Notes under the pieces: generated by a model
The model's database searches: none
What the model saw: only the letters and a program-made list of their open reading frames with translations
Told to the model about the DNA's origin: nothing
Part shown: positions 1-64,000 of the stretch, one piece after another
Layout: every line of letters begins with the position of its first letter
Position numbering within the stretch: the first letter of the stretch is position 1
Translations under genes and position numbers: made by a program
Source: Falsarthrobacter nasiphocae
GTDB lineage: Bacteria; Actinomycetota; Actinomycetes; Actinomycetales; Micrococcaceae
Length of the DNA stretch: 64,000 nucleotides
Direction of reading: 5' to 3'
NCBI RefSeq assembly: GCF_031456275.1
Contig: NZ_JAVDUI010000001.1
Span: 186,001 to 250,000 of the forward strand

Positions 1-77
1 GGCCGCTCCGACTGCTTGCGCGTCAGCTCGGCGAAGAGGGACTCGAAGGTCTTGGCGCCGGCCTGCCCGGCGCTCAC
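1..77 (-). CDS. hisE: Phosphoribosyl-ATP pyrophosphatase, N-terminal fragment
   Basis: Only the first 25 codons lie in the window; the gene runs off the left edge. The visible peptide ([18 protein letters not shown], then TRKQSERP) matches the conserved N-terminus of HisE, where KTF(D/E)SLFAEL is typical. HisE hydrolyses phosphoribosyl-ATP in the second step of histidine synthesis. The GTG start overlaps the ribH stop codon by 4 bp (GTGA, 74-77), so the two are probably translationally coupled. A ribH-hisE order is common in Micrococcales. The call rests on a short peptide plus context. Confidence 0.8.
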
Positions 78-556
78 GCGGCGAGTCCCCGCAGCGCGAT
101 GGCCGTCTCGAGGGCGGCCGCCATGGCCTCGCGCCCCTTGTCCTCACGGCTGCCCTCGAGACCGGCGCGGTCGAGCGCCTGCTCCTCGTTGTCGACCGTC
201 AGGACGCCGAAGCCCACGGGCTTGCCGGCGTCGAGCGCCACGCGCGTCAGGCCGCTGGTCGCCGCGTCGCACACGTACTCGAAGTGCGGCGTCCCGCCGC
301 GGATGACGACGCCGAGCGCGACGACCGCGTCATGGGAGCGCAGGAGAGCGGCCGCCAGGACGGGAAGCTCGAAGGCGCCGGGTGCGCGGTGGAGGCTCGC
401 GGTCACGCCGGCCTCGTCCGCCGCGCGCTGCGCGCCCTCAATGAGCCCGGTCATGACCTGGTCGTGCCACGTGCCCGCGAGGATGGCGACCTTGAGGCCG
501 GAGGCGGCCTCCGCGAGGTCGGCGAGGCTGGTGGTGGGTGCTCCGTGCGATGCCAT
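74..556 (-). CDS. ribH: 6,7-dimethyl-8-ribityllumazine synthase
   Basis: RibH condenses 5-amino-6-ribitylaminouracil with 3,4-dihydroxy-2-butanone 4-phosphate, the penultimate riboflavin step. The protein shows the family pattern: the [10 protein letters not shown] strand, the substrate-loop motif [21 protein letters not shown] and the [13 protein letters not shown] segment. I chose the ATG at 554-556 because AGAGGAG sits just upstream; a GTG five codons earlier (571) is the longer alternative, but it would place that ribosome-binding site inside the gene. It is the last rib gene of a minus-strand run, 63 bp after ribBA and overlapping hisE by 4 bp. Confidence 0.93.
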
Positions 557-581
557 GAGGCTCCTCTTCACAGTGGTCGGG

Positions 582-600
582 CCACGCGCTGCTCGCGTGG
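582..600 (-). other. Small hairpin in the ribBA-ribH gap
   Basis: CCACGCG (582-588) and CGCGTGG (594-600) form a perfect 7-bp stem with a 5-nt loop in the only sizeable gap inside the rib run. There is no U tract, so a terminator is unlikely. It could be an RNA processing or stability element; this is inference. Confidence 0.3.
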
Positions 601-619
601 TGTGGGCGCGGGGCCCGGT

Positions 620-1915
620 CTAGCGTCCGGTGTCGCCGAGCGCGTGGTTCATGCGCTCGGCCTTTGTGCGCAGGTAGCGCTCGTTCTCCGGCCGCGGCTC
701 CACGATGTCTGCTCGGGTTCCAGCCACGACGATGCCGTGGCGGGAGAGCGCCGCAGTCTTCTCGGGGTTGTTCGTCATGAGGACCACCTCGGTCAGCCCC
801 AGCCCGTGCAGGACTGCCGCGGCGTGCGCGTAGTCCCGAGCGTCCGGGGGGAAGCCGAGGCTGAGGTTGGCGTCCACCGTGTCCTGGCCCTCGTCCTGGA
901 GGGCGTAGGCACGGATCTTCTCGAAGAGGCCGATGCCCCGGCCCTCGTGGCCGCGCACGTAGACCACCGTGCCACCCTCCTCGCGGATGGCTGAGAGGGC
1001 GGCGTCCAGCTGCTCGCCGCAGTCGCACCGGTGGGAGCCGAAGACGTCGCCCGTCAGGCACTCGGAGTGGACGCGCACGAGCGGCGGGGTCGTGGCCGGG
1101 CCCGCGGCGGGCGGGCGGGGCGCGGTGAGGCTCAAGTGCTCCACCCCGTCCTCTTGGCGCCAGGCCGTGGCCTCGAACTCGCCGTGGGCCGTGGGAAGGC
1201 GGACCGGCTCGGTCCGCGCGAGCCGCGGCAGGGGGGACGGGGTGTCCCGGAGCTCGACCGTGAGGCGCTGTTCGTTCTCGTGCCGCTCGCGGTACTGGAC
1301 GAGGTCCTCGATGGACACGAGCGGCATGCCGTGCTCGTCCGCGAACGCCCGGAGGGCGGGGAGGCGCATCATCGTGCCGTCGTCGTGGTTGAGCTCTGCG
1401 ATGACGGCGACGGGCTCGCGGCCGGCCAGGGCGGCGAGGTCGATCGACGCCTCCGTGTGGCCCCGGCGCGCGAGAACCCCGCCCGAGACCCCGCGCAGCG
1501 GGAACATGTGCCCCGGGCGGGCGAGGTCTGTGGGGCGGGCCTCCGGGCGGGCCAGGACGCGGGCGGTGAGGGCGCGGTCCTCGCCGCTGATGCCCGTGGT
1601 CACGCCGTCGACGGCGTCGCACGAGACGGTGTAGGCGGTGCCCTTGCGGTCCTCGTTGTGGACCACCATGGGCGGGAGGCTGAGCGCATCGGCGTGCTCC
1701 GCGGACATCGGCACGCAGAGCACGCCGGAGGTGTAGCGGATCATGAAGCCCATGATCTCGGGCGTGACGGCGTCGGCGGCGACGATGATGTCGCCTTCGT
1801 TCTCGCGGTCCTCATCGTCGACGACGACGACCATGCGCCCGGCCCGCATCGCCTCGATCGCGTCCTCGACCGGGTCGAGGGCGATCGCCCGCTCTTCGCT
1901 GCGTGCTTGGGTCAC
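620..1915 (-). CDS. ribBA: Bifunctional DHBP synthase / GTP cyclohydrolase II
   Basis: A fusion of about 431 residues that starts both branches of riboflavin synthesis. The N-terminal half (about 1-215) is 3,4-dihydroxy-2-butanone 4-phosphate synthase, with DRENEGD at residues 36-42 and HTEASIDLA. The C-terminal half is GTP cyclohydrolase II, with zinc ligands C286, C297 and C299 at the same spacing as E. coli RibA, then RGHEGRGIGL and MTNNPEKT. The GTG start at 1913-1915 lies one base after the ribE stop; longer in-frame starts would run back inside ribE and give an arginine-rich, non-homologous leader. It sits between ribE and ribH. Confidence 0.95.
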   Translation of the reverse strand: MTQARSEERAIALDPVEDAIEAMRAGRMVVVVDDEDRENEGDIIVAADAVTPEIMGFMIRYTSGVLCVPMSAEHADALSLPPMVVHNEDRKGTAYTVSCDAVDGVTTGISGEDRALTARVLARPEARPTDLARPGHMFPLRGVSGGVLARRGHTEASIDLAALAGREPVAVIAELNHDDGTMMRLPALRAFADEHGMPLVSIEDLVQYRERHENEQRLTVELRDTPSPLPRLARTEPVRLPTAHGEFEATAWRQEDGVEHLSLTAPRPPAAGPATTPPLVRVHSECLTGDVFGSHRCDCGEQLDAALSAIREEGGTVVYVRGHEGRGIGLFEKIRAYALQDEGQDTVDANLSLGFPPDARDYAHAAAVLHGLGLTEVVLMTNNPEKTAALSRHGIVVAGTRADIVEPRPENERYLRTKAERMNHALGDTGR

Positions 1916-1916
1916 T

Positions 1917-2597
1917 TCAGTCCTGTTCCTTCGAAGTCTGCGCCGGGGACTCCTCGCCCGTGGGGCGCGGCGAGGCAGCCTCCGGGGCCACGAAGGCCAG
2001 CAGACGCTCGGCGTGCTTCGCGAAAACGTCCACTTCCAGGTTAACGCCATCGCCGGGCTTGAGCGATCCGAGACCGGTCTCCTCGAGGGTCGCGGGGATG
2101 AGCCCGACCTCGAGCCAGGCCGCCTCAGCCGAGGGCTCGGAGACCCCCGTCACGGTCAGGGACACACCGTCGATGGCGATGGACCCCTTGAGCGCCACGA
2201 ACCGCGCGAGCCGGTTCGGCATCCCCACCCGCAGGAGGTCCCAGCGGCCCTGCGGCGAGCGGGAGATGAGCGTCCCCACGCCGTCCACGTGCCCCTGGAC
2301 GATGTGCCCGTCGAGGTGCCCGTCTGGCCGGACGCAGCGCTCAAGGTTGACGAGGCTGCCGGGCGTCAACGCGCCCGTCGTCGTCAGGCGGAGGGTCTCG
2401 CCGATGGCGACGGCGGAGAAGCGCCCGTCCTCGACGCTCGTCGCGGTGAGGCAGACGCCGTTGACGGCGATCGAGCCGCCGAGCGGCAGCCCTTCCACGC
2501 TCCGGGGCGCCTCGACGACAAGGGTGGCCGTGTCCTCGGCCTCGTTGGGCACGATCTCGACGACGCGCCCCCGCTCGGTGACGATCCCTGTGAACAT
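1917..2597 (-). CDS. ribE: Riboflavin synthase alpha chain
   Basis: RibE dismutates two ribityllumazine molecules to riboflavin. The 226-residue protein begins with the invariant MFTGIV and has two tandem lumazine-binding repeats, each with a V-N-G-V-C-L-T or I-D-G-V-S-L-T type motif (SIAVNGVCLTATS and SIAIDGVSLTVTG) and an HxxxGHVDG-type segment (GHIVQGHVDGVG). A strong AGAAGGAG lies 6 nt before the ATG at 2595-2597. It follows ribD by 12 bp and abuts ribBA. The last 35 or so residues are a variable Pro/Glu-rich tail. Confidence 0.95.
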   Translation of the reverse strand: MFTGIVTERGRVVEIVPNEAEDTATLVVEAPRSVEGLPLGGSIAVNGVCLTATSVEDGRFSAVAIGETLRLTTTGALTPGSLVNLERCVRPDGHLDGHIVQGHVDGVGTLISRSPQGRWDLLRVGMPNRLARFVALKGSIAIDGVSLTVTGVSEPSAEAAWLEVGLIPATLEETGLGSLKPGDGVNLEVDVFAKHAERLLAFVAPEAASPRPTGEESPAQTSKEQD

Positions 2598-2609
2598 CCT
2601 TGGCTCCTT

Positions 2610-3773
2610 CTAGTGGTTCTTCTCCGCGCCGTACAACGCGGCCCGGCCCAATTCATTCCCGGCTGCGCCTGTGGTGACCGCCTCGCCTGACACGGCCATG
2701 CGCCGGATCAAGAGGTCGGGTCCCAGCAGCTCCGTTCCCTCGACCCGGAAGCGCGCCGCATCCCCGAGCGCCCGCGGCGCGAGGCCCGATGCGGCTGGCA
2801 GTCCGCCGGGCAGCAGCAGGGGTGCCTGGTAGTGCCAGAGCTCGTCGACGAGCCCCGCCTCGAGGAACGCCCCCACAAGCCGTGGCCCGCCCTCGATCAT
2901 GACGTGGCCCGCCCCGAGCCGGGCGAGCTCCCTCAGGACGGCCTCGGGCTCACGCGAGCGGACATGGACGAAGCGGCCGTCGGTCCCCCGCACCGCCGCG
3001 TCCGCAGGGACCTCGCCCAGGCCGACGACGACGCGCAGCGGCTGCCTCTCCGCGTCCTCCCCCCTCGGCGTGCGGGCGGTGAGCCGGGGGTTGTCAGCGG
3101 CGAGAGTGCCCGTCCCGACCAGGATCGCGTCCACCCGGCGGCGCAGCCCCTGGGCGTGGGCCCGCGCCTGCTCCGAGGTGATCCACTGGCTGCGGCCCTC
3201 GGCGTCGGCCACGCAGAAGTCAAGGCTCGTGGCCACCTTCGCCGTGACGAAGGGGCGCCCCTCCGCCATGCGCTGCGCCCAGCGCTCGTTGAGGGCCTCG
3301 GAGTCCTCGCGCAGGAGCCCCGCCTGGACCGTGAGGCCCGCCTCAGCGAGGCGGTCCGCTCCCCCTCGCGCCTCAGCCGTGGCGTCGGGCGCGGCGAAGA
3401 CGACGCGCCGCAGGCCGGCCTCGAGAATGGCCTCCGTGCACGGAGGGGTGCGGCCAGTGTGCGAGCAGGGCTCAAGCGTGATGACGATCGTCCCGCCGCG
3501 GACGTCGTGCCCCCGGCTCCGCGCGTCCTCCAGAGCGGCCGGCTCCGCGTGCGGCGTTCCCGCGCCCCGGTGCCAACCCTCCCCCAGGACGGCACCGTCG
3601 TCTGAGAGCACGACGGCGCCCACCCGGGGGTTGGCCCCCGCCGGCGTCCGCTGCGCCAGCTCCAGGGCGCGGCGCATGACGGGCTCCAGCGCGGCGGCGT
3701 CGGGAGAGGCCCCGTTCTGGGCGGGGCCGGACGAGCCGTGCTCGCCGCGCGCAGCCGTCGTCGTCGGAGTCAC
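2610..3773 (-). CDS. ribD: Riboflavin deaminase/reductase
   Basis: RibD deaminates and then reduces the pyrimidine (or pyrimidinone) intermediate of riboflavin synthesis. The N-terminal cytidine-deaminase-like domain has zinc motif HAE at residues 75-77 and [11 protein letters not shown] with C103 and C112. The C-terminal reductase domain begins near residue 180 ([14 protein letters not shown]) and has [14 protein letters not shown] and [13 protein letters not shown]. At 387 residues it is of usual size. The first 25 residues are a variable leader. The GTG start overlaps the rpe stop by 4 bp (3770-3773), which leaves no room for an FMN riboswitch directly upstream. Confidence 0.94.
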
Positions 3774-4444
3774 GCGCGGTCCGCGCAGCCCGCAGCGCGA
3801 GCGGCGAGGCCACGGATCTTCTCAACCGCCGCGGACGGATCCTTGGCGCCGAACACGGCGCTCCCGGCCACGAAGCACGAGGCGCCGGCCTCCGCGATCC
3901 GCTCGACCGTCTCGGGAGAGACCCCGCCGTCCACCTGCACAACGATCCCCCGGGAGCCGATGGCCTCGACCGCCGCGCGGATCTTGGGCAGGGAGGACTC
4001 GAGGAACGGCTGGCCGCCGAACCCCGGCTCCACGCTCATGATGAGGAGCATGTCGAGCTCGTCGAGGACCGGCAGGGCGACGTCGAGGGGCGTCGTCGGC
4101 TTGAGGGCCATGGCCGCCTTGGCCCCGGCCGCGCGGATCTCGCGAGCAAGACGAATCGGGGCGCCGGCCGCCTCGGCGTGGAACGTCACCGACGCGGCGC
4201 CGGCCTCCGCGTACTGCGGGGCCCAGCGGTCCGGGTCCTCGATCATGAGGTGGACGTCCAGCGGGAGGGAACTGACCTCGGCAAGGCGCGAGACCACGGG
4301 CAGGCCCAGGGTGAGGTTGGGCACGAAGTGCTGGTCCATGACGTCGACGTGCACCGCGTCGGCGGTGCCGATGGACTCGAGGGCCTGGCCCAGAGCCGCA
4401 AAGTCCGCGGAGAGGATGCTCGGGTGAATGGTCACGTGGCTCAT
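3770..4444 (-). CDS. rpe: Ribulose-phosphate 3-epimerase
   Basis: Rpe interconverts ribulose 5-phosphate and xylulose 5-phosphate and so affects supply of ribulose 5-phosphate, the RibB substrate. Seen here: [10 protein letters not shown] at the N-terminus, the metal-site strand [32 protein letters not shown] and VQVDGGV. I chose the ATG at 4442-4444, which forms an ATGA overlap with the rsmB stop; the longer frame (to 4507) would add 21 unrelated residues inside rsmB. The 224-residue length is normal. Confidence 0.95.
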
Positions 4445-5952
4445 GAGGCCGGATCCTTCCTGATGAGAGACAAGAACATGGCGTCCGTGCCGTGGACGTG
4501 CGGCCACAGCTGCGCGTCCTGCCGGTCCGCTGTCCCCTCGAAGAGCGGGGTGAGCGCGACAGCGTCCAGGGCGCCGCGGGCCGAGAGGCGGGTCAACCGG
4601 GTGCCGGGCTCGGACCAGCGCGCCAGCACGTCGTCGACCACCGCGACCGTCTCCGCCGGGTGCGGCGAGCAGGTCACGTAGCCGACGACGCCGCCAGGGC
4701 GGACCGCCTTGAGCGCCGACTCGAGGATCTCCCGCTGGAGGGGGCCGAGGCCCGCGATGTCCTCCGGGCTGCGGCGCCAGCGGGACTCCGGGCGGCGGCG
4801 CAGCGCACCGAGGCCCGAGCAGGGCACGTCGACGAGGACGCGGTCATACTCATTCGGCAGAATCTCGCCGATCTCGCGGGCGTCGCCGACGCGGATGCGC
4901 CACACGCCCGCATCCAGCGGGGCGAAGGCCCGCTCGACGAGGTCGGCACGGTGCTCCTGAGGCTCGTTCGCGTCGAGAGCGAACCCGCGCTCCTGTGCCA
5001 GGGCGCCGAGGAGCGCGGCCTTGCCGCCGGGGCCCGCGCACGCGTCGAGCCACGCCTCGGGCCGGCCGTCCCGCTCGGCGCCCGTCTCCACGGGAACCTG
5101 CGCGAACGCGCGGGCGACGAGCTGCGAGCCCACGTCCTGGACGCGGACGGTCCCCTCCCGAACAGAGGCGAGGCGGCCGAGGTCGCCGTGGTTGGTCGTC
5201 GCGCTGTCCGCCACGAGCTCGCCCGGCGCGGCTCCCTCCGCGAGGGCCTCATCCAGGGAGCCCAGGCCGGGCAGTGCCACGAGGTTGACGGCTGGCGCCG
5301 CGTTGTCCGCAGCGAGGAGCTCCGGCAGCTGCGCCTCGTCCGAGCCGTGGATGACGAGAGACTGCCGCAGCGCGCGGACGATCCACTCGGGGTGCGCGAA
5401 CTCGATGCCGAGCGCCTGGGCCTCCGAACGGGCCTTGGCGAGGAGGAGGGTCGTCCAGCCCTCGGCCTCGGTCTCGCTGACCCGGCGCAGGACGGCGTTG
5501 ACGAACCCGGACGGGCCCGCCCCGATCCGCTCGCGGACGAGGGCCACAGTCTCGGAAAGCGCGGCGTGGTGCGGCACCCGCATGTTGAGCAGCTGGTGCG
5601 TGCCCAGGCGGAGCGCATTGACGATGGCCGAGTCCACCTCGGCGAGCGGGCGGTCGATGCACTCGGCGAGGACGAGGTCGTAGGTCCCGGCCCAGCGCAG
5701 CGAGCCGTAGGCGAGCTCCGTGGCGAGGCCCGCGGAGCGCTTGTCCAGGCGGTGGGCCCGGATTCGGGAGGGCAGGACGAGGTTCGCGTACGCGTCGTCG
5801 TTCGAGACAGCCTCGAGGACTTCGAAGGCGACAAGGCGGGCGGGATCGGCCGTGCGGCGTCGCGCGGAGGGAGCGCTCGTCGAATAGTGGCGCTCGCCGC
5901 CGCGGTTGCGCGTGCGGCCCTTGTCGTTGCGCCGCGGGGTGTTCTCGTTCAC
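4441..5952 (-). CDS. rsmB: 16S rRNA (cytosine-967 C5)-methyltransferase
   Basis: A SAM-dependent RNA methyltransferase of the RsmB/Sun/Fmu family, 503 residues. After a basic leader there is a NusB-like RNA-binding domain (about 35-190, with [11 protein letters not shown] and [11 protein letters not shown]), then a Rossmann methyltransferase with [30 protein letters not shown] and [11 protein letters not shown]. The two conserved cysteines (in DVPC and VTCS) are the general and nucleophilic cysteines of this family. The GTG start overlaps the fmt stop by 4 bp (5949-5952). The def-fmt-rsmB order is a widely conserved bacterial cluster. Confidence 0.94.
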
Positions 5953-6974
5953 GCGTCAAACCTCGGTTCGGAGTGGTCGGTGGGCGTCTCGGGGGCGGCT
6001 TCGGCGCGTCCTGAGCTCTTCTGAGAGCCGAGGCCGCGGAGCCAGTCGGCAGCGCGCATGCGCTTCTTGCCGAACGGCTGCACCTCGGTGAGCACGAGCC
6101 AGCCGTCGGAGAACGCCACGGCGATGCCGTCAGGGTGCGGGCGGATGGAACCTGGCTCCGCAAGGGGCTCGGCCTCCGCGTTCGGGACGAGGCCGCCGAC
6201 GCCGTGGACCTTGAATCGCTCCCCCTTGAACGTGAGCCACGGGCCGGGGGCCGGCATGGTTCCTCGAGCGGTGCGGTCCGCGACGGCCGCCGCGCCGGCC
6301 ACGTCGAGGCGGGCATGAGCGGGCTCGAGCTTGGAGGCGTACTCGAACACGCCCGGCGGTTGCGGCTCCCCGCGGCGAGCGAGCTGGGGGTCACGCGCGA
6401 GCCGGCCCAGGAACGCGGCGGCCTCGGCCGCACCGTCGCAGGTGAGGTCCTCCAGGAGGCTGCCCGCCGTCTCCGTGCCGTCGAGCGGGCGGCGGATGAC
6501 AGCGTGGACGGGGCCCGTGTCAAGGCCCTCGTCGATCCTGAAGATCGTGGCCCCCGCCTCCTGGCGGCCGCCCATGATGGCGCGCTGGACCGGCGCGGCT
6601 CCGCGCAGGTCCGGCAGGATCGAATAGTGGAGGTTGTACCAGCCGAGCGGCAAGGCCTCGAGGGCCTCGGCCCGCAGAAGCGCCCCGTAGGCGACGACGA
6701 GCGCAGCATCCGCCCCCAGGCCGGCGATGTCGGCCAGCGTCTCCGCGCTCACGCGGCCGGCCTTGATGACGGGCAGCCCCAGGTCCTCTGCGGCCTGCGC
6801 CACGGGCGAGGGGGTGAGGACGCGCTTGCGGCCCACCGGCGCGTCCTCGCGGGTCAGGACGCCGACGATCTCGACCTCCCCCTCCGCGACGCGCTCCGCG
6901 ACGAGACGCAGGGCCGCCGCCGCATTGGCGGGCGTCCCGGCGAAGAGAACCTTGAGTGGAGGTCGGGGCGTCAT
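5949..6974 (-). CDS. fmt: Methionyl-tRNA formyltransferase
   Basis: Fmt transfers a formyl group from 10-formyl-THF to initiator Met-tRNA. The 341-residue protein has the N-terminal Rossmann formyltransferase domain starting LKVLFAGTPANAA, the catalytic Asn-His pair in YNLHYSILPDLRGAAPVQ (N114 and H116) and the catalytic Asp in IDEGLDTGPV (D152), then an OB-like C-terminal domain for tRNA. Tyr117 stands where Pro is common (HPSLLP), a conservative departure. The ATG start overlaps the def stop by 4 bp. Confidence 0.94.
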   Translation of the reverse strand: MTPRPPLKVLFAGTPANAAAALRLVAERVAEGEVEIVGVLTREDAPVGRKRVLTPSPVAQAAEDLGLPVIKAGRVSAETLADIAGLGADAALVVAYGALLRAEALEALPLGWYNLHYSILPDLRGAAPVQRAIMGGRQEAGATIFRIDEGLDTGPVHAVIRRPLDGTETAGSLLEDLTCDGAAEAAAFLGRLARDPQLARRGEPQPPGVFEYASKLEPAHARLDVAGAAAVADRTARGTMPAPGPWLTFKGERFKVHGVGGLVPNAEAEPLAEPGSIRPHPDGIAVAFSDGWLVLTEVQPFGKKRMRAADWLRGLGSQKSSGRAEAAPETPTDHSEPRFDA

Positions 6975-7615
6975 GGGCGTCCCCCTCGCGGTGCCCCGCC
7001 GCCGACCGCGCTGCGCGCCGGTGCGCCGAAGCTCGTGGCCGTCGCGCCGAACGCGCTCGAGACGGACGAGGCCCGCGACTGCGCCACTCGCGCGCCAGAG
7101 ACGCCGTAGTCCGCCGCCCGCACGCGCCGCATCGCCTCGCGGCGCGCGTCGCCGGTCAGGCGGTCGATGAACAGGCGGCCGTCCAGGTGGTCCGTCTCGT
7201 GCTCCATGATGGCCGCGAGCAGCCCCTCGGCCTCGAGTGTCGCCTCGGTCCCGTCCATGGCCGTGTAGGAGACGACGACGCGGCCGCTGCGCCCCACCAC
7301 GCCCGCGATCTCAGGCACGGACAGGCATCCCTCGGTGACTGATTCGGGCGCGCCTGCGTCGTCGGACTCCGCCGGGACGCGCTCCACGATGACCGGATTG
7401 ACGCACACGCCCCGCGAGCCGCGGCGGTCATCGAAGGTGAAGATTCTCACGCTCGCCCCGATCTGGGGCGCAGCGAGGCCGACGCCGCTGACGGCGTCCA
7501 TCGTCTCGAACATGTCGGCGACGAGGCCCGCGTAGCGCGCCGGATCACCCGACACGGACGCGGCGGTCTCACGCAGGACCGGGTCCCCGATGAGGCGGAC
7601 CGGCAGAATTGACAC
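6971..7615 (-). CDS. def: Peptide deformylase
   Basis: Def removes the N-formyl group from nascent proteins, the complement of fmt. All three motifs are present: GVGLAAPQIG, EGCLSVPE (metal ligand C97) and HETDH (H139, E140, H143). The core ends near residue 175; the remaining 40 residues are a Ser/Ala/Gly-rich tail not expected in a minimal deformylase. The GTG start at 7613-7615 follows GGAAAGG. It is the first gene of the nine-gene minus-strand run, and the promoter probably lies in or above the 64-bp gap at 7616-7679. Confidence 0.94.
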   Translation of the reverse strand: MSILPVRLIGDPVLRETAASVSGDPARYAGLVADMFETMDAVSGVGLAAPQIGASVRIFTFDDRRGSRGVCVNPVIVERVPAESDDAGAPESVTEGCLSVPEIAGVVGRSGRVVVSYTAMDGTEATLEAEGLLAAIMEHETDHLDGRLFIDRLTGDARREAMRRVRAADYGVSGARVAQSRASSVSSAFGATATSFGAPARSAVGGGAPRGGRP

Positions 7616-7679
7616 GATGGCGGCCTTTCCGTGGCAGGGGTCTGCGGCCCGCGGCGGCCGCTATGAGGGAACCTCCAGT

Positions 7680-8522
7680 CTACGGGGCCGGAGGCGGGAG
7701 CTCGGTGAGCGGGGCCCCGAGTTCAGCCACCAGACGCGAGGTCTCCCACGCGCGCCGCAGCGCGCAGAACTGGTGCCAGTGGGCGGGGAGGTGCGCCGGG
7801 TTAGCCCGGTGAGCCCGGACCTCGGTCTCCCCCACAGCGACGCCCATGAGGATCTCCGCGGCCCCGTGCCTCCACGGCTCCCACTCGCCTGCATCGGGGT
7901 CGACGATGCTCTCCTCGGCCTTCAGCCCCGCGACGAGCTGGAGGACGACCTTCGGGTCGAGGTCCTTGACCCGGCCGCGCCGGTCCGTGCCCTTCGTCTT
8001 GTAGTCAATGAGGCAGACGCGGCCGGAGATCTCCGCGACGAGGTCGAGGGTCCCCGCATAGCCGACCGTCTCGTTCCACACCGTGACCTCGGCCGCGAGA
8101 GGAACGGGGCGGAAACGGTCCCACCACTCGTCGAAGCGGTCCGCGTAACCGGTCTCGCCATGCTGGGCCAGGCGGTCGCGGGCCTCGTCCCTCGTATGAT
8201 CCCGGCCGAGGGCGTGGAGGGCGACCTGCTCGCAGTAGTCGTGGACCCTGTCCCCGCGCTCGGCGGCCGCGTCACGGTACCGCTCGGCAGCCGAGGCCGC
8301 CTCCTTGATGAGGGCGCGAAGTGCGGCAGGGCGGGCCAGGGCCTTGTCGAGGTCCGGGTGGTTGGCGATCTCCGTGGCCGCCATGTGGCCGTGCCACCCG
8401 CCCAGGTCCATCGGCTGCTGGGCAATCACCGTCGTGATGGACGGAACCGTGGGCTCCGTGCCTACCGAGCGGGCATACATCCGGCCATAGGGTGTGGCCG
8501 TGGCGAGGCGAGGGGAGGTCAT
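7680..8522 (-). CDS. RecB-like PD-(D/E)XK nuclease family protein
   Basis: A 280-residue protein with a RecB/Cas4-type nuclease core in its second half: GYAGTLDLVAEI followed by VCLIDYKTKG supplies the D...(D)xK catalytic pattern, and LQLVAGLKAEE resembles the following QxxxY-type helix region. The N-terminal half is helical and rich in Ala/Glu/Arg. I start at the ATG at 8520-8522; the open frame continues to 8993, but that extension crosses two tRNA genes on the opposite strand and cannot be coding. Similar single-domain proteins occur widely in Actinobacteria. The substrate is unknown and there are no recBCD-, addAB- or cas-like partners nearby. Confidence 0.8.
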   Translation of the reverse strand: MTSPRLATATPYGRMYARSVGTEPTVPSITTVIAQQPMDLGGWHGHMAATEIANHPDLDKALARPAALRALIKEAASAAERYRDAAAERGDRVHDYCEQVALHALGRDHTRDEARDRLAQHGETGYADRFDEWWDRFRPVPLAAEVTVWNETVGYAGTLDLVAEISGRVCLIDYKTKGTDRRGRVKDLDPKVVLQLVAGLKAEESIVDPDAGEWEPWRHGAAEILMGVAVGETEVRAHRANPAHLPAHWHQFCALRRAWETSRLVAELGAPLTELPPPAP

Positions 8523-8747
8523 AGGTTCCACCTTGACACACGGCCGTTCCAGCCCGAGGCAGCACGCGCCGTGACGTGCATCAAGGCGGCCGAGCCGCCC
8601 CCGCACCGCTCTGACAGGCGGCGAGGGAGAGAACCCAGACCCCCGGCGCCCGGACACGCCGGATTTGGCGATGAGGCCCGGCAGCGTATAGAGTTCTTTC
8701 TCGTTGCACGGCGCACTTCGGCCCACGGGCCGATCGCCGGAAGACAC

Positions 8748-8821
8748 GCGGATGTAGCTCAGCTGGCTAGAGCACCACCTTGCCAAGGTGGATGTCGCGG
8801 GTTCGAATCCCGTCATCCGCT
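8748..8821 (+). tRNA. tRNA-Gly (anticodon GCC), copy 1
   Basis: The acceptor stem GCGGATG (8748-8754) pairs with CATCCGC (8814-8820). The anticodon stem CCACC/GGTGG encloses TTGCCAA with GCC at 8782-8784, and the T arm carries GGTTCGAATCC. No CCA is encoded after the discriminator base. It is identical over 74 nt to the copy at 9140-9213. Confidence 0.96.
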
Positions 8822-8864
8822 CGCTGGACCTCTTTCTGTGGGGCGCCTTCACGGGCCTTACCAG

Positions 8865-8938
8865 GGTGGGGTGGCCGAGAGGCGAGGCAGCGGCCTGCAA
8901 AGCCGTATACGCGGGTTCGAATCCCGTCCCCACCTCCA
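8865..8938 (+). tRNA. tRNA-Cys (anticodon GCA)
   Basis: The acceptor stem GGTGGGG (8865-8871) pairs with CCCCACC (8928-8934). The anticodon loop contains CTGCAAA with GCA at 8897-8899, and the T loop is GGTTCGAATCC. The discriminator at 8935 is followed by an encoded CCA (8936-8938). A short variable region fits tRNA-Cys. Confidence 0.95.
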
Positions 8939-9036
8939 GGTCTGGCAGCCAGTTCGGATTCTTCCTCACGGAGGGAACGGATTGGACAAGCAAGAAAGAT
9001 CATGTTAGACTGATCGGGTTGTAAAAAACCAAATCA

Positions 9037-9108
9037 GCGCGATTGGCGCAGCGGTAGCGCGCTTCCCTGACACGGAAGAGGTCACTGGTTCGATCCCAGT
9101 ATCGCGCA
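9037..9108 (+). tRNA. tRNA-Val (anticodon GAC)
   Basis: The acceptor stem GCGCGAT (9037-9043) pairs with ATCGCGC (9101-9107). The anticodon stem CTTCC/GGAAG encloses CTGACAC with GAC at 9069-9071, and the T arm contains GGTTCGATCC. The discriminator is A (9108). CCA is not encoded. A U-tailed hairpin follows 8 nt later. Confidence 0.95.
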
Positions 9109-9116
9109 CTGAAAAC

Positions 9117-9136
9117 AAGTGCTTCGGCACTTTTTT
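9117..9136 (+). terminator. Intrinsic terminator after tRNA-Val
   Basis: AAGTGC (9117-9122), a TTCG tetraloop and GCACTT (9127-9132), followed by T residues to 9136, is a textbook rho-independent terminator. It separates the Gly-Cys-Val group from the second tRNA-Gly, which starts 4 nt later. Confidence 0.85.
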
Positions 9137-9139
9137 CAT

Positions 9140-9213
9140 GCGGATGTAGCTCAGCTGGCTAGAGCACCACCTTGCCAAGGTGGATGTCGCGGGTTCGAAT
9201 CCCGTCATCCGCT
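9140..9213 (+). tRNA. tRNA-Gly (anticodon GCC), copy 2
   Basis: Identical over 74 nt to the copy at 8748-8821 but followed by an encoded CCA (9214-9216). The anticodon GCC is at 9174-9176. It starts directly after the terminator at 9117-9136, so it probably has its own promoter or survives through read-through. Confidence 0.96.
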
Positions 9214-9234
9214 CCAGCAGTGAAGAAGTACGGG

Positions 9235-9264
9235 AATCCCGGTCGTTTCGGCGGCCGGGATTTT
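9235..9264 (+). terminator. Terminator after second tRNA-Gly
   Basis: AATCCCGG (9235-9242) and CCGGGATT (9255-9262) form an 8-bp stem ending in a short T run (9261-9264). It closes the tRNA cluster. Confidence 0.75.
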
Positions 9265-9355
9265 CTGCATCCTGGACCCTCTCACCGCTCGGGGTCTCCT
9301 AGACTGCTCTGATGGGCTGCACGCCGGCCGCCCAGCTGACGGAAGGACGCGCGGG

Positions 9356-10645
9356 GTGACGGATCACACTGACAGGCCTCACTCTGCCGCTGGCGCTCTC
9401 CCGGGCACCGCGGGCGAGCCCCGCACGCCCGTCGACCACCACGTGGCGGTGCCTCGAGACATCGCCTCACCGCTCAGCGCGGGCTTCGTCACGGCCGTCG
9501 TGGGCTTCTCGTCCTCGTTCATCCTGGTCCTCCAGGGGCTCGAGCACGTGGGGGCCTCCCCGACCCAGGCGCTGTCGGGGCTCATCGCGGTGACGCTCGC
9601 GTTCTCCGTCGGCATGGTGTGGCTCGCCGCCCGCACGCGCGTGCCCATGACCATGGCCTGGTCCACGCCCGGCTCCGCGCTGCTCATGACCACGGCGGCC
9701 CCGGAGGGCGGGTTCCCGGCCGCCGTCGGCGCCTTCATCCTCTGCGCCGCCCTCGTGGCGCTGACCTCTGTGGTCAAGCCGCTCGAGCGGTTCGTCCTCG
9801 GCCTCCCAACCTCCCTGACGCAGGGTCTGCTCGCCGGCATCCTCATCCCCATCTGCGTGGCGCCCTTCGCGGCACTCGCCACCTCCCCCGTCGAGGCCGG
9901 CGCCATGCTGGCCGTCTACGGGATAATGCTCCTCGTGGCCCCGCGGTGGTCAGTCCCGGCGGTCCTCGTCGTCGCCCTGGGACTCTCGGTGCGCGCCTTT
10001 GCGGCCTCAGGCGAGGCGTGGGCGTGGCGCCCGCCCGTCCTCGAGTTCACCGCCCCGACCTTCGATCTTCAGAGCGCCCTGTCCATCGGCGTCAGCCTCT
10101 TCATTGTGACGATGGCGGCCCAGAACCTCCCGGGCATCGGGGTGCTGCGGAGCTTCGGCGAGAATCCGCCGTGGAAGGCGTCGATGGTCGTCTGCGGCGC
10201 GACGTCTGCCGCCTCCGCCCTCTTCGGCGGCCACGCCACGAACCTGTCGTCGCTCAGCGCGGCGATCGCCGTCGGGGAGATGAGCGGCAAGGATCCGCGC
10301 ACGCGCTGGTGGGCCACGCCGGCCGCCGCGGTGGTCTATGTGATCCTCGCGCTGGCGGCTGGCTCGCTGGTCGCGCTCATGTCGCGCTCCCCTGCCGGAG
10401 TCGTCGCGTCCCTCGCGGGCCTGGCGCTGCTGCCCACTTTCACGACGACGGCGCGGGCCGCCCTCACTGACCCCGCGTACGCGGGCCCGAACGCCGTCGT
10501 GATCCTCATCGGGGCGTCGGGGCTGACGGTGGCCGGCTTCTCGGGCGCAGTCTTCGCGTTCCTCGCGGGGCTCGTGCTCCACGGCGTCGTCCGTCGTCGC
10601 CTCCTGGCAGCCGAGCCGAAGACCCCCGTGGCCGTCACGGAATAA
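9356..10645 (+). CDS. BenE-family (benzoate/H+ symporter-like) transporter
   Basis: A 429-residue integral membrane protein with about 11-12 hydrophobic segments spread over residues 40-415. Family marks of the BenE transporters are seen: MAWSTPGSALL near residue 100, a QG-containing helix and FGGHATNLSSLSAAIAVG near residue 285. BenE proteins import benzoate or other aromatic acids with protons, but no benzoate catabolic genes lie nearby, so the substrate here is open. The GTG start at 9356 has GGAAGG about 13 nt upstream; a later start is possible because the first 35 residues are non-conserved. It is transcribed alone, converging on the VOC gene. Confidence 0.82.
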   Translation: MTDHTDRPHSAAGALPGTAGEPRTPVDHHVAVPRDIASPLSAGFVTAVVGFSSSFILVLQGLEHVGASPTQALSGLIAVTLAFSVGMVWLAARTRVPMTMAWSTPGSALLMTTAAPEGGFPAAVGAFILCAALVALTSVVKPLERFVLGLPTSLTQGLLAGILIPICVAPFAALATSPVEAGAMLAVYGIMLLVAPRWSVPAVLVVALGLSVRAFAASGEAWAWRPPVLEFTAPTFDLQSALSIGVSLFIVTMAAQNLPGIGVLRSFGENPPWKASMVVCGATSAASALFGGHATNLSSLSAAIAVGEMSGKDPRTRWWATPAAAVVYVILALAAGSLVALMSRSPAGVVASLAGLALLPTFTTTARAALTDPAYAGPNAVVILIGASGLTVAGFSGAVFAFLAGLVLHGVVRRRLLAAEPKTPVAVTE

Positions 10646-10719
10646 GACGCGCGGCCAGCCGACACTCCCGGGGCCCCGCGCCCAGCCATCACTCCCGCGG
10701 CCCCGCGCCGGCTTGCCCC

Positions 10720-10824
10720 CAGAATTGGCCCCGCCCCCTGAATTGGCGTTTGCCACCTGCAATGTCAGTGGCAAACGCCGATCACGGGGGCGAAACGGGC
10801 TCGCCTGCCAAACGAGGGGGCGAA
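10720..10824. repeat. 105-bp palindromic intergenic repeat, copy 1
   Basis: This segment matches 11441-11545 at 103 of 105 positions (differences at 10780 and 10786), in the same orientation. It contains inverted arms at 10742-10756 and 10768-10782 around an 11-nt loop, and outer arms (CGCCCCCTG and a CGGGGGCG-type partner) that extend the stem. It lies between the converging benE-like and VOC genes and so could also act as a bidirectional terminator. It encodes no protein that I can support. Confidence 0.9.
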
Positions 10825-10882
10825 CAGGAGCCCGAGCGGGCGAAGAGGGACAGCGTGCCACGCGCCGCACGGGCGAGCGGGG

Positions 10883-11248
10883 CTACGAACCGCCGTTGAG
10901 GATGCAGAACTCGTTGCCCTCGGGATCGGCCATCACGGCCCAGCCGAGGTCTCCCCGCCGGTCGTCGACCATGGTTGCGCCGAGGGTCACGGCCCGGTCC
11001 ACTTCCTCATCCCGGCTTGCGCCCTCCGGCACGAAGTCCATGTGCGCGCGGTTCTTGAGCTTCTTGGCATCGGGGACCTTGTAGAAAAGGATCAGGTGGC
11101 CATCGGGGCTGACAAGATAGCACTCGTCCGAGCCCGGGTGGTAGCACTCGGATTCCGCAACATCCCAGGCGAGGAGCTCACGCCAGAATTCGGCAATCGT
11201 ATGCGGGTCCAATGCGTCCCAGGTGGTGTGGGACAAACGCAGCGACAT
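10883..11248 (-). CDS. VOC/glyoxalase-like superfamily protein
   Basis: A 121-residue single-domain protein with the look of a glyoxalase/VOC fold: MSLRLSHTTWDAL at the N-terminus, FWRELLAWDV helix, HMDFVP strand with a metal-type His, GATMVDDRRG and the terminal ADPEGNEFCIL motif, which is the usual VOC ending. Substrate cannot be told from sequence. I use the ATG at 11246-11248; the frame opens 24 codons earlier without similarity. It is flanked on both sides by copies of the 105-bp repeat (10720-10824 and 11441-11545). Confidence 0.82.
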   Translation of the reverse strand: MSLRLSHTTWDALDPHTIAEFWRELLAWDVAESECYHPGSDECYLVSPDGHLILFYKVPDAKKLKNRAHMDFVPEGASRDEEVDRAVTLGATMVDDRRGDLGWAVMADPEGNEFCILNGGS

Positions 11249-11563
11249 CGGAGACCTCTCTTCTGCCAGGCCCAGGGCGGGTCGGCGTACGTGTGGCTGG
11301 GGAGCGTCGATCTTGCGCACGACTCTACGCGGCCGTGCCGGCGTATCCCCCTATCCATGAGTCGCGCCGTCCTCCGGCTGCCCCAGCCGTGCCCTGTCCC
11401 GCTGACGTCGCGCAGGCTCGAAAGACTCGCCGAGGCCCGTCAGAATTGGCCCCGCCCCCTGAATTGGCGTTTGCCACCTGCAATGTCAGTGGCAAACGCC
11501 AATCACAGGGGCGAAACGGGCTCGCCTGCCAAACGAGGGGGCGAAACGGCGGGCAGCGCGCGC
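11249..11563. other. Intergenic region between VOC gene and zapE
   Basis: No gene is supported in these 315 bp. They hold the upstream region of the VOC gene and the second copy of the 105-bp repeat at 11441-11545, which lies just downstream of zapE. Confidence 0.6.
11441..11545. repeat. 105-bp palindromic intergenic repeat, copy 2
   Basis: Second copy of the element at 10720-10824. Here the inner arms ATTGGCGTTTGCCAC (11463-11477) and GTGGCAAACGCCAAT (11489-11503) are perfect complements; copy 1 has one mismatch at 10780. Outer CCCCTG and CAGGGG segments extend the stem past a small bulge. The copies are 721 bp apart. This copy sits downstream of zapE, the first downstream of the VOC gene, so both are at transcript ends. 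Confidence 0.9.
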
Positions 11564-12613
11564 CTAGACGCCCTTGCCGCCCTCGCGAGCCATCGACGTC
11601 AGGCGCGAGATGGCGCGGAAGTACTTCTTGAGGTAGCCCCCCTCGAGCATGCGCTCGGTGAAGAGCTGGTCGAACGGGACACCCGAGGCGAGGACGGGGA
11701 CGTCGAGGTCGTAGAGGCGGTCGGCGAGAACCACGAACCGCAGGGCCGTCGCGTCGTTGTCAATCGTCCGGACGCCGCGCCACACGACGCCGCCGATCCC
11801 CTCAACGAGCTGGCGGTACCGGCTGGGGTGGACGGCGTTGAGGTGTGTGAGGAGGTCCTCGAAGTCGTCGAGGGCCACGACGCGGCCGAACTCCGGGCCG
11901 AGGTGCTGCTCGGGGTGCTCGAGGAGGGTGTCGTCGATGGGGGTGGGAGGCGTCGGCAGGCCGCGGTGGCGGTAGTCCTCACCGTCGATCCGCTGAACCG
12001 AGAATTGGCTCGAGAGGGTCTGGATCTCCCGCTTGAAGTCCTGCGCCGCGAAGCGCCCCTCGCCGAGAGAGCCGGGGAGGGTGTTGCTCGTCGCGGCCAG
12101 CCGGACGCCCGCGTCCGCGAGCTCTCGCATGAGGCGGGACATGAGGACGGTGTCGCCCGGGTCGTCGAGCTCGAACTCGTCGATGCACACGAGGCGGTAC
12201 TGGCTGAGCGCCTCGACGGTCTTGCGGAACGTCAGGGCGCCGACGAGGTTCGTGTACTCAACGAACGTGCCGAACGCCTTGGGCCCTTCCGCTGCGTGGA
12301 AGAGGGAGGCGAGCAAGTGGGTCTTGCCGACGCCGAAGCCGCCGTCGAGGTAGATGCCCGCCGGAGCGGAGTCCCGCTTGCGGCCGAAGAGCTTCCCGAG
12401 GAACCCGCCCGACGCGCCGCCGGCATTGACGTCCGCCGCGAAGGCCCGCAGGCGGCTCACGGCCTCGGCCTGGCTGGGCTGGGAGGGGTCCGGGACATAA
12501 GAGTCGAACGAGACGTCGGCGAAGCGGGGCGAGGGCGCGAACCCAGCCAGCAGCTCCTCGACGGAGACGCTCGGCGTCCGCTGCGTGAGATGGACGAACT
12601 CGTGATCGCTCAT
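11564..12613 (-). CDS. zapE: Cell division ATPase, AFG1-like
   Basis: A 349-residue AAA-type ATPase of the ZapE/AFG1 family. Walker A is GGFGVGKTH and Walker B is [26 protein letters not shown] is the family sensor-1 segment, and [13 protein letters not shown] lies near the C-terminus. In proteobacteria ZapE acts at the Z-ring under stress; in Actinobacteria the role is less defined. The ATG at 12611-12613 is chosen over the frame opening at 12649 because the extra 12 residues are not conserved. Transcribed alone, divergent from sseA. Confidence 0.9.
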
Positions 12614-12939
12614 GTGGATGCTGGACCTTCGCGTGTGGGGACGCGGCACGGCAGTGGCCGCGAGCCGCAGGCGGCGCCCCCTGTGCGGGAGCAGGCGCCC
12701 GTACTAGGGTACGGGATGCCGGGCGGCGCAGGTCGCTGGCTGGGTTCCGTCCTCGCGCCGGTGTGAGAGGACGACGACGGGGCCGCGGCGCTCGTCGGGC
12801 CGCCCTCTCCCCTCCGCCGCGTGCCGGGCCGCGCGGCCCGACGGAGCCTTGCCTTACTAGGCGGGCCGCCGTGCCGCGCCGTAAAATAAAGAAAGACCTC
12901 CGTCACCTATTGGCCCAGCCAAGACAAGGATCGAGAACA
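12614..12939. other. Divergent zapE/sseA intergenic region
   Basis: These 326 bp hold no gene that I can support. They contain an inverted repeat CGTCGGGCCG (12793-12802) / CGGCCCGACG (12834-12843) and, nearer sseA, a TAAAAT box at 12882-12887 that could be a -10 element, although no good -35 is seen at 16-18 bp. A 19-nt GC-rich string at 12772-12790 recurs at 28343-28361. Confidence 0.45.
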
Positions 12940-13836
12940 GTGGCACTTTCGCCTGACACCACGCCGGCCTTCGCCGAGTACGCGCACCCTGAGCGGCTTG
13001 TCTCCGCGGAGTGGCTCCTTGAGCACCGCGAGGACCCCAGCCTCGTCCTCCTCGAATCAGACGAGGACATCCTCCTCTACGAGACGGGCCACATCCCCGG
13101 TGCCATCAAGATCGACTGGCACACGGAGCTCACCGACTCCGTGACCCGCGACATCGTCGACGGCGAGGCCTTCGCCCGCGTCATGAGCGCCAAGGGCATC
13201 ACCCCCGAGTCCACCGTCGTCATCTATGGCGACAAGTCCAACTGGTGGGCCGCGTACGCCCTCTGGGTCTTCGAGCTCTTCGGCCACAAGGACGTCCGTC
13301 TCCTCAACGGCGGGCGGGACCTCTGGGTGGCCGAGGGCCGCGAGATGACCCGCGAGAAGCCGTCCGTGACGCCGTCGGACTACCCCGTCGTCGAGCGCGA
13401 CGACTCGACCATCCGCGCGTTCCTCCCCGAGGTGCGCGACGCCATCGGCCAGCGCCCCCTCATCGACGTCCGCTCCCCGCAGGAGTACACGGGCGAGCGC
13501 ACCCACATGCCGAACTACCCGGAGGAGGGCGCACTGCGCGGAGGCCACATCCCGACGGCCGCGTCCGTGCCGTGGGCCAGCGCCGCCCGCGAGGACGGCA
13601 CGTTCAAGTCCCGCGCCGAGCTCGAGAAGATCTACCTCGAGGACGCAGGCCTTGACCCCCAGGGCCCCGTGACGGCGTACTGCCGCATCGGCGAGCGCTC
13701 GAGCCACACGTACTTCGTCCTCAAGCACCTTCTCGGCTTCTCCGACGTGAAGAACTACGACGGCTCGTGGACGGAGTGGGGCAACGCGATCCGCGTTCCC
13801 ATCGCCCTCGGCGCCGAGCCGGGCGCGGCTGCCTGA
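12940..13836 (+). CDS. sseA: Sulfurtransferase (thiosulfate/3-mercaptopyruvate type)
   Basis: Two tandem rhodanese domains in 298 residues. The N-terminal domain (about 15-145) is inactive as usual; the C-terminal domain carries the persulfide cysteine C248 in [10 protein letters not shown], the CRxGxRS-type loop of actinobacterial Sse[10 protein letters not shown] and [11 protein letters not shown] are conserved. It passes sulfane sulfur to an acceptor. The GTG at 12940 follows AAGGA by 9 nt; the longer frame from 12763 starts in low-complexity sequence. It is one base ahead of the sufE-like gene, suggesting a sulfur-relay operon. Confidence 0.9.
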
Positions 13837-13837
13837 C

Positions 13838-14278
13838 GTGAGCGAGCAGAACCCCTCGATCCCCGCCTCGCTCCAGTCCATCGTCGACGACTTTCAGGGC
13901 GTCGCCGAGTCCGAGCGTCTCGAGCTGCTCCTCGAGTTCTCCGAGGAGCTCCCGGAGCTGCCCGAGCGCCTCGCCGACCACCCCGAGCTGCTTGAGCAGG
14001 TCGTCGAGTGTCAGTCCCCCGTGTTCCTCACGGTGGAGGCCGGGGAGGGCCAGGCCGTCCGCCTGTTCTTCTCCGCACCCCCGGAGGCGCCCACGACGCG
14101 CGGGTTCGCCTCCATCCTCGCCCAGGGCCTCGACGGCCTGACGCGCGCGGAGATCGCGGGCGTCCCGGACGATATGCCGCACCTGCTCGGCCTGGACCGG
14201 GCCATCACGCCGTTGCGACTGCGCGGCATGACGGCCATGCTGGGCCGCATCAAGCGCGGCGTGTCCGAATTGGGCTAG
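13838..14278 (+). CDS. SufE-family sulfur acceptor protein
   Basis: A 146-residue protein matching SufE/CsdE: an N-terminal helix with IVDDFQGVAESERLELLLEFS, the acceptor cysteine C58 in VVECQSPVFL, and the C-terminal RGFASILAQGLDGLTRAEI and TPLRLRGMTAMLGRIK helices. SufE proteins accept persulfide sulfur from a cysteine desulfurase; here the close partner is SseA, so the sulfur donor may be the rhodanese. Its GTG start lies one base after the sseA stop. A strong terminator follows. Confidence 0.9.
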   Translation: MSEQNPSIPASLQSIVDDFQGVAESERLELLLEFSEELPELPERLADHPELLEQVVECQSPVFLTVEAGEGQAVRLFFSAPPEAPTTRGFASILAQGLDGLTRAEIAGVPDDMPHLLGLDRAITPLRLRGMTAMLGRIKRGVSELG

Positions 14279-14307
14279 ACCGGCAGGGGGCTCATGAGTC
14301 AACCGGC

Positions 14308-14345
14308 GAGCGCCGGGGCGTATCCCGCCCCGGCGCTCTTTCTTG
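14308..14345. terminator. Bidirectional terminator between sufE-like gene and hydrolase
   Basis: GAGCGCCGGGGCG (14308-14320) pairs perfectly over 13 bp with 14326-14338 around a 5-nt loop, followed by a T-rich stretch. It lies between converging genes. Confidence 0.88.
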
Positions 14346-14363
14346 TCTTACCTGCGTGCCCCG

Positions 14364-15665
14364 CTACCGCCGGTAGAAGGCCGGCGGGCGCCGCGCCTGA
14401 AGCGTGCGGGTCAGCCAGGTCGAGACCGCCTTTTCCCACCGCTCGGGGTCGACGTTGTACTCCTTCGTGTGGCGGGCCGTCGTGAACCGCTCGAGGGTGA
14501 CGATCTCGGGATTCTTCTCCGCGAGGGCGGCGGACGGCCCGTACGGCACGAAGTCGTCGTCGGCCGAGTGGATGACGAGCGTGGGCGTGCGGAGCTGATC
14601 CGCGCGTGACACCCAGTCCATGCCCTTCAGATCCAGGGGCGCAGCGAGGCCGGTCATGCGCCGGCCCGCCTTGTTGGTCAGAAGCCACAGGCCGAAGCGG
14701 CTCACGTGTGAGGGCAGGCGGTGCACGCGCGCCTGGTGCGCCAGGACGTCGACCCAGTCCACGACGGGGCCGTCCAGCACGAGGGCGCGGATGTCCTTGG
14801 CGTTGACCGAGCGGTCATTGGTCTGGAGTGCGATGGCCCCGCCCATCGAGAACCCGACGAGGACGATCCCCTCCGCCCCCAGCGCCTTCGCCTGGAGGAT
14901 CGCGGCGTCGACGTCGTGCCACTCCGTCCCGCCGAGGCCGTACCGGCCGTCGAGGGCCGCGGGGGCGTCGCCGTCGTTCCGATAGGAGATGACGAGGCAC
15001 GTGATGCCCATCGAGTGCAGGACCGGCACGGCGCGGAGGCATTCGGCGCGAGTCGCGCCGCGGCCGTGAACGAGGATGGCCGTGATCCGCTCGCCCTCCG
15101 TGTCCTCTCCAGGCTCCGCGGGAATGAGCCACGCGGGGGCCGCACCGCCTTCCACGGGAACGTCGATCTCCTCGTAGGGCAGGCGCAGCGACTCGGGACC
15201 CGGGTACTGCGTGCCCGTCCACGTCCCGTTGACGGCGGCGGCGATGTCGCCGCCGTGCACGGCGCCGAGCTGGCGTGTCACGTGGCTCTGACCGGGCTCG
15301 TGCTCGACGATCTCGCCGATCTCCGCGAACGCCTTGCCCTCCGCGAACCAGAGCCCGTACCGCCCGGGGACGACGGTCTCCGGCGTGGCTCCGAGGACGA
15401 TCTGGCGGCCGCCGCCGGCCGACTCGATGACGGCGAGGATCTCGGTGTCGGGGACGCGCTGGCGGGCCGGTGTGACGACCTGCCGGGCGAAGTACGCCCC
15501 GAGGCTCGCGGCGGACCCAGCGACGAGGGAGGAGACGCCCACGCCGGCGGCGAGGCCGAGCGCCAGGTACTGGAGGCTCTCCCCGGCGGCCGCGGCCGGG
15601 GCGGCGGGCCGGCGGCCCAGGCGAGCGGACGAGTTCAGACGGGAGGTTTCAGCGACACGCTTCAT
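14364..15665 (-). CDS. Membrane-anchored alpha/beta hydrolase
   Basis: A 433-residue protein. A hydrophobic segment near residues 30-60 suggests a membrane anchor or uncleaved signal. The hydrolase domain follows residue 190: [11 protein letters not shown] (oxyanion region), the nucleophile elbow GFSMGG with S273, an acid in HSADDDFVP and the histidine in TARHTKEY. These form a full Ser-Asp-His triad. The topology resembles actinobacterial hydrolases of unknown substrate. It is transcribed alone and shares an 87-bp divergent region with msrB. Confidence 0.85.
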
Positions 15666-15752
15666 GCCTCCTATTGTCCCCCACGTCCCCTCTCAGCGCA
15701 CAGGGGGCCTGTGGCCTTGCGCGCACCTCGCCGCAGGGGCAGAGTAAACGGC

Positions 15753-16208
15753 ATGACGAGCACCGAGCCCACCTCCCCCGTTCCCGCGTCCGGCCTCACC
15801 GACGACGACTTCCGCCGCCGCCTCACCCCCGAGGAGTACCGCGTTCTCCGCGAGGCAGGCACCGAGGCGCCCTTCACTGGCGAGTACTGGGACACCCGCG
15901 AGGTCGGGGTGTACTCGTGCCGGGCCTGCGGGCAGGAGCTCTTCCGCTCCGAGACGAAGTTCGACTCCCACTGCGGCTGGCCGAGCTTCTTCTCCCCTCT
16001 CGCCGAGGACCGGGTCGAGCACATCCGGGACACCTCCCTCGGCATGGAGCGCATCGAGGTGCGGTGCGCCGCGTGCCAGTCCCACCTCGGCCACGTCTTC
16101 GCCGGGGAGGGCTACGGCACCCCCACGGACCTGCGGTACTGCATCAACTCGGTGAGCCTCCGCCTTGAGCCCGGGGCGGGGACGACGACGGGCGGGGACT
16201 CCGCGTGA
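15753..16208 (+). CDS. msrB: Peptide-methionine (R)-S-oxide reductase
   Basis: A 151-residue MsrB that repairs oxidised methionine. It shows the structural zinc site (C56, C59, C105, C108 in CRACG and CAACQ), the GWPSF motif and the catalytic C130 in [10 protein letters not shown] chose the ATG at 15753; the frame runs open to 14721 but that part is antisense to the hydrolase gene. Its stop overlaps the threonine aldolase start by 4 bp (GTGA, 16205-16208). Confidence 0.95.
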
Positions 16209-17266
16209 CCCGGCTGCACGACTCTCGTCTCGTCGCCTTCGCCTCGGACAACTACGCGGGGGTCCACCCCGACGTCCTCTCGGCGATCGCCGCGGCGAAC
16301 GAGGGACACGTGACAGCGTACGGCGATGACCCGTACACCCGCCGACTGGACGAGGTCGTGCGGGGGCACTTCGGGGCCGAGGCCCGCGCGTACGCGGTGT
16401 TCAACGGCACGGGGGCCAACGTCGTCGCCCTCACCGCGATGACTCCGCGCTGGGGCGCGGTCCTCTGCGCGGACACGGCGCACATCAACACGGACGAGGC
16501 TGGCGCGCCGGAGTCGGTGGGCGGGGTCAAGCTCATGCCGCTGCCGGCCCGGCGCGGCAAGCTCACCCCCGAAGCTGTCGAGAGCGAGGCATGGGGTCAG
16601 GACTTCGTCCACCGCGCGGCGCCGAGCGTCGTGTCGATCAGCCAGTCCACGGAGCTCGGGACGCTGTACACGCCCGAGGAGATCGCCGGGATCGCCGAGG
16701 CCGCGCACGCGGGCGGGATGACGCTGCACATGGACGGGGCGCGGATCGCCAACGCGGCCGCTGCCCTCGGGGCCAGCCTCAAGGAGATGACCTCCGACGC
16801 AGGCGTCGACGTGCTCTCCCTCGGCGCCACCAAGAACGGGGCGCTCTTCGGCGACGCCGTGGTCGTGCTCAACCCCGAGGCGGCCCCCGGCGTCGAGCGC
16901 ATCCGCAAATCCCAGATGCAGCTGGCCTCCAAGGCCCGCTTTGCGGCCGCTCAGCTCGTGGCGCTCTTCGGGACGGACCTGTGGCTGGAGAACGCGCGAC
17001 ACGCCAACGCGATGGCGGAGCGTCTCGGCCAGGCCCTCGCGGGGGCCGAGGGCGTCGAGCTCGCGGGCCCGCCTGAGGCCAACGCCCTCTTCGCGACGCT
17101 CGACCGCGCGGCCGCCGAGCGCGTGCGGGAGCGCTTCCCCTTCTACGACTGGGACGAGGCGCGCGGACAGGTGCGCTGGATGACGGCCTTCGACACGCGG
17201 GAGGCAGACGTGGACGCGTTCGCGGCCCTCGTCCGCGCGGAAACCGCCGGGCCTCGGCGCGCCTAG
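16205..17266 (+). CDS. Low-specificity L-threonine aldolase family
   Basis: A PLP-dependent fold-type I enzyme of 353 residues that cleaves threonine to glycine and acetaldehyde in the best-known members. Seen: [36 protein letters not shown], the Asp that contacts the PLP nitrogen in [10 protein letters not shown], and the Schiff-base lysine K210 in [11 protein letters not shown]. Beta-eliminating lyases share this fold, so the exact reaction is a family inference. It overlaps msrB by 4 bp. Confidence 0.9.
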
Positions 17267-17302
17267 TCACCCCGGACGCCCCGCACCCCTAGGCTTGATA
17301 GC

Positions 17303-17974
17303 GTGCTGAGAGACAAGGCAGGGCGTGGGACGGACAGCGGGCCAGTCACTGCCCCGCGCCGGTTGCGCGCCGTGCGGCCCGCCGCGCCCGGTCCCGCCCC
17401 TGCGGGCCACGGCATGAGCCCCGTGCCCCGCCCGTTCCGAATCGCCGTCGAGAGCCTCGCCGCCGTGCCGCACCGCACGGGCGTCACCCTCTCCGAGGTG
17501 CCCTCGCCGAAGTCGGCCGCCCCGTTCTCTGTGTCCCTCGAGGGCGAGACGCTGGACTGCCCGGCAGGAGAGCGCGCCCATGGCCGCTTCATGCTCCTCT
17601 TCGACCCTGACCCCCGCGCCGAATGGGGCTCGTCCTTCCGCGTCGTCACGTTCGTCAGGGCAGACCTCGACGAGTCGATGGGCAACGATCCCCTCCTCTC
17701 CGCCGTGGCCTGGGACTGGCTGACGGATGCGCTGCACGCGGCGGGCGCGGAGCACGAGCGCATCGGCGGGCACGCCACACGAGTCCTCAAGGAGTCGTTC
17801 GGTGAGCTGGCCGGATCCCAGCCGATGCTCGACGTCGAGCTGCGCGCCTCGTGGACCCCGCGCGGCGGGCTCGGCGCCCACCTTGAGGCGTGGCAGTCCG
17901 TCCTCGCCTCCTTCGCTGGCCTGCCCCCCGAGCTCAACGGCGCGGCCCCCCTTCCAGGAGTGAGATTCACATGA
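17303..17974 (+). CDS. DUF3000 family protein
   Basis: An actinobacterial protein of unknown function that is regularly found directly before RNase D, as here. The conserved part begins with PVPRPFRIAVESL and includes FRVVTFVRADLD, WDWLTDAL and VELRASWTP. The GTG at 17303 gives 223 residues, but an ATG at 17414 (MSPVPRPF) would give 186 and matches where conservation starts; the sequence does not decide. Its stop overlaps the rnd start by 4 bp. Confidence 0.85.
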   Translation: MLRDKAGRGTDSGPVTAPRRLRAVRPAAPGPAPAGHGMSPVPRPFRIAVESLAAVPHRTGVTLSEVPSPKSAAPFSVSLEGETLDCPAGERAHGRFMLLFDPDPRAEWGSSFRVVTFVRADLDESMGNDPLLSAVAWDWLTDALHAAGAEHERIGGHATRVLKESFGELAGSQPMLDVELRASWTPRGGLGAHLEAWQSVLASFAGLPPELNGAAPLPGVRFT

Positions 17975-19218
17975 CCGCGTCATCCGAGGCCGAATCCGCC
18001 GAGCTCCCCCTGCTCGACTGGCCCCGCGGCGGCGTCCCGTCCGTCGTCGACACGCTCGAGGGCCTCGAGGAGGCGGCCCGCCGCCTCGCCGCGGGCCGTG
18101 GCCCCGTGGGGGTCGACGCCGAGCGCGCCTCCGGCATCCGGTACGGACAGCGGGCCTTCCTCGCCCAGTTCAAGCGGGCAGGGGCAGGAATCGTCCTGAT
18201 CGACACGGAGACGCTCCGCCTGGCCGGCGCCGACTTCTCCTCCCTCGCCGCGGCCCTCGACGGCCCGGAGTGGATTCTCCACTCGGCCATGCAGGACCTG
18301 CCCTGCCTCGCTGAGCTGGGGCTCACCGCCCGCCAGGTCTTCGACACGGAGATTGCGGCACGCCTCGCGGGGTTCGAGCGGTTCGGCCTCGGCGCCGTCG
18401 TGGAGCGCACTCTCGGCGTCCGCCTCGCCAAGGAGCACTCGAATTCCGACTGGTCCAAGCGCCCCCTCCCGCTCGCGTGGCTCACCTACGCTGCCCTGGA
18501 CGTGGAGGTGCTCGACGACGTGCGCGAAGCGCTCATCGTCGAGCTCGCGGCACAGGGCAAGCTCGAGTGGGCGTACGAGGAGTTCGAGCACATCCTGGCC
18601 CAGGGCCTGCCCGAGCCGAAGCAAGACCCGTGGCGGCGCCTCTCCGGCATCTCGTCCCTCAAGAGCCGCCACGCCCTCGCCGTGGCGCGCTCCCTCTGGC
18701 AGGCTCGGGAGGAGCTCGCGCGCAACAAGGACGTCTCCCCCGGCCAGATCCTCCCGGACTCGGCCATCCTCGCGGCGGTCAAGGCCTCTCCCCGCACCGT
18801 GCCACAGCTCCTCGGCACCCCCGGCTTCCACGGCCGCCAGGCCAAGCGGGAGGCCCCGCGGTGGCTCCAGGCGATCAAGGACGGCGCAGCATCCCAGGAC
18901 CTCCCCGAGCTCCGGCTGCCGAGCCCCGGGGGCATCCCCCAGCCGCGCTCGTGGGAGCAGCGGCGCCCTCAGGCCTTTGCGCGCTTCAACGCCGCGCGAG
19001 CCGCCGTCGCCCGCCTAGCCGAGGACCTCCGGCTGCCCGCCGAGAACCTTCTGCAGCCCGCCGCCCTCCGCCACGTGTGCTGGCACGCCGGGGACGCCCC
19101 GTCCCGACAGGACGTGGACCGCCTCCTCGCGGATGCGGACGCGCGGCCGTGGCAGCGCGAGGCCCTCGCCGACGTCCTCGCGCACACGTTCGCTGTCAGC
19201 GACGCGGAGTCGGCGTAG
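17971..19218 (+). CDS. rnd: Ribonuclease D
   Basis: A 415-residue 3'-5' exoribonuclease for tRNA and small-RNA ends. The DEDD exonuclease domain occupies about 15-210: VDAERA (motif I D and E), HSAMQDLPCL (motif II D) and YAALDVEVL (motif III Y and D). An HRDC domain follows (PDSAILAAVKASPRTVPQLL). CAGGAG precedes the ATG at 17971-17973. Translationally coupled to the DUF3000 gene. Confidence 0.93.
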   Translation: MTASSEAESAELPLLDWPRGGVPSVVDTLEGLEEAARRLAAGRGPVGVDAERASGIRYGQRAFLAQFKRAGAGIVLIDTETLRLAGADFSSLAAALDGPEWILHSAMQDLPCLAELGLTARQVFDTEIAARLAGFERFGLGAVVERTLGVRLAKEHSNSDWSKRPLPLAWLTYAALDVEVLDDVREALIVELAAQGKLEWAYEEFEHILAQGLPEPKQDPWRRLSGISSLKSRHALAVARSLWQAREELARNKDVSPGQILPDSAILAAVKASPRTVPQLLGTPGFHGRQAKREAPRWLQAIKDGAASQDLPELRLPSPGGIPQPRSWEQRRPQAFARFNAARAAVARLAEDLRLPAENLLQPAALRHVCWHAGDAPSRQDVDRLLADADARPWQREALADVLAHTFAVSDAESA

Positions 19219-19220
19219 CG

Positions 19221-19264
19221 TAGGCTGAATCCGAGGGTGTGATCTGCTTCTCACCGCGGTGAGA
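19221..19264 (+). promoter_or_regulatory. Candidate fadAB promoter/operator
   Basis: TCTCACCGCGGTGAGA at 19249-19264 is a perfect 16-bp palindrome in the short gap before fadA. A TAGGCT hexamer at 19221-19226 fits a -10 box, which would put the palindrome just downstream of the transcription start. No good -35 is seen. A TetR- or FadR-like repressor site is the likely reading; no such regulator is encoded nearby. Confidence 0.5.
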
Positions 19265-19308
19265 TGCCTGCTGACATGCCCGGCTGATCCACTTGCGAAG
19301 GAGCACGC

Positions 19309-20529
19309 GTGACCACGAAGAATCCGAATCGACTCGGGCGGAGCGTCGTCTTTGTTGACGGCGTCAGGACGCCGTTCGGCAAGGCCGGAGACAAGGGCAT
19401 CTACGCGGAGACGCGCGCCGACGACCTCGTCGTCGCCTGCATCCGCGAGCTCATGCGCCGCAACCCGAGCCTGCCCCCGGAGCGCATCGACGACGTCGCC
19501 ATCGCCGCGACCACCCAGACGGGTGACCAGGGTCTGACTCTCGGCCGGACCGCAGCCCTCCTGGCAGGCCTTCCGCAGTCCGTCCCCGGGTTCGCGATCG
19601 ACCGCATGTGCGCAGGAGCCATGACGGCTGTGACGACGACGGCCTCCGGCATCGGTGTCGGCGCCTACGACGTCGTCGTCGCAGGCGGCGTCGAGCACAT
19701 GGGCCACCACCCGATGGGTGCCGGAGCCGACCCCAACCCGCGCTTCCTCACGGAGCGGCTTGTGGACCCGGCCGCCCTGAACATGGGCAATACGGCCGAG
19801 AACCTGCACGACCGCTTCCCGGAGATCACGAAGGAGCGGGCCGACCGGTATGCCGTCGGCTCCCAGGCCAAGCTGGCCGCCGCGATCGAGGCCGGCAAGA
19901 TCCAGCCAGACCTCGTCCCCGTGGCCACGAAGCGCTCGGGGGCGGGCTGGAACGTCCAGACCGCCGACGAGCCGCCGCGCCCCGGCACGAGCATGGAGGA
20001 CCTCGCGTCCCTCAAGACGCCGTTCCGGGCCCACGGACGCGTCACTGCCGGCAACGCCGCAGGCCTCAACGACGGCGCCACGGCCTCCCTCCTCGCGGCC
20101 GAGGACACCGCCAAGGAGCTCGGCCTGGGCGTCAAGATGCGCCTCGTCAGCTTCGGCTTCGCGGGCGTCGACCCCTCGGTCATGGGCATCGGGCCCGTGC
20201 CCGCCGCTGAGAAGGCCCTCGCGGTGGCCGGTCTGGGCATCGAGGACATCGGCCTCTTCGAGATCAACGAGGCGTTCGCCGTCCAGGTGCTCTCGTTCCT
20301 GGACCACTTCGGGATCGCCGACGACGACGAGCGCGTCAACCGGTTCGGAGGAGCCATTGCCGTGGGCCACCCCCTCGCATCGTCCGGAGTGCGGCTCATG
20401 ACGCAGCTCGCCCGGCAGTTCGAGGAGGACCCCAGCGTCCGCTACGGCATGACCGCGATGTGCATCGGCCTCGGCATGGGCGCGGCCGTCATCTGGGAGA
20501 ACCCGCACCACGCCGAGTACGGCGCCTAA
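19309..20529 (+). CDS. fadA: Acetyl-CoA acyltransferase (thiolase)
   Basis: The thiolase subunit of fatty acid beta-oxidation, cleaving 3-ketoacyl-CoA with CoA. The 406-residue protein has the acyl-enzyme cysteine C101 in DRMCAGAM, the catalytic His354 in GHPLASSG and the second active cysteine C385 in MCIGLGMG. EINEAFAVQ is also present. GAAGGAG precedes the GTG at 19309. It is followed by fadB after 23 bp with a strong ribosome-binding site, so the two form an operon. Confidence 0.94.
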   Translation: MTTKNPNRLGRSVVFVDGVRTPFGKAGDKGIYAETRADDLVVACIRELMRRNPSLPPERIDDVAIAATTQTGDQGLTLGRTAALLAGLPQSVPGFAIDRMCAGAMTAVTTTASGIGVGAYDVVVAGGVEHMGHHPMGAGADPNPRFLTERLVDPAALNMGNTAENLHDRFPEITKERADRYAVGSQAKLAAAIEAGKIQPDLVPVATKRSGAGWNVQTADEPPRPGTSMEDLASLKTPFRAHGRVTAGNAAGLNDGATASLLAAEDTAKELGLGVKMRLVSFGFAGVDPSVMGIGPVPAAEKALAVAGLGIEDIGLFEINEAFAVQVLSFLDHFGIADDDERVNRFGGAIAVGHPLASSGVRLMTQLARQFEEDPSVRYGMTAMCIGLGMGAAVIWENPHHAEYGA

Positions 20530-20552
20530 AGCTTTCCAGGAGGAACAAGACC

Positions 20553-22667
20553 ATGGACTCACGTTTCACCGATCTCGCCGCGGCCTTCCCGGACGAGGTC
20601 GTCACCCACTCGCACGTCACCCTCGTGCCGAGCGCGGCGGGGACGCTCGCGCTCATCACCCTCGACAACGACACGGACCCGCGCCGTCCCACGACGCTCG
20701 GGCCCAACACGCTCGTCGAGCTGACCGAGGCACTCGAGGCGATCCGCACCCGCGCGGACGCCGGCGAGATCGTCGGCCTGGCCATCACGGGCAAGCCCTA
20801 CTTCCTCGTGGCCGGCGCCGACCTCTCCGCGGTCAACGACATCGCCTCGGCCGACGACGCGCGTGCCATGGCCCAGCTCGGCCATCACGCCTATCAGCTC
20901 ATCCACGACATGCCCGTGCCGACGTTCGCGTTCATCAATGGCGTCGCCATGGGCGGCGGCCTCGAGATCGCCCTCGCGTGCGACTACCGGACGGTCTCCA
21001 CGGGCGCTCAGGGCATCTCGCTGCCGGAGGCGTTCATCGGCCTCATCCCGGGCTGGTCGGGGATCTACATCCTGCCCCGGCTCATCGGCCCGGAGGCGGC
21101 GCTTGAGATCGTCATCAAGAACCCGCTGAGCAACAATCGCACGATCAACGGCACGCAGGCCGCCAAGCTCGGCATCGCGGATGCCATCTTCGAGCCTGCA
21201 GACTTCCTCGTCGAGTCGGTCCGCTGGGCTGCCTCCGTCATTGAGGGGTCGACGACGGTCTCGCGGCCCAGCGCCGTCGATCCTTCAGACCCGGAGGTGT
21301 CCGCGCGCTGGGACGCCGCCATGGCCGAGGGCCGCGCGTTCGTCGAGGCCAAGACGGGCAGCGCCGCACCCGCCCCCATCGCCGTCCTCGACGTCTTCGA
21401 GGCGGGCAAGACGATGACCCGGGAGGAGTCGCGCGAGCTCGAGGTCGAGACGCTGACGCGCCTCATGCAGACCCCCGAGTTCCGCTCGACCGTGTACGCC
21501 TTCCTGGATCTCGTCCAGAAGCGGGGCAAGCGCCCGGCCGGGGCGCCTGACAAGAAGCTGGCCCGGCCCGTGACGAAGGTGGGAATTATCGGCGCCGGGC
21601 TCATGGCGAGCCAGCTCGCCCTCGTCTTCGCCCGCAACCTGAAGGTGCCGGTCGTCATGACGGACATCGACCAGGCTCGCGTGGACAAGGGCGTGGCTTA
21701 TGTTCACGGCGAGGTGGACAAGCTTCTCGCCAAGAAGCGCGTGTCCCCGGACGCTGCGAACCGGGCCAAGGCCCTCGTGACCGGCACGGTGGACAAGGCC
21801 CCGTTCGCGGACGCGGACTTCGTCATCGAGGCCGTCTTCGAGGAGATGAGCGTCAAGAAGCAGGTCTTCGCGGAGATCGAGAACGTCATCTCGGAGGAGT
21901 GCATCCTCGCGACGAACACGTCCTCCCTGTCCGTGACCGAGATGGCCTCGGGGCTGAAGCACCCTGAGCGCGTCATCGGCTTCCACTTCTTCAACCCGGT
22001 GGCCGTCATGCCGCTGCTGGAGATCGCCCGCACGGAGTCCACGCGGGAGGACGTGCTCGCCACGGCGTTCGTCACGGCCAAGGACTTGAAGAAGACCGCC
22101 GTCCTCGTCAAGGACTCGGCGGCGTTCGTCGTCAACCGGATCCTCCTGCGCCTCATGGGCGAGATCGCGCGCGCCTTCGACAACGGCACGGACGCGGCCA
22201 CCGCCGACCGCGCCCTCGCGCCGCTGGGCCTGCCGATGACGCCCTTCACGCTCCTGAAGATGGTCGGCATCCCCGTGGCTCACCACGTCTCGGAGTCCCT
22301 CAACACCGCGTTCGGCGACCGCTTCTGGGTCTCGGCGAACCAGCAGCGGCTCATCGACGCGGGAGTCAAGGGCATCTGGGAGACGGATGAGGACGGCAAG
22401 CAGTACATTCCGGAGTCCACGCTCGAGCTTCTCGAGTTCGGCGACTCCCCCGTCACGTCCGACGAGCTCCTGCGCACGGTGCAGGACGCGCTGGCGGAGG
22501 AGATTGGCCTCATGCTGGACGAGGGTGTCGTCGCAGGGCCAGAGGATATTGACCTCTGCATGATCCTCGGCGCGGGCTGGCCGTTCCACCTGGGCGGCAT
22601 CACGCCGTACCTGGACCGGGTCGGCGCCTCGGAGCGCGTCAACGGAAAGCGGTTCGGCGCCGCCTGA
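20553..22667 (+). CDS. fadB: Enoyl-CoA hydratase / 3-hydroxyacyl-CoA dehydrogenase
   Basis: A 704-residue bifunctional beta-oxidation enzyme. Residues 1-310 are the crotonase domain, with INGVAMGGGLEIALACDYR and the catalytic segment LPEAFIGLIPGWSG. From about 340 it is the NAD-binding dehydrogenase, with KVGIIGAGLMASQLAL, FHFFNPVAVMPLLEI and a C-terminal 3HCDH domain ending FHLGGITPYLDRVGA. CCAGGAGGA lies 10 nt before the ATG at 20553. The frame opens earlier inside fadA, but the ribosome-binding site fixes the start. Pairs with fadA as the multienzyme complex. Confidence 0.94.
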   Translation: MDSRFTDLAAAFPDEVVTHSHVTLVPSAAGTLALITLDNDTDPRRPTTLGPNTLVELTEALEAIRTRADAGEIVGLAITGKPYFLVAGADLSAVNDIASADDARAMAQLGHHAYQLIHDMPVPTFAFINGVAMGGGLEIALACDYRTVSTGAQGISLPEAFIGLIPGWSGIYILPRLIGPEAALEIVIKNPLSNNRTINGTQAAKLGIADAIFEPADFLVESVRWAASVIEGSTTVSRPSAVDPSDPEVSARWDAAMAEGRAFVEAKTGSAAPAPIAVLDVFEAGKTMTREESRELEVETLTRLMQTPEFRSTVYAFLDLVQKRGKRPAGAPDKKLARPVTKVGIIGAGLMASQLALVFARNLKVPVVMTDIDQARVDKGVAYVHGEVDKLLAKKRVSPDAANRAKALVTGTVDKAPFADADFVIEAVFEEMSVKKQVFAEIENVISEECILATNTSSLSVTEMASGLKHPERVIGFHFFNPVAVMPLLEIARTESTREDVLATAFVTAKDLKKTAVLVKDSAAFVVNRILLRLMGEIARAFDNGTDAATADRALAPLGLPMTPFTLLKMVGIPVAHHVSESLNTAFGDRFWVSANQQRLIDAGVKGIWETDEDGKQYIPESTLELLEFGDSPVTSDELLRTVQDALAEEIGLMLDEGVVAGPEDIDLCMILGAGWPFHLGGITPYLDRVGASERVNGKRFGAA

Positions 22668-22692
22668 GCGTCTCCGAGCTGACACCGCTGGC

Positions 22693-22720
22693 GGCGGCCG
22701 CCCCCATGGGGGCGGCCGCC
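22693..22720. terminator. Bidirectional terminator after fadB
   Basis: A perfect 28-bp palindrome of G and C runs centred on an AT at 22706-22707. It lies between the converging fadB and small membrane protein genes. No U tract on either side, as is common in high-GC Actinobacteria. Confidence 0.75.
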
Positions 22721-22727
22721 GTTCGCG

Positions 22728-23138
22728 TCAGGTCTTCGGGGCTCGGAGGGGCTCGCCCGCGAGGAGCAGGGCCGCCATCGCGACGACGAACGCGACAAGC
22801 AGGGACGCGAACGTGCCGACGATGAACCGCTCCGCCGCGGCCGGGGTCTTCTTCAGCTCGCTGAACCGCCCGAGGCCCTTGATCGCGACGACGAGCGCGA
22901 CGACCTCCGGGTAGCCGGCAATGAGCCCGCCCGTCACGGCCACGCGCTCCAGCATGCCGATCATGAGCCCGCCGCGCAGCACCGCATCCTCAGGGCCCTC
23001 TGCTGTGCTCTCCAGGAGGACGACGCGGGGCATCGGCTTGCGGGCCCTGTTCTCGCCGAGCCAGAGAAATCCCGCCGTCACGCCCCAGCCGCCGAGCGTA
23101 CTGACGGCAAGCGCCGCCAGGACTATCCACCACTGCAT
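22728..23138 (-). CDS. Small three-TM membrane protein of unknown function
   Basis: 136 residues with three hydrophobic stretches: about 4-26, 58-88 (broken) and 105-128. The N-terminal segment MQWWIVLAALAVSTLGGWG is a good membrane helix with the start outside a cleavable signal pattern. No catalytic motif is seen and I do not recognise the family. It lies 93 bp downstream of the SatD-like gene on the same strand, so the pair is likely cotranscribed; SatD-type genes often have a small membrane partner. GGAG lies about 9 nt before the ATG. Confidence 0.75.
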   Translation of the reverse strand: MQWWIVLAALAVSTLGGWGVTAGFLWLGENRARKPMPRVVLLESTAEGPEDAVLRGGLMIGMLERVAVTGGLIAGYPEVVALVVAIKGLGRFSELKKTPAAAERFIVGTFASLLVAFVVAMAALLLAGEPLRAPKT

Positions 23139-23231
23139 TCTCGTTCTCCGTTCCGCTGTTCCCGTGAAGCCTCGAGCCTCCCCGAGGCGCGAGCGGCCGC
23201 CGTCGCGCAGCCTCCCGCCTCCCCGCGGCGT

Positions 23232-23900
23232 CTACCGCGGCTTGCCTCTCGTCTCCGCCGGCCGGGTCCCAGACGTCCGGTCCCCGCCGCCGGTGACACG
23301 ATCCAGTCTGGCAAGAGCCCTGGACACGCTGAGCGCGCACGCCTGGAGCTCCTCCGCGTGGGCCGCCCGCACAAGTTTGGACAGGGCCTGCGGGGTGCGC
23401 CCCAGCGCCTCCGCGGCGGCCTTCTGCGTCCCGTGCTCCCGGAGCGCATCGAGCGCCTCCCACTGCTTCTGGGTGCGGGCCGCCACGAGGACCGCCCACG
23501 GCCAGACGAGCGCGCTGACTTCCTCGCCCGCCTCGGTGGGCGTCCTGGAATCGTCCGCGTGGGCGACGACGGCGAGCTGCGCGCCGCTGCCCAGCTTGGC
23601 GGCCTCGACGGCCTCCCGGGCCGCCGTGTAGGCGGGCCCACGGGCGGCCCTTGTCGAGTCGGGCAGAGGCTGGTCGACGGGCCCCACGCCGAGGCCCGCC
23701 GCGAAGCCTCCGTGGCGCAGCACGAGAGTCAGGGCGTCGACGACGTCCTGCGCGCTGGCAAAGAGCGCCTGGACCTCGTCCCCGGCGGTCCGTTCGAACG
23801 GGAGCGTCGTCGTGCATTCCCGGCCCAGAAGGGCGAGGAGGCCCGGTACCGCATCCGAGAGGTGGGTACTGTCCCGCTGGTCAAGAGTGAGAACGAACAT
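23232..23900 (-). CDS. SatD-like protein with C-terminal HTH
   Basis: A 222-residue protein. The N-terminal half (VLTLDQRDSTHLSD, then TTLPFERTAGDEVQALFAS) resembles SatD proteins, which have a D-x-x-x-S start and a GDE(F/V)Q motif. The C-terminal half has a helix-turn-helix near residues 152-195 (ALREHGTQKAAAEALGRTPQ). The start at 23898-23900 (MFVLTL) is preferred over 23963 because the longer form reads through an AT-rich operator array. SatD was first described in Streptococcus mutans acid tolerance; the biochemical role is unknown. Likely cotranscribed with the membrane protein gene at 22728-23138. Confidence 0.7.
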   Translation of the reverse strand: MFVLTLDQRDSTHLSDAVPGLLALLGRECTTTLPFERTAGDEVQALFASAQDVVDALTLVLRHGGFAAGLGVGPVDQPLPDSTRAARGPAYTAAREAVEAAKLGSGAQLAVVAHADDSRTPTEAGEEVSALVWPWAVLVAARTQKQWEALDALREHGTQKAAAEALGRTPQALSKLVRAAHAEELQACALSVSRALARLDRVTGGGDRTSGTRPAETRGKPR

Positions 23901-23930
23901 GACTCGAGTCCACCACACCTCGACCCAATA

Positions 23931-23993
23931 ATCAACCAATATAGGTTGATTTACGCAGATCAACCTAAAAGAGTTGATTTCTTCGCATCAACC
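23931..23993. promoter_or_regulatory. 28-bp phased operator array upstream of the SatD-like gene
   Basis: Two inverted repeats ATCAACC-N6-(G/A)GTTGAT at 23931-23950 and 23959-23978, plus a third half-site ATCAACC at 23987-23993. ATCAACC recurs every 28 bp exactly (23931, 23959, 23987). The stretch is strikingly AT-rich for this genome. On the minus strand a TATATT hexamer (23938-23943) could be the -10 of the SatD-like gene. The HTH in that protein makes autoregulation the simplest reading (inference). Confidence 0.75.
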
Positions 23994-24006
23994 GCCGAGC
24001 ACGAGG

Positions 24007-24981
24007 CTAGAACAGCGCCACGGGGTCCGGCGCCGGGAAGATGCCGTCGATCTCGGCGAGGTCGGCCGCACTCGGAACCCAGCCCCCAGCGGCCGCATTC
24101 GCGCGCACCTGCTCGGGACGAGTCGCCCCGGCGATCACGCTCGCCACCGGCTGCTGCGCCAAGAGCCACGAGAACGCGAGCTCCACGAGGGTGATGCCCC
24201 GCGCTTCCGCGAAGGCCTCCAGGCGGCCCAGGGCCTCGAAGTCGGTCTCCTCCAGCAGATGGGGGCGGTTGTGCGTCAGCCGCGAGCCCTCCGGTGCCCG
24301 CCCGGCCGAGTACTTTCCCGTCAGCAGGCCATGAGCCAGCGGGAAGTACGGCAGAACCCCGAGCCCGAAGGCGCGTGCCGCCGGAAGCACCTCAAGCTCC
24401 GCGCGGCGGTCAAGGAGGTTGTAGTGGTTCTGGGAGCTGATGAACCGCTCGCGGCCCAGCTCCCGCGCCACATACTCAGCCTGCGCGATCTGCCACCCCG
24501 CCTGGTTGGAGTGACCGATGTACCGGACCTTGCCCTGCTCCACGAGGTCGCTCAAGGCTGCCAGCGTCTCATCCACGGGGGTGAGCGGGTCGGGCGTGTG
24601 GTACTGGTACAGGTCAATCCAGTCCGTGCCCAGCCGCCGCAGGGAGGCCTCGACGGCCCGCACAATGTACCGGCGCGAACCCCGGGCGCCGAAGTCCGGA
24701 CCGTTCGCCCCGCCCAGGTCCATCCCGAACTTCGTCGCGACGACGACCTCGTGCCGCCGGCTCCCCAGCGCGGCCCCGAGCATCTCCTCGCTCAGGCCCG
24801 GGCGCGAGCCGTAGACATCGGCCACGTCGAAGAGAGTGATGCCTGCATCCAGGGCCGCGTGGATGACGGCGTCCGTCCCCTCCTGAGTCTCCGTCGCGGT
24901 CTTGGGGCGGCCAAGGTTGTTGCATCCGAGACCGATCGCCGAGACGGCCAGACCGGAGCGTCCAAGTCGGTTGTATTCCAC
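24007..24981 (-). CDS. Aldo-keto reductase
   Basis: A 324-residue NADPH-dependent oxidoreductase of the AKR superfamily. The catalytic tetrad is complete: D52 and Y57 in FDVADVYG, K84 in VVATKFG and H128 in YQYHTPD. The NADP-binding end shows VASVIAGATRPEQVRANAAA. The sequence resembles the YghZ/L-glyceraldehyde reductase side of the family, but the substrate is not predictable. GTG start with AGGAG 5 nt upstream. It is the last gene of a minus-strand run after dxs. Confidence 0.9.
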   Translation of the reverse strand: MEYNRLGRSGLAVSAIGLGCNNLGRPKTATETQEGTDAVIHAALDAGITLFDVADVYGSRPGLSEEMLGAALGSRRHEVVVATKFGMDLGGANGPDFGARGSRRYIVRAVEASLRRLGTDWIDLYQYHTPDPLTPVDETLAALSDLVEQGKVRYIGHSNQAGWQIAQAEYVARELGRERFISSQNHYNLLDRRAELEVLPAARAFGLGVLPYFPLAHGLLTGKYSAGRAPEGSRLTHNRPHLLEETDFEALGRLEAFAEARGITLVELAFSWLLAQQPVASVIAGATRPEQVRANAAAGGWVPSAADLAEIDGIFPAPDPVALF

Positions 24982-25006
24982 GGTGACTCCTGAGATCAGT
25001 GTGGCC

Positions 25007-25582
25007 CTAGCGCCCGAGGCGGGAGAAGGCGGGCCCGGTGGCGGGGTGCTTGCGCGTGAAGTTCTCCGTGCCCGCAGGCGCGGTGGCGAGGGTGAGCTTC
25101 GTCGGGTCGTACGGCCGCAGGGCCACGAGGGCGCCCTTGACGGCCCGCTTCGCGTCCGGGACCCGCACCACGTGGTTCAGGCGGTAGTCGCCCCGCTCGG
25201 TGTCGACGATCTCCCCGAGTCCACGCCACGCGAAGTAGCGGGTGAGCTCCTGCGCGGTCTTCGTCGCGAAGTAGTCGTCCCGGTCCGTGCCCTCGCGCGT
25301 CTTGAGGCGGTACTGGACAATCATGAGGTCCTGCTCCTCGAGCGGGATCTGGATGAAGCCGTCCTCGGCGCACTGGTCGAGGAACGCCGCCAGCAGCGAC
25401 TTCGCGCGCTCGAGCGTCACGTCCTGCACAGCGTCGGTCGTCGACTGGTGCCCCACTGCCCCGCGGTTGACGACGAACTGGGCGGGCGCGGCGTCGTCCG
25501 ACTCGTCGTCCGCCGCGATCCACGCCTCCCGGAAAAGGGGCTCGGGCGTGGCGTCGAGCTTGTACAGGCGTGCGATCGTCAT
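25007..25582 (-). CDS. Conserved hypothetical protein
   Basis: 191 residues, not recognised. It starts [10 protein letters not shown], has an acidic loop (DDESDDA), a central region LERAKSLLAAFLDQCAEDGF and a basic C-terminal tail. There is no signal peptide, membrane helix or clear enzyme motif; it looks like a soluble alpha/beta protein. The ATG at 25580-25582 overlaps the DUF402 stop by 4 bp, so a link to the DUF402 protein is plausible. The frame opens 10 codons earlier, but that part lies inside DUF402. Confidence 0.75.
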   Translation of the reverse strand: MTIARLYKLDATPEPLFREAWIAADDESDDAAPAQFVVNRGAVGHQSTTDAVQDVTLERAKSLLAAFLDQCAEDGFIQIPLEEQDLMIVQYRLKTREGTDRDDYFATKTAQELTRYFAWRGLGEIVDTERGDYRLNHVVRVPDAKRAVKGALVALRPYDPTKLTLATAPAGTENFTRKHPATGPAFSRLGR

Positions 25583-26256
25583 GGGGTCTCCTTGGTGTGG
25601 CCCGCGGCCCACCAGTGGGCCACGGTCTCTGAGGGGTCATCGAAGGGCGGGGTGTCCTCCCGCATGGCCCGGGCGACGACGGCGGCCGCCTCGGTCATCG
25701 CCGCCGCGACGGCTGGCGGGTAGCGGAAGAGCTCGCGGTGCTCCTCGAACTCGTCCTCGTCGTCGACGAACACGCCTCGGCTGCGGGAGTCGACGACGTC
25801 GAGGTCCATGTCGAAGCTGTTGACCTCGAAGGACTGTTTCCCCGCGTACGGGATCGTGTCGTCCTCGTTCGACGACGCCGCGCGCACCGCGTCAGCGCGG
25901 ATCGCTGCCGACACGTCGACATACGTGAACCAGTCCACCCCGTCTTTGGGCCCGCGCGGGTGGAAGGACGCCAGCCACAGGCCCTGCCTCGGGATGAGCA
26001 GCAGCGTGGACCAGCGGGCGAAGAAGCTGTACCCGGGGCGGCTCACGAAGGAGCCGGCTGGCTGCATGACCCAGTGGCCGTGGGCGTCGGAGCCGAGGTA
26101 CGTCCCCGGCACCGCGTAGTGCGCCTGGCCGTCGTACTTCCAGGCGCGGCACACCACGAGGTCTCCGGGCTCCGCGGCGTCGAGGGCCGCGACGTCTGTG
26201 GAGAGCGTCCAGTCCTCGTCCCGGCTCCCGGACGGGCCGTGCTGGGCGAGGATCAC
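25579..26256 (-). CDS. DUF402 domain protein
   Basis: 225 residues with the DUF402 signature: [26 protein letters not shown], then [20 protein letters not shown], a metal-type acidic cluster, and [16 protein letters not shown]. Characterised relatives include nucleoside di/triphosphate phosphatases and RNA-associated proteins, so phosphatase activity is possible but unproven here. The GTG start overlaps the dxs stop by 4 bp. Confidence 0.85.
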
Positions 26257-28244
26257 AGGACCGGCAGGCTTCCCGTGTTGTCCCAGAGGTCCGCGCCCTG
26301 GCCGGCGCCGCGCGCGAACGGGACCTTCGTTCCCAGGACCTGGGCCACGATGTCCGCAGTGATCCGGCGGGGCGTCAGGCCCACGCGCTCCAGGACCTGG
26401 GCGCGCGAGCCGTGGGCGAGGAACTCGGCGGGCAGCCCGACCTCAGACAGCGCCGTGTCGACGCCCGCCGCGCGCATCTCCTGGCGGATCCGGGAGCCGA
26501 CTCCCCCGGCCCGCACGCCGTCCTCTATGGAGACGACGATCCGGTGCTCCGCCGCGAGGTCGATGACGCTCTGCGGCACGGGGAGGACCCAGCGCGGGTC
26601 GATGACCGTGGCCGTGATTCCGTGGGCGTTGAGGCGGTCCGCCACGTCGAGGGCCATTTCGCTCATGGCGCCGACGCTCACGATGAGGACGTCGCGACGG
26701 GCCCCGGCGTCGTCGGACTCCTCACCCCGGCGGGCCAGAACGTCCACGCCGTCCGCGAGGCGCTCGAGCGCCTCCACCGGCTCGGCGACCTCTCCCTTGG
26801 AGAAGCGAACGACGCTCGGCGCGTCAGAGATGGCGACCGCCTCGCGGAGGGCTTCGCGGAGCGTGACCGCGTCCCGAGGCGCGGCAAGGTGAAGGCCGGG
26901 AACCACCTGGAGCATGGCGAGGTCCCACATGCCGTGGTGGCTCGGGCCGTCCGGGCCCGTCACGCCAGCGCGGTCGAGGACCACGGTCACGCCGGCCTTG
27001 TGGAGGGCCACGTCCATGAGGAGCTGGTCGAAGGCGCGGTTGAGGAACGTCGCATAGACGGCGACGACGGGGTGCAGGCCCGCAAACGCCATGCCGGCCG
27101 CGCTCGTGACCGCGTGCTGCTCCGCGATGCCGACGTCGAAGACGCGCTCTGGGTGGCGCTCCGCCATGAGGTGCAGGCCCACGGGAATGAGCATGGCCCC
27201 CGTGATGCCCACGATGTCCTCGCGCTCGTCCGCGATGTCCGCGATCTCCTCGGCGAACACGGACGTCCAGGACTGGGCGCTCGCCTGGTGCACGGGCGCA
27301 CCGGTTTCGGGGTCGATCACGCCCACCGCGTGGAACTGGTCCGCGTCGTTGGCGCGCGCGGGTGCGTAGCCGCGGCCCTTCTCAGTCATCGCGTGCACGA
27401 TGACGGGGCCCCGGTAGTCGTGCGCCTGGCGGAACGCGCGCTCAAGGTCCGGGATGCTGTGCCCGTCGATGGGGCCCACGTACTTCATGCCGAGGTCCTC
27501 GAAGAGTCCCTGGGGCGCCCAGAAGTCCTTGACGCCCTTCTTCGCAGCGTGGAGCCCCTTGAAGACCGCCTTGCCCGCCGTGCCGGAGCTCTGGAGGCGC
27601 TCCTTGAAGTATCCGAGCGTCTCCTCGTACTGGTTGGCCGTGCGCACGGAGTCGATGGCGGGCCGGAAGGAGGCGAGGTACTTGGCGACGCCGCCGATGG
27701 TCGGGGCGTAAGAGCGCCCGTTGTCGTTGACGATGATGACCACGCGCCGGTCCTTGTCCTGCGCGATGTTGTTGATGGCCTCCCAGGCCATGCCGCCCGT
27801 CAGCGCGCCGTCCCCCACGACGGCGACGACGCAGCGGTCAGTCTTTCCCGTCAGGACGTTGGCGCGCGAGATGCCGTCCGCCCAGGACAGGGAGCTCGAC
27901 GCATGGGAGGACTCGACGATGTCGTGGACCGACTCGGCGCGCTCCGGGTACCCCGAGAGTCCGCCCTCCTGCCGCAGCGTGGAGAAGTCCTTCCGGCCCG
28001 TCAGGAGCTTGTGCACGTACGACTGGTGGCCCGTGTCGAAGACGACGGAGTCCCGCGGCGAGTCGAAGACCGTGTGGAGGGCGATCGTCAGCTCGACCAC
28101 GCCGAGATTGGGGCCCAGGTGGCCCCCGGTCTGCGCGACGTTGCTGATGAGGAACGCCCGGATCTCCTCCGCGAGGCTGATGCGCTCCGCCTGCGTGAGC
28201 TTCCGCAGGTCCGAGGGCTCTTCTACGGCGTCCAGGATCGACAT
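26253..28244 (-). CDS. dxs: 1-deoxy-D-xylulose-5-phosphate synthase
   Basis: Dxs condenses pyruvate and glyceraldehyde 3-phosphate with thiamine diphosphate, opening the MEP isoprenoid pathway. The 663-residue protein has [28 protein letters not shown], the ThDP motif [27 protein letters not shown], and the transketolase pyrimidine and C-terminal domains ([15 protein letters not shown]). The ATG at 28242-28244 aligns with family starts; AGAGGA lies directly against it and AGGAGG lies about 12 nt upstream. It heads the dxs-DUF402-hypothetical run. Confidence 0.96.
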
Positions 28245-28340
28245 TCCTCTTCACAACCTCCTCGTCCCCGCACGGTGCGAGGCGCTCGTTTCAGTCTAGA
28301 CCGTGGACTCGTCACTTCCTGGGCGCCTCACCCCATCAAT

Positions 28341-28388
28341 GGCGACGACGGGGCCGCGGCGGCAATCCCCCGCGTCCCCGTCGTCGCC
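28341..28388. other. Perfect 13-bp hairpin between acnA and dxs
   Basis: GGCGACGACGGGG (28341-28353) and CCCCGTCGTCGCC (28376-28388) are perfect complements around a 22-nt loop. It has no U tract. It lies downstream of the acnA terminator and about 100 bp upstream of dxs, so it may belong to the dxs leader or be a repeat element. Confidence 0.5.
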
Positions 28389-28435
28389 CTCTCCCCTGTG
28401 AAGCCCGAGGCCCCCAGGCGCCCTTGGATACGGAA

Positions 28436-28472
28436 CGGCCCGCCGCCCCGGAGAAACCGGGAGGGCGGGCCG
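28436..28472 (-). terminator. Terminator after acnA
   Basis: CGGCCCGCC (28436-28444) and GGCGGGCCG (28464-28472) form a 9-bp stem about 15 bp past the acnA stop, with an inner CCGG/CCGG pairing. No U run follows. Confidence 0.65.
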
Positions 28473-28486
28473 CACGCGCGCTCAGG

Positions 28487-31294
<2,808 letters not shown>

Positions 31295-31400
31295 TTGCGT
31301 AGACTCCTCTCGCCAAACGTCGTCTGTGTCCCGCACCCGCCGGCTGCGGCCCAGGAAGCCTGGGAGCCCACCGGCGCCCGCCAAGAGATCTCTCCTCGGC

Positions 31401-31434
31401 GAGACGCGCAGGCCTGCTTCAAGCAGGCCGTCTC
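31401..31434 (-). terminator. Terminator hairpin after the RNA methyltransferase gene
   Basis: GGCCTGCTT (31411-31419) and AAGCAGGCC (31421-31429) are complements around a single base, with flanking GAGACG and CGTCTC extending the stem. It lies directly after the stop of the RNA methyltransferase gene and upstream of acnA. Confidence 0.7.
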
Positions 31435-31441
31435 CTTCATC

Positions 31442-32926
31442 CTAGCGCTCGCGCGGCCTCTCGAAGCGAGCCAGGGTTTCGACGTGGTGCGTGTCTGGGT
31501 AGATATCCCACAGGCCCCGACGCGTCATACGGTATCCGTGCTCCGCGAGCAGGCGAGCGTCGCGCGCGAACGAGCCCGCGTCGCACGAGACGTAGACAAG
31601 GCGCTCCGCCCCTGTCCGCGCGATCGCGTCAATCGCCTCCGCTCCCGCTCCTGAGCGGGAGGGATCGAGGACGGCCGCGTCGAGCCTCACCCCGTCCAGG
31701 GCGCGTTCGACGACGCTCTGGCGCACGTCGACGCACGCCTCGTCCGCGAACGTGGCCGCGGCGTCGGCGCTCGTTCCGGGCGAGGCCTCCACCGAGAGGA
31801 GCGTGGCCGGGTCTCCCCCGGCGGCCCGCGCGGCGTCGAGGAGCGATCCCGTAAAGAGGCCCGCTCCCGCGTAGAGGTCGGCCAGGCGCTCCCCCGGGCG
31901 GGGGGCGAGGAGGTCAACCGCGGCCTGGGCGAGGACGGCATCCGCCCCCTCGTGGATCTGCCAGAACCCGTCCCCGGTGACGCGGTAGCGTCGGGCGGCG
32001 CCCGCCTCCAGGCGGACCTCCTGCCAGAGGACGGGCTCCCCGATGAGGGGCACGAGGCGCGAGCGCGTGGGCCACCACGCCGCCACGGCCACGTCGTCGC
32101 CCGCGCGAGCCGAGCGCGAGGACCGGGCGCACTCGGCGACGGCCTCCGCGATCTCCCGCAGCCGCGAGTCGGAGACTGGCCGCGGAGCGCGAGGCGCCTG
32201 ACCCCGGCCCCGGCCGCCGCGCGGGCCCCGAACCGCACGCCGCGCCGCCTCCGGGACGAGGAGGACGAGGACGCGCGAGCCGTCAGTCGCGAGCTCCACT
32301 CGCTCCAACGGGGAGAAGTTCAGGGCGAAGAGGGCTGGGATGCGCAGGAGGTCGACGGCGAGGGGCATGTCCTCGACGCCCACAACGTCCCGGGAGCCCT
32401 TGGGGTGCATTCCGAGGCGGCCGTCGCGACCCACCGCGAAGGCGACGCGCGTGCGCCCGCCCTCCGAGCCGCTCGGGACGGGGACGGCCTCGGCGGTGTC
32501 AGGAAGGAGGCCGGCCTCGCGGAGGTCGTCCTCCTCGAACCGGCCGATGCGCACCAGAGCCTCGTTGGCCGCCACCGCCTTGACGCGCCGCTGCTCGGCG
32601 GGCTCGACATGGCCGAGCTCAGCCCCGCCGACGCGCCCCGAGGACGGGTCCGCGGCGGGCCAGGGGTGGGCGCGGCGGTCAGGGCTCGGCTCCAGGACGC
32701 GCTCGCACACGGCCTTGAGGAAGGACTCCCCCGCCTTGGCCCGCGTGATCCGGGCCACGACGAGCTCCCCCTCGACGGCGCCCTCCACGAAGACGACGGC
32801 CCCGCTCGCGCCGAGGCGGGCCACGTTCGCGCCCCCGTTGGCCGGGCGGCCGACCCGCACCTCCACGGCGTCACCGACCCGCGGCAGGGCGTCGTCGGCC
32901 GCGTCCCGATGAGGAGAGAGACTCAC
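31442..32926 (-). CDS. TrmA/RumA-family RNA (uracil-C5) methyltransferase
   Basis: 494 residues. An N-terminal TRAM-like domain (about 15-75, GDAVEVRVGRPANGGANVAR) is followed by the methyltransferase: LYAGAGLFTGSLL (SAM site), VLDPSRSGAGAEAI (motif IV) and the catalytic cysteine in YVSCDAGSFARDARLL. The RumA iron-sulfur cysteines are not evident. Such proteins methylate U in rRNA or tRNA; which one is not decidable. A basic, Gly/Arg-rich insertion lies near residue 235. The GTG start overlaps the DUF3159 stop by 4 bp. Confidence 0.9.
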   Translation of the reverse strand: MSLSPHRDAADDALPRVGDAVEVRVGRPANGGANVARLGASGAVVFVEGAVEGELVVARITRAKAGESFLKAVCERVLEPSPDRRAHPWPAADPSSGRVGGAELGHVEPAEQRRVKAVAANEALVRIGRFEEDDLREAGLLPDTAEAVPVPSGSEGGRTRVAFAVGRDGRLGMHPKGSRDVVGVEDMPLAVDLLRIPALFALNFSPLERVELATDGSRVLVLLVPEAARRAVRGPRGGRGRGQAPRAPRPVSDSRLREIAEAVAECARSSRSARAGDDVAVAAWWPTRSRLVPLIGEPVLWQEVRLEAGAARRYRVTGDGFWQIHEGADAVLAQAAVDLLAPRPGERLADLYAGAGLFTGSLLDAARAAGGDPATLLSVEASPGTSADAAATFADEACVDVRQSVVERALDGVRLDAAVLDPSRSGAGAEAIDAIARTGAERLVYVSCDAGSFARDARLLAEHGYRMTRRGLWDIYPDTHHVETLARFERPRER

Positions 32927-33645
32927 GCGCGGTCACCGCTCGGGGCGGCCCCGGAGGCGCCGGAAGGGACATCCACGCCGTCCGCGGCCCGCGGGCGCGA
33001 GAGCATCCACGCGAGCCAGAGGGCCATGGCGAACGCGGGAACGCCGAGAATCGCATTGACGATCCCAAGCTCCGTGACGCGGTGCGTCACGTAGAGCGGC
33101 ACCTTCACCGCCAGGCGGACGGCGAAGAGAGCCACCAGGGGGATGGAACCGATCGTGTACGCGCGAACGCGCTCCCGGCTGGACCGCCACTCAAGCCCCT
33201 CACCACGCAGGAAGCCGAAGAAGAGGCCGGCAGCGGGCCAGCGCACCGCCATGGACACGAGAACACCCAGGCCGTAGACCGCGTTGATGATGAGACCGGG
33301 GAGGAAGAACCCCTCTGCGGCCCCGCTCCGCGACGCCGCCAGTGCGCAGATGGCAATGCCGACCAGGCCAGAGAGCGCCTGGACCAGCGTCTGCCGCTGG
33401 AGGAGGCGGGCCGCGGCGAACGCGGCGCCGACGGCCAGAGCCGCGACCGCCGACACCGTGAGGTTCTTCGTGACCGTGAAGACGAGAGTGAACACGAGTC
33501 CCGGCAGGACGGACTCGGCGATGCCCCGGACCCCGCCGATGCTCTCAAGCGGCGAGAGGCGCCCGTTCTCGCCCCTGGCGGCCATGGCCCGGGCCAGGCG
33601 CGACGCGTCGCTGGCCACCGGGCTGTCTGGACGATCCCCGCTCAC
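32923..33645 (-). CDS. DUF3159 membrane protein
   Basis: An actinobacterial integral membrane protein of 240 residues with about six hydrophobic segments in three pairs (roughly 45-80, 90-140, 170-215). It begins with a conserved SPLESIGGVRGIAESVLPG. Function is unknown. It regularly occurs between an RNA methyltransferase/TrkA region and DUF3710-dut; here no trkA genes intervene. GTG start, 4 bp after the DUF3710 stop region. Confidence 0.88.
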   Translation of the reverse strand: MSGDRPDSPVASDASRLARAMAARGENGRLSPLESIGGVRGIAESVLPGLVFTLVFTVTKNLTVSAVAALAVGAAFAAARLLQRQTLVQALSGLVGIAICALAASRSGAAEGFFLPGLIINAVYGLGVLVSMAVRWPAAGLFFGFLRGEGLEWRSSRERVRAYTIGSIPLVALFAVRLAVKVPLYVTHRVTELGIVNAILGVPAFAMALWLAWMLSRPRAADGVDVPSGASGAAPSGDRA

Positions 33646-33649
33646 GCCG

Positions 33650-34312
33650 TCAGACCGTCTGGGCGCCCTCGGGCACCCTCAGGGTCAGCAATTCCTTCGG
33701 GGGCATCGCCGCGTCACCACGGACCACAATGATGCTGCGGAAGACGTCCACGAGAGGCGCCGCCTCGCGCTCGTCCGTGGCCGCAGGGCCGCCCAGGACA
33801 CCGCGGACGAACCACCGCGGACCGTCCACGCCCAGGAAGCGCGCCGAGCGGTACCCCAGCGAGCCGTCCTGCGACGTCACCGGAAGCTTGACGAACAGCT
33901 CCACCCCGAAGTCGCCCTCGATGACCTCGGACGAGCCGCCCTGGCCCGCGACCGACTCCTGGATCTGGCCCCGGATCTCGTCCCACAGACCAGACGACTT
34001 GGGCGCGGCGAACGCCTGAATCTGCAGACTCGAGGCGCCGATGTCGATCGTCGCGGCGACAATCGTGTCTGCCGCCTGGTCCACGTCGAGGCGCACATGC
34101 GAGCCCTCCGGCGCGAGCACCTGGAACCCGCCGAAGTCGAGGTACCCCTCGGAGGCGGTCTTCTCTGCGGCGTCGAACGGGCCGCCGGAGCGGTCCCACT
34201 CGGGGCTAGCCTGCTCCGTGGGGGCCGACGTCGGGCCCGACGTGGGGGCGGCGTCAACGGTGGCGCCAGCCTCCGTCGTCGTCTTCTTCTTGCGTTGGCC
34301 GAAAAGCGCCAT
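33650..34312 (-). CDS. DUF3710 family protein
   Basis: 220 residues: a basic start (MALFGQRKKK), a Thr/Pro-rich linker to about residue 42, then the DUF3710 core with FDAAEKTASEGYLDFG, HVRLDVDQAADTIVAATI and GVDGPRWFVRGVLGG. It is soluble and of unknown function. It lies 2 bp from dut and 4 bp from DUF3159, which fits one transcript. Confidence 0.9.
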   Translation of the reverse strand: MALFGQRKKKTTTEAGATVDAAPTSGPTSAPTEQASPEWDRSGGPFDAAEKTASEGYLDFGGFQVLAPEGSHVRLDVDQAADTIVAATIDIGASSLQIQAFAAPKSSGLWDEIRGQIQESVAGQGGSSEVIEGDFGVELFVKLPVTSQDGSLGYRSARFLGVDGPRWFVRGVLGGPAATDEREAAPLVDVFRSIIVVRGDAAMPPKELLTLRVPEGAQTV

Positions 34313-34314
34313 GC

Positions 34315-34815
34315 CTAACCTTCCTGGCCCGAAGCGGAACCGTGCGAGAACCCGCCCGTCGAGCCGAAGCCCGCGGCGCCGCGCGCGGAGGCGTCCAGGG
34401 ACTCCACCGCGACAAACGCGGCACGCGAGACGGGCTGAATGAGCAGCTGAGCGATCCGGTCCCCGCGATGGATCTCAATGGGGGTGTCCGGATCGAGATT
34501 GATGAGGTTGACCTTGATCTCGCCGCGATACCCAGCGTCCACGGTGCCAGGCGCGTTGACGATCGACAGGCCCGCGCGGTGGGCGAGGCCCGACCGGGGA
34601 TGGACGAGGCCCACGTAGCCGTCCGGGATGGCCACGCTCACGCCGGTCCCCACCAGGGCCCGGCGGCCCGGCTCGAGGACCACGTCCTCGGCACTGGCCA
34701 GATCCGCGCCCGCGTCCCCGGGGTGCGCGTAGGCGGGCAGGCTCGCTCCTGGCGCGAGGGCGACCTCGACGCGCGGATGAGCGGCGGACTCAGGGGCAAC
34801 TCGTTGTTCAACCAC
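34315..34815 (-). CDS. dut: dUTP diphosphatase
   Basis: A 166-residue trimeric-type dUTPase that keeps uracil out of DNA and supplies dUMP. All five motifs are present: HPGDAGADL (I), PRSGLA (II), [15 protein letters not shown] (III), [10 protein letters not shown] (IV) and GFGSTGG (V), the last with the P-loop-like C-terminus. GTG start at 34813-34815, divergent from the DUF3093 gene. Confidence 0.96.
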
Positions 34816-34870
34816 GGCACCAGCCTATCCCGGGCCCCACGTCTGGCCGTGAGGAGGCAAAATGGTGTGC

Positions 34871-35368
34871 ATGACGACTCCTTCGCGCCCCCGTGTCCTG
34901 TTCGCCGAGAAGCTCCGGCCGTCCTGGTGGATCTGGACGTTCTGCGCCGTCTTCGCGTCCGCCTGGATCCTCGTGTTCCAGCCAGTGAGCCTGGGCCTGG
35001 GCGTCGTGGTGGGCGCGGCGATCTTCGCGGCCCTTGGCATCATTCTGATCGTCACGACGCCCGAGGTCGTTGTGACCGAGAGCCGTGTCCGAGCCGGCAG
35101 GGCCAGCATTGAGCCCCGGCACCTCGCCCGGCCCGAGGCGCTCGGCCCGGAGGCCGCGACCAAGGCGCGCGGCACCGAGTTCAACGCCCTGTCCTACCAG
35201 TGCCTGCGCGGGTGGATCCAGCCGCTCGTGCGCGTGCAGGTCGTCGACCCGCAGGACCCGACCCCGTCCTGGCTCATCTCGAGCCGGCGGCCAAACGAAC
35301 TCGCCGCCGCCCTTGAACAGGCGGCGGCGGCAGACTCGGAGGCTGCGGGCGGTCCCGCAGGTCGCTGA
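34871..35368 (+). CDS. DUF3093 membrane protein
   Basis: 165 residues with two N-terminal transmembrane helices (about 20-40 and 45-65, WIWTFCAVFASAWILVF and GLGVVVGAAIFAALGIILI) and a cytoplasmic domain with SRVRAGRASIEPRHL and CLRGWIQPLVRV, VQVVDPQDPTPSWLISSRRP. Unknown function; found next to dut in many Actinobacteria. I take the ATG at 34871 rather than 34862. Converges with DUF4193 with 2 bp between stops. Confidence 0.88.
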   Translation: MTTPSRPRVLFAEKLRPSWWIWTFCAVFASAWILVFQPVSLGLGVVVGAAIFAALGIILIVTTPEVVVTESRVRAGRASIEPRHLARPEALGPEAATKARGTEFNALSYQCLRGWIQPLVRVQVVDPQDPTPSWLISSRRPNELAAALEQAAAADSEAAGGPAGR

Positions 35369-35370
35369 CC

Positions 35371-35673
35371 CTATGCGGCTTCGCAGTCCTTGCAGGTCTG
35401 CGTGCCGTCCTGGCTCACCACGAGCTGCGAGCGGTGGCGGACGAGGAAGCACGTGTTGCACGTGAACTCGTCGTTCTGCGGGGGCAGAACGCGGACCATG
35501 AGCTCCTCGCCGGAGAGGTCGGCCCCCGGGAGTTCGAATCCCTCGGCCGCCTCGGCCTCGTCCTCGTCAACGATCGAAGACTGCCCCTCCGACCGACGAG
35601 CCTTCAGCTCCTCGATCGAGTCCTCGCTCATGTCGTCGTCGTTCTTGCGCGGGGCGTCGTAGTCAGTTGCCAT
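35371..35673 (-). CDS. DUF4193 zinc-ribbon protein
   Basis: A 100-residue acidic actinobacterial protein. It starts MATDYDAPRKNDDD and ends with a four-cysteine zinc-ribbon pattern, CNTCFLVRHR and CKDCEAA. Such abundant small proteins are conserved across the phylum; relatives of RbpA-adjacent zinc ribbons come to mind but the function is not settled. Divergent from sepH. Confidence 0.9.
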   Translation of the reverse strand: MATDYDAPRKNDDDMSEDSIEELKARRSEGQSSIVDEDEAEAAEGFELPGADLSGEELMVRVLPPQNDEFTCNTCFLVRHRSQLVVSQDGTQTCKDCEAA

Positions 35674-36012
35674 ACGGTGAAGTCACTACCTTTTGGTCGG
35701 ATGGGCGGTGTGGTTGGTCAGGAGATCTCATGGAGAACGTCGCACAGATTCTGACTCAATTGGCGTGAGAATGCCACCCCGGCCAGCGGATATGACGAAA
35801 AATCGCTGTCTGCGAACACCCGCGGGCCGCGCGGAGGACACCCGAGGCCCCCGCAGACCCCCAGATTCCCGGGCGCGCCGGGTGTGCCCGGACGGATGGG
35901 GGCCGATAGACTGGGGCGAACACGACACAGCTGCGCTGGGCCGTCTGCGGCCCTCGGCCGCGTCGCCCACCCGCAGGACCCGTGATCGAACGACCTTCTT
36001 CAAGGAGAATCC
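35674..36012. other. Divergent DUF4193/sepH intergenic region
   Basis: 339 bp without a supportable gene. It must hold promoters for both neighbours. A TAGACT hexamer at 35907-35912 could be a -10 for sepH, without a clear -35. An AT-richer patch lies at 35790-35812. CTTCAAGGAGAA before the sepH ATG gives its ribosome-binding site. Confidence 0.4.
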
Positions 36013-36993
36013 ATGAACAGCCTTCGTTTCGTCTCCATCAGTGACGACGGGGCCCATCTCATTGTCTCCAACGATGCGGGCGAGCGCTTTTCCGTCCCCG
36101 TCACGGACGAGCTCCGCGGGGCTCTGGCCCGCAGGCGCGCAGCGGCCACGACGCGCGAGCCCACCCGTCTGAGCCCCCGCGAGATCCAGTCCCGCATCCG
36201 CCTCGGGGCGACCTCCGAGGAGGTCGCCGCAGAGACCGGCCTTCCGCTGGAGCGGATTGAGTCCTACGCAGCCCCCGTCCGCGCCGAGCGTGACCACGCC
36301 GCGGCCCTGGCGCGCGGGACCGAGGTCTCTGACCGCACGCTGACGCGCGACGCCGTCCGCGCCGTCTTCGGCGAGCAGCCCGTGACCATCGAGAACATGG
36401 TCGAGCACCGCGCCTCCGTCAGCGGCATCGAGCCGGCGTCCATCGAGTGGGACGCCTGGCGCCGGGCGGACGGCCAGTGGGACGTCGTTGCCCGCTTCGA
36501 GGTCACGGACACCACGCCCCTCGAGGGCACGGACCTTGTGGACGCCGAGCCCGAGGCGCGCTGGGTCTTCAACGCCCTCCGCAAGAGCGTGCACAACGTC
36601 AACCGCTGGGCCCAGTTCCTCTCCGAGCTGGAGCCGCTGGACGCGGCCCACGGCCGTCGCCTCGCCCCCGTTCCCGCCCACGCTGAGGATGCCGACGACG
36701 CGCCTGCCGCCGCGGGGACCGAGGACGAGAACGGCGAGCTCCTCGACATGCTGAGCCAGCGCCGCGGCACCCGCCTGGGCACGGACGAGGAGGCGGACGA
36801 CCGCCTCGCGCAGATCATCTCTGACCGCCGCCGCGCCGCCGAGGAGCAGGCGCCGGTGACGGCAGAAGACGAGGCGGACGAGGACGACCTCTCCGCGCGC
36901 CGCAAGCCCAAGAAGTCCCTCAAGGACCGCCGCTCCCGCGTGCCGAGCTGGGATCAGATCTACTTCGGCGCCAAGCCGGACAACGAGTCCTAG
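36013..36993 (+). CDS. sepH: Septation protein SepH
   Basis: SepH promotes FtsZ assembly in Actinobacteria. The 326-residue protein has the conserved N-terminal DUF3071 domain with a helix-turn-helix-like segment SPREIQSRIRLGATSEEVAA (about residues 55-75), a variable acidic linker from about 215, and the conserved basic C-terminal end RSRVPSWDQIYFGAK. AAGGAGAA precedes the ATG. Apparently monocistronic. Confidence 0.93.
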   Translation: MNSLRFVSISDDGAHLIVSNDAGERFSVPVTDELRGALARRRAAATTREPTRLSPREIQSRIRLGATSEEVAAETGLPLERIESYAAPVRAERDHAAALARGTEVSDRTLTRDAVRAVFGEQPVTIENMVEHRASVSGIEPASIEWDAWRRADGQWDVVARFEVTDTTPLEGTDLVDAEPEARWVFNALRKSVHNVNRWAQFLSELEPLDAAHGRRLAPVPAHAEDADDAPAAAGTEDENGELLDMLSQRRGTRLGTDEEADDRLAQIISDRRRAAEEQAPVTAEDEADEDDLSARRKPKKSLKDRRSRVPSWDQIYFGAKPDNES

Positions 36994-37006
36994 GACGCCC
37001 CTCCTC

Positions 37007-37072
37007 CCCGTTGCGGGGCGAGTTCCGCACGCCCAACGCTCGATTCTTGTGCGGAAGTCGCCGCGCAACGGG
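37007..37072. terminator. Long imperfect inverted repeat between sepH and phosphodiesterase gene
   Basis: Arms 37007-37030 and 37049-37072 are complementary at 22 of 24 positions around an 18-nt loop. It lies 14 bp after the sepH stop and 47 bp past the converging phosphodiesterase gene, so it can serve as a two-way terminator. CCGCGCAAC recurs just beyond the right arm. It may be an intergenic repeat family. Confidence 0.7.
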
Positions 37073-37119
37073 AGGGTGCCGCGCAACAGCAGGGGTGTGA
37101 GAAGGCGAGGGGGCTGTGC

Positions 37120-38283
37120 TCAGCGGCGCGGGCCGCCCGCAGGGATCTCGAAGAGCGGGATGCCCATCTCCTCGCCCGTGACGGAGCCGTGCTGCCCGAC
37201 CATCTCGAACGCGTGGGCACTGGCCCGCCGCCCGTCGTACAGCGCAAGCGGGGCACGGGCCGCTACAAGGACATCCCCGATGCGCGGCCTTACTCGCGGG
37301 CTCACCTCGCCGAACCACCCCGCCTCGATGGCCTCATCCCGGGTGACCACCCACGCGAGGGACCCGACGTACTCGGCCCACGCCGCCAGGGCCTCCGCCT
37401 TCTCGGCCTCCGTCACCTCGGCGCGCCAGTACAGCTGCACCATGCGCGGCTCGCCCGCCGTGAACTCGAAAGCCCTCGTGAGGGCCGCGTGCTCGCTGTA
37501 GTCCCACCGGCGCTCCGCGGGGACGTCGATCATCCCGTGGTCCGCCGTGACCAGCACGAGCGTGTCCTCCGGTGCCTGCGCCACAAGCCGCTTGAGAGCG
37601 AAGTCGACGTCCTCGAGCGCCGCGACGTACTCGTCCGAGGCGACCCCGTGGGCGTGCCCGGCCTTGTCGACCTCATTCCAGTACACATAGACCACACCGC
37701 GCTTCATCTCGCGGAGGGCCTTCACTGCAGCTGCGACGCGCTCGTCCGAGGTCTTCGCCGCAACGAACACGCCTCCCCCCAGGGCGGCTCTCGTCAGTCC
37801 AGATCCCTCAAACCGGTCCTGGGAGACCGTCACCGCCGCCAGGCCGTCGTCGTCGCACCTCATGAACACGGACGGGTGCGGCTGCCACTCACGCGGGTCC
37901 AGCCGCGCATCCCACGCACCGAGCTGATTGACCACCCGGGGCCCGTCCGGGTGCTCCGGGGCGAGCATCTCGTAGCCAGTGATGCCGTGCTGGCCAGGCC
38001 GAAGCCCGGTCCCGAAGGAGGTCAGTGCGGTGGCCGTCGTCGAGGGGAACGTCGAGGCCAGAGGCCGGCGCCGGTCCGCCTGAGAGCGCAGGAACGGCGT
38101 GTGAGCCGCGTGCGCGGACAGCGAGGACAGGCCCATGCCATCCACGAGGGCGACGACGACGCGCCGCCTCCTCGCGATCCCGAGCCGATTCTCGGCCCCC
38201 TCGAGGCCAGCGGAGGCCGCGGCGGACTCGAGGACGTCTGCGATGGACGCCCGCTTCGGCGGGGACGGGAAGGGCTCGGTCAT
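37120..38283 (-). CDS. Alkaline-phosphatase superfamily nucleotide pyrophosphatase/phosphodiesterase
   Basis: 387 residues of the NPP/AP fold. Metal and nucleophile motifs are seen: ALVDGMG, the nucleophile segment STFPSTTATALTSFGTG, VDKAGHAHG, TADHGM and QHGS at the end. It has no signal peptide, so it is probably cytoplasmic. Substrate is not predictable from sequence. Its start overlaps the DUF5998 stop by 4 bp, matching the order seen downstream of SepH in related genomes. Confidence 0.88.
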   Translation of the reverse strand: MTEPFPSPPKRASIADVLESAAASAGLEGAENRLGIARRRRVVVALVDGMGLSSLSAHAAHTPFLRSQADRRRPLASTFPSTTATALTSFGTGLRPGQHGITGYEMLAPEHPDGPRVVNQLGAWDARLDPREWQPHPSVFMRCDDDGLAAVTVSQDRFEGSGLTRAALGGGVFVAAKTSDERVAAAVKALREMKRGVVYVYWNEVDKAGHAHGVASDEYVAALEDVDFALKRLVAQAPEDTLVLVTADHGMIDVPAERRWDYSEHAALTRAFEFTAGEPRMVQLYWRAEVTEAEKAEALAAWAEYVGSLAWVVTRDEAIEAGWFGEVSPRVRPRIGDVLVAARAPLALYDGRRASAHAFEMVGQHGSVTGEEMGIPLFEIPAGGPRR

Positions 38284-38900
38284 CGGGCGCGAGACCGCTC
38301 AGCGAGGCGGGCACGCCGCAGGGCGCGAACGAAGGTGCGGGCGCGCTCGACCGCTTCACGCCCGTCCGCGGCCTCGTTGACGCGCAGCATGATGTCCTCC
38401 GCGTTGAGGGTGCCCATGCTGCCGTGGTCCATGTCGCACTCGGGGTCTGGGCAGCCGGCCGGCTGCACGTCCACGCGCAGGCCGCCGGACCAGCCGATGG
38501 TCACGGAGATCTCGTGCATTCGGTCGCCGCGCGCGAAGTGGGTCGGCATCCCGTGCGCGTACCCGACGATCACGGCCGTGATGTCCGCGACGTGCACCGA
38601 CTCCCCCGTGAGCTGAGCGATGGGGCGGCTGCCGGTCTCGTCCTGGTCCTCGTCGTCGATGTGGACGATCTGAAGGGTCCGCTCGCCGAGGACGAGCACG
38701 GTGACGTGCCGGTGGACATCCCGCCGGTCGATGTGGGTCTCCTGGTGGACCATGTGTGCGATCACCGGCTCGCCGTCGAGCCCGTCGTCGACGACGTCGA
38801 GGACGAGCGCCGGGTAGAACCCGGCTCGCTCCACGTCCCGCTCGAGGCGAAGGCGGGCGGCGTCAGCAGTGTCAGGCGAAGTGATGGAGTTCCTCGGCAT
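38280..38900 (-). CDS. DUF5998 family protein
   Basis: 206 residues, actinobacterial, unknown function. Beginning MPRNSITSPDTADAARLRLE, it continues GFYPALVLDVVDDGLDGEPV, HLETHIDRR-like (HQETHIDRR) and a C-terminal CPDPECDMDHG segment whose Cys/Asp/His could bind metal. The ATG at 38898-38900 is chosen; the longer frame to 38978 gives an unrelated basic leader. Coupled by 4 bp to the phosphodiesterase gene. Confidence 0.85.
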   Translation of the reverse strand: MPRNSITSPDTADAARLRLERDVERAGFYPALVLDVVDDGLDGEPVIAHMVHQETHIDRRDVHRHVTVLVLGERTLQIVHIDDEDQDETGSRPIAQLTGESVHVADITAVIVGYAHGMPTHFARGDRMHEISVTIGWSGGLRVDVQPAGCPDPECDMDHGSMGTLNAEDIMLRVNEAADGREAVERARTFVRALRRARLAERSRAR

Positions 38901-38969
38901 GTCTCTAGTCTGGCACGCCACGCCCGCGAGCGCTTGGCGCCCCCGCAGGCGGGCATGAGGCCCGTCTCG

Positions 38970-38993
38970 CGGCGCCACTCCGGGGTGGCGCCG
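38970..38993 (-). terminator. Terminator after the GNAT/acyl-CoA synthetase gene
   Basis: CGGCGCCAC (38970-38978) and GTGGCGCCG (38985-38993) form a perfect 9-bp stem with a 6-nt loop, 24 bp past the stop at 39018. No U tract. Confidence 0.65.
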
Positions 38994-39017
38994 TGACTCG
39001 GAGGGGGCCTCGGGCAG

Positions 39018-41774
39018 TCAGCCGTCGCGCAGGGCCCTGCGGGCGCTGTCCCGCCTCCGGGAGGGATTCGCCGCCCAGAGGGTCGCCTCGAGCACGGTCG
39101 CCCCTGTCCCGTGCACGAGGACGGGGTTGATCTCGAGCCGGGCGAGCTCGGGGTGTGCGTCCTTGAGGGCCGCCACGCGCCGAACGAGGTCCTCGAGGGC
39201 GGCGATGTCCGCAGGGCCGAGCCGGGGATCTCGCCGCAGCCGGGCCGAGGCGCGGGGGCGCCGCACGAGGTCGTGGACATCCACGTCGGTCATCGGCGTG
39301 GCAGCGAACGCCCAGTCGTCGAGCAGATCTGCGGAGTCCCCCGCGAGCGCGAAGCTCAGGATGGGGCCGAGCAGCGGGTCCTCGACCGCGCGGACGAGGC
39401 ACGCCTGGCCCGGGTCGGCCATGGCCTGAACCTCAAGGACGGGCTGCTCGCCCTCGGGGAGGTATCGCTTGAGGACGCTGCGGATCTGGTCCACGGCGAG
39501 GCGCAGCGCGGCCTCGGTCTCGATGTTGAGGACCACGCTCCCGAGATCCAGGCGGTGCCGCAGGGAGGCGTCGAGGGGCTTGATGACTACGGGGTAGCCG
39601 ATGTCGGCGGCGGCGGCCGCGGCTTCGTCCTTGGTGCGGAAGCCTACGGCGGGCAGCACGCTGAGGCCGTAGCCGGCGAGGGCCTCGTGGGTCTCCTCTG
39701 GGGTCAGCTGGGAGAGGTCTCCCCCGTTGCCGCGCGTGAGGGCCGCTTGGAGGGCGGCCTGGGTGCGGGAGGGGTCTGCGTCCTCGACCTGCACGAACTC
39801 GCCCCGGTCCTCGGCCCGCCACGCACCGTACCGGCTCGCGAGGGACAGGACGCGCACTGCGGAGGCGGGTGAGCTGTAGGTGGGCAGGCCGGGCTGGGCG
39901 GGGGCGAGCGCAAGGTCCGGGTCGTCCCCGGCCTCGGGCGCGTCCGGCGCGGGTGCGGAGACCGGCAGGACTCCCTCTGTCCGCACCCCCTGGTCAACAA
40001 TGCCGGCAAAGGAGGCGACGACGGGCACGCCCGTGGCTCGCCCCGCCGCATGGATGGCCTCCGCGAGGCGCTCCGTCGTCAGCCCCACGACCGGCAGGAG
40101 CGCGACGATGACCGCGTCCACCTCGGACATGAGCTCTTCGAGGCGCCGGGTCAGCGCGGGCAGGACCCGGGAGAGCCCGCGGGAGAAATCGACGTCGCTC
40201 ACTGACTCGGCGACCTCAAGGCCTGCGAGGGCCGCAGCGTCCGCAACCACGCGACCGAGCGGCGCGGAGTTCGTCAGGATGCCGACGCGCGGTCCGCGGG
40301 GAACGGGCTGGGTGGCGAGGAAGGCCATGACGCGCACGAGCTCCTCGTTGCTCGTGACGCGGATGATGCCGGACTGCCGGAGCATCGCCTCGAAGGCCCG
40401 CGGCGGCGCCTGCGTCTGGCCGAAGGTGTGGCCGTCCTGGAGCCGGAACCCCATGACGTGGCTCTTGGCGACGACGACGGGCTTGCTCGCGGACAGCCGC
40501 CGCGAGATCCGGGCGAACTTGCGCGGGTTGCCGATGGACTCGAGGAAGAGGCCGACGGCCCGGGAGCGAGGGTCTGACTCGAAGTACTGCATGGCGTCGT
40601 TGCCGGAGAGGTCCGCCCGGTGGCCGGCGGAGAAGAACGCGGAGATGCCGACGTTGCGGTGCCCCATCTCTGCGTAGAGCATGACGCCGATGGCGGCCGA
40701 CTGGGCGAACAGGGCCACGGGGCCCGCGAGCGGGAGGGAGTTGGCGACGGACGCGTTGAGGGGCCGCTCCGGGTCCGTGTTGAGCACGCCGAGGCTCGCG
40801 GGCCCCACGATGCGCATTCCGTAGCGCCGGGCCGTCTTGACGATCGCGGCAATCGTGCGGCGGTGCGCCTCGTCGTCGCCCAACGCTGAATCGGTGAGGA
40901 TGACCGCGCTCTTGACCCCCTTGCGACCGCACTGTTCCACCACGGAGCGCAAGGAGGATCGGGGGACGACGACGAGGGCCAGGTCCACCGGGTCCGGGAT
41001 CTCCTCGACGGTCGTGTAGCTCAGCCGCCCGCCCAGCTCCAGGGTCTCCGGGTTCACGGCGTACACGGGGCCGGTGAAGCCCGACTCCAGGACGCTCTCG
41101 AGGACTCGCTGTCCGAGGCTCCCCCACGTGCGGCTCGCGCCGATGACGGCCACGGAGCGCGGCGTGAGGATCTCTGCCACGGAGGAGGACTCCGCCCGCT
41201 GCTCGCGGGAAGCCATGACCTCGAGGGACTTGGGGGTGGCTGCGACGTCGAACTCGACGGCGATGACCCCGTCGTCGAACCGCCGCGAGACCTCGTAGCC
41301 CGCGTCGATGAACACCTTGAGCATCTGGCGGTTCTCGGGGAGGACCTCCGCGGTGAAGCGCTCGATCCCCCGCTCGCAGGCCGCGGCGGCGAGGTGCTCG
41401 AGGAGGATGGAGCCAAGGCCCTTGCCGTGGAAGGCGTCCGCGATGTTGAACGCGACCTCAGCCGAGTCCGGGTCCTCGGGCAGGCGGTCGTAGCGGCCGA
41501 TGCCGACGATGCGCTCCGTGCGCGTCATGACGAACGCGACCCGGTCCACGTAGTCCACCTGCGTGAACCTCGCGAGCTCCTTGCTGGACAGCCGCGCCTT
41601 GTACGTGAAGAAGCGCAGGTAGATCGAGCTCTCGGACTGGCCGACATGGAAGCGCTGCAGCGCGTCCGCGTCGTCCGGGACGATGGGCCGCAACCGCGCC
41701 GTGCTGCCGTCCCGCAGGACGACGTCCGCCTCCCAGTGAGCCGGGTAGTCCGGTGTTCTGCTCCGCTTCGCCAT
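39018..41774 (-). CDS. GNAT acetyltransferase / NDP-forming acyl-CoA synthetase fusion
   Basis: 918 residues. Residues about 15-175 are a GNAT domain (VLRDGSTARLRPIVPDDADA, then GKGLGSILLEHLAAAACERG for acetyl-CoA binding). From about 205 comes a CoA-binding domain (PRSVAVIGASRTWGSLG), a succinyl-CoA-ligase-like part with a His-type QSAAIGVMLYAE segment, and a C-terminal ATP-grasp domain from about 680 (GYPVVIKPLDASLRHRLD and LARLEINPVLV). Fusions of this kind (Pat-type) acetylate lysines of acyl-CoA synthetases in enterobacteria; the order of domains varies and here GNAT is first. Whether the synthetase part is active is unclear. The start is the ATG at 41772-41774, divergent from parC. Confidence 0.9.
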   Translation of the reverse strand: MAKRSRTPDYPAHWEADVVLRDGSTARLRPIVPDDADALQRFHVGQSESSIYLRFFTYKARLSSKELARFTQVDYVDRVAFVMTRTERIVGIGRYDRLPEDPDSAEVAFNIADAFHGKGLGSILLEHLAAAACERGIERFTAEVLPENRQMLKVFIDAGYEVSRRFDDGVIAVEFDVAATPKSLEVMASREQRAESSSVAEILTPRSVAVIGASRTWGSLGQRVLESVLESGFTGPVYAVNPETLELGGRLSYTTVEEIPDPVDLALVVVPRSSLRSVVEQCGRKGVKSAVILTDSALGDDEAHRRTIAAIVKTARRYGMRIVGPASLGVLNTDPERPLNASVANSLPLAGPVALFAQSAAIGVMLYAEMGHRNVGISAFFSAGHRADLSGNDAMQYFESDPRSRAVGLFLESIGNPRKFARISRRLSASKPVVVAKSHVMGFRLQDGHTFGQTQAPPRAFEAMLRQSGIIRVTSNEELVRVMAFLATQPVPRGPRVGILTNSAPLGRVVADAAALAGLEVAESVSDVDFSRGLSRVLPALTRRLEELMSEVDAVIVALLPVVGLTTERLAEAIHAAGRATGVPVVASFAGIVDQGVRTEGVLPVSAPAPDAPEAGDDPDLALAPAQPGLPTYSSPASAVRVLSLASRYGAWRAEDRGEFVQVEDADPSRTQAALQAALTRGNGGDLSQLTPEETHEALAGYGLSVLPAVGFRTKDEAAAAAADIGYPVVIKPLDASLRHRLDLGSVVLNIETEAALRLAVDQIRSVLKRYLPEGEQPVLEVQAMADPGQACLVRAVEDPLLGPILSFALAGDSADLLDDWAFAATPMTDVDVHDLVRRPRASARLRRDPRLGPADIAALEDLVRRVAALKDAHPELARLEINPVLVHGTGATVLEATLWAANPSRRRDSARRALRDG

Positions 41775-41840
41775 AGGATAAGAATAATGCGCTTCCCCGT
41801 GAGGCGTCCGTTTTCTCCCCTGATCAATCGAGGTTGAGCG

Positions 41841-44459
41841 ATGGCCCCCGCACCCAAGTCCCGGCAGGTTGACTCGGCCGCCGACGGCACGATCATCGAC
41901 GTGGACGTGGCCGAGGAGATGGAGTCGAGCTTCCTCGAGTACGCCTATTCCGTCATCTACTCGCGGGCCCTGCCCGACGCTCGCGACGGCCTCAAGCCCG
42001 TCCAGCGCCGCATCCTCTACATGATGAGCGAGATGGGCCTCCGGCCGGACCGGGGCCACGTCAAGAGCGCCCGCGTCGTGGGCGAGGTCATGGGCAAGCT
42101 CCACCCCCACGGCGACGGCGCCATCTACGACGCGATGGTCCGCATGGCGCAGAGCTTCTCCCTGCGGCTTCCGCTCATCGACGGGCACGGCAACTTCGGG
42201 TCGCTCGACGACGGCCCGGCCGCGGCGCGATACACCGAGGCCCGGCTGGCCCCGAGCGCGCTCACGCTGACGAGCAACCTCGACGAGAACGTCGTCGACT
42301 TCGAGCCGAACTACGACGGCCAGCTCACCCAGCCCACCGTGCTGCCGGCCGCGTTCCCGAACCTCCTCGTCAACGGCGCCTCCGGCATTGCCGTGGGCAT
42401 GGCCACGAACATGGCCCCCCACAACCTGCGGGAGGTCGTGGCGGCGGCCCGCCTGCTCGTCGAGAACCCGTCCGCAAGCCTCGAGGACGTCATGGCGCTC
42501 GTGCCGGGCCCGGACCTGCCATCCGGCGGCATCATCGTGGGCCTGGACGGCATCCGGGACGCGTACCGGACCGGTCGCGGCACCTTCAAGACCCGCGCCG
42601 CCGTGGCCATCGAGCAGCTCGGCCCGCGCAAGACGGGGCTGGTCGTCACGGAGCTCCCGTACGGCGTCGGCCCGGAGAAGGTGATCGAGAAGATCAAGGA
42701 CGCCGTCAACGCGAAGAAGCTCGTGGGCATCGCCAACGTCATCGACCTCTCGGACCGCAAGCACGGCCTGCGGCTCGTCATCGAGCTCAAGAACGGCTTC
42801 AACCCCAACGCGGTCCTCGCGCAGCTCTACCGGTTCACGCCGATGGAGGACTCGTTCGGCATCAACAACGTGTGCCTCGTGGACGGGCAGCCCCAGACGC
42901 TGGGCCTCTTGGACCTGCTCCGCGTGTACACGGACCACCGGCTGGACGTGGTCCGGCGCCGCACGGCCTTCCGCCTTCAGAAGAAGCAGGACCGCCTGCA
43001 CCTCGTCGACGGCCTCCTCCTCGCCCTCGTCGACATTGACGAGGTCATCGAGATCATCCGCTCCTCGGACGACTCCGCTGAGGCCAAGCGCCGGCTCATC
43101 CAGATCTTCGACCTGAGCGAGGTCCAGGCGGAGTACATTCTCGAGCTCAGGCTGCGGCAGCTGACGAAGTTCTCGCGGATCGACCTGGAGCGGGAGCGGG
43201 ACGAGCTGCGGGCCGCCATCGCGGAGCTCGAGGAGATCCTCGCCTCTGACTCCCGGCTGCGGCAGGTCGTCTCGGACGAGCTCGCGGCCCTCGCCGAGGA
43301 GCACGGGACGGAGCGGCGCACGGTCCTCAAGGAAACGGCCGACGACGCTCCCCTGCCGGGCACGAGCCCCGCGCTCACCGGCGGGCCCGCGTCCAAGGCG
43401 GCGCCGCTGAGCCTGAAGATCGCCGACGACCCGTGCTTCGCCGTCCTCACGGCCACCGGGCTCATCGGCCGCACGCTCACGGACGAGCCCGTCTCGGACG
43501 AGACGCCGCGCGCCAAGCACGACGTCCTGCTCTCCGTGGTTCCGACGACCGCGCGGGCCGAGATCGCCGTCCTCACGGACCGCGGGCGCATGGTCCGCCT
43601 GCCCGTGCTGGACATGCCGTCCTTCGCGGCCGGGCCCAAGGGGCTGCCGAGCCTGACGAGCGGCGGCAAGGTCGCGGACTACGCGGCGCTGGCCAAGGGC
43701 GAGAGCGTCGTGGCCCTTGTGCCACTGGACCGGGTCATCGCGCTCGGCACGCGCAACGGCGTGGTCAAGCGCGTCAACCCGGAGTACCCGCTCAACTCGG
43801 ACGAGTGGGAGGCCATCTCCCTCAAGCCCGGGGACTCTGTGGTGGCAGCGCACATCGCGCCCGACGACGCCGACCTCGCGTTCCTCACCGAGCGCGCTCA
43901 GCTGCTGCGCTTCCCCGCCTCCGCGGTCCGGGCCCAGGGGCGCACGGCCGGCGGCATGGCGGGCATCAAGCTCGCCGAGGGGGATGCGGTCATCGCGTTC
44001 GGGGTCGTGGATCCCGCGCAGAAGAACGTGGTCGTGACCGTCTCCAAACCGGACGACGCCCTGCCTGGCCTCTCCTCCGGGTCCGTCAAGCTCACGGACG
44101 CGGACGAGTTCCCCGTCAAGGGCCGCGCCACGGCCGGCGTCCGGGCGCACCGCTTCCTCAAGGGCGAGGAAGGCCTGTCCCTCGGCTATGTGGGCCCCAT
44201 CCCCGCGCGGGCAAGCTCCAAGAACGGCGTCCACCGCGTCCTGCCCACCGAGTACGGGCGCCGCGACGGCTCCGGCGTGCCGCTGCAGCACAGCATCGAC
44301 CTCATCGGCGGCTCGATGCTCTCGGCGGCGGACGCTCCGCGACTGGCCACGGGTGGCCGCGCGCCGGATGGCGGAGCGGCGGCCGGCGCTTCCTCCTCCG
44401 ACGACGGCACCGCGGGGCCCAACGCCGCGGGTGGCGGAGCGGGTGAGTCCCTGTTCTGA
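41841..44459 (+). CDS. parC: DNA topoisomerase IV subunit A (GyrA/ParC-type)
   Basis: 872 residues, the DNA cleavage-religation subunit. The catalytic tyrosine is Y131 in [10 protein letters not shown]. The quinolone-resistance region reads [15 protein letters not shown], with Gly93 at the position of E. coli GyrA Ser83 and Asp97 at Asp87. The C-terminal beta-propeller follows residue 510, and the last 40 residues are Gly/Ala/Ser-rich. parE lies at 53332-55437 on the other strand, supporting topoisomerase IV rather than gyrase, which Actinobacteria keep near dnaA. Confidence 0.92.
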
Positions 44460-44674
44460 TCAAGCCGATGGGGTTGGCCGCCCCTCTGCTCATCAAGTGC
44501 CGCCGTTCTTAAGGGGCGAGCTGGCCGCGGGTCATATGGCCAGGAACGCGCAGGGGCGATTGGCTAGCTTCTTCGGCATGAGCAGCGACGTATTGCCGGG
44601 CCCCTGGGCAAATGATTCCAGCCCACGTTGAACCCCGCGGCACCCCTGACGTCGGCGGACCCAGCGAGGCGGAG

Positions 44675-45226
44675 CTAGAGCAGCGACCGCACAGTGCTGA
44701 CTAAGATGTTCAATCCACATGCTTCCAGGCCTTCAAGGTACTCGTCGCGCGGAATAGGCGGATTGATGAGGGACAGGTGCGCGTCGTTGAGCACCTTCAA
44801 TGTCTTTGTCGGATATAGGTCGAGCTGGTCCGTCAGAAAGTCATCCGGGGTTCGTACGTCGATGTCATACGGGGCGCACGCCGCTCGGGGGAAGTCCTTG
44901 ACGTTTGAAGGCACGATCAGTTCCGCGATGCCACGAACCGCTGCAGCGAGGACGTGGCGATCTTTCGGGTCGTTCGTCATGGAATCAGTCAAGTCATCGA
45001 AGCCCTCAACCATGGCGGTCGGGAAGGATAGCTGCATGGACTCAAGCCTCCTGCGCGCGTGAATTGGGCTCAGACCGATAGCATCCACCAGATTTCGCTC
45101 AACCTCCTCCAAAATGTCTCTCGACGACATCAGGTGAAACGTTTTCTCGTTCGCCAAGCGCAATAATATGTCAGTCGTCGGCATCGGCACGAGAACACAC
45201 GCCTCCACAAGAACTCTAAACGCCAC
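44675..45226 (-). CDS. PIN-domain toxin, VapC50-like
   Basis: 183 residues. It resembles the PIN proteins typified by M. tuberculosis VapC50: FRVLVEACVLVP start, LLRLANEKTFHLMSS, EEVERNL, then MTNDPKDRHVLAAAV (D86, D89) and SNVKDFP (D111), ending PPIPRDEYLEGLEACGLN. PIN toxins are Mg-dependent RNases. The first catalytic acid, normally Asp, is Glu8 (codon GAG at 45203-45205), which may weaken activity. GTG start. It lies 6 bp after its putative antitoxin gene and its base composition is clearly lower in GC than its neighbours. Confidence 0.82.
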   Translation of the reverse strand: MAFRVLVEACVLVPMPTTDILLRLANEKTFHLMSSRDILEEVERNLVDAIGLSPIHARRRLESMQLSFPTAMVEGFDDLTDSMTNDPKDRHVLAAAVRGIAELIVPSNVKDFPRAACAPYDIDVRTPDDFLTDQLDLYPTKTLKVLNDAHLSLINPPIPRDEYLEGLEACGLNILVSTVRSLL

Positions 45227-45232
45227 GTCCCA

Positions 45233-45724
45233 CTACTCGCTCGAACGCCCCTGCGTCGGCACCTGAAAGTAGTGCCCACTCGCGAATCCTTCTTGTGACA
45301 TCGAGTCAAGGAGTTCTCGCCGCACTTCGGTCAGGCGCGATTCATAGGCCACCAGGTCGCTGAGTTTGACTCGCCGGTGTCTGCCCACTTTGATGAACGG
45401 AATGTCACCGGACTCGAGGAGCTTGACGAGGGATGGCCGCGACATGGCTAGGAAGTCCGCTGCCTGCTGCGTAGTCATCTGCTGCTCGTTAGGCATAACC
45501 GACACACCTCGGCCCGCAGAGAGAGCGTCGACGATCTCAACCAAGATGCGATACAGCGGGGCGGGCAGCTCCCGCACTTCACCAGTCTGGCTCACAAGTT
45601 TGGCGGGACCGCGATTGGCGGCACTAGGCGCGTTCTCCAGGAACCGGGAGAAGGCCTCAAGTTCCTCTTGCTGTGCCGCAGATGGAATGAACGTCGAGCG
45701 TTCCGACGAAACGATGGATGCCAT
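45233..45724 (-). CDS. Excisionase-type HTH antitoxin (VapB50-like)
   Basis: 163 residues. A helix-turn-helix of the excisionase/MerR-like kind lies at about 83-128 (MTTQQAADFLAMSRPSLVKL, then GDIPFIKVGRHRRVKLSDL). The N-terminal part (residues 1-80) resembles the toxin-neutralising region of such antitoxins only in context. A comparable excisionase-like gene precedes PIN toxin VapC50 in M. tuberculosis. GGAAGGGGG precedes the ATG at 45722-45724. It is expected to bind DNA at its own promoter and to block the PIN RNase. Confidence 0.8.
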   Translation of the reverse strand: MASIVSSERSTFIPSAAQQEELEAFSRFLENAPSAANRGPAKLVSQTGEVRELPAPLYRILVEIVDALSAGRGVSVMPNEQQMTTQQAADFLAMSRPSLVKLLESGDIPFIKVGRHRRVKLSDLVAYESRLTEVRRELLDSMSQEGFASGHYFQVPTQGRSSE

Positions 45725-45740
45725 GTGGGCCCCCTTCCTA

Positions 45741-45771
45741 GTAGAAGTCTACTCTATTCGAAATATTCGAA
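45741..45771 (-). promoter_or_regulatory. Candidate operator of the toxin-antitoxin pair
   Basis: Two TTCGAA palindromes (45757-45762 and 45766-45771) lie 9 bp apart start to start within a local AT-rich stretch, and GTAGA-AG-TCTAC (45741-45752) is a short dyad next to them. On the minus strand TAGAGT or TAGACT could be the -10 and TTTCGA the -35. The array is 17-47 bp upstream of the antitoxin start, where autoregulation is expected. Confidence 0.5.
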
Positions 45772-45796
45772 ACCCTCCATCGGCAGTGGCGGGGCG

Positions 45797-48700
45797 CTAG
45801 TGAGAGACCTCATGGCGCGCCATCGGGAGGTTCGGGGCAAGCTGCGCGAAGTCGCCGTGGGCCACGACGATCACCGTGCGGCCCCGGAGCGCCTCGCCGA
45901 GGTCAGCCACGAGCCGCGCCGCGCCGTCGTGATCCAGATGGGCCGTGGGCTCATCCAGGAGGAAGACGTCCGCGCCGCGCACGAGCCCGCGGGCCACTGA
46001 CAGGCGCTGCCGCTCGCCGCCGGAGAGCCACGAACCGCCCGGCCCGGCAGGCCGCGAGGGGTCCATGTCCCCGAGCCCGACAAGGCTGAGCGCATCCCGA
46101 ATCTCGGCGTCCGTGAGGTCCTCGCGGGCCAGGCGGAGGTTCGAGTCGACGGGCGCGTCGAACACGTACGCGTCCTGGGGGCACCACGTCACGGTGCCCA
46201 GCGCGGTGGCTGGAACCCACGCGTCGGGCGCATGCGCGGAGTGACGGCCTGAGGGCGTGACGATCTGCCCGGCGTCGGGCGCCTTGAACCCAGCCAGCGC
46301 GTCGAGATACGTGGACTTGCCGGAGCCGCTCGGCCCCGTGATGAGCGTCCAGGCCCCGGGGGTGCTGAAGCTCGTGATCGGGCCGATCGCAGGCCCGCTC
46401 GGGTAGGCGAGGACCAGCTCCCGCGCACCGAGTCCCGCCAGCGGCTCGCTGTACTCGCGCGGCCGCCTCGTGTCAGGGGCGTCAGCATCGGCGAGCGCTG
46501 CCCGGAGCCGAGCCTCGTTCTCCCGCCACGCGCGCGCCTGCGGCACCGCGTCCAGCAGGGCGATGAACGGGTCAATGAGCGCCACCATGAGCAGGGCCAG
46601 AGCGGCGGTCGCCTCGAGCGGCACGCCACCCTCGCCGCCGGGCTGGCCTTGGACGACGACGGCCGCTGCCGCGAAGGCCTGCGCCGCCACGACGACGAGG
46701 GCGCCGAGTCCGCGGGACCGCGCCGCCTGCCGGAGGGCGCGCCCGAACCGGGCGTCCTCGTCGGCAAAGGCACCCACCGCGCGGGCGGAGGCGCCGCCCC
46801 CCGCGAGGTCCGGCGCCGCTCGGTAGAGGACGCCGAGGCGGCGGGAGAGCCAGTCGTCGTGCTCGGCCATGATCGCAGTGGCACGCCGGTCGGCGCGGGC
46901 CGCGAGCCAGGACGCGCCGAGGCCGCCCACGAGGACGGAAGCGACGGGGATCCACAGCATCTCCGGGGCCAGGACCGCGAAGACGACGAGGGTCCCGAGG
47001 GACACGAACGCCGCTCCCGCGGCGGGGATGATCGCACGGGGCACGGCGTCACGGACCGCGTCGACGGACGAGATGAGCAGGGCCGTGCCGCCGTCTCGCC
47101 GCGAGATGGACCGCCAGTGCGCGGGGCTCGTCGCGAGCGCGTCCCACAGCCGCAGGCGCAGGCTCGCCGAGGCGGAGAGCATGCCCTCGTGCGTCGCGAG
47201 CCGCTCGCCGTACCGGGCCACGGCGCGGAACAGGCCGAACGCGCGGACGCCGACGATGGCCACGGACAAGTACATGATGGCCGGCTGCTGCGAGGCCCGG
47301 ACGATCAGCCACCCGGACAGTGCCGTCAGCGCCGCGGCGCACCCAGCGGAGACGATCCCCAGGAAGACGCCGAGGAGCACCTTGCGCTCCCGCCAGATCG
47401 GCACCGCGCGCGATCCCGTCGACGCCTTGTCCGGCTGGCCGGCCTGGGGGTGAGCGTCCGAGCCGTCGCCCGCCGCCTCTCCCCCGGCAGCGGGGGCCTC
47501 CGCGGCCGCAGTAGGCGTCTCGGCGGGCCGGTGCGCACCGGGTCCCGCCTCGTCGGGGGCGGTGTCGCTACCGTCACCGGACGGCCCGCCGATCGTGATG
47601 GTCTCGCCCGCGAGGGCTGCCAGCGCGAGATCGTGTGTTGCGACGACGACGCGCCGCTCCTGCGCGGCCTCCGCGAGAAGCCGGGTCACGGCGGCGGCGT
47701 TGTCCCCGTCCAGCTGGGACGTGGGCTCGTCGAGCACGAGCGGCACGCCCGGCCGGCGCGCCGCGGCGAGGAGGGCCCGGGCCAGCGCGAGGCGGCGCTG
47801 CTCCCCCGGGCTCAGCGTGGACGTCGGGGCGTCGAGGAGACTCTCGAGCCCCAGCGGCCGGGCCACAGGCACAAGGCTCGCGGCGGCGCCGACGTAGAGC
47901 GCGAGCTCCGCGCGCACGGTGTCCTCGGTGAAGGCGGGGGCCTGCGGGACGGAGAGGCTCTCGGGCCCGGTGCCGTCCCCGTCGAGTCGCGGGGCCTCGG
48001 CGTGCTGACCGGCCTCGAGGCCCGTCAGGATCGCCAGCAGGCTGGACTTCCCCCGCCCGCTGGGGCCCACGACCGCCGTGAGGCCCGGCGTCGTCGGAAT
48101 GGAGAGGTCAAGACGAGGCGCGAGGAGCCGCTCACCGCGGTAGAGGTCGCCGCGGATTCGCCAGCCCGAGGCGGGCCCGGCTTCAGCTCCTTCCGCACGT
48201 GCGCCAGCCTGGGCCGGAGCGGCGCCCGGTGAAGCGGCGCCGGACGCGCCGATCCTGGCATCAGCCGCGCGGGACGCCGGGCCGGACTCGGAGAGGACGC
48301 CCCGCGCCCGCTTGAGCGCGTGCTGCCCGTCCTCGGCCGCGTGATAGGCGGCGCCGACCTCGCGCAGCGGCGTGTAGCACTCCGGCGCGATGATGAGCGC
48401 GACGAGCCCCGCGTAGAGCGTGATGTCCCCGCTGAGCAGGCGGATGCCGATGATGACGGCGACGAGCGCCACGGACATCGTCGCGATGAGCTCCAGGGCC
48501 AGGGAGGACAGGAAGGCCACCTTGAGGCTTTGCATGACCTTGCGCGTGTACTCGCCGGAGACGCGCTCAAGCCCTCGGCGCTGCCGGCCCGCCTGCCCCA
48601 GGGAGACGAGGACCGCCAGGCCGCGCGCCAGTTCCGCAACCGAGTCCGTCAGCGTGCGGATCGCCTGGGAGAGGTCTGCGGTGCGGTGCGCCGTGTACTT

Positions 48701-49204
48701 GCCGATGAGGATCATGAACACGGGCACGAGCGGCAGCGTCACGGCCACGGCGATGGCCGACGGCAGGTCCGCGAAGGCAATCCGCGCCAGGAGGAAGATC
48801 GGGACCACGGCCGAGTTGACGGCGGCCGGGATGAACTGCGAGAAGTACGGCGTCAGGTCCCGCATGCCGCGCCCCGCGAGGGAGACGTCGGCGATGTCAC
48901 CTTGAGCGTGCGGCCTCTCAAGGCGGGCCTCAAGGAGACGACGACGGTGCGTCGCCGCGACGTCGGCCGCCGCCCGGGACGCGAGCCACGGCGTGGCCCA
49001 GGCCGCGAGCCCGCGCAGCCCGGCCCCGGCGGCCGCGAGGAGAAGAATCGTGTGCATGTCCGCCCGGCCCACGAGGCCCAGGCCGCGAGCGAGGGCCTCG
49101 GCCAGGGCGATGATGCCGACGGAACGGGCGGCGGCCGCCGCCACCAGACCCGCCTGAACAGGACGGGAGACTGGCAGCGACGGCCGCTTCGAGGAAGAAC
49201 CCAC
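45797..49204 (-). CDS. cydDC: CydDC fused heterodimeric ABC exporter for cytochrome bd assembly
   Basis: A 1135-residue fusion of CydD and CydC. The N-terminal half has six membrane helices (about 15-275) and an ABC domain with Walker A GPSGRGKSS near 380, signature LSPGEQRRLALARAL and Walker B LVLDEPTSQLD. A disordered, Ala/Gly/Pro-rich linker (about 550-605) leads to the CydC half: six helices, Walker A GPSGSGKST near 955, signature LSGGERQRLSVAR and Walker B VFLLDEPTAHLD. E. coli CydDC exports thiols and is needed for cytochrome bd maturation. GTG start 3 bp after cydB. Confidence 0.94.
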   Translation of the reverse strand: MGSSSKRPSLPVSRPVQAGLVAAAAARSVGIIALAEALARGLGLVGRADMHTILLLAAAGAGLRGLAAWATPWLASRAAADVAATHRRRLLEARLERPHAQGDIADVSLAGRGMRDLTPYFSQFIPAAVNSAVVPIFLLARIAFADLPSAIAVAVTLPLVPVFMILIGKYTAHRTADLSQAIRTLTDSVAELARGLAVLVSLGQAGRQRRGLERVSGEYTRKVMQSLKVAFLSSLALELIATMSVALVAVIIGIRLLSGDITLYAGLVALIIAPECYTPLREVGAAYHAAEDGQHALKRARGVLSESGPASRAADARIGASGAASPGAAPAQAGARAEGAEAGPASGWRIRGDLYRGERLLAPRLDLSIPTTPGLTAVVGPSGRGKSSLLAILTGLEAGQHAEAPRLDGDGTGPESLSVPQAPAFTEDTVRAELALYVGAAASLVPVARPLGLESLLDAPTSTLSPGEQRRLALARALLAAARRPGVPLVLDEPTSQLDGDNAAAVTRLLAEAAQERRVVVATHDLALAALAGETITIGGPSGDGSDTAPDEAGPGAHRPAETPTAAAEAPAAGGEAAGDGSDAHPQAGQPDKASTGSRAVPIWRERKVLLGVFLGIVSAGCAAALTALSGWLIVRASQQPAIMYLSVAIVGVRAFGLFRAVARYGERLATHEGMLSASASLRLRLWDALATSPAHWRSISRRDGGTALLISSVDAVRDAVPRAIIPAAGAAFVSLGTLVVFAVLAPEMLWIPVASVLVGGLGASWLAARADRRATAIMAEHDDWLSRRLGVLYRAAPDLAGGGASARAVGAFADEDARFGRALRQAARSRGLGALVVVAAQAFAAAAVVVQGQPGGEGGVPLEATAALALLMVALIDPFIALLDAVPQARAWRENEARLRAALADADAPDTRRPREYSEPLAGLGARELVLAYPSGPAIGPITSFSTPGAWTLITGPSGSGKSTYLDALAGFKAPDAGQIVTPSGRHSAHAPDAWVPATALGTVTWCPQDAYVFDAPVDSNLRLAREDLTDAEIRDALSLVGLGDMDPSRPAGPGGSWLSGGERQRLSVARGLVRGADVFLLDEPTAHLDHDGAARLVADLGEALRGRTVIVVAHGDFAQLAPNLPMARHEVSH

Positions 49205-49207
49205 GTA

Positions 49208-50251
49208 TCAGCGCTTGCCCGAGGCGGTGCCGGAGAGCACCTGGGCCGGGAAGTCGTGGAGCTCAGGGAGGTGATCCACATGCAGGCGCTTGCGGAAGAC
49301 CCAGTACGTCCACGCCTGGTAGGCGAGGACAAGCGGGACGCCGAAGGCCGCGACGCCCGTCATGACCGCGAGCGTGTAGGGGCTCGAGGACGCGTTCTCG
49401 ACCGTGAGGTTGAACGCCGGGTCGATCGTGGAGGGCAGGACCACCGGGTAGGCGGACACGAAGATCGACGACACGCCTGCCACGAGGAACCCTGCGAGGC
49501 CGAGGAAGGTCTTCATCTCCTGCTCCGCCCGCGCCATCATGAAGGCGAAGACGAGGGCGGCCGCCGCGACAACGACGAGAAGCAGCCCGACAACGTCCGC
49601 CGTCTTGATGCCGAGGAGAATGGCCCAGACGGCGGCGGGCGCCGCCAGGGGAAGGATGCCCTTCTTGAGCCAGGCGCGAGCACGCACCCGGATCTCGCCC
49701 TCGGTCTTGAGAGAGAGGAAGGCCAGGCCCTGCGCCACGGCGAACCCGATGACGGCCGCCGCGCCGAGGAGACCGTAGAGGATGGCGCCCACGATGGGGC
49801 CTTCCGCGCGGTCGCCGTTCGCGTTGATCGGCAGGCCCGTCGTCGAGAGCGCGAGCATGGCGCCGACACCGCCGGCCGCGACAAGGGAGCCGAGCATGAG
49901 CGCCCAGTCCCAGAAGTTCCGCCACGTCTCGGAGACGCCCTTGCCGCGGTACTCGAAGGCCACGGCGCGGAAGATCAGCGCCACGAGGACGAGCGTGAGC
50001 GGCAGGTAGAGGGTGGAGAACAGGGACGCGTACCACTTGGGGAAGGCCGCGAACGTGGCGCCGCCCGCTGTGAGCAGCCAGACTTCGTTGCCGTCCCACA
50101 CGGGGCCGATGGTGTTGATCATGAGGCGACGCTCCTTGTCCGTGCGACCGAGGGCGCGCAGCAGGATGCCGATCCCGAGGTCGAAGCCCTCGAGGAACAG
50201 GTAGCCGATCCAGAGGACCGCGATGAGAATGAACCAGATGGTGTCCAACAT
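49208..50251 (-). CDS. cydB: Cytochrome bd ubiquinol oxidase subunit II
   Basis: 347 residues with about eight or nine transmembrane helices. Typical CydB features: MLDTIWFILIAVLWIGYLFL, EGFDLGIGILL, GPVWDGNEVWLL and WDWALMLGSLVAAG. CydB has no heme ligand but holds the complex together. It starts 9 bp after the cydA stop. Confidence 0.95.
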   Translation of the reverse strand: MLDTIWFILIAVLWIGYLFLEGFDLGIGILLRALGRTDKERRLMINTIGPVWDGNEVWLLTAGGATFAAFPKWYASLFSTLYLPLTLVLVALIFRAVAFEYRGKGVSETWRNFWDWALMLGSLVAAGGVGAMLALSTTGLPINANGDRAEGPIVGAILYGLLGAAAVIGFAVAQGLAFLSLKTEGEIRVRARAWLKKGILPLAAPAAVWAILLGIKTADVVGLLLVVVAAAALVFAFMMARAEQEMKTFLGLAGFLVAGVSSIFVSAYPVVLPSTIDPAFNLTVENASSSPYTLAVMTGVAAFGVPLVLAYQAWTYWVFRKRLHVDHLPELHDFPAQVLSGTASGKR

Positions 50252-50260
50252 GGCGACCTC

Positions 50261-51835
50261 CTAGTAGGCGAACGAGAGGACGTCGCGCTTGGGCTTGCCT
50301 CCCGCTTCGTCGTCGGAATCCTGGGCGAGGAGCTCGGGCATGGCGCTCGGCACGCCGCCGCGCACGAACTTCACAAGGAGCTTGACCTCAAGGATGGCCA
50401 GCACGCCGTAGACGAGCGTGAGCACCACAAGCGAGGTGAGGATCTCCGCCGCCGTGACGCCGGATGAGACGCCCGCGGCCGTGAACATGAACACCTGGTC
50501 AATGCCGGAGGGGTCCGGGTTGGGGGCGACGACGAACGGCTGGCGCCCCATCTCGGTGAAGATCCACCCGGCCGAGTTGGCGCCGAAGGGAGCGAGAATC
50601 GAGACGACCGCAGCCCGCATGAGCCAGACGCTCTCCGGAACGGTGCCCTTGCGAAGAATGAACCAGGCGATGAACGCCACGAGCGCGGCGATGGCGCCGA
50701 ACGTGATCATCATGCGGAAGCCCCAGTAGGTCACGTACATGACGGGCACGTAGTCCACCTTCTGCCCGGCCCGCTCACCGTAGATCGGATTGTCGGGAAC
50801 GGTCGTTCCGTACTTCTCCTGGTACTCAGGGACGAGCGTGTTGACGCCCTTGACGTTCGTGTCGAAGTCACCGTTGGCGAGGAAGCTGAGCAGGCCCGGG
50901 ACCTCGATGACGGCCTTGACGTTGTCGCAGCTCTGGCCATCGCCAATCGGATTGACGGAGAGGACGGAGAAGCCGGTGCCGTCGTGGCACGCCGCCTCGG
51001 CCGCGGCCATCTTCATGGGCTGCTGGTGGAACATGAGCTTGGCCTGGAAGTCGCCCGTCACGGCCACGCCGGCGAACGCAATCATGGCGATGACGGCGCC
51101 GATGCGCGCGGACTTGATCCAGACCTTGTGATCCGTGGCGTCGCGGCCGGAGGCGCGGTGCTCTCCGACGACGACCTTGCCCTGGGCGTCCACCGTGTCA
51201 ATGCCGTCGCGGCGGCGGCGCCACAAGTGGTACCAGGCGATACCGAGGAGGAAGCTGCCCGCCACGGCGAGGGCGCCCGTGATGGTGTGGGCGAAGGCGA
51301 GGAGTGCGGTGTTGTTGGTCAGGACCGCGACGACGTCCGTCATGACGGGGCGACCGTCCACCATCTCCACGCCGACCGGGTGCTGCATCCACGAGTTCGC
51401 GACGATGATGAAGTAGGCGGAGAGCCAGGTGGCGATGCCCGCGGCCCAGATCGTGGCCAGGTGGATCTTCGGGGAGAGGCGGTCCCAGCCGAAGATCCAC
51501 AGGCCCAAGAACGTGGACTCCACGAAGAAGGCGAGGAGGGCCTCCATGGCAAGGGGCGCGCCGAAGACGTCACCCACGAAGCGGCTGTACTCGCTCCAGG
51601 CCATGCCGAACTGGAACTCCTGCACCAGGCCCGTGACGACTCCGACGATGAAGTTGATGAGGAAGAGCTTTCCCCAGAACTTGGTCATGCGCTTGAACTC
51701 AGGCTTGCCGGTCTTGACCCACACCGTTTGGAGCGCGGCGGTGGTCACTCCGAGGCCCAAGGTCAGAGGCACCATGAGGAAGTGGTAGACGGTCGTGATG
51801 CCGAACTGCCACCGTGCAATTTCGAGTGCTTCCAC
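50261..51835 (-). CDS. cydA: Cytochrome bd ubiquinol oxidase subunit I
   Basis: 524 residues with about nine helices. Heme ligands: H18 for the high-spin heme b595 in TTVYHFLMVP, H152 for b558 in SWMQHPVG and M376 in the FRMM segment (E. coli M393); proton/heme d glutamates E98 and E106 in MEALLAFFVESTF. The GRQPF segment near 430 corresponds to GRQPW. The Q loop between about 225 and 360 is moderate in length. It is a high-affinity, oxygen-reducing terminal oxidase. GTG start with AAGGAA upstream; it heads cydA-cydB-cydDC. Confidence 0.96.
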   Translation of the reverse strand: MEALEIARWQFGITTVYHFLMVPLTLGLGVTTAALQTVWVKTGKPEFKRMTKFWGKLFLINFIVGVVTGLVQEFQFGMAWSEYSRFVGDVFGAPLAMEALLAFFVESTFLGLWIFGWDRLSPKIHLATIWAAGIATWLSAYFIIVANSWMQHPVGVEMVDGRPVMTDVVAVLTNNTALLAFAHTITGALAVAGSFLLGIAWYHLWRRRRDGIDTVDAQGKVVVGEHRASGRDATDHKVWIKSARIGAVIAMIAFAGVAVTGDFQAKLMFHQQPMKMAAAEAACHDGTGFSVLSVNPIGDGQSCDNVKAVIEVPGLLSFLANGDFDTNVKGVNTLVPEYQEKYGTTVPDNPIYGERAGQKVDYVPVMYVTYWGFRMMITFGAIAALVAFIAWFILRKGTVPESVWLMRAAVVSILAPFGANSAGWIFTEMGRQPFVVAPNPDPSGIDQVFMFTAAGVSSGVTAAEILTSLVVLTLVYGVLAILEVKLLVKFVRGGVPSAMPELLAQDSDDEAGGKPKRDVLSFAY

Positions 51836-51864
51836 AGGGTTTCCTTAGTGACACGAAGGATTGA

Positions 51865-51883
51865 CTTCTACACGTCGTAGAAG
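51865..51883. promoter_or_regulatory. BlaI-type dyad in the cydA leader
   Basis: CTTCTAC (51865-51871), 5-bp spacer, GTAGAAG (51877-51883): a perfect 7-bp dyad. It lies 30 bp upstream of the cydA start and just downstream, in the direction of cydA transcription, of a TATGAT -10-like hexamer (minus strand, 51893-51898). BlaI/MecI repressors bind dyads with CTACA/TGTAG-like cores, so this is the best candidate for the repressor encoded next door. Confidence 0.65.
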
Positions 51884-51943
51884 TTTGCTTCCATCATACT
51901 CCGCGCTCCGCAGTGCCTCACATCGACCAGTGCGTCGACCCTC

Positions 51944-51976
51944 CCCCTTCTACGCGGCGTAGAGGGTGCTGTACAC
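51944..51976. promoter_or_regulatory. Second BlaI-type dyad and blaI promoter region
   Basis: CTTCTAC (51946-51952), 5-bp spacer, GTAGAGG (51958-51964): same geometry as the dyad at 51865-51883, with one mismatch in the right arm. A TACACT hexamer at 51971-51976 is a plausible -10 for blaI, 67 bp before its ATG. A repressor bound here would lie over the -35 zone and give autoregulation. Confidence 0.6.
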
Positions 51977-52042
51977 TAAGGTCCTAACATCGGGGCCGCT
52001 CTCGGGCGGCGTTCAGCCCCCACAGACACACGGAGAGGGACC

Positions 52043-52402
52043 ATGGGACATCTCGGCGACCTCGAGCGCGACATCATGAACCGCCTCTGGTCTGAGCCCG
52101 ATCACCCCCTCTCGGCCACCGAGATCAGGGACGCCCTCGCGAACGGCGGCGTCCGTGACGTCGCCGTGACCACGGTCCTCACGGTTCTCTCCCGCCTCGA
52201 GAAGAAGAACCTCGTCCGGCGCGAGCGCTCGGCCCGCCCCCACCGCTACTCGGCCGTTCAGGACCGCGCCGCGCACACCGCGGACCTCATGTCCGAGGTC
52301 CTTGAGGCCTCGGATGACCGTGAGGCCGCCCTCGCGCGCTTCGTCGGCCACGTCAGCGCCGAGGAGGCAGAGCTCCTGCGCCGCCTCCTCCACCAGCCGT
52401 AG
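52043..52402 (+). CDS. BlaI/MecI/CopY-family repressor
   Basis: A 119-residue winged-helix repressor. HLGDLERDIMNRLWSE is the usual N-terminus; LSATEIRDAL and VAVTTVLTVLSRLEKKNLV form the HTH, with the recognition helix around VTTVLTVLSRL. The C-terminal part (AHTADLMSEVLEASDDREAA) is the dimerisation helix region and protease-sensitive zone. In the classic systems a membrane metalloprotease cleaves or inactivates the repressor. GGAGAGGGA precedes the ATG. It is followed by an M56 peptidase gene and is divergent from cydA. Confidence 0.92.
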   Translation: MGHLGDLERDIMNRLWSEPDHPLSATEIRDALANGGVRDVAVTTVLTVLSRLEKKNLVRRERSARPHRYSAVQDRAAHTADLMSEVLEASDDREAALARFVGHVSAEEAELLRRLLHQP

Positions 52403-52441
52403 CCTGCGCGCGGACCGCCGCCGTACCGTGACCTCCGCCCC

Positions 52442-53335
52442 ATGATCCTGGCTGCCTGGGTCCTCGCGGCCGTGGCCATCGCCCTGGCCTGGCCCGTGCC
52501 GGTCCTCCTCTCGCGCGCCTCGTGGCCAGCCCGCAGGCCCCGCGCTGCGATGGTCGTGTGGCAGGGCGTGGGGCTCCTGGGCGGACTGAGCATGATCGGT
52601 GCCATCCTCGCGTGGGGCCTCGCCCCCTTCGGTCCCTCGCCTCTCGCTGCCGTCAGGCGCGTCGTCGGACTCACGCGCGATGGCGCCTTCCTGCCGCCCG
52701 AGGGGGCCGCGCACCTCATTGCCCTCGGCTGCGGCGCTCTCCTTCTCGCACACCTCGTCTTCACCCTCGCCCTGACCGGGCTGCGGATGCGGGCACGGCG
52801 TGCGAGACACCTTGCAGCCCTGCGGCTTGTGGCGCATGAGGCGCCGGATGAGCGGAACCGGCTTGTCGTCGAGTCCGCCCTTCCCCTCGCCTACTGCTTG
52901 CCCTCGACGGGCGGCTCGATCACGGTCGTGACCGACGGCATCCTCACGGCCCTCTCCCCGGCGGAGCTCGCGGCCGTCCTCGATCACGAGCGCGCGCACC
53001 TGGACCAGCGGCACGACGTGCTCATCTGGGCGTTCTCCGCGTGGCGCACCGCCCTCCCCTGGCTTCCGACGGCACGCCTGGCCCTCGAGGCGGTTGCCGA
53101 GCTCATCGAGTACCTCGCCGACGACTTCGCGGTGCGCCGCCACGAGCCGGCGGACATCGCCCGGGCGCTGCTCGTCGTCGCCAGCTCCAACACCGGCGCG
53201 CCTCACCCCGGGCTCGGGCACTCCGAGGGGACGACGACGAAGGCCGCCCTCAGGCAGGCCGCGGCTCCCGCCAGCCCGCTCGCAGGCCGGACGGTGCGCC
53301 GCGCGGCCCGCCTTCTGACACGGGTGACGGGCTAG
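52442..53335 (+). CDS. M56-family (BlaR1-like) membrane metallopeptidase
   Basis: 297 residues with about three N-terminal hydrophobic segments (5-25, 38-62, 90-112) and a peptidase domain with HERAH (H182, E183, H186) and a possible third ligand E223 in IEYLADDFAV. Unlike BlaR1 it has no penicillin-binding sensor domain, so it senses something else or responds through its membrane part. It sits 39 bp after the blaI-like gene. Its stop codon overlaps that of convergent parE. Confidence 0.9.
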   Translation: MILAAWVLAAVAIALAWPVPVLLSRASWPARRPRAAMVVWQGVGLLGGLSMIGAILAWGLAPFGPSPLAAVRRVVGLTRDGAFLPPEGAAHLIALGCGALLLAHLVFTLALTGLRMRARRARHLAALRLVAHEAPDERNRLVVESALPLAYCLPSTGGSITVVTDGILTALSPAELAAVLDHERAHLDQRHDVLIWAFSAWRTALPWLPTARLALEAVAELIEYLADDFAVRRHEPADIARALLVVASSNTGAPHPGLGHSEGTTTKAALRQAAAPASPLAGRTVRRAARLLTRVTG

Positions 53336-55437
53336 GCGTCGATCCGCTCCCGGTCCAAGTGCGAGGCGCCGGAGATAATGAACTCCTTGCGCGGGGCGAC
53401 GTCGGAGCCCATGAGGAGATCAAACGCCCGCTCGGCCGCCTCGGCGTGCTCGATCCGCACGCGGCGCAGAGTGCGGTGGGCCGGGTCCATCGTCGTCTCC
53501 GCCAACTGGTCCGCGTCCATCTCGCCCAGGCCCTTGTAGCGCTGGATGGGCTCCTTGATGCTCTCCCCCGCGTCCCGGAGCTCGCCCAGGCGGCGGTGCA
53601 GCTCCGCCTCCGAGTACGTGTACACGTACTCGTTCGGCTTTCCTCGGCGAACGACCTCGATCCGGTGCAGCGGGGGCACCGCCGCGTAGACGCGCCCGTG
53701 CTCGACCATTGGCCGCATGTACCGGAAGAAGAGCGTCAGGAGGAGCGTGCGGATGTGGGCGCCGTCCACGTCGGCATCCGTCATGAGGACGATCTTCCCG
53801 TAGCGGGCCGCCTCGATGTCGAACGAGCGACCCGAGCCAGCGCCGACCACCTGGATGAGGGCCGCGCACTCGGCGTTCGAGAGCATGTCCGCCACGCTCG
53901 CCTTCTGGACGTTGAGGATCTTGCCGCGGATCGGCAGGAGGGCCTGCGTGTCCGAGTTCCGGGCGTGCCGGGCCGTACCGAGCGCGGAGTCTCCCTCGAC
54001 GATGAAGAGCTCGCTGCGAGCGACGTCGTCCGTGCGGCAGTCGAGCAGCTTGGCGGGCAGGGAGCTCGTCTCGAGGGCGTTCTTTCGGCGCTGCGTCTCC
54101 TTGTGCTGGCGCGCGGAGATGCGCGACTTCATCTCGGAGACGACCTTCTCCAGCAGCAGGCTCGCCTGAGCCTTGTCCGCGCGGGATGTCGCGTTGAGAC
54201 GCGCCGAGAGCTCCTTCTCCACGACCTTCGCGACGATCTGCCGCACGGCGCTCGTGCCGAGGATCTCCTTGGTCTGTCCCTCGAACTGCGGCTCCGGGAG
54301 ACGCACGGTGACGACGGCGGTCAGACCCGCCAGGACGTCGTCCTTCTCCACCTTGTCATTGCCTGCCTTAAGGCGGCGGGCGTTGGCCTCAACGCCCTTG
54401 CGGAGCGTCTTGAGCAGGGCCTGCTCGAAGCCCGTGACATGGGTTCCGCCCTTGGGCGTGGAGATGATGTTCACGAACGAGCGCAGGTTGGTGTCATAGC
54501 CGACCCCCCAGCGCAGAGCGATGTCCACCTCGCAAGAGCGCTCCAAGTCCTCCATGCGGGAGGCACCGGCCGCGTCGATGACCGGCACGCGCTCGGTGAA
54601 GGACCCGTGCCCGGTCAGGCGCCACACGTCCGTGACGGCGCCGTCGACCGCGAGGTGGTCCACGAACTCAGTGATGCCGCCGTCGTGCTGGAACGTCTCT
54701 TCGACGGGACCGTGCTCGCCCGGGGTGCCCGGGCGGCGGCGCTCGTCGACGATCGTCAGCCGCAGCCCCGGAACGAGGAAGGAGGTCTGGCGGACGCGGT
54801 TGACGAGCTCGTCGAACTTGAACTGCGCGTCCGGGGTGAAGATGTGCGGGTCCGCCCAGTACCGGATGCGGGTGCCCGTGACGCCGCGCTTGGCCTTGCC
54901 GACCACCTCGGGCTCGCTCACCGAGGTGAACGGCTCGAACGGGGCGTCCGCGCGAGGACGGCTCCCGTCCGCGAAGCGACCAGGCTCGCCGCGACGGAAG
55001 GACATCTGGTACGTCTTGCCGCCGCGGTCCACCTGGACGTCGAGCCGCTCGGAGAGGGCGTTGACCACGGAGGCGCCCACGCCGTGCAGGCCGCCGGAGC
55101 TGCCGTAGGAGCCGCCGCCGAATTTGCCGCCGGCGTGGAGCTTGGTGAAGACGACCTCCACGCCGCTCAGGCCCGTGCGGGGCTCGACGTCGACGGGGAT
55201 GCCGCGGCCGTCGTCGTGCACCTCGACGCTGCCGTCCGCGTGCAGGAGCACGCGGATGTTCTGGGCGTGGCCGCCGAGGGCCTCGTCGACCGAGTTGTCG
55301 ATGATCTCCCAGAGGCAGTGCATGAGGCCTCTCGAGTCCGTGGACCCGATGTACATGCCTGGACGCTTCCGCACCGCCTCGAGACCCTCCAGGACGGAGA
55401 GGTGGCGGGCGTTGTAGGCGGAACTGGTCTGGGCCAC
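53332..55437 (-). CDS. parE: DNA topoisomerase IV subunit B (GyrB/ParE-type)
   Basis: 701 residues, the ATPase subunit of topoisomerase IV. The GHKL ATPase domain has EIIDNSVDEALGG, VHDDGRGIPVD and GLHGVGASVVNALS; the Toprim domain has VEGDSALGTARHARN, the PIRGKILNV motif and LMTDADVDGAHI. C-terminal IQRYKGLGEMDADQL is conserved. The length matches ParE-type proteins. Convergent with the M56 peptidase gene, sharing stop-codon bases at 53332-53335. Its partner is parC at 41841-44459. Confidence 0.94.
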   Translation of the reverse strand: MAQTSSAYNARHLSVLEGLEAVRKRPGMYIGSTDSRGLMHCLWEIIDNSVDEALGGHAQNIRVLLHADGSVEVHDDGRGIPVDVEPRTGLSGVEVVFTKLHAGGKFGGGSYGSSGGLHGVGASVVNALSERLDVQVDRGGKTYQMSFRRGEPGRFADGSRPRADAPFEPFTSVSEPEVVGKAKRGVTGTRIRYWADPHIFTPDAQFKFDELVNRVRQTSFLVPGLRLTIVDERRRPGTPGEHGPVEETFQHDGGITEFVDHLAVDGAVTDVWRLTGHGSFTERVPVIDAAGASRMEDLERSCEVDIALRWGVGYDTNLRSFVNIISTPKGGTHVTGFEQALLKTLRKGVEANARRLKAGNDKVEKDDVLAGLTAVVTVRLPEPQFEGQTKEILGTSAVRQIVAKVVEKELSARLNATSRADKAQASLLLEKVVSEMKSRISARQHKETQRRKNALETSSLPAKLLDCRTDDVARSELFIVEGDSALGTARHARNSDTQALLPIRGKILNVQKASVADMLSNAECAALIQVVGAGSGRSFDIEAARYGKIVLMTDADVDGAHIRTLLLTLFFRYMRPMVEHGRVYAAVPPLHRIEVVRRGKPNEYVYTYSEAELHRRLGELRDAGESIKEPIQRYKGLGEMDADQLAETTMDPAHRTLRRVRIEHAEAAERAFDLLMGSDVAPRKEFIISGASHLDRERIDA

Positions 55438-55611
55438 GTGAACTTCCTCGGGGACGGGAACTCAGCCGCGAGTACGCGATGAGCAAAACAGCGGCGCCCA
55501 GCGGCTCTCGGCGCGGGTCCGCATGATTCCATGGTATCTATTGCGATCCTCGTCCCGGGCCACGTGCCCGTCCGACGAGGACGATGTCCCCACCAGGAAG
55601 GCCCCATTCAC

Positions 55612-55827
55612 ATGAGCACCGCCCTTGCCGCCCCGACCCTGACAGCCAAGGACCGCTGCGACCGGTGCGGCGCGCAGGCCTACGTGCGCGCTGTTCTGAG
55701 CAGCGGCGGCGAGCTCCTCTTCTGCGCCCACCACGGGCGCGATGTCGAAGACACCCTGCGCCCCAAGGCCGCCGAGTGGATTGACGAGTCCGGGCGCCTC
55801 GACGCCGTGGACCGCTTCGACGACTAG
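55612..55827 (+). CDS. DUF7455 zinc-ribbon-like protein
   Basis: 71 residues. A short Cys/His-rich protein: DRCDRCGAQAYVRAVLSSG and LLFCAHHGRDVE give a CxxC...CxxH-type site. It is an actinobacterial family often found next to the sigA/parE region; function unknown. AGGAAGG precedes the ATG. The frame opens at 55531 but the upstream part looks non-coding. Its final 23 bp are duplicated just after the stop (see findings). Confidence 0.85.
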   Translation: MSTALAAPTLTAKDRCDRCGAQAYVRAVLSSGGELLFCAHHGRDVEDTLRPKAAEWIDESGRLDAVDRFDD

Positions 55828-55871
55828 GCACGCCGTAGACCGCTTCGACGACGAGCGAACCGGAAAAGAAC

Positions 55872-55905
55872 AAGGCGGCCGGCCCCGTGCGGGGCCGGCC
55901 GCCTT
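55872..55905. terminator. Bidirectional terminator between DUF7455 and sigA
   Basis: AAGGCGGCCGGCCCC (55872-55886) and its complement (55891-55905) form a 15-bp perfect stem with a GTGC loop, A-rich on the left and T-rich on the right. It can stop transcription from both converging genes. Confidence 0.9.
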
Positions 55906-55944
55906 TGTGTATCTGGGACGAGGCCGGAAGGGCCTGCCCTGGGG

Positions 55945-57600
55945 TCAGTCCAGGTAGTCGCGGAGCACCTGAGACCGGGAGGGGTGGCGCAGCTTGGACA
56001 TCGTCTTGGACTCGATCTGGCGGATGCGCTCGCGCGTCACGCCGTAGACGCGGCCGATCTCGTCTAAAGTCTTCGGCTGGCCGTCGGTCAGGCCGAAGCG
56101 CATGGCCACGACGCCGGCCTCGCGCTCGGAGAGTGTGTCGAGGACCGAGTGGAGCTGCTCCTGAAGCAGGGTGAAGCTCACGGCGTCTGCCGGGACGACG
56201 GCTTCCGAGTCCTCGATCAGGTCGCCGAACTCCGAATCCCCGTCCTCGCCGAGCGGCGTGTGCAGGGAGATGGGCTCCCGCCCGTACTTCTGGACCTCGA
56301 CGACCTTCTCCGGGGTCATGTCGAGCTCCTTGCCGAGCTCCTCCGGCGTGGGCTCACGGCCCAGGTCCTGAAGCATCTGGCGCTGGACGCGGGCGAGCTT
56401 GTTGATGACCTCGACCATGTGCACGGGAATGCGGATGGTGCGGGCCTGGTCCGCCATGGCGCGGGTGATGGCCTGCCGGATCCACCACGTGGCGTACGTG
56501 GAGAACTTGAAGCCCTTGGTGTAGTCGAACTTCTCAACCGCGCGGATGAGGCCGAGGTTGCCTTCCTGGATGAGGTCGAGGAAGAGCATGCCGCGCCCCG
56601 TGTACCGCTTGGCGAGGGAGACGACGAGGCGGAGGTTGGCCTCTAGGAGGTGGTTCTTGGCGCGCTTGCCGTCGTGAATGATCCACAGGAGCTCTCGCTT
56701 GAGCTTCGGATCGATGTCCGGGTTCTCCTCGAGCTTCTTGCCCGCGTAGAGGCCGGCTTCGATCCGCAGCGCGAGGTCCACCTCCTGCTCCGCGTTGAGG
56801 AGTGCGACCTTGCCGATCTGCTTGAGGTAGTCCTTGACGGGGTCGGCCGTGGCGCCTGCGACGAGGACCTGCTGCGTGGGCGCGTCGTCGTCGTCAGCGT
56901 CGGAATACGTGAACCCGGAACCGGTGTCCTTCTCTGCCGCAGTGTCCTCGGCGGGCTCCTCGCCGAGGGGCGCGTCCTCCTCCGCCGACTCTGCCTCGAT
57001 GGACTCCTTGGCAGGGGCCTTGGCGGCTGCCTTGACCGGGGCGTTGGCCGTCTTGGCGGCCGACGTGCGGCGCGTGCGGGTGGCCGGCTTCTTGGCGGGG
57101 GCCTCGGCCTCGTTCTCCTCGAGCCCGCCCTCGGTCTCTGCCGTGTCCTCGGCGGAGGCCTTTGACGCGGCGGCCTTCGAGGCCTGGGCCTTCGCGGAAG
57201 CGGCCTTCGTCGTCGAGGCGGCGGTCTTGGGGGCCGTCGTCTTCGCAGCAGCCGTCTTCGTGGCCGTGGTCTTGCGTGCGCGAGTGGCCTTGGGCGCGGC
57301 CTCCGCTGACTCCCCCTCGGCGACGTCGTCTGCTGCGGCAGCCGCCTTCGCGGAGGTCGTCTTGGCGGCCGCGGTCTTGGCCGCTGCCGGCTTGGAGGAT
57401 GTGGCCTTCGTGGCCGGCGTCTTCTTCGCGGCCGTCTTCGTCGCCGCCGTCCGGGACGCGGAGGTCTTTGGTGCGGCCTTCTTCGCCGCGGGTGCCGCGC
57501 TCGAGCCGTCAGCCGTGGTGTCCTGCGATGAGGCGGGGGACTCGCCCGCGGGGAGGTCGGCGGGTGCCTCGGGGGCTGACTTCTTGGCTGTCGGACTCAT
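55945..57600 (-). CDS. sigA: Primary RNA polymerase sigma factor
   Basis: A 551-residue group 1 sigma-70 factor. The first 230 residues are a Lys/Ala/Thr-rich, disordered tail of repeats like AAKTA. Then come region 1.2 ([16 protein letters not shown] near 250), the 2.1-2.4 block ([55 protein letters not shown]), region 3 and region 4.2 HTH ([20 protein letters not shown]). It is the housekeeping promoter-recognition factor. ATG at 57598-57600, preceded by a weak GAAAGGG. Confidence 0.96.
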
Positions 57601-57978
57601 GGTTCCCTTTCGTGGCGACGGCCGGCGCGCGGTAACTTGCGGAACGCCAGTATGACCCTGTCAAGCGCGTCCAAGCCCATAGCGCATCGACAGCGCACCG
57701 GGACCTTGGCAACACCTCTGTCACGCCCTAGGACGTATTGGTCTCAGGGTAGAGATCAACGCTTCCAGGCCCGTCCTCTATTCCCTGCCGGTGGCTCGCA
57801 GCGCGCAAAGCGCGGCGTGGAGCGGCTGAGATGTGACGAGATGTGACGAAGAGGTACTTGACGGGGTCTTCAGGCACTAGTATGCCACGACTGTCCGCGC
57901 CTCTGGACCACGCCCGCGCCCCCGCCCCGTCCCCGCCGCCCCGTGGTCGCCCCTCCCGGAATAGGCTGGCCCGCCGCG
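57601..57978. other. sigA upstream region
   Basis: 378 bp without a supportable gene. On the minus strand TTGACA at 57659-57664 is a perfect -35, but no good -10 sits 16-18 bp further. On the plus strand TTGACG (57858-57863) with TATGCC 17 bp on (57881-57886) faces away from sigA into DUF4192 antisense. GAGATGTGAC is repeated twice in tandem (57828-57847). The three short open frames here are not supported. Confidence 0.4.
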
Positions 57979-59406
57979 TCATCCCCCGACCTGCCTCATC
58001 CCCCCCTCCGGATGCCCGCGGCCGCGCCGCTGCCTGTCCGCTTTGTGCGCGAAGAGAGCTCCCAAGACCTCCGCCCACGGATCATCCAGGAGCCCACGCA
58101 CGTTGCGGGTGAACTCGAGGTGCCAATGGGCGGCCTCCGCGTCCCCCTGCGCCCAGAGTGACCACGCGACGAGGCAGTGGAGACGGCGCGCCGCGTAGGG
58201 CGGTGCCACCTGGGCCAGGAGGAGGGCGAGGCGCCGCAAGGCGTCGACGTCGTCATCAGCGGATGGCACGTCCGCCCGCAGAGCGTCTTCCAGCCCGCCG
58301 ATACTCAGCGCCGCGCGGAAGTCCGTGTCCGTCAGGATGAGGTCACCACTGCCCTGCACATCCTCCATGACCGCCGCCTCCCGGGGGCCCAGCCCCTCCT
58401 CTGCCGTGAGGGTTCCCGACCGGGACCACCACGCCCCAGCGCTCCACGGATCCTCCGGCGGGTCCACGAGAAGCTCGGCCAGGGCCGTCGCCTCGGGGGG
58501 CACGACCCGTCCGAAGGCCGGAACGCCGACGTGCCGCCGCGCTGCGCAGTCCAGGGCAGCCGTACGCCCACCGAGCGCCGCGCGGAGAACGAGCTCCAGT
58601 CCGCTCGGCAGCACAATGGCACCGAGGAAGAGCGACACCGCCGAGGCGGGCAGCGAGACCTCGGGCTCGTCGAGGTGCTCGCGCCCCATGACTGTCAGCA
58701 GGTGCTCCAGCGCCTCGACGACAAGCACGGACGCCGCCGCCCCCATACTCTCGCCGGGCGCGCACTGGCGCGTCAGGAGCCCCACGCCCAGCAGGCGCGG
58801 ACACTCAACATCCAACGGTGACGCAGACAGGGGGTACTGCTCCCTCACCGCAGCGTCCACGGGGACGAACAGGGGCCCGAGGGCCTCCCGCCACTGCGCC
58901 CGGGCGGCGGGCGTGAGGACGGGGCCGCGCTCCTCCACGTCCTCCACCGCGCGCATGGCCCGCTGGAACTCCGGCCCCTCGGCGGCCTCGTCCCTCTCCT
59001 CCGCAGGCTCCTCCGACCGGCCCGCGTCCAGCTCGGCGCCGCTCGAGGCCACCCAGAGGATGCCGCGGCCCACGAGGCCCGCCTCGTCCGCGGCCTCGCA
59101 CACGCCCAGAAAGACCTGGCGGTACCACTCGGGGGACGGGCCGAACGTGTCCTCAAAGCACAGGAGGACGAGCCCCTTGCCCGCGCACTCCCCCGGCAGC
59201 TGGGCCACAAGCTGGCGCCCGAAGGCGTCCATGTCCTCCGACCCGTACGGCAGGTCGACCCGAAGGCATGGCCCGGCCTCCATGCCGTCGACAACGAGGA
59301 GGACGAGCGAGTTGCGAGGCCGGTATCCCAGGGCCCGGATGACGCTGCGGACGATGACGTCCGCGCGCTCCTCGCCCAGTGTCTCTGTCTCATGTGAAGT
59401 AGCCAT
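57979..59406 (-). CDS. DUF4192 family protein
   Basis: 475 residues of an actinobacterial family of unknown function. The N-terminal core includes VRSVIRALGYRPRNSLVLLV, an early conserved motif, and VLLCFEDTFG. The middle has EYPLSASP-like (EQYPLSASPLDVEC) and a C-terminal ALLLAQVAPPYAARRLHCL region with TPR-like helices. No signal peptide. The ATG at 59404-59406 is chosen because MATSHETET matches the family start; a longer frame to 59607 is the alternative. Divergent from pepA. Confidence 0.85.
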   Translation of the reverse strand: MATSHETETLGEERADVIVRSVIRALGYRPRNSLVLLVVDGMEAGPCLRVDLPYGSEDMDAFGRQLVAQLPGECAGKGLVLLCFEDTFGPSPEWYRQVFLGVCEAADEAGLVGRGILWVASSGAELDAGRSEEPAEERDEAAEGPEFQRAMRAVEDVEERGPVLTPAARAQWREALGPLFVPVDAAVREQYPLSASPLDVECPRLLGVGLLTRQCAPGESMGAAASVLVVEALEHLLTVMGREHLDEPEVSLPASAVSLFLGAIVLPSGLELVLRAALGGRTAALDCAARRHVGVPAFGRVVPPEATALAELLVDPPEDPWSAGAWWSRSGTLTAEEGLGPREAAVMEDVQGSGDLILTDTDFRAALSIGGLEDALRADVPSADDDVDALRRLALLLAQVAPPYAARRLHCLVAWSLWAQGDAEAAHWHLEFTRNVRGLLDDPWAEVLGALFAHKADRQRRGRGHPEGGMRQVGG

Positions 59407-59609
59407 GGCCCCAGGGTGCCGCGTTCGCCGAGCCCCCGCGCCGCAGACGGAGAAAACGTGGATAACCCTGTTCGGCCGGGCACCGAAGGTCAGGCGCGGC
59501 AGGCGACATGAGACGATGAACACAGACCCATTCCCGCTCTGCAGGTCTTCTCGAGGCCCCGGCGTGCCGGCGCCGAGACCCGGCGGAGCGACCACGAAAG
59601 GACTCACAC

Positions 59610-61127
59610 ATGGCCGTCGCTCTCGACGAACTTCTCGCCCTCGACCTCCCCACCGCCTCTGCCTCCTCGACTCTCGACGGCGCCGGCGTCATCGTTCTCT
59701 TCGCTGCCAGCGCCGATTCAGCGGCGAGCATCGTCGACTCCTCGCTCGCCGAGTCGGACCTCGCCGACCTCACGCGGGCCCTCGGCCAGGTCGGGTTCAC
59801 GGGCGAGAAGGACGCCGTGGCGCGCCTTCCCCGGGTCAGCGGGGACCTCGACACGCCAGTCGTCGTCGTCGGCCTGGGAAAGCTCGCCGACGGACAGGCG
59901 ACCACCCAGGTCCTCCGACACGCGGCCGGAACGGCCGTGCGCGCCGTCAAGGACGTCGCCCGCCTGACCTTCGATGTCGCGGGCTTCGACGCGGGCCTCG
60001 GCCAGGCGCTCCTCGAAGGCGCTGTCCTCGGCTCGTACCGGTACACCGGCTACAAGTCCTCCGCCTCGCCCCGCAGCCTCACAGAGGTCGTCTGGCACGC
60101 CAGCGACGTCCCGGCCGACGAGGCCGAGGCCGCCGCGCACCGCGCCCAGACGGTCGCGCGCGGCGTGGCCGAGACGCGCAGCCTCGTCAACACCTCCGCA
60201 CTCCAGCTCTTCCCGGAGTCCTTCGCGGACGCGGCCGTCGCGGCCGCCAAGGAGGCCGGCGTCAAGGCGACCGTCCTCGACGACACGGAGCTCGCCGAGA
60301 AGGGCTATGGCGGCCTGACGTTCGTCGGCATGGGGTCCTCCCGGGGGCCGCGCCTCGTGCGGCTCGAGTACGCGCCGAAGTCCTCGCAGGGCAAGGTCGC
60401 GTTCGTGGGCAAGGGCATCACGTTCGACACCGGCGGAATCTCCATCAAGCCCGCCGCGAACATGCACGAGATGAAGTCCGACATGGCCGGCGCCGCCACC
60501 GTCCTCGCGACCGTCCTCACTGCCGCGCGCCTCGAGCTCGACGTGACGGTCATCGGCTACCTCGCGCTCGCCGAGAACATGCCCTCCGCCACGGCCGGGC
60601 GCCCGGGCGACATCATCACGATGTTCGGCGGCAAGACCGTCGAGGTCCTCAACACGGACGCCGAGGGCCGCCTCGTCATGGGCGACGCGCTCGCCGCCGC
60701 GAGCCTCGACGAGCCGGACGCCATCGTGGACATCGCCACCCTGACCAGCGCCGCTCTCGTGGCGCTCGGCAAGCGGACGGCTGGAGTCATGGGTGACGAC
60801 GACGTCGCTGACGCGCTCCTGGACGCCGCGGACGCGGTGGACGAGCCCCTGTGGGAGATGCCCATCCCCGAGGAGATGCGCGGCACGCTGGACTCCACGC
60901 AGGCGGACCTCGCGAACATCGGCCAGCGCGAAGGCGGCATGCTCATCGCGGCGGCCTTCCTGCGCGAGTTCGTCGGCGAGACTGAGGGCGAGCGGATCCC
61001 GTGGGCCCATGTCGACATCGCCGGCCCCTCGTTCAACGCCGGCTCCCCCTACGGCCACGTGACCAAGGAGGGCACGGGCTACGGAGTCCGCACCCTCGTG
61101 GCCTACCTTGAAGGACTGTCCGCCTAG
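59610..61127 (+). CDS. pepA: Leucyl aminopeptidase
   Basis: A 505-residue M17 dizinc aminopeptidase that removes N-terminal residues from peptides. The signature NTDAEGRL is at 348-355; VGKGITFDTGGISIKPA and MKSDMAGAATVL hold the zinc ligands. The N-terminal macro-like domain is normal. The start at 59610 sits after GAAAGGACTCACAC. A terminator-like hairpin follows. Confidence 0.95.
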   Translation: MAVALDELLALDLPTASASSTLDGAGVIVLFAASADSAASIVDSSLAESDLADLTRALGQVGFTGEKDAVARLPRVSGDLDTPVVVVGLGKLADGQATTQVLRHAAGTAVRAVKDVARLTFDVAGFDAGLGQALLEGAVLGSYRYTGYKSSASPRSLTEVVWHASDVPADEAEAAAHRAQTVARGVAETRSLVNTSALQLFPESFADAAVAAAKEAGVKATVLDDTELAEKGYGGLTFVGMGSSRGPRLVRLEYAPKSSQGKVAFVGKGITFDTGGISIKPAANMHEMKSDMAGAATVLATVLTAARLELDVTVIGYLALAENMPSATAGRPGDIITMFGGKTVEVLNTDAEGRLVMGDALAAASLDEPDAIVDIATLTSAALVALGKRTAGVMGDDDVADALLDAADAVDEPLWEMPIPEEMRGTLDSTQADLANIGQREGGMLIAAAFLREFVGETEGERIPWAHVDIAGPSFNAGSPYGHVTKEGTGYGVRTLVAYLEGLSA

Positions 61128-61143
61128 GACCCCTAACAAGGAC

Positions 61144-61198
61144 GCGGCCCCGGCGCCCGTGCCGTGGATCACCTCGGCGCGTGGTGACCCGGGGCCGC
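61144..61198 (+). terminator. Terminator-like hairpin after pepA
   Basis: GCGGCCCCGG (61144-61153) pairs with CCGGGGCCGC (61189-61198), and an inner arm GGATCACC pairs with GGTGACC past a bulged A. The whole forms a long hairpin in the pepA-lpdA gap. Confidence 0.55.
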
Positions 61199-61203
61199 TC
61201 CGA

Positions 61204-61232
61204 GCGCTAGTCTGACTCTTAGGACTAAGCGC
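61204..61232. promoter_or_regulatory. Inverted repeat upstream of lpdA
   Basis: GCGCTAGTC (61204-61212) and GACTAAGCGC (61223-61232) form a near-perfect inverted repeat with one bulged base, 63 bp upstream of the lpdA start. It could be an operator; no known motif is claimed. Confidence 0.35.
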
Positions 61233-61294
61233 CCTCACAACACATGCCAACGGACCGCTCAACGACGGCGGGCCACCAGAGCAAGGAGTACGAC

Positions 61295-62674
61295 GTGGCC
61301 GATTCGGCACCCACGACAGAATTCGACGTCCTGATTCTCGGCGGCGGCAGCGCCGGCTACGCCGCGGCCCTCCGATCGGCGAAGCTCGGCTTCAGCGTCG
61401 GGCTCATCGAGGGCGGCAAGCTCGGTGGCACCTGCCTGCACACGGGCTGCATCCCCACCAAGGCGTACCTGCACGCCGCTGAGCTGGCCGAGAACGCCCG
61501 CGAGGGCGCGCACTACGGCGTGAACACGACCCTCGAGGGCGTGGACATGGCCAAGGTCCGCTCCTACAAGGACGGGATCGTCGCCGGCAAGTTCAAGGGC
61601 CTCAGCGGCCTGCTCAAGATGCGCAAGATCGACATCATCGAGGGCTACGGCAAGCTCGTCGGCCAGGACTCGATCGAGGTTGACGGCACGGTCTACAAGG
61701 GCAAGAACATCGTTCTCGCCACGGGCTCGACCTCCAAGACGTTCGGCCTCGAGATCGGCGGCCGCATCCTCACGTCCACCGAGGCCCTCCAGCTCGACTA
61801 CACGCCGAAGTCCGCGATCATCCTCGGCGGCGGCGTCATCGGCTCCGAGTTCGCGTCCGCCTGGAACTCCTTCGGCGTTGACGTCCAGATCATCGAGGGC
61901 CTCCCGAGCCTCGTTCCGAACGAGGACCCGGCCGTCATCAAGGTCGTCGAGCGCACCTTCAAGAAGCGCGGCATCAAGTTCGCCACGGGCAACTTCTTCA
62001 AGACCGTGGAGCAGAACGACAAGGGCGTCGTCGTCACGATGGACAACGGCACCACGTACGAGGCGGAGATCTGCCTCGTCGCCGTCGGCCGCGGCCCGGT
62101 CACCGAGGGGCTCGGCTACGAGGACGCGGGCATCACGATGGACCGCGGCTTCGTCATCACGAACGAGCGCCTCCACACCGGCGTCGGCAACATCTACGCC
62201 ATCGGCGACATCGTCCCCGGCCTCCAGCTTGCACACCGCGGCTACCAGCAGGGCATCTTCGTCGCCGAGGAGATCGCGGGCCTCAAGCCGGTCGTCGTCG
62301 AGGACGTCAACATCCCCAAGGTGACCTTCTGCGAGCCCGAGATCGCCTCCGTCGGCTACACGCAGCCGAAGGCTGAGGAGAAGTTCGGCAAGGAGAACAT
62401 CGAGGTCAGCGAGTACAACCTCGCGGGCAACGGCAAGTCCTCCATTCTCGGCACCGGCGGCCTCGTCAAGCTCGTCCGTCAGAAGGACGGCCCCATCGTG
62501 GGCGTTCACATGGTCGGCGGCCGCATGTCCGAGCAGATCGGCGAGGCTCAGCTCATCGTCAACTGGGAGGCGTACCCCGAGGACGTCGCCACGCTCATCC
62601 ACGCACACCCCACGCAGAACGAGTCCATCGGCGAGGCTGCCATGGCGCTCGCTGGCAAGCCCCTCCACGGCTAG
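61295..62674 (+). CDS. lpdA: Dihydrolipoyl dehydrogenase (E3)
   Basis: 459 residues, the flavoprotein that reoxidises dihydrolipoyl groups of 2-oxoacid dehydrogenases with NAD. FAD-binding ILGGGSAGYAAAL, redox-active disulfide C47/C52 in GGTCLHTGCIPTK, NAD-binding ILGGGVIGSEFAS, and the catalytic His-Glu in HAHPTQNE (H438, E443). I start at the GTG (61295) with AAGGAG upstream; an ATG at 61244 would add 17 residues. It lies 84 bp before the E2 gene, matching the lpdA-sucB order. Confidence 0.94.
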   Translation: MADSAPTTEFDVLILGGGSAGYAAALRSAKLGFSVGLIEGGKLGGTCLHTGCIPTKAYLHAAELAENAREGAHYGVNTTLEGVDMAKVRSYKDGIVAGKFKGLSGLLKMRKIDIIEGYGKLVGQDSIEVDGTVYKGKNIVLATGSTSKTFGLEIGGRILTSTEALQLDYTPKSAIILGGGVIGSEFASAWNSFGVDVQIIEGLPSLVPNEDPAVIKVVERTFKKRGIKFATGNFFKTVEQNDKGVVVTMDNGTTYEAEICLVAVGRGPVTEGLGYEDAGITMDRGFVITNERLHTGVGNIYAIGDIVPGLQLAHRGYQQGIFVAEEIAGLKPVVVEDVNIPKVTFCEPEIASVGYTQPKAEEKFGKENIEVSEYNLAGNGKSSILGTGGLVKLVRQKDGPIVGVHMVGGRMSEQIGEAQLIVNWEAYPEDVATLIHAHPTQNESIGEAAMALAGKPLHG

Positions 62675-62758
62675 CTCCCCGCTGCGGCCTGCCGTGCCCC
62701 ACAGGCCCGGCAGGCCGCGCTTCCGTTCCGCTGCACGCTTCTCCAGGAGTGAAGAACC

Positions 62759-64000
62759 ATGTCAGAATTTGTCAACCTTCCGGCTCTCGGCGAGTCGGTC
62801 ACTGAAGGCACCGTGACGCGCTGGCTCAAGTCCGTCGGCGACACCGTCGAGGTCGACGAGCCTATCGTTGAGGTCTCCACCGACAAGGTGGACACTGAGG
62901 TCCCCTCGCCCATCGCGGGCACCATCGAGGAGATCCTCGTCGACGAGGACGAGACCGTCGAGGTCGGCGCGCCCCTCGTCAAGATCGGGGACGGCTCCGG
63001 CTCGTCCGCGGGCGAGTCCGATGCCCCCGCCGCCGAGGAGTCCTCCGACGACGAGGCCACCAAGGCTGCCGAGGCGAAGTCCGAGGAGCCGACGGCCGAG
63101 TCCGCCGACGAGCCCGCTGAGAAGGACGAGTCCTCCACCGAGGCCCAGGCCCCCAAGGGCGGCTCCGGCGAGGGCACCGAGGTCACGCTTCCCGCGCTCG
63201 GCGAGTCCGTCACCGAGGGCACCGTCACCCGCTGGCTGAAGTCGGTCGGCGACTCCGTCGAGGTCGACGAGCCGCTGCTCGAGGTCTCCACGGACAAGGT
63301 CGACACCGAGGTCCCCTCCCCCGTCGCGGGCACGCTCCTTGAGGTGCGCGCTGACGAGGACGAGACCGTCGAGGTCGGCGCCGTCCTCGCCGTGATTGGC
63401 GACGGCTCCGCGGCCGCCTCGTCGTCGGACGCTCCCAAGGAGGAGCCGAAGGACGAGCCCAAGGCTGAGAAGGCCGAGGAGGCCAAGGCCGCAGCCGCCC
63501 ACCAGGAGGCCCCGAAGGAAGAGAAGAAGGCTGAGGCCCCCAAGGCTGAGCCGAAGGCCGAGGCGCCCGCGCCGAAGCCCGCCGCTTCCTCCGAGGACCA
63601 GGGCGAGGCCGGCTACGTCACGCCGATCGTCCGCAAGCTCGCCAAGCAGCAGGGCGTGGACCTCTCCACGGTCAAGGGCACGGGTGTCGGCGGACGCATC
63701 CGCAAGGAAGACGTCGAGAAGGCTGCTGAGGCAGCTGCCTCGGCCCCCGCGGCGACGTCCAGCTCCTCGAGCCCGGTCCAGCGCAAGGCCCCCGAGGTCG
63801 TCGAGGACACGACGCTCCGCGGAACCACGCAGAAGGCACCTCGCATCCGCCAGGTCATCGCCCGCCGCATGCGCGAGTCCCTCGACATCTCGACCCAGCT
63901 GACGCAGGTCCAGGAAATCGACATGACTCGCGTGGCCAAGCTCCGCAACGCCGCCAAGACGAAGTTCCAGCAGGAGAACGGCACCAAGCTGACGTTCCTG
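62759..64000 (+). CDS. sucB: 2-oxoacid dehydrogenase E2 (SucB-like), 5' part
   Basis: The gene runs off the right edge after 414 codons. Two lipoyl domains are seen, with lipoylation sites K43 and K180, each inside [12 protein letters not shown]; they are close copies of one another. Long Glu/Lys/Pro/Ala linkers separate them. A peripheral subunit-binding domain ([18 protein letters not shown]) begins at 286, and the acyltransferase domain starts near 360 ([14 protein letters not shown]). Actinobacterial E2 of this type serves the pyruvate and/or oxoglutarate complexes, so the substrate is not settled. CAGGAG precedes the ATG. Confidence 0.9.

Follow-up and report, generated by a model that had tools for sequence, protein, structure and literature searches.

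A glyoxalase-like gene of the VOC kind is bracketed by two nearly identical palindromic repeats in the window (the whole 64,000-nucleotide stretch of Falsarthrobacter nasiphocae DNA that was analysed), which raises the question of what these repeats are and how they might have come to enclose a gene. A repeat search of the window confirmed the direct repeats given in the preliminary description (10720..10824 and 11441..11545, unstranded, 105 nt each, spaced 721 bp apart and identical at 103/105 positions or 98%). The long hairpins ascribed to them were borne out as well, as the two copies fold at -62.1 and -57.8 kcal/mol, ~6 SD better than shuffles (z -6.05 and -5.89; 0/200 shuffles as low), with inner 15-bp arms that are perfect in copy 2 and carry one mismatch in copy 1. 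Each repeat holds a 67-nt palindrome core on the minus strand (10729..10795 in copy 1, where the loop word on that strand is GACATTGC, and 11450..11516 in copy 2). The VOC gene between them (10883..11320, minus strand; an ORF with a Pfam Glyoxalase_6 match, E 4.5e-27), a candidate cargo gene, may start further in, at the methionine of MSLRLSH. To its left lies a transporter gene (9356..10645, plus strand; function assigned by eye) and to its right an ATPase gene (11564..12649, minus strand), which we take to be ZapE/AFG1-like and whose best relatives are found in Arthrobacter, Sinomonas, Kocuria, Rothia and other genera, which places the genome in the Micrococcaceae. That both repeats lie at transcript ends, as had been proposed, is true of copy 1, located between the convergent stops of the transporter (10645) and VOC (10883) genes; copy 2 lies past the ZapE stop (11564) but ahead of the VOC start. 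Elsewhere in the window, 8748-9213 contains four tRNA genes, of which one pair, 392 bp apart, shares 99% identity over 78 bp, and a 229-nt direct repeat (62771-62999 and 63182-63410) is 83% identical.

The two repeats belong to a family dispersed over the genome. BLAST of copy 2 against its own genome (G000, a Micrococcaceae genome in one contig of 2,195,465 bases, 2.2 Mb) gave many more matches, and a covariance model built from 23 copies aligned without gaps, which match it by construction, found 56 matches in G000, corresponding to at least 28 sites, each on both strands (a lower bound, with 150 of 750 first-look candidates scored). Copies 1 and 2, both among the 23 used for building, scored 77.7 bits (E 8.8e-14; G000:C1:196719-196803, minus) and 78.1 bits (E 7.0e-14; G000:C1:197440-197524, minus). 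The 67-nt core (consensus GTTTGCCCCCTnGTTTGGCGTTTGCCACnGACATTGCAGGGGGCAAACGCCAAACnAGGGGGCAAAC) has a loop word, ATTGC, that is invariant in 23/23 copies, and the mean pairwise identity of the 28 copies over this core is 72%. The exact 10-mer GTTTGCCCCC occurs 32 times in G000 versus 3 times for the reversed control, which, together with the at least 28 sites, shows that the palindrome is not a product of chance. At 27 site loci, a simple gene caller placed 15 copies between convergent genes and 1 between divergent genes (raw counts, the others being co-directional or unresolved), and for many copies the nearest stop codon is 5-50 bp away. Five pairs of palindromes are less than 2.5 kb apart: three consist of mutual best matches, namely the VOC pair (97%), 528793/530084 (91%) and 1492088/1494567 (84%), and two do not (348761/349004, 67%; 915492/916093, 73%).

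The family thus has the dispersed, multi-copy extragenic palindromes of REP/RAYT systems, and the earlier proposal of a REP- or MITE-like family stands in that the copies are dispersed, near gene ends and patchy between species, but not in the matter of target-site duplication: across 18 offsets, no flanking 4-8 bp repeat was detected beside any of the 28 copies (repeats of 2-3 bp being indistinguishable from chance), so that the family does not show the target duplication expected of MITEs. A structured Rfam RNA or an RNA selected for base pairing was set aside, as no Rfam match was found for the repeats in the window and 17 loci and covariation of the variable paired positions was not clearly beyond that of shuffles (score reached by 51/500). 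A DNA uptake sequence was likewise rejected, 30 of the 32 exact GTTTGCCCCC words lying in or within ~65 bp of the 28 sites, and integron attC sites were considered but not favoured, the palindrome sites being scattered over the chromosome. As separate observations, tandem arrays continue from one palindrome arm at G000:C1:1439.8 kb (L030) and at 528.8 and 530.1 kb (L034), with ~40-bp units, and on contig C22 of the related genome G001 (L101), with ~31-bp units; the outer and inner copies of an arm word are spaced by 19 bp, judged by eye, in several genomes and by 20 bp in G086.

Comparison with two genomes of the same genus (G001 and G002) revealed that the element is patchily distributed among sister species. 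The transporter and ATPase genes that flank the VOC site have adjacent orthologues in G001, where 30 bp separate the two stop codons and neither a VOC gene nor repeats are present; G002 has kept the ATPase gene with no transporter match beside it. The anticipated deletion of the VOC gene leaving a single repeat was therefore not seen, and the empty site in G001 is more readily explained by insertion in the lineage of the window than by the less probable loss of everything. The 348761/349004 site has ~49 bp between aligned blocks in G002 versus 426 bp in G000, the 1055554 site has no copy in G001 or G002, and at the 1481362 site G001 has a palindrome array with a different sequence, an arrangement equally compatible with a local role that is conserved. 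Hence three of the four comparable gene pairs lack the element in sister genomes and one holds a different palindrome; the 734856 site has another neighbour in G002 and no match in G001. Together with the at least 28 dispersed sites, these sister sites lacking the element refute the local duplication that had been put forward as the alternative. Among 395 Micrococcaceae genomes, the covariance model (E <= 1e-4, strict filters) recognised related but distinct palindromes in at least 10 genomes, the window genome included, and 6/32 genera, a lower bound in that 11 of 756 first-look candidates were scored in G000. On contig C1 of G002 (L210:84-14236), seven long palindromes of three sequence families occur within 14 kb, several of them about one gene apart, and one pair encloses a divergent relative of the nuclease described below.

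REP-like palindromes are common among bacterial repeats, and to our knowledge the only enzyme tied to them is the HUH-type RAYT. A RAYT-type transposase, which the preliminary description proposed to look for, was not found: the RAYT/IS200-type domain (Y1_Tnp, PF01797) had no match in G000, G001, G002 or G008, 2/39 genomes in all had one and 5/14 control genomes were positive, which argues against RAYT mobilisation of these palindromes, and the GTAG or CGTC tag is absent from the 23-copy consensus by eye. What the preliminary description lacked is the enzyme, as palindromes of this kind adjoin a PD-(D/E)XK-type nuclease gene. The genes inside close palindrome pairs of G086, G276, G000 and G002 encode one kind of protein of ~300 aa (the G002 member being divergent), with a winged-helix-like N-terminus and C-terminal motifs such as SESxGES, DF, GEFDGxxKY and EKxR. 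A first profile from three of these proteins, run on the open frames of 207 sources (the window plus 206 loci, many overlapping), also matched nucleases in G008, in two Rothia loci and, weakly (E 2e-4), in G002, and all matches but the G000 seed, whose palindromes fall below the scan threshold, are flanked on either side by a long palindrome. Palindromes had played no part in choosing the two Rothia loci, which belong to a set of 80 retrieved on account of the ATPase gene. A six-nuclease profile (E <= 1e-10), in which palindromes were no criterion, found the nuclease in at least 305/395 Micrococcaceae genomes from 25/32 genera. In a sample of the phylum Actinomycetota, at least 59/396 genomes have it. 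Both are lower bounds, at most five to seven candidates having been scored per Micrococcaceae genome and, for the phylum sample, 5 of 26 in G000.

By sequence comparison, the protein is predicted to be a PD-(D/E)XK enzyme with an AbiEi-like N-terminal part. Across 40 aligned members (what remained of 59 retrieved loci once partial and redundant sequences had been set aside), E187, E230, D232 and K236 do not vary and D219 is kept in at least 90%, the residue pattern expected for a PD-(D/E)XK active site, and membership of that superfamily is thus predicted from its conserved active-site residues. Pfam at E 0.01 matched AbiEi_4 (PF13338) in 18/40 members, DUF559 (PF04480) in 2/40 (best E 3e-7) and REase_MTES_1575 (PF18741) in 2/40, the nuclease part of most members matching no Pfam family, and one PADLOC AbiEi model matched 5/6 nucleases at E 0.1. 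As AlphaFold2 models of two Rothia sequences had a mean pLDDT of 42, the predicted fold draws on these weak Pfam matches and the motifs; a sequence search of the PDB gave weak matches, to a thymidine kinase (E 0.025) and an endonuclease-like chain (E 0.32). Five proteins scanned against NCBIfam had no match, the candidate partner nuclease had no transposase domain match, and of 20 pattern matches on viral contigs none was confirmed. Nuclease matches in G194, G205, G271, G279, G301 and G364 contain one in-frame stop, as if decaying. In Rothia nasimurium a palindrome-nuclease-palindrome unit lies beside tRNA genes (L180:8155-9472), where two other strains have an ABC-F-like gene (by eye) instead (L179:8238-10087 and L174:8404-10271); this locus varies between strains and no clean empty site was found there.

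To quantify the association, palindromes (at least 20/24 paired, loop 3-19) were scored around the nuclease at the 30 top-scoring relatives, one per genome, of which six are seed loci originally found beside palindromes and some come from close species (L302 and L303 are nearly alike). A palindrome lies within 300 bp of the nuclease match at 25/30 loci and on both sides at 13/30, and with the seed genomes removed these values are 20/24 and 9/24, respectively. Counted by gene side within 520 bp, palindromes are present 5' at 23/30, 3' at 16/30 and on both sides at 14/30 loci. Close to the match (up to 300 bp away), 38 palindromes fall in 17,853 bp versus 1 in 70,800 bp further out, with 58 in 1,575,898 bp of other DNA and 0 in 357,060 bp of shuffled near flanks. 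At 70 loci of the control gene ZapE (the ATPase, a core gene and not a matched accessory gene), a palindrome was found within 300 bp at 5/70 on any side, in all five cases 3', and at none on both sides. The spacing from the matched coding region is fixed, at 79-129 bp upstream (one at 503) and 1-59 bp downstream, and the palindromes near nucleases are 52-74 bp long. Those of one locus are usually alike by eye, and protein identity correlates with palindrome similarity (rho 0.64, 0/2000 permutations, 23 loci, that is the 25 with palindromes minus L282 and L303), a correlation that may come in part from shared ancestry. The five loci below threshold have 16-19/24 paired at the expected place, the four non-seed ones 18-19/24 versus 15-17 in outer flanks; L284 (17/24) is not distinct from outer flanks by pairing alone and is identified by the covariance model. 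Of 29 new loci in the phylum sample, L308 is again from Micrococcaceae, and the 28 outside the family have a palindrome somewhere at 15/28, within 500 bp at 13/28 and on both sides at 8/28 (21 palindromes in 27,815 bp near the gene versus 3 in 55,000 bp far from it), a weaker signal (13/28) than in the top 30. Across many genera, this one nuclease family is flanked by palindromes of quite different sequence.

Such hairpins could also be bidirectional terminators that end convergent transcripts, with the nuclease genes carrying strong terminators on both sides. The raw surplus of convergent over divergent site loci, the many copies close to stop codons, the length and stability of the hairpins and the strictly 3' position of the five ZapE palindromes all speak for this explanation. 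We nevertheless regard it as unlikely, as the consensus has no T-tract and is conserved in sequence including the loop, the variable paired positions do not clearly covary, and ordinary terminator-like hairpins (by eye) adjoin sites 494129, 1420084 and 1174949. Moreover, the element is missing at the same gene pairs in sister species, and in 23/30 nuclease loci a palindrome lies upstream of the gene, where a terminator of that gene would not require one.

In the window genome, the profile found one nuclease gene (G000:C1:1492214-1493113, minus strand), and since 5 of 26 first-look candidates were scored there, more may exist. A palindrome of the window family (core 1492096-1492162) starts 51 bp past its stop codon, within the range seen elsewhere; only this 3' palindrome is adjacent, and at the threshold used elsewhere the locus counts as a miss. 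The second palindrome partner of the nuclease gene may be 1494567, the best match of 1492088, which lies ~1.5 kb from the gene. In between are genes for a MerR/TipAS regulator and for a glyoxalase-like protein (PF00903 at 19.4 bits, short of the 20.6 cut-off) that is not close to that of the VOC pair (28% over 85 aa, E 2.1). Some 1.3 Mb of chromosome separate the nuclease gene and the VOC pair (0.9 Mb in the opposite direction should the chromosome be circular), so the proposed link between them depends on shared palindrome sequence. The VOC pair looks like a cargo unit without a nuclease, as does the 528793/530084 pair, which encloses two genes, one predicted by eye to encode a membrane protein and the other a PadR-like regulator. 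An IS3-like transposase gene (by eye; L271:1912-2787, G000 ~527.9-528.8 kb) adjoins one palindrome of the latter pair.

These loci bear on two further explanations. The nuclease might be a defence or toxin-like enzyme of a self/non-self system, in which the palindromes serve as decoys, operators or protection sites and are not mobile. The AbiEi antitoxin-like N-terminal part described above (Pfam and PADLOC) agrees with this, and flanking palindromes could autoregulate the nuclease gene; solo copies that differ in place between sister species and pairs that enclose genes without a nuclease (the VOC and 528793/530084 pairs) do not, and we judge this explanation improbable. That the palindromes are classical MITEs of a DDE-type insertion sequence now lost from G000, with the nuclease genes as passengers, is very improbable, for although they are short, palindromic, dispersed and patchy between species and an IS3-like gene adjoins site 528793, no copy has a target-site duplication of 4 bp or more, neither BLAST nor the exact 10-mer revealed in G000 a larger element or parent insertion sequence with the same ends, and in many genera this nuclease family is enclosed by palindromes that differ greatly in sequence.

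We therefore favour a reading, which we consider likely, in which a nuclease-based mobile system, organised like REP/RAYT with an unrelated enzyme, uses the palindromes as its recognition or end sites. The autonomous unit would be a palindrome, a nuclease gene and a second palindrome, ~1.2 kb in all; its predicted enzyme has an AbiEi-like winged helix at the N-terminus and, at the C-terminus, a PD-(D/E)XK (DUF559/REase_MTES_1575-like) domain. The nuclease would bind the palindrome of its own lineage, as duplex or extruded hairpin, and cut at the palindrome or a related site, and the break would be repaired by copying another palindrome copy plus adjacent DNA. Such repair could leave the VOC gene, the PadR/membrane-protein pair and the MerR and VOC genes bracketed by similar palindromes. 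Homing-like repair is preferred here over transposition because of the missing target duplication and transposase domain match, and it is the weakest step of the mechanism. The solo palindromes, at no fewer than 28 sites for one nuclease gene found, are best read as non-autonomous copies, which would be mobilised in trans, and the VOC pair as a cargo unit of the palindrome-nuclease system, with capture of the VOC gene as the presumed event.

If this is correct, a second, unrelated nuclease is tied to palindromes and this genome lifestyle arose more than once, and an actinobacterial gene family that is very common and poorly annotated, with its members in at least 305/395 Micrococcaceae genomes, would acquire a job. 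The nuclease-palindrome pairs are directly testable as enzyme-site pairs. Mobile elements are classed by their enzyme, and on this ground, and with some defining features of REP/RAYT systems and MITEs looked for and not found here, we count the palindrome-nuclease system as a new category, a label that falls if the nuclease does not act on the palindromes. Among the titles and opening lines of abstracts found by searching an open-access library, none connects these nucleases with palindromes, and the combination is apparently an undescribed mobile DNA system.

Among known systems, AbiEi_4, DUF559 and REase_MTES_1575 proteins resemble the nuclease by the domain matches given above, but the nuclease part of most members is unmatched and the open-access search gave no palindrome link for these families either. 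Free-standing homing endonucleases, including Vsr-like ones, are likewise encoded by a small gene and could in principle spread by break and copy repair, whereas here intact palindromes lie beside the gene and solo copies are dispersed, and the nuclease shows no tie to introns or inteins or to any single conserved gene. MITEs share the small, non-autonomous repeats with inverted ends and differ by the target-site duplication not found for this family and the parent insertion sequence not found in G000, whose candidate partner nuclease had no transposase domain match. In layout, the system resembles REP/REPIN and RAYT systems (REPtrons; PMC3733652), where extragenic palindromes particular to a species likewise occur in tens of copies close to the ends of genes and members of the palindrome family flank a nuclease gene. 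The differences lie in the enzyme, which is predicted to combine a PD-(D/E)XK-like part with a winged helix of the AbiEi type and is not the HUH/Y1 transposase of REPtrons, and in the palindromes, which measure 52-74 bp versus the 20-40 bp given for REPs. With belief and doubt about evenly balanced, we propose that AbiEi-like/PD-(D/E)XK nucleases and lineage-specific 52-74-bp palindromes constitute a new, Actinomycetota-wide class of mobile element that would spread by cut and copy, carry mobile cargo such as the VOC gene and represent a convergent counterpart of REP/RAYT.
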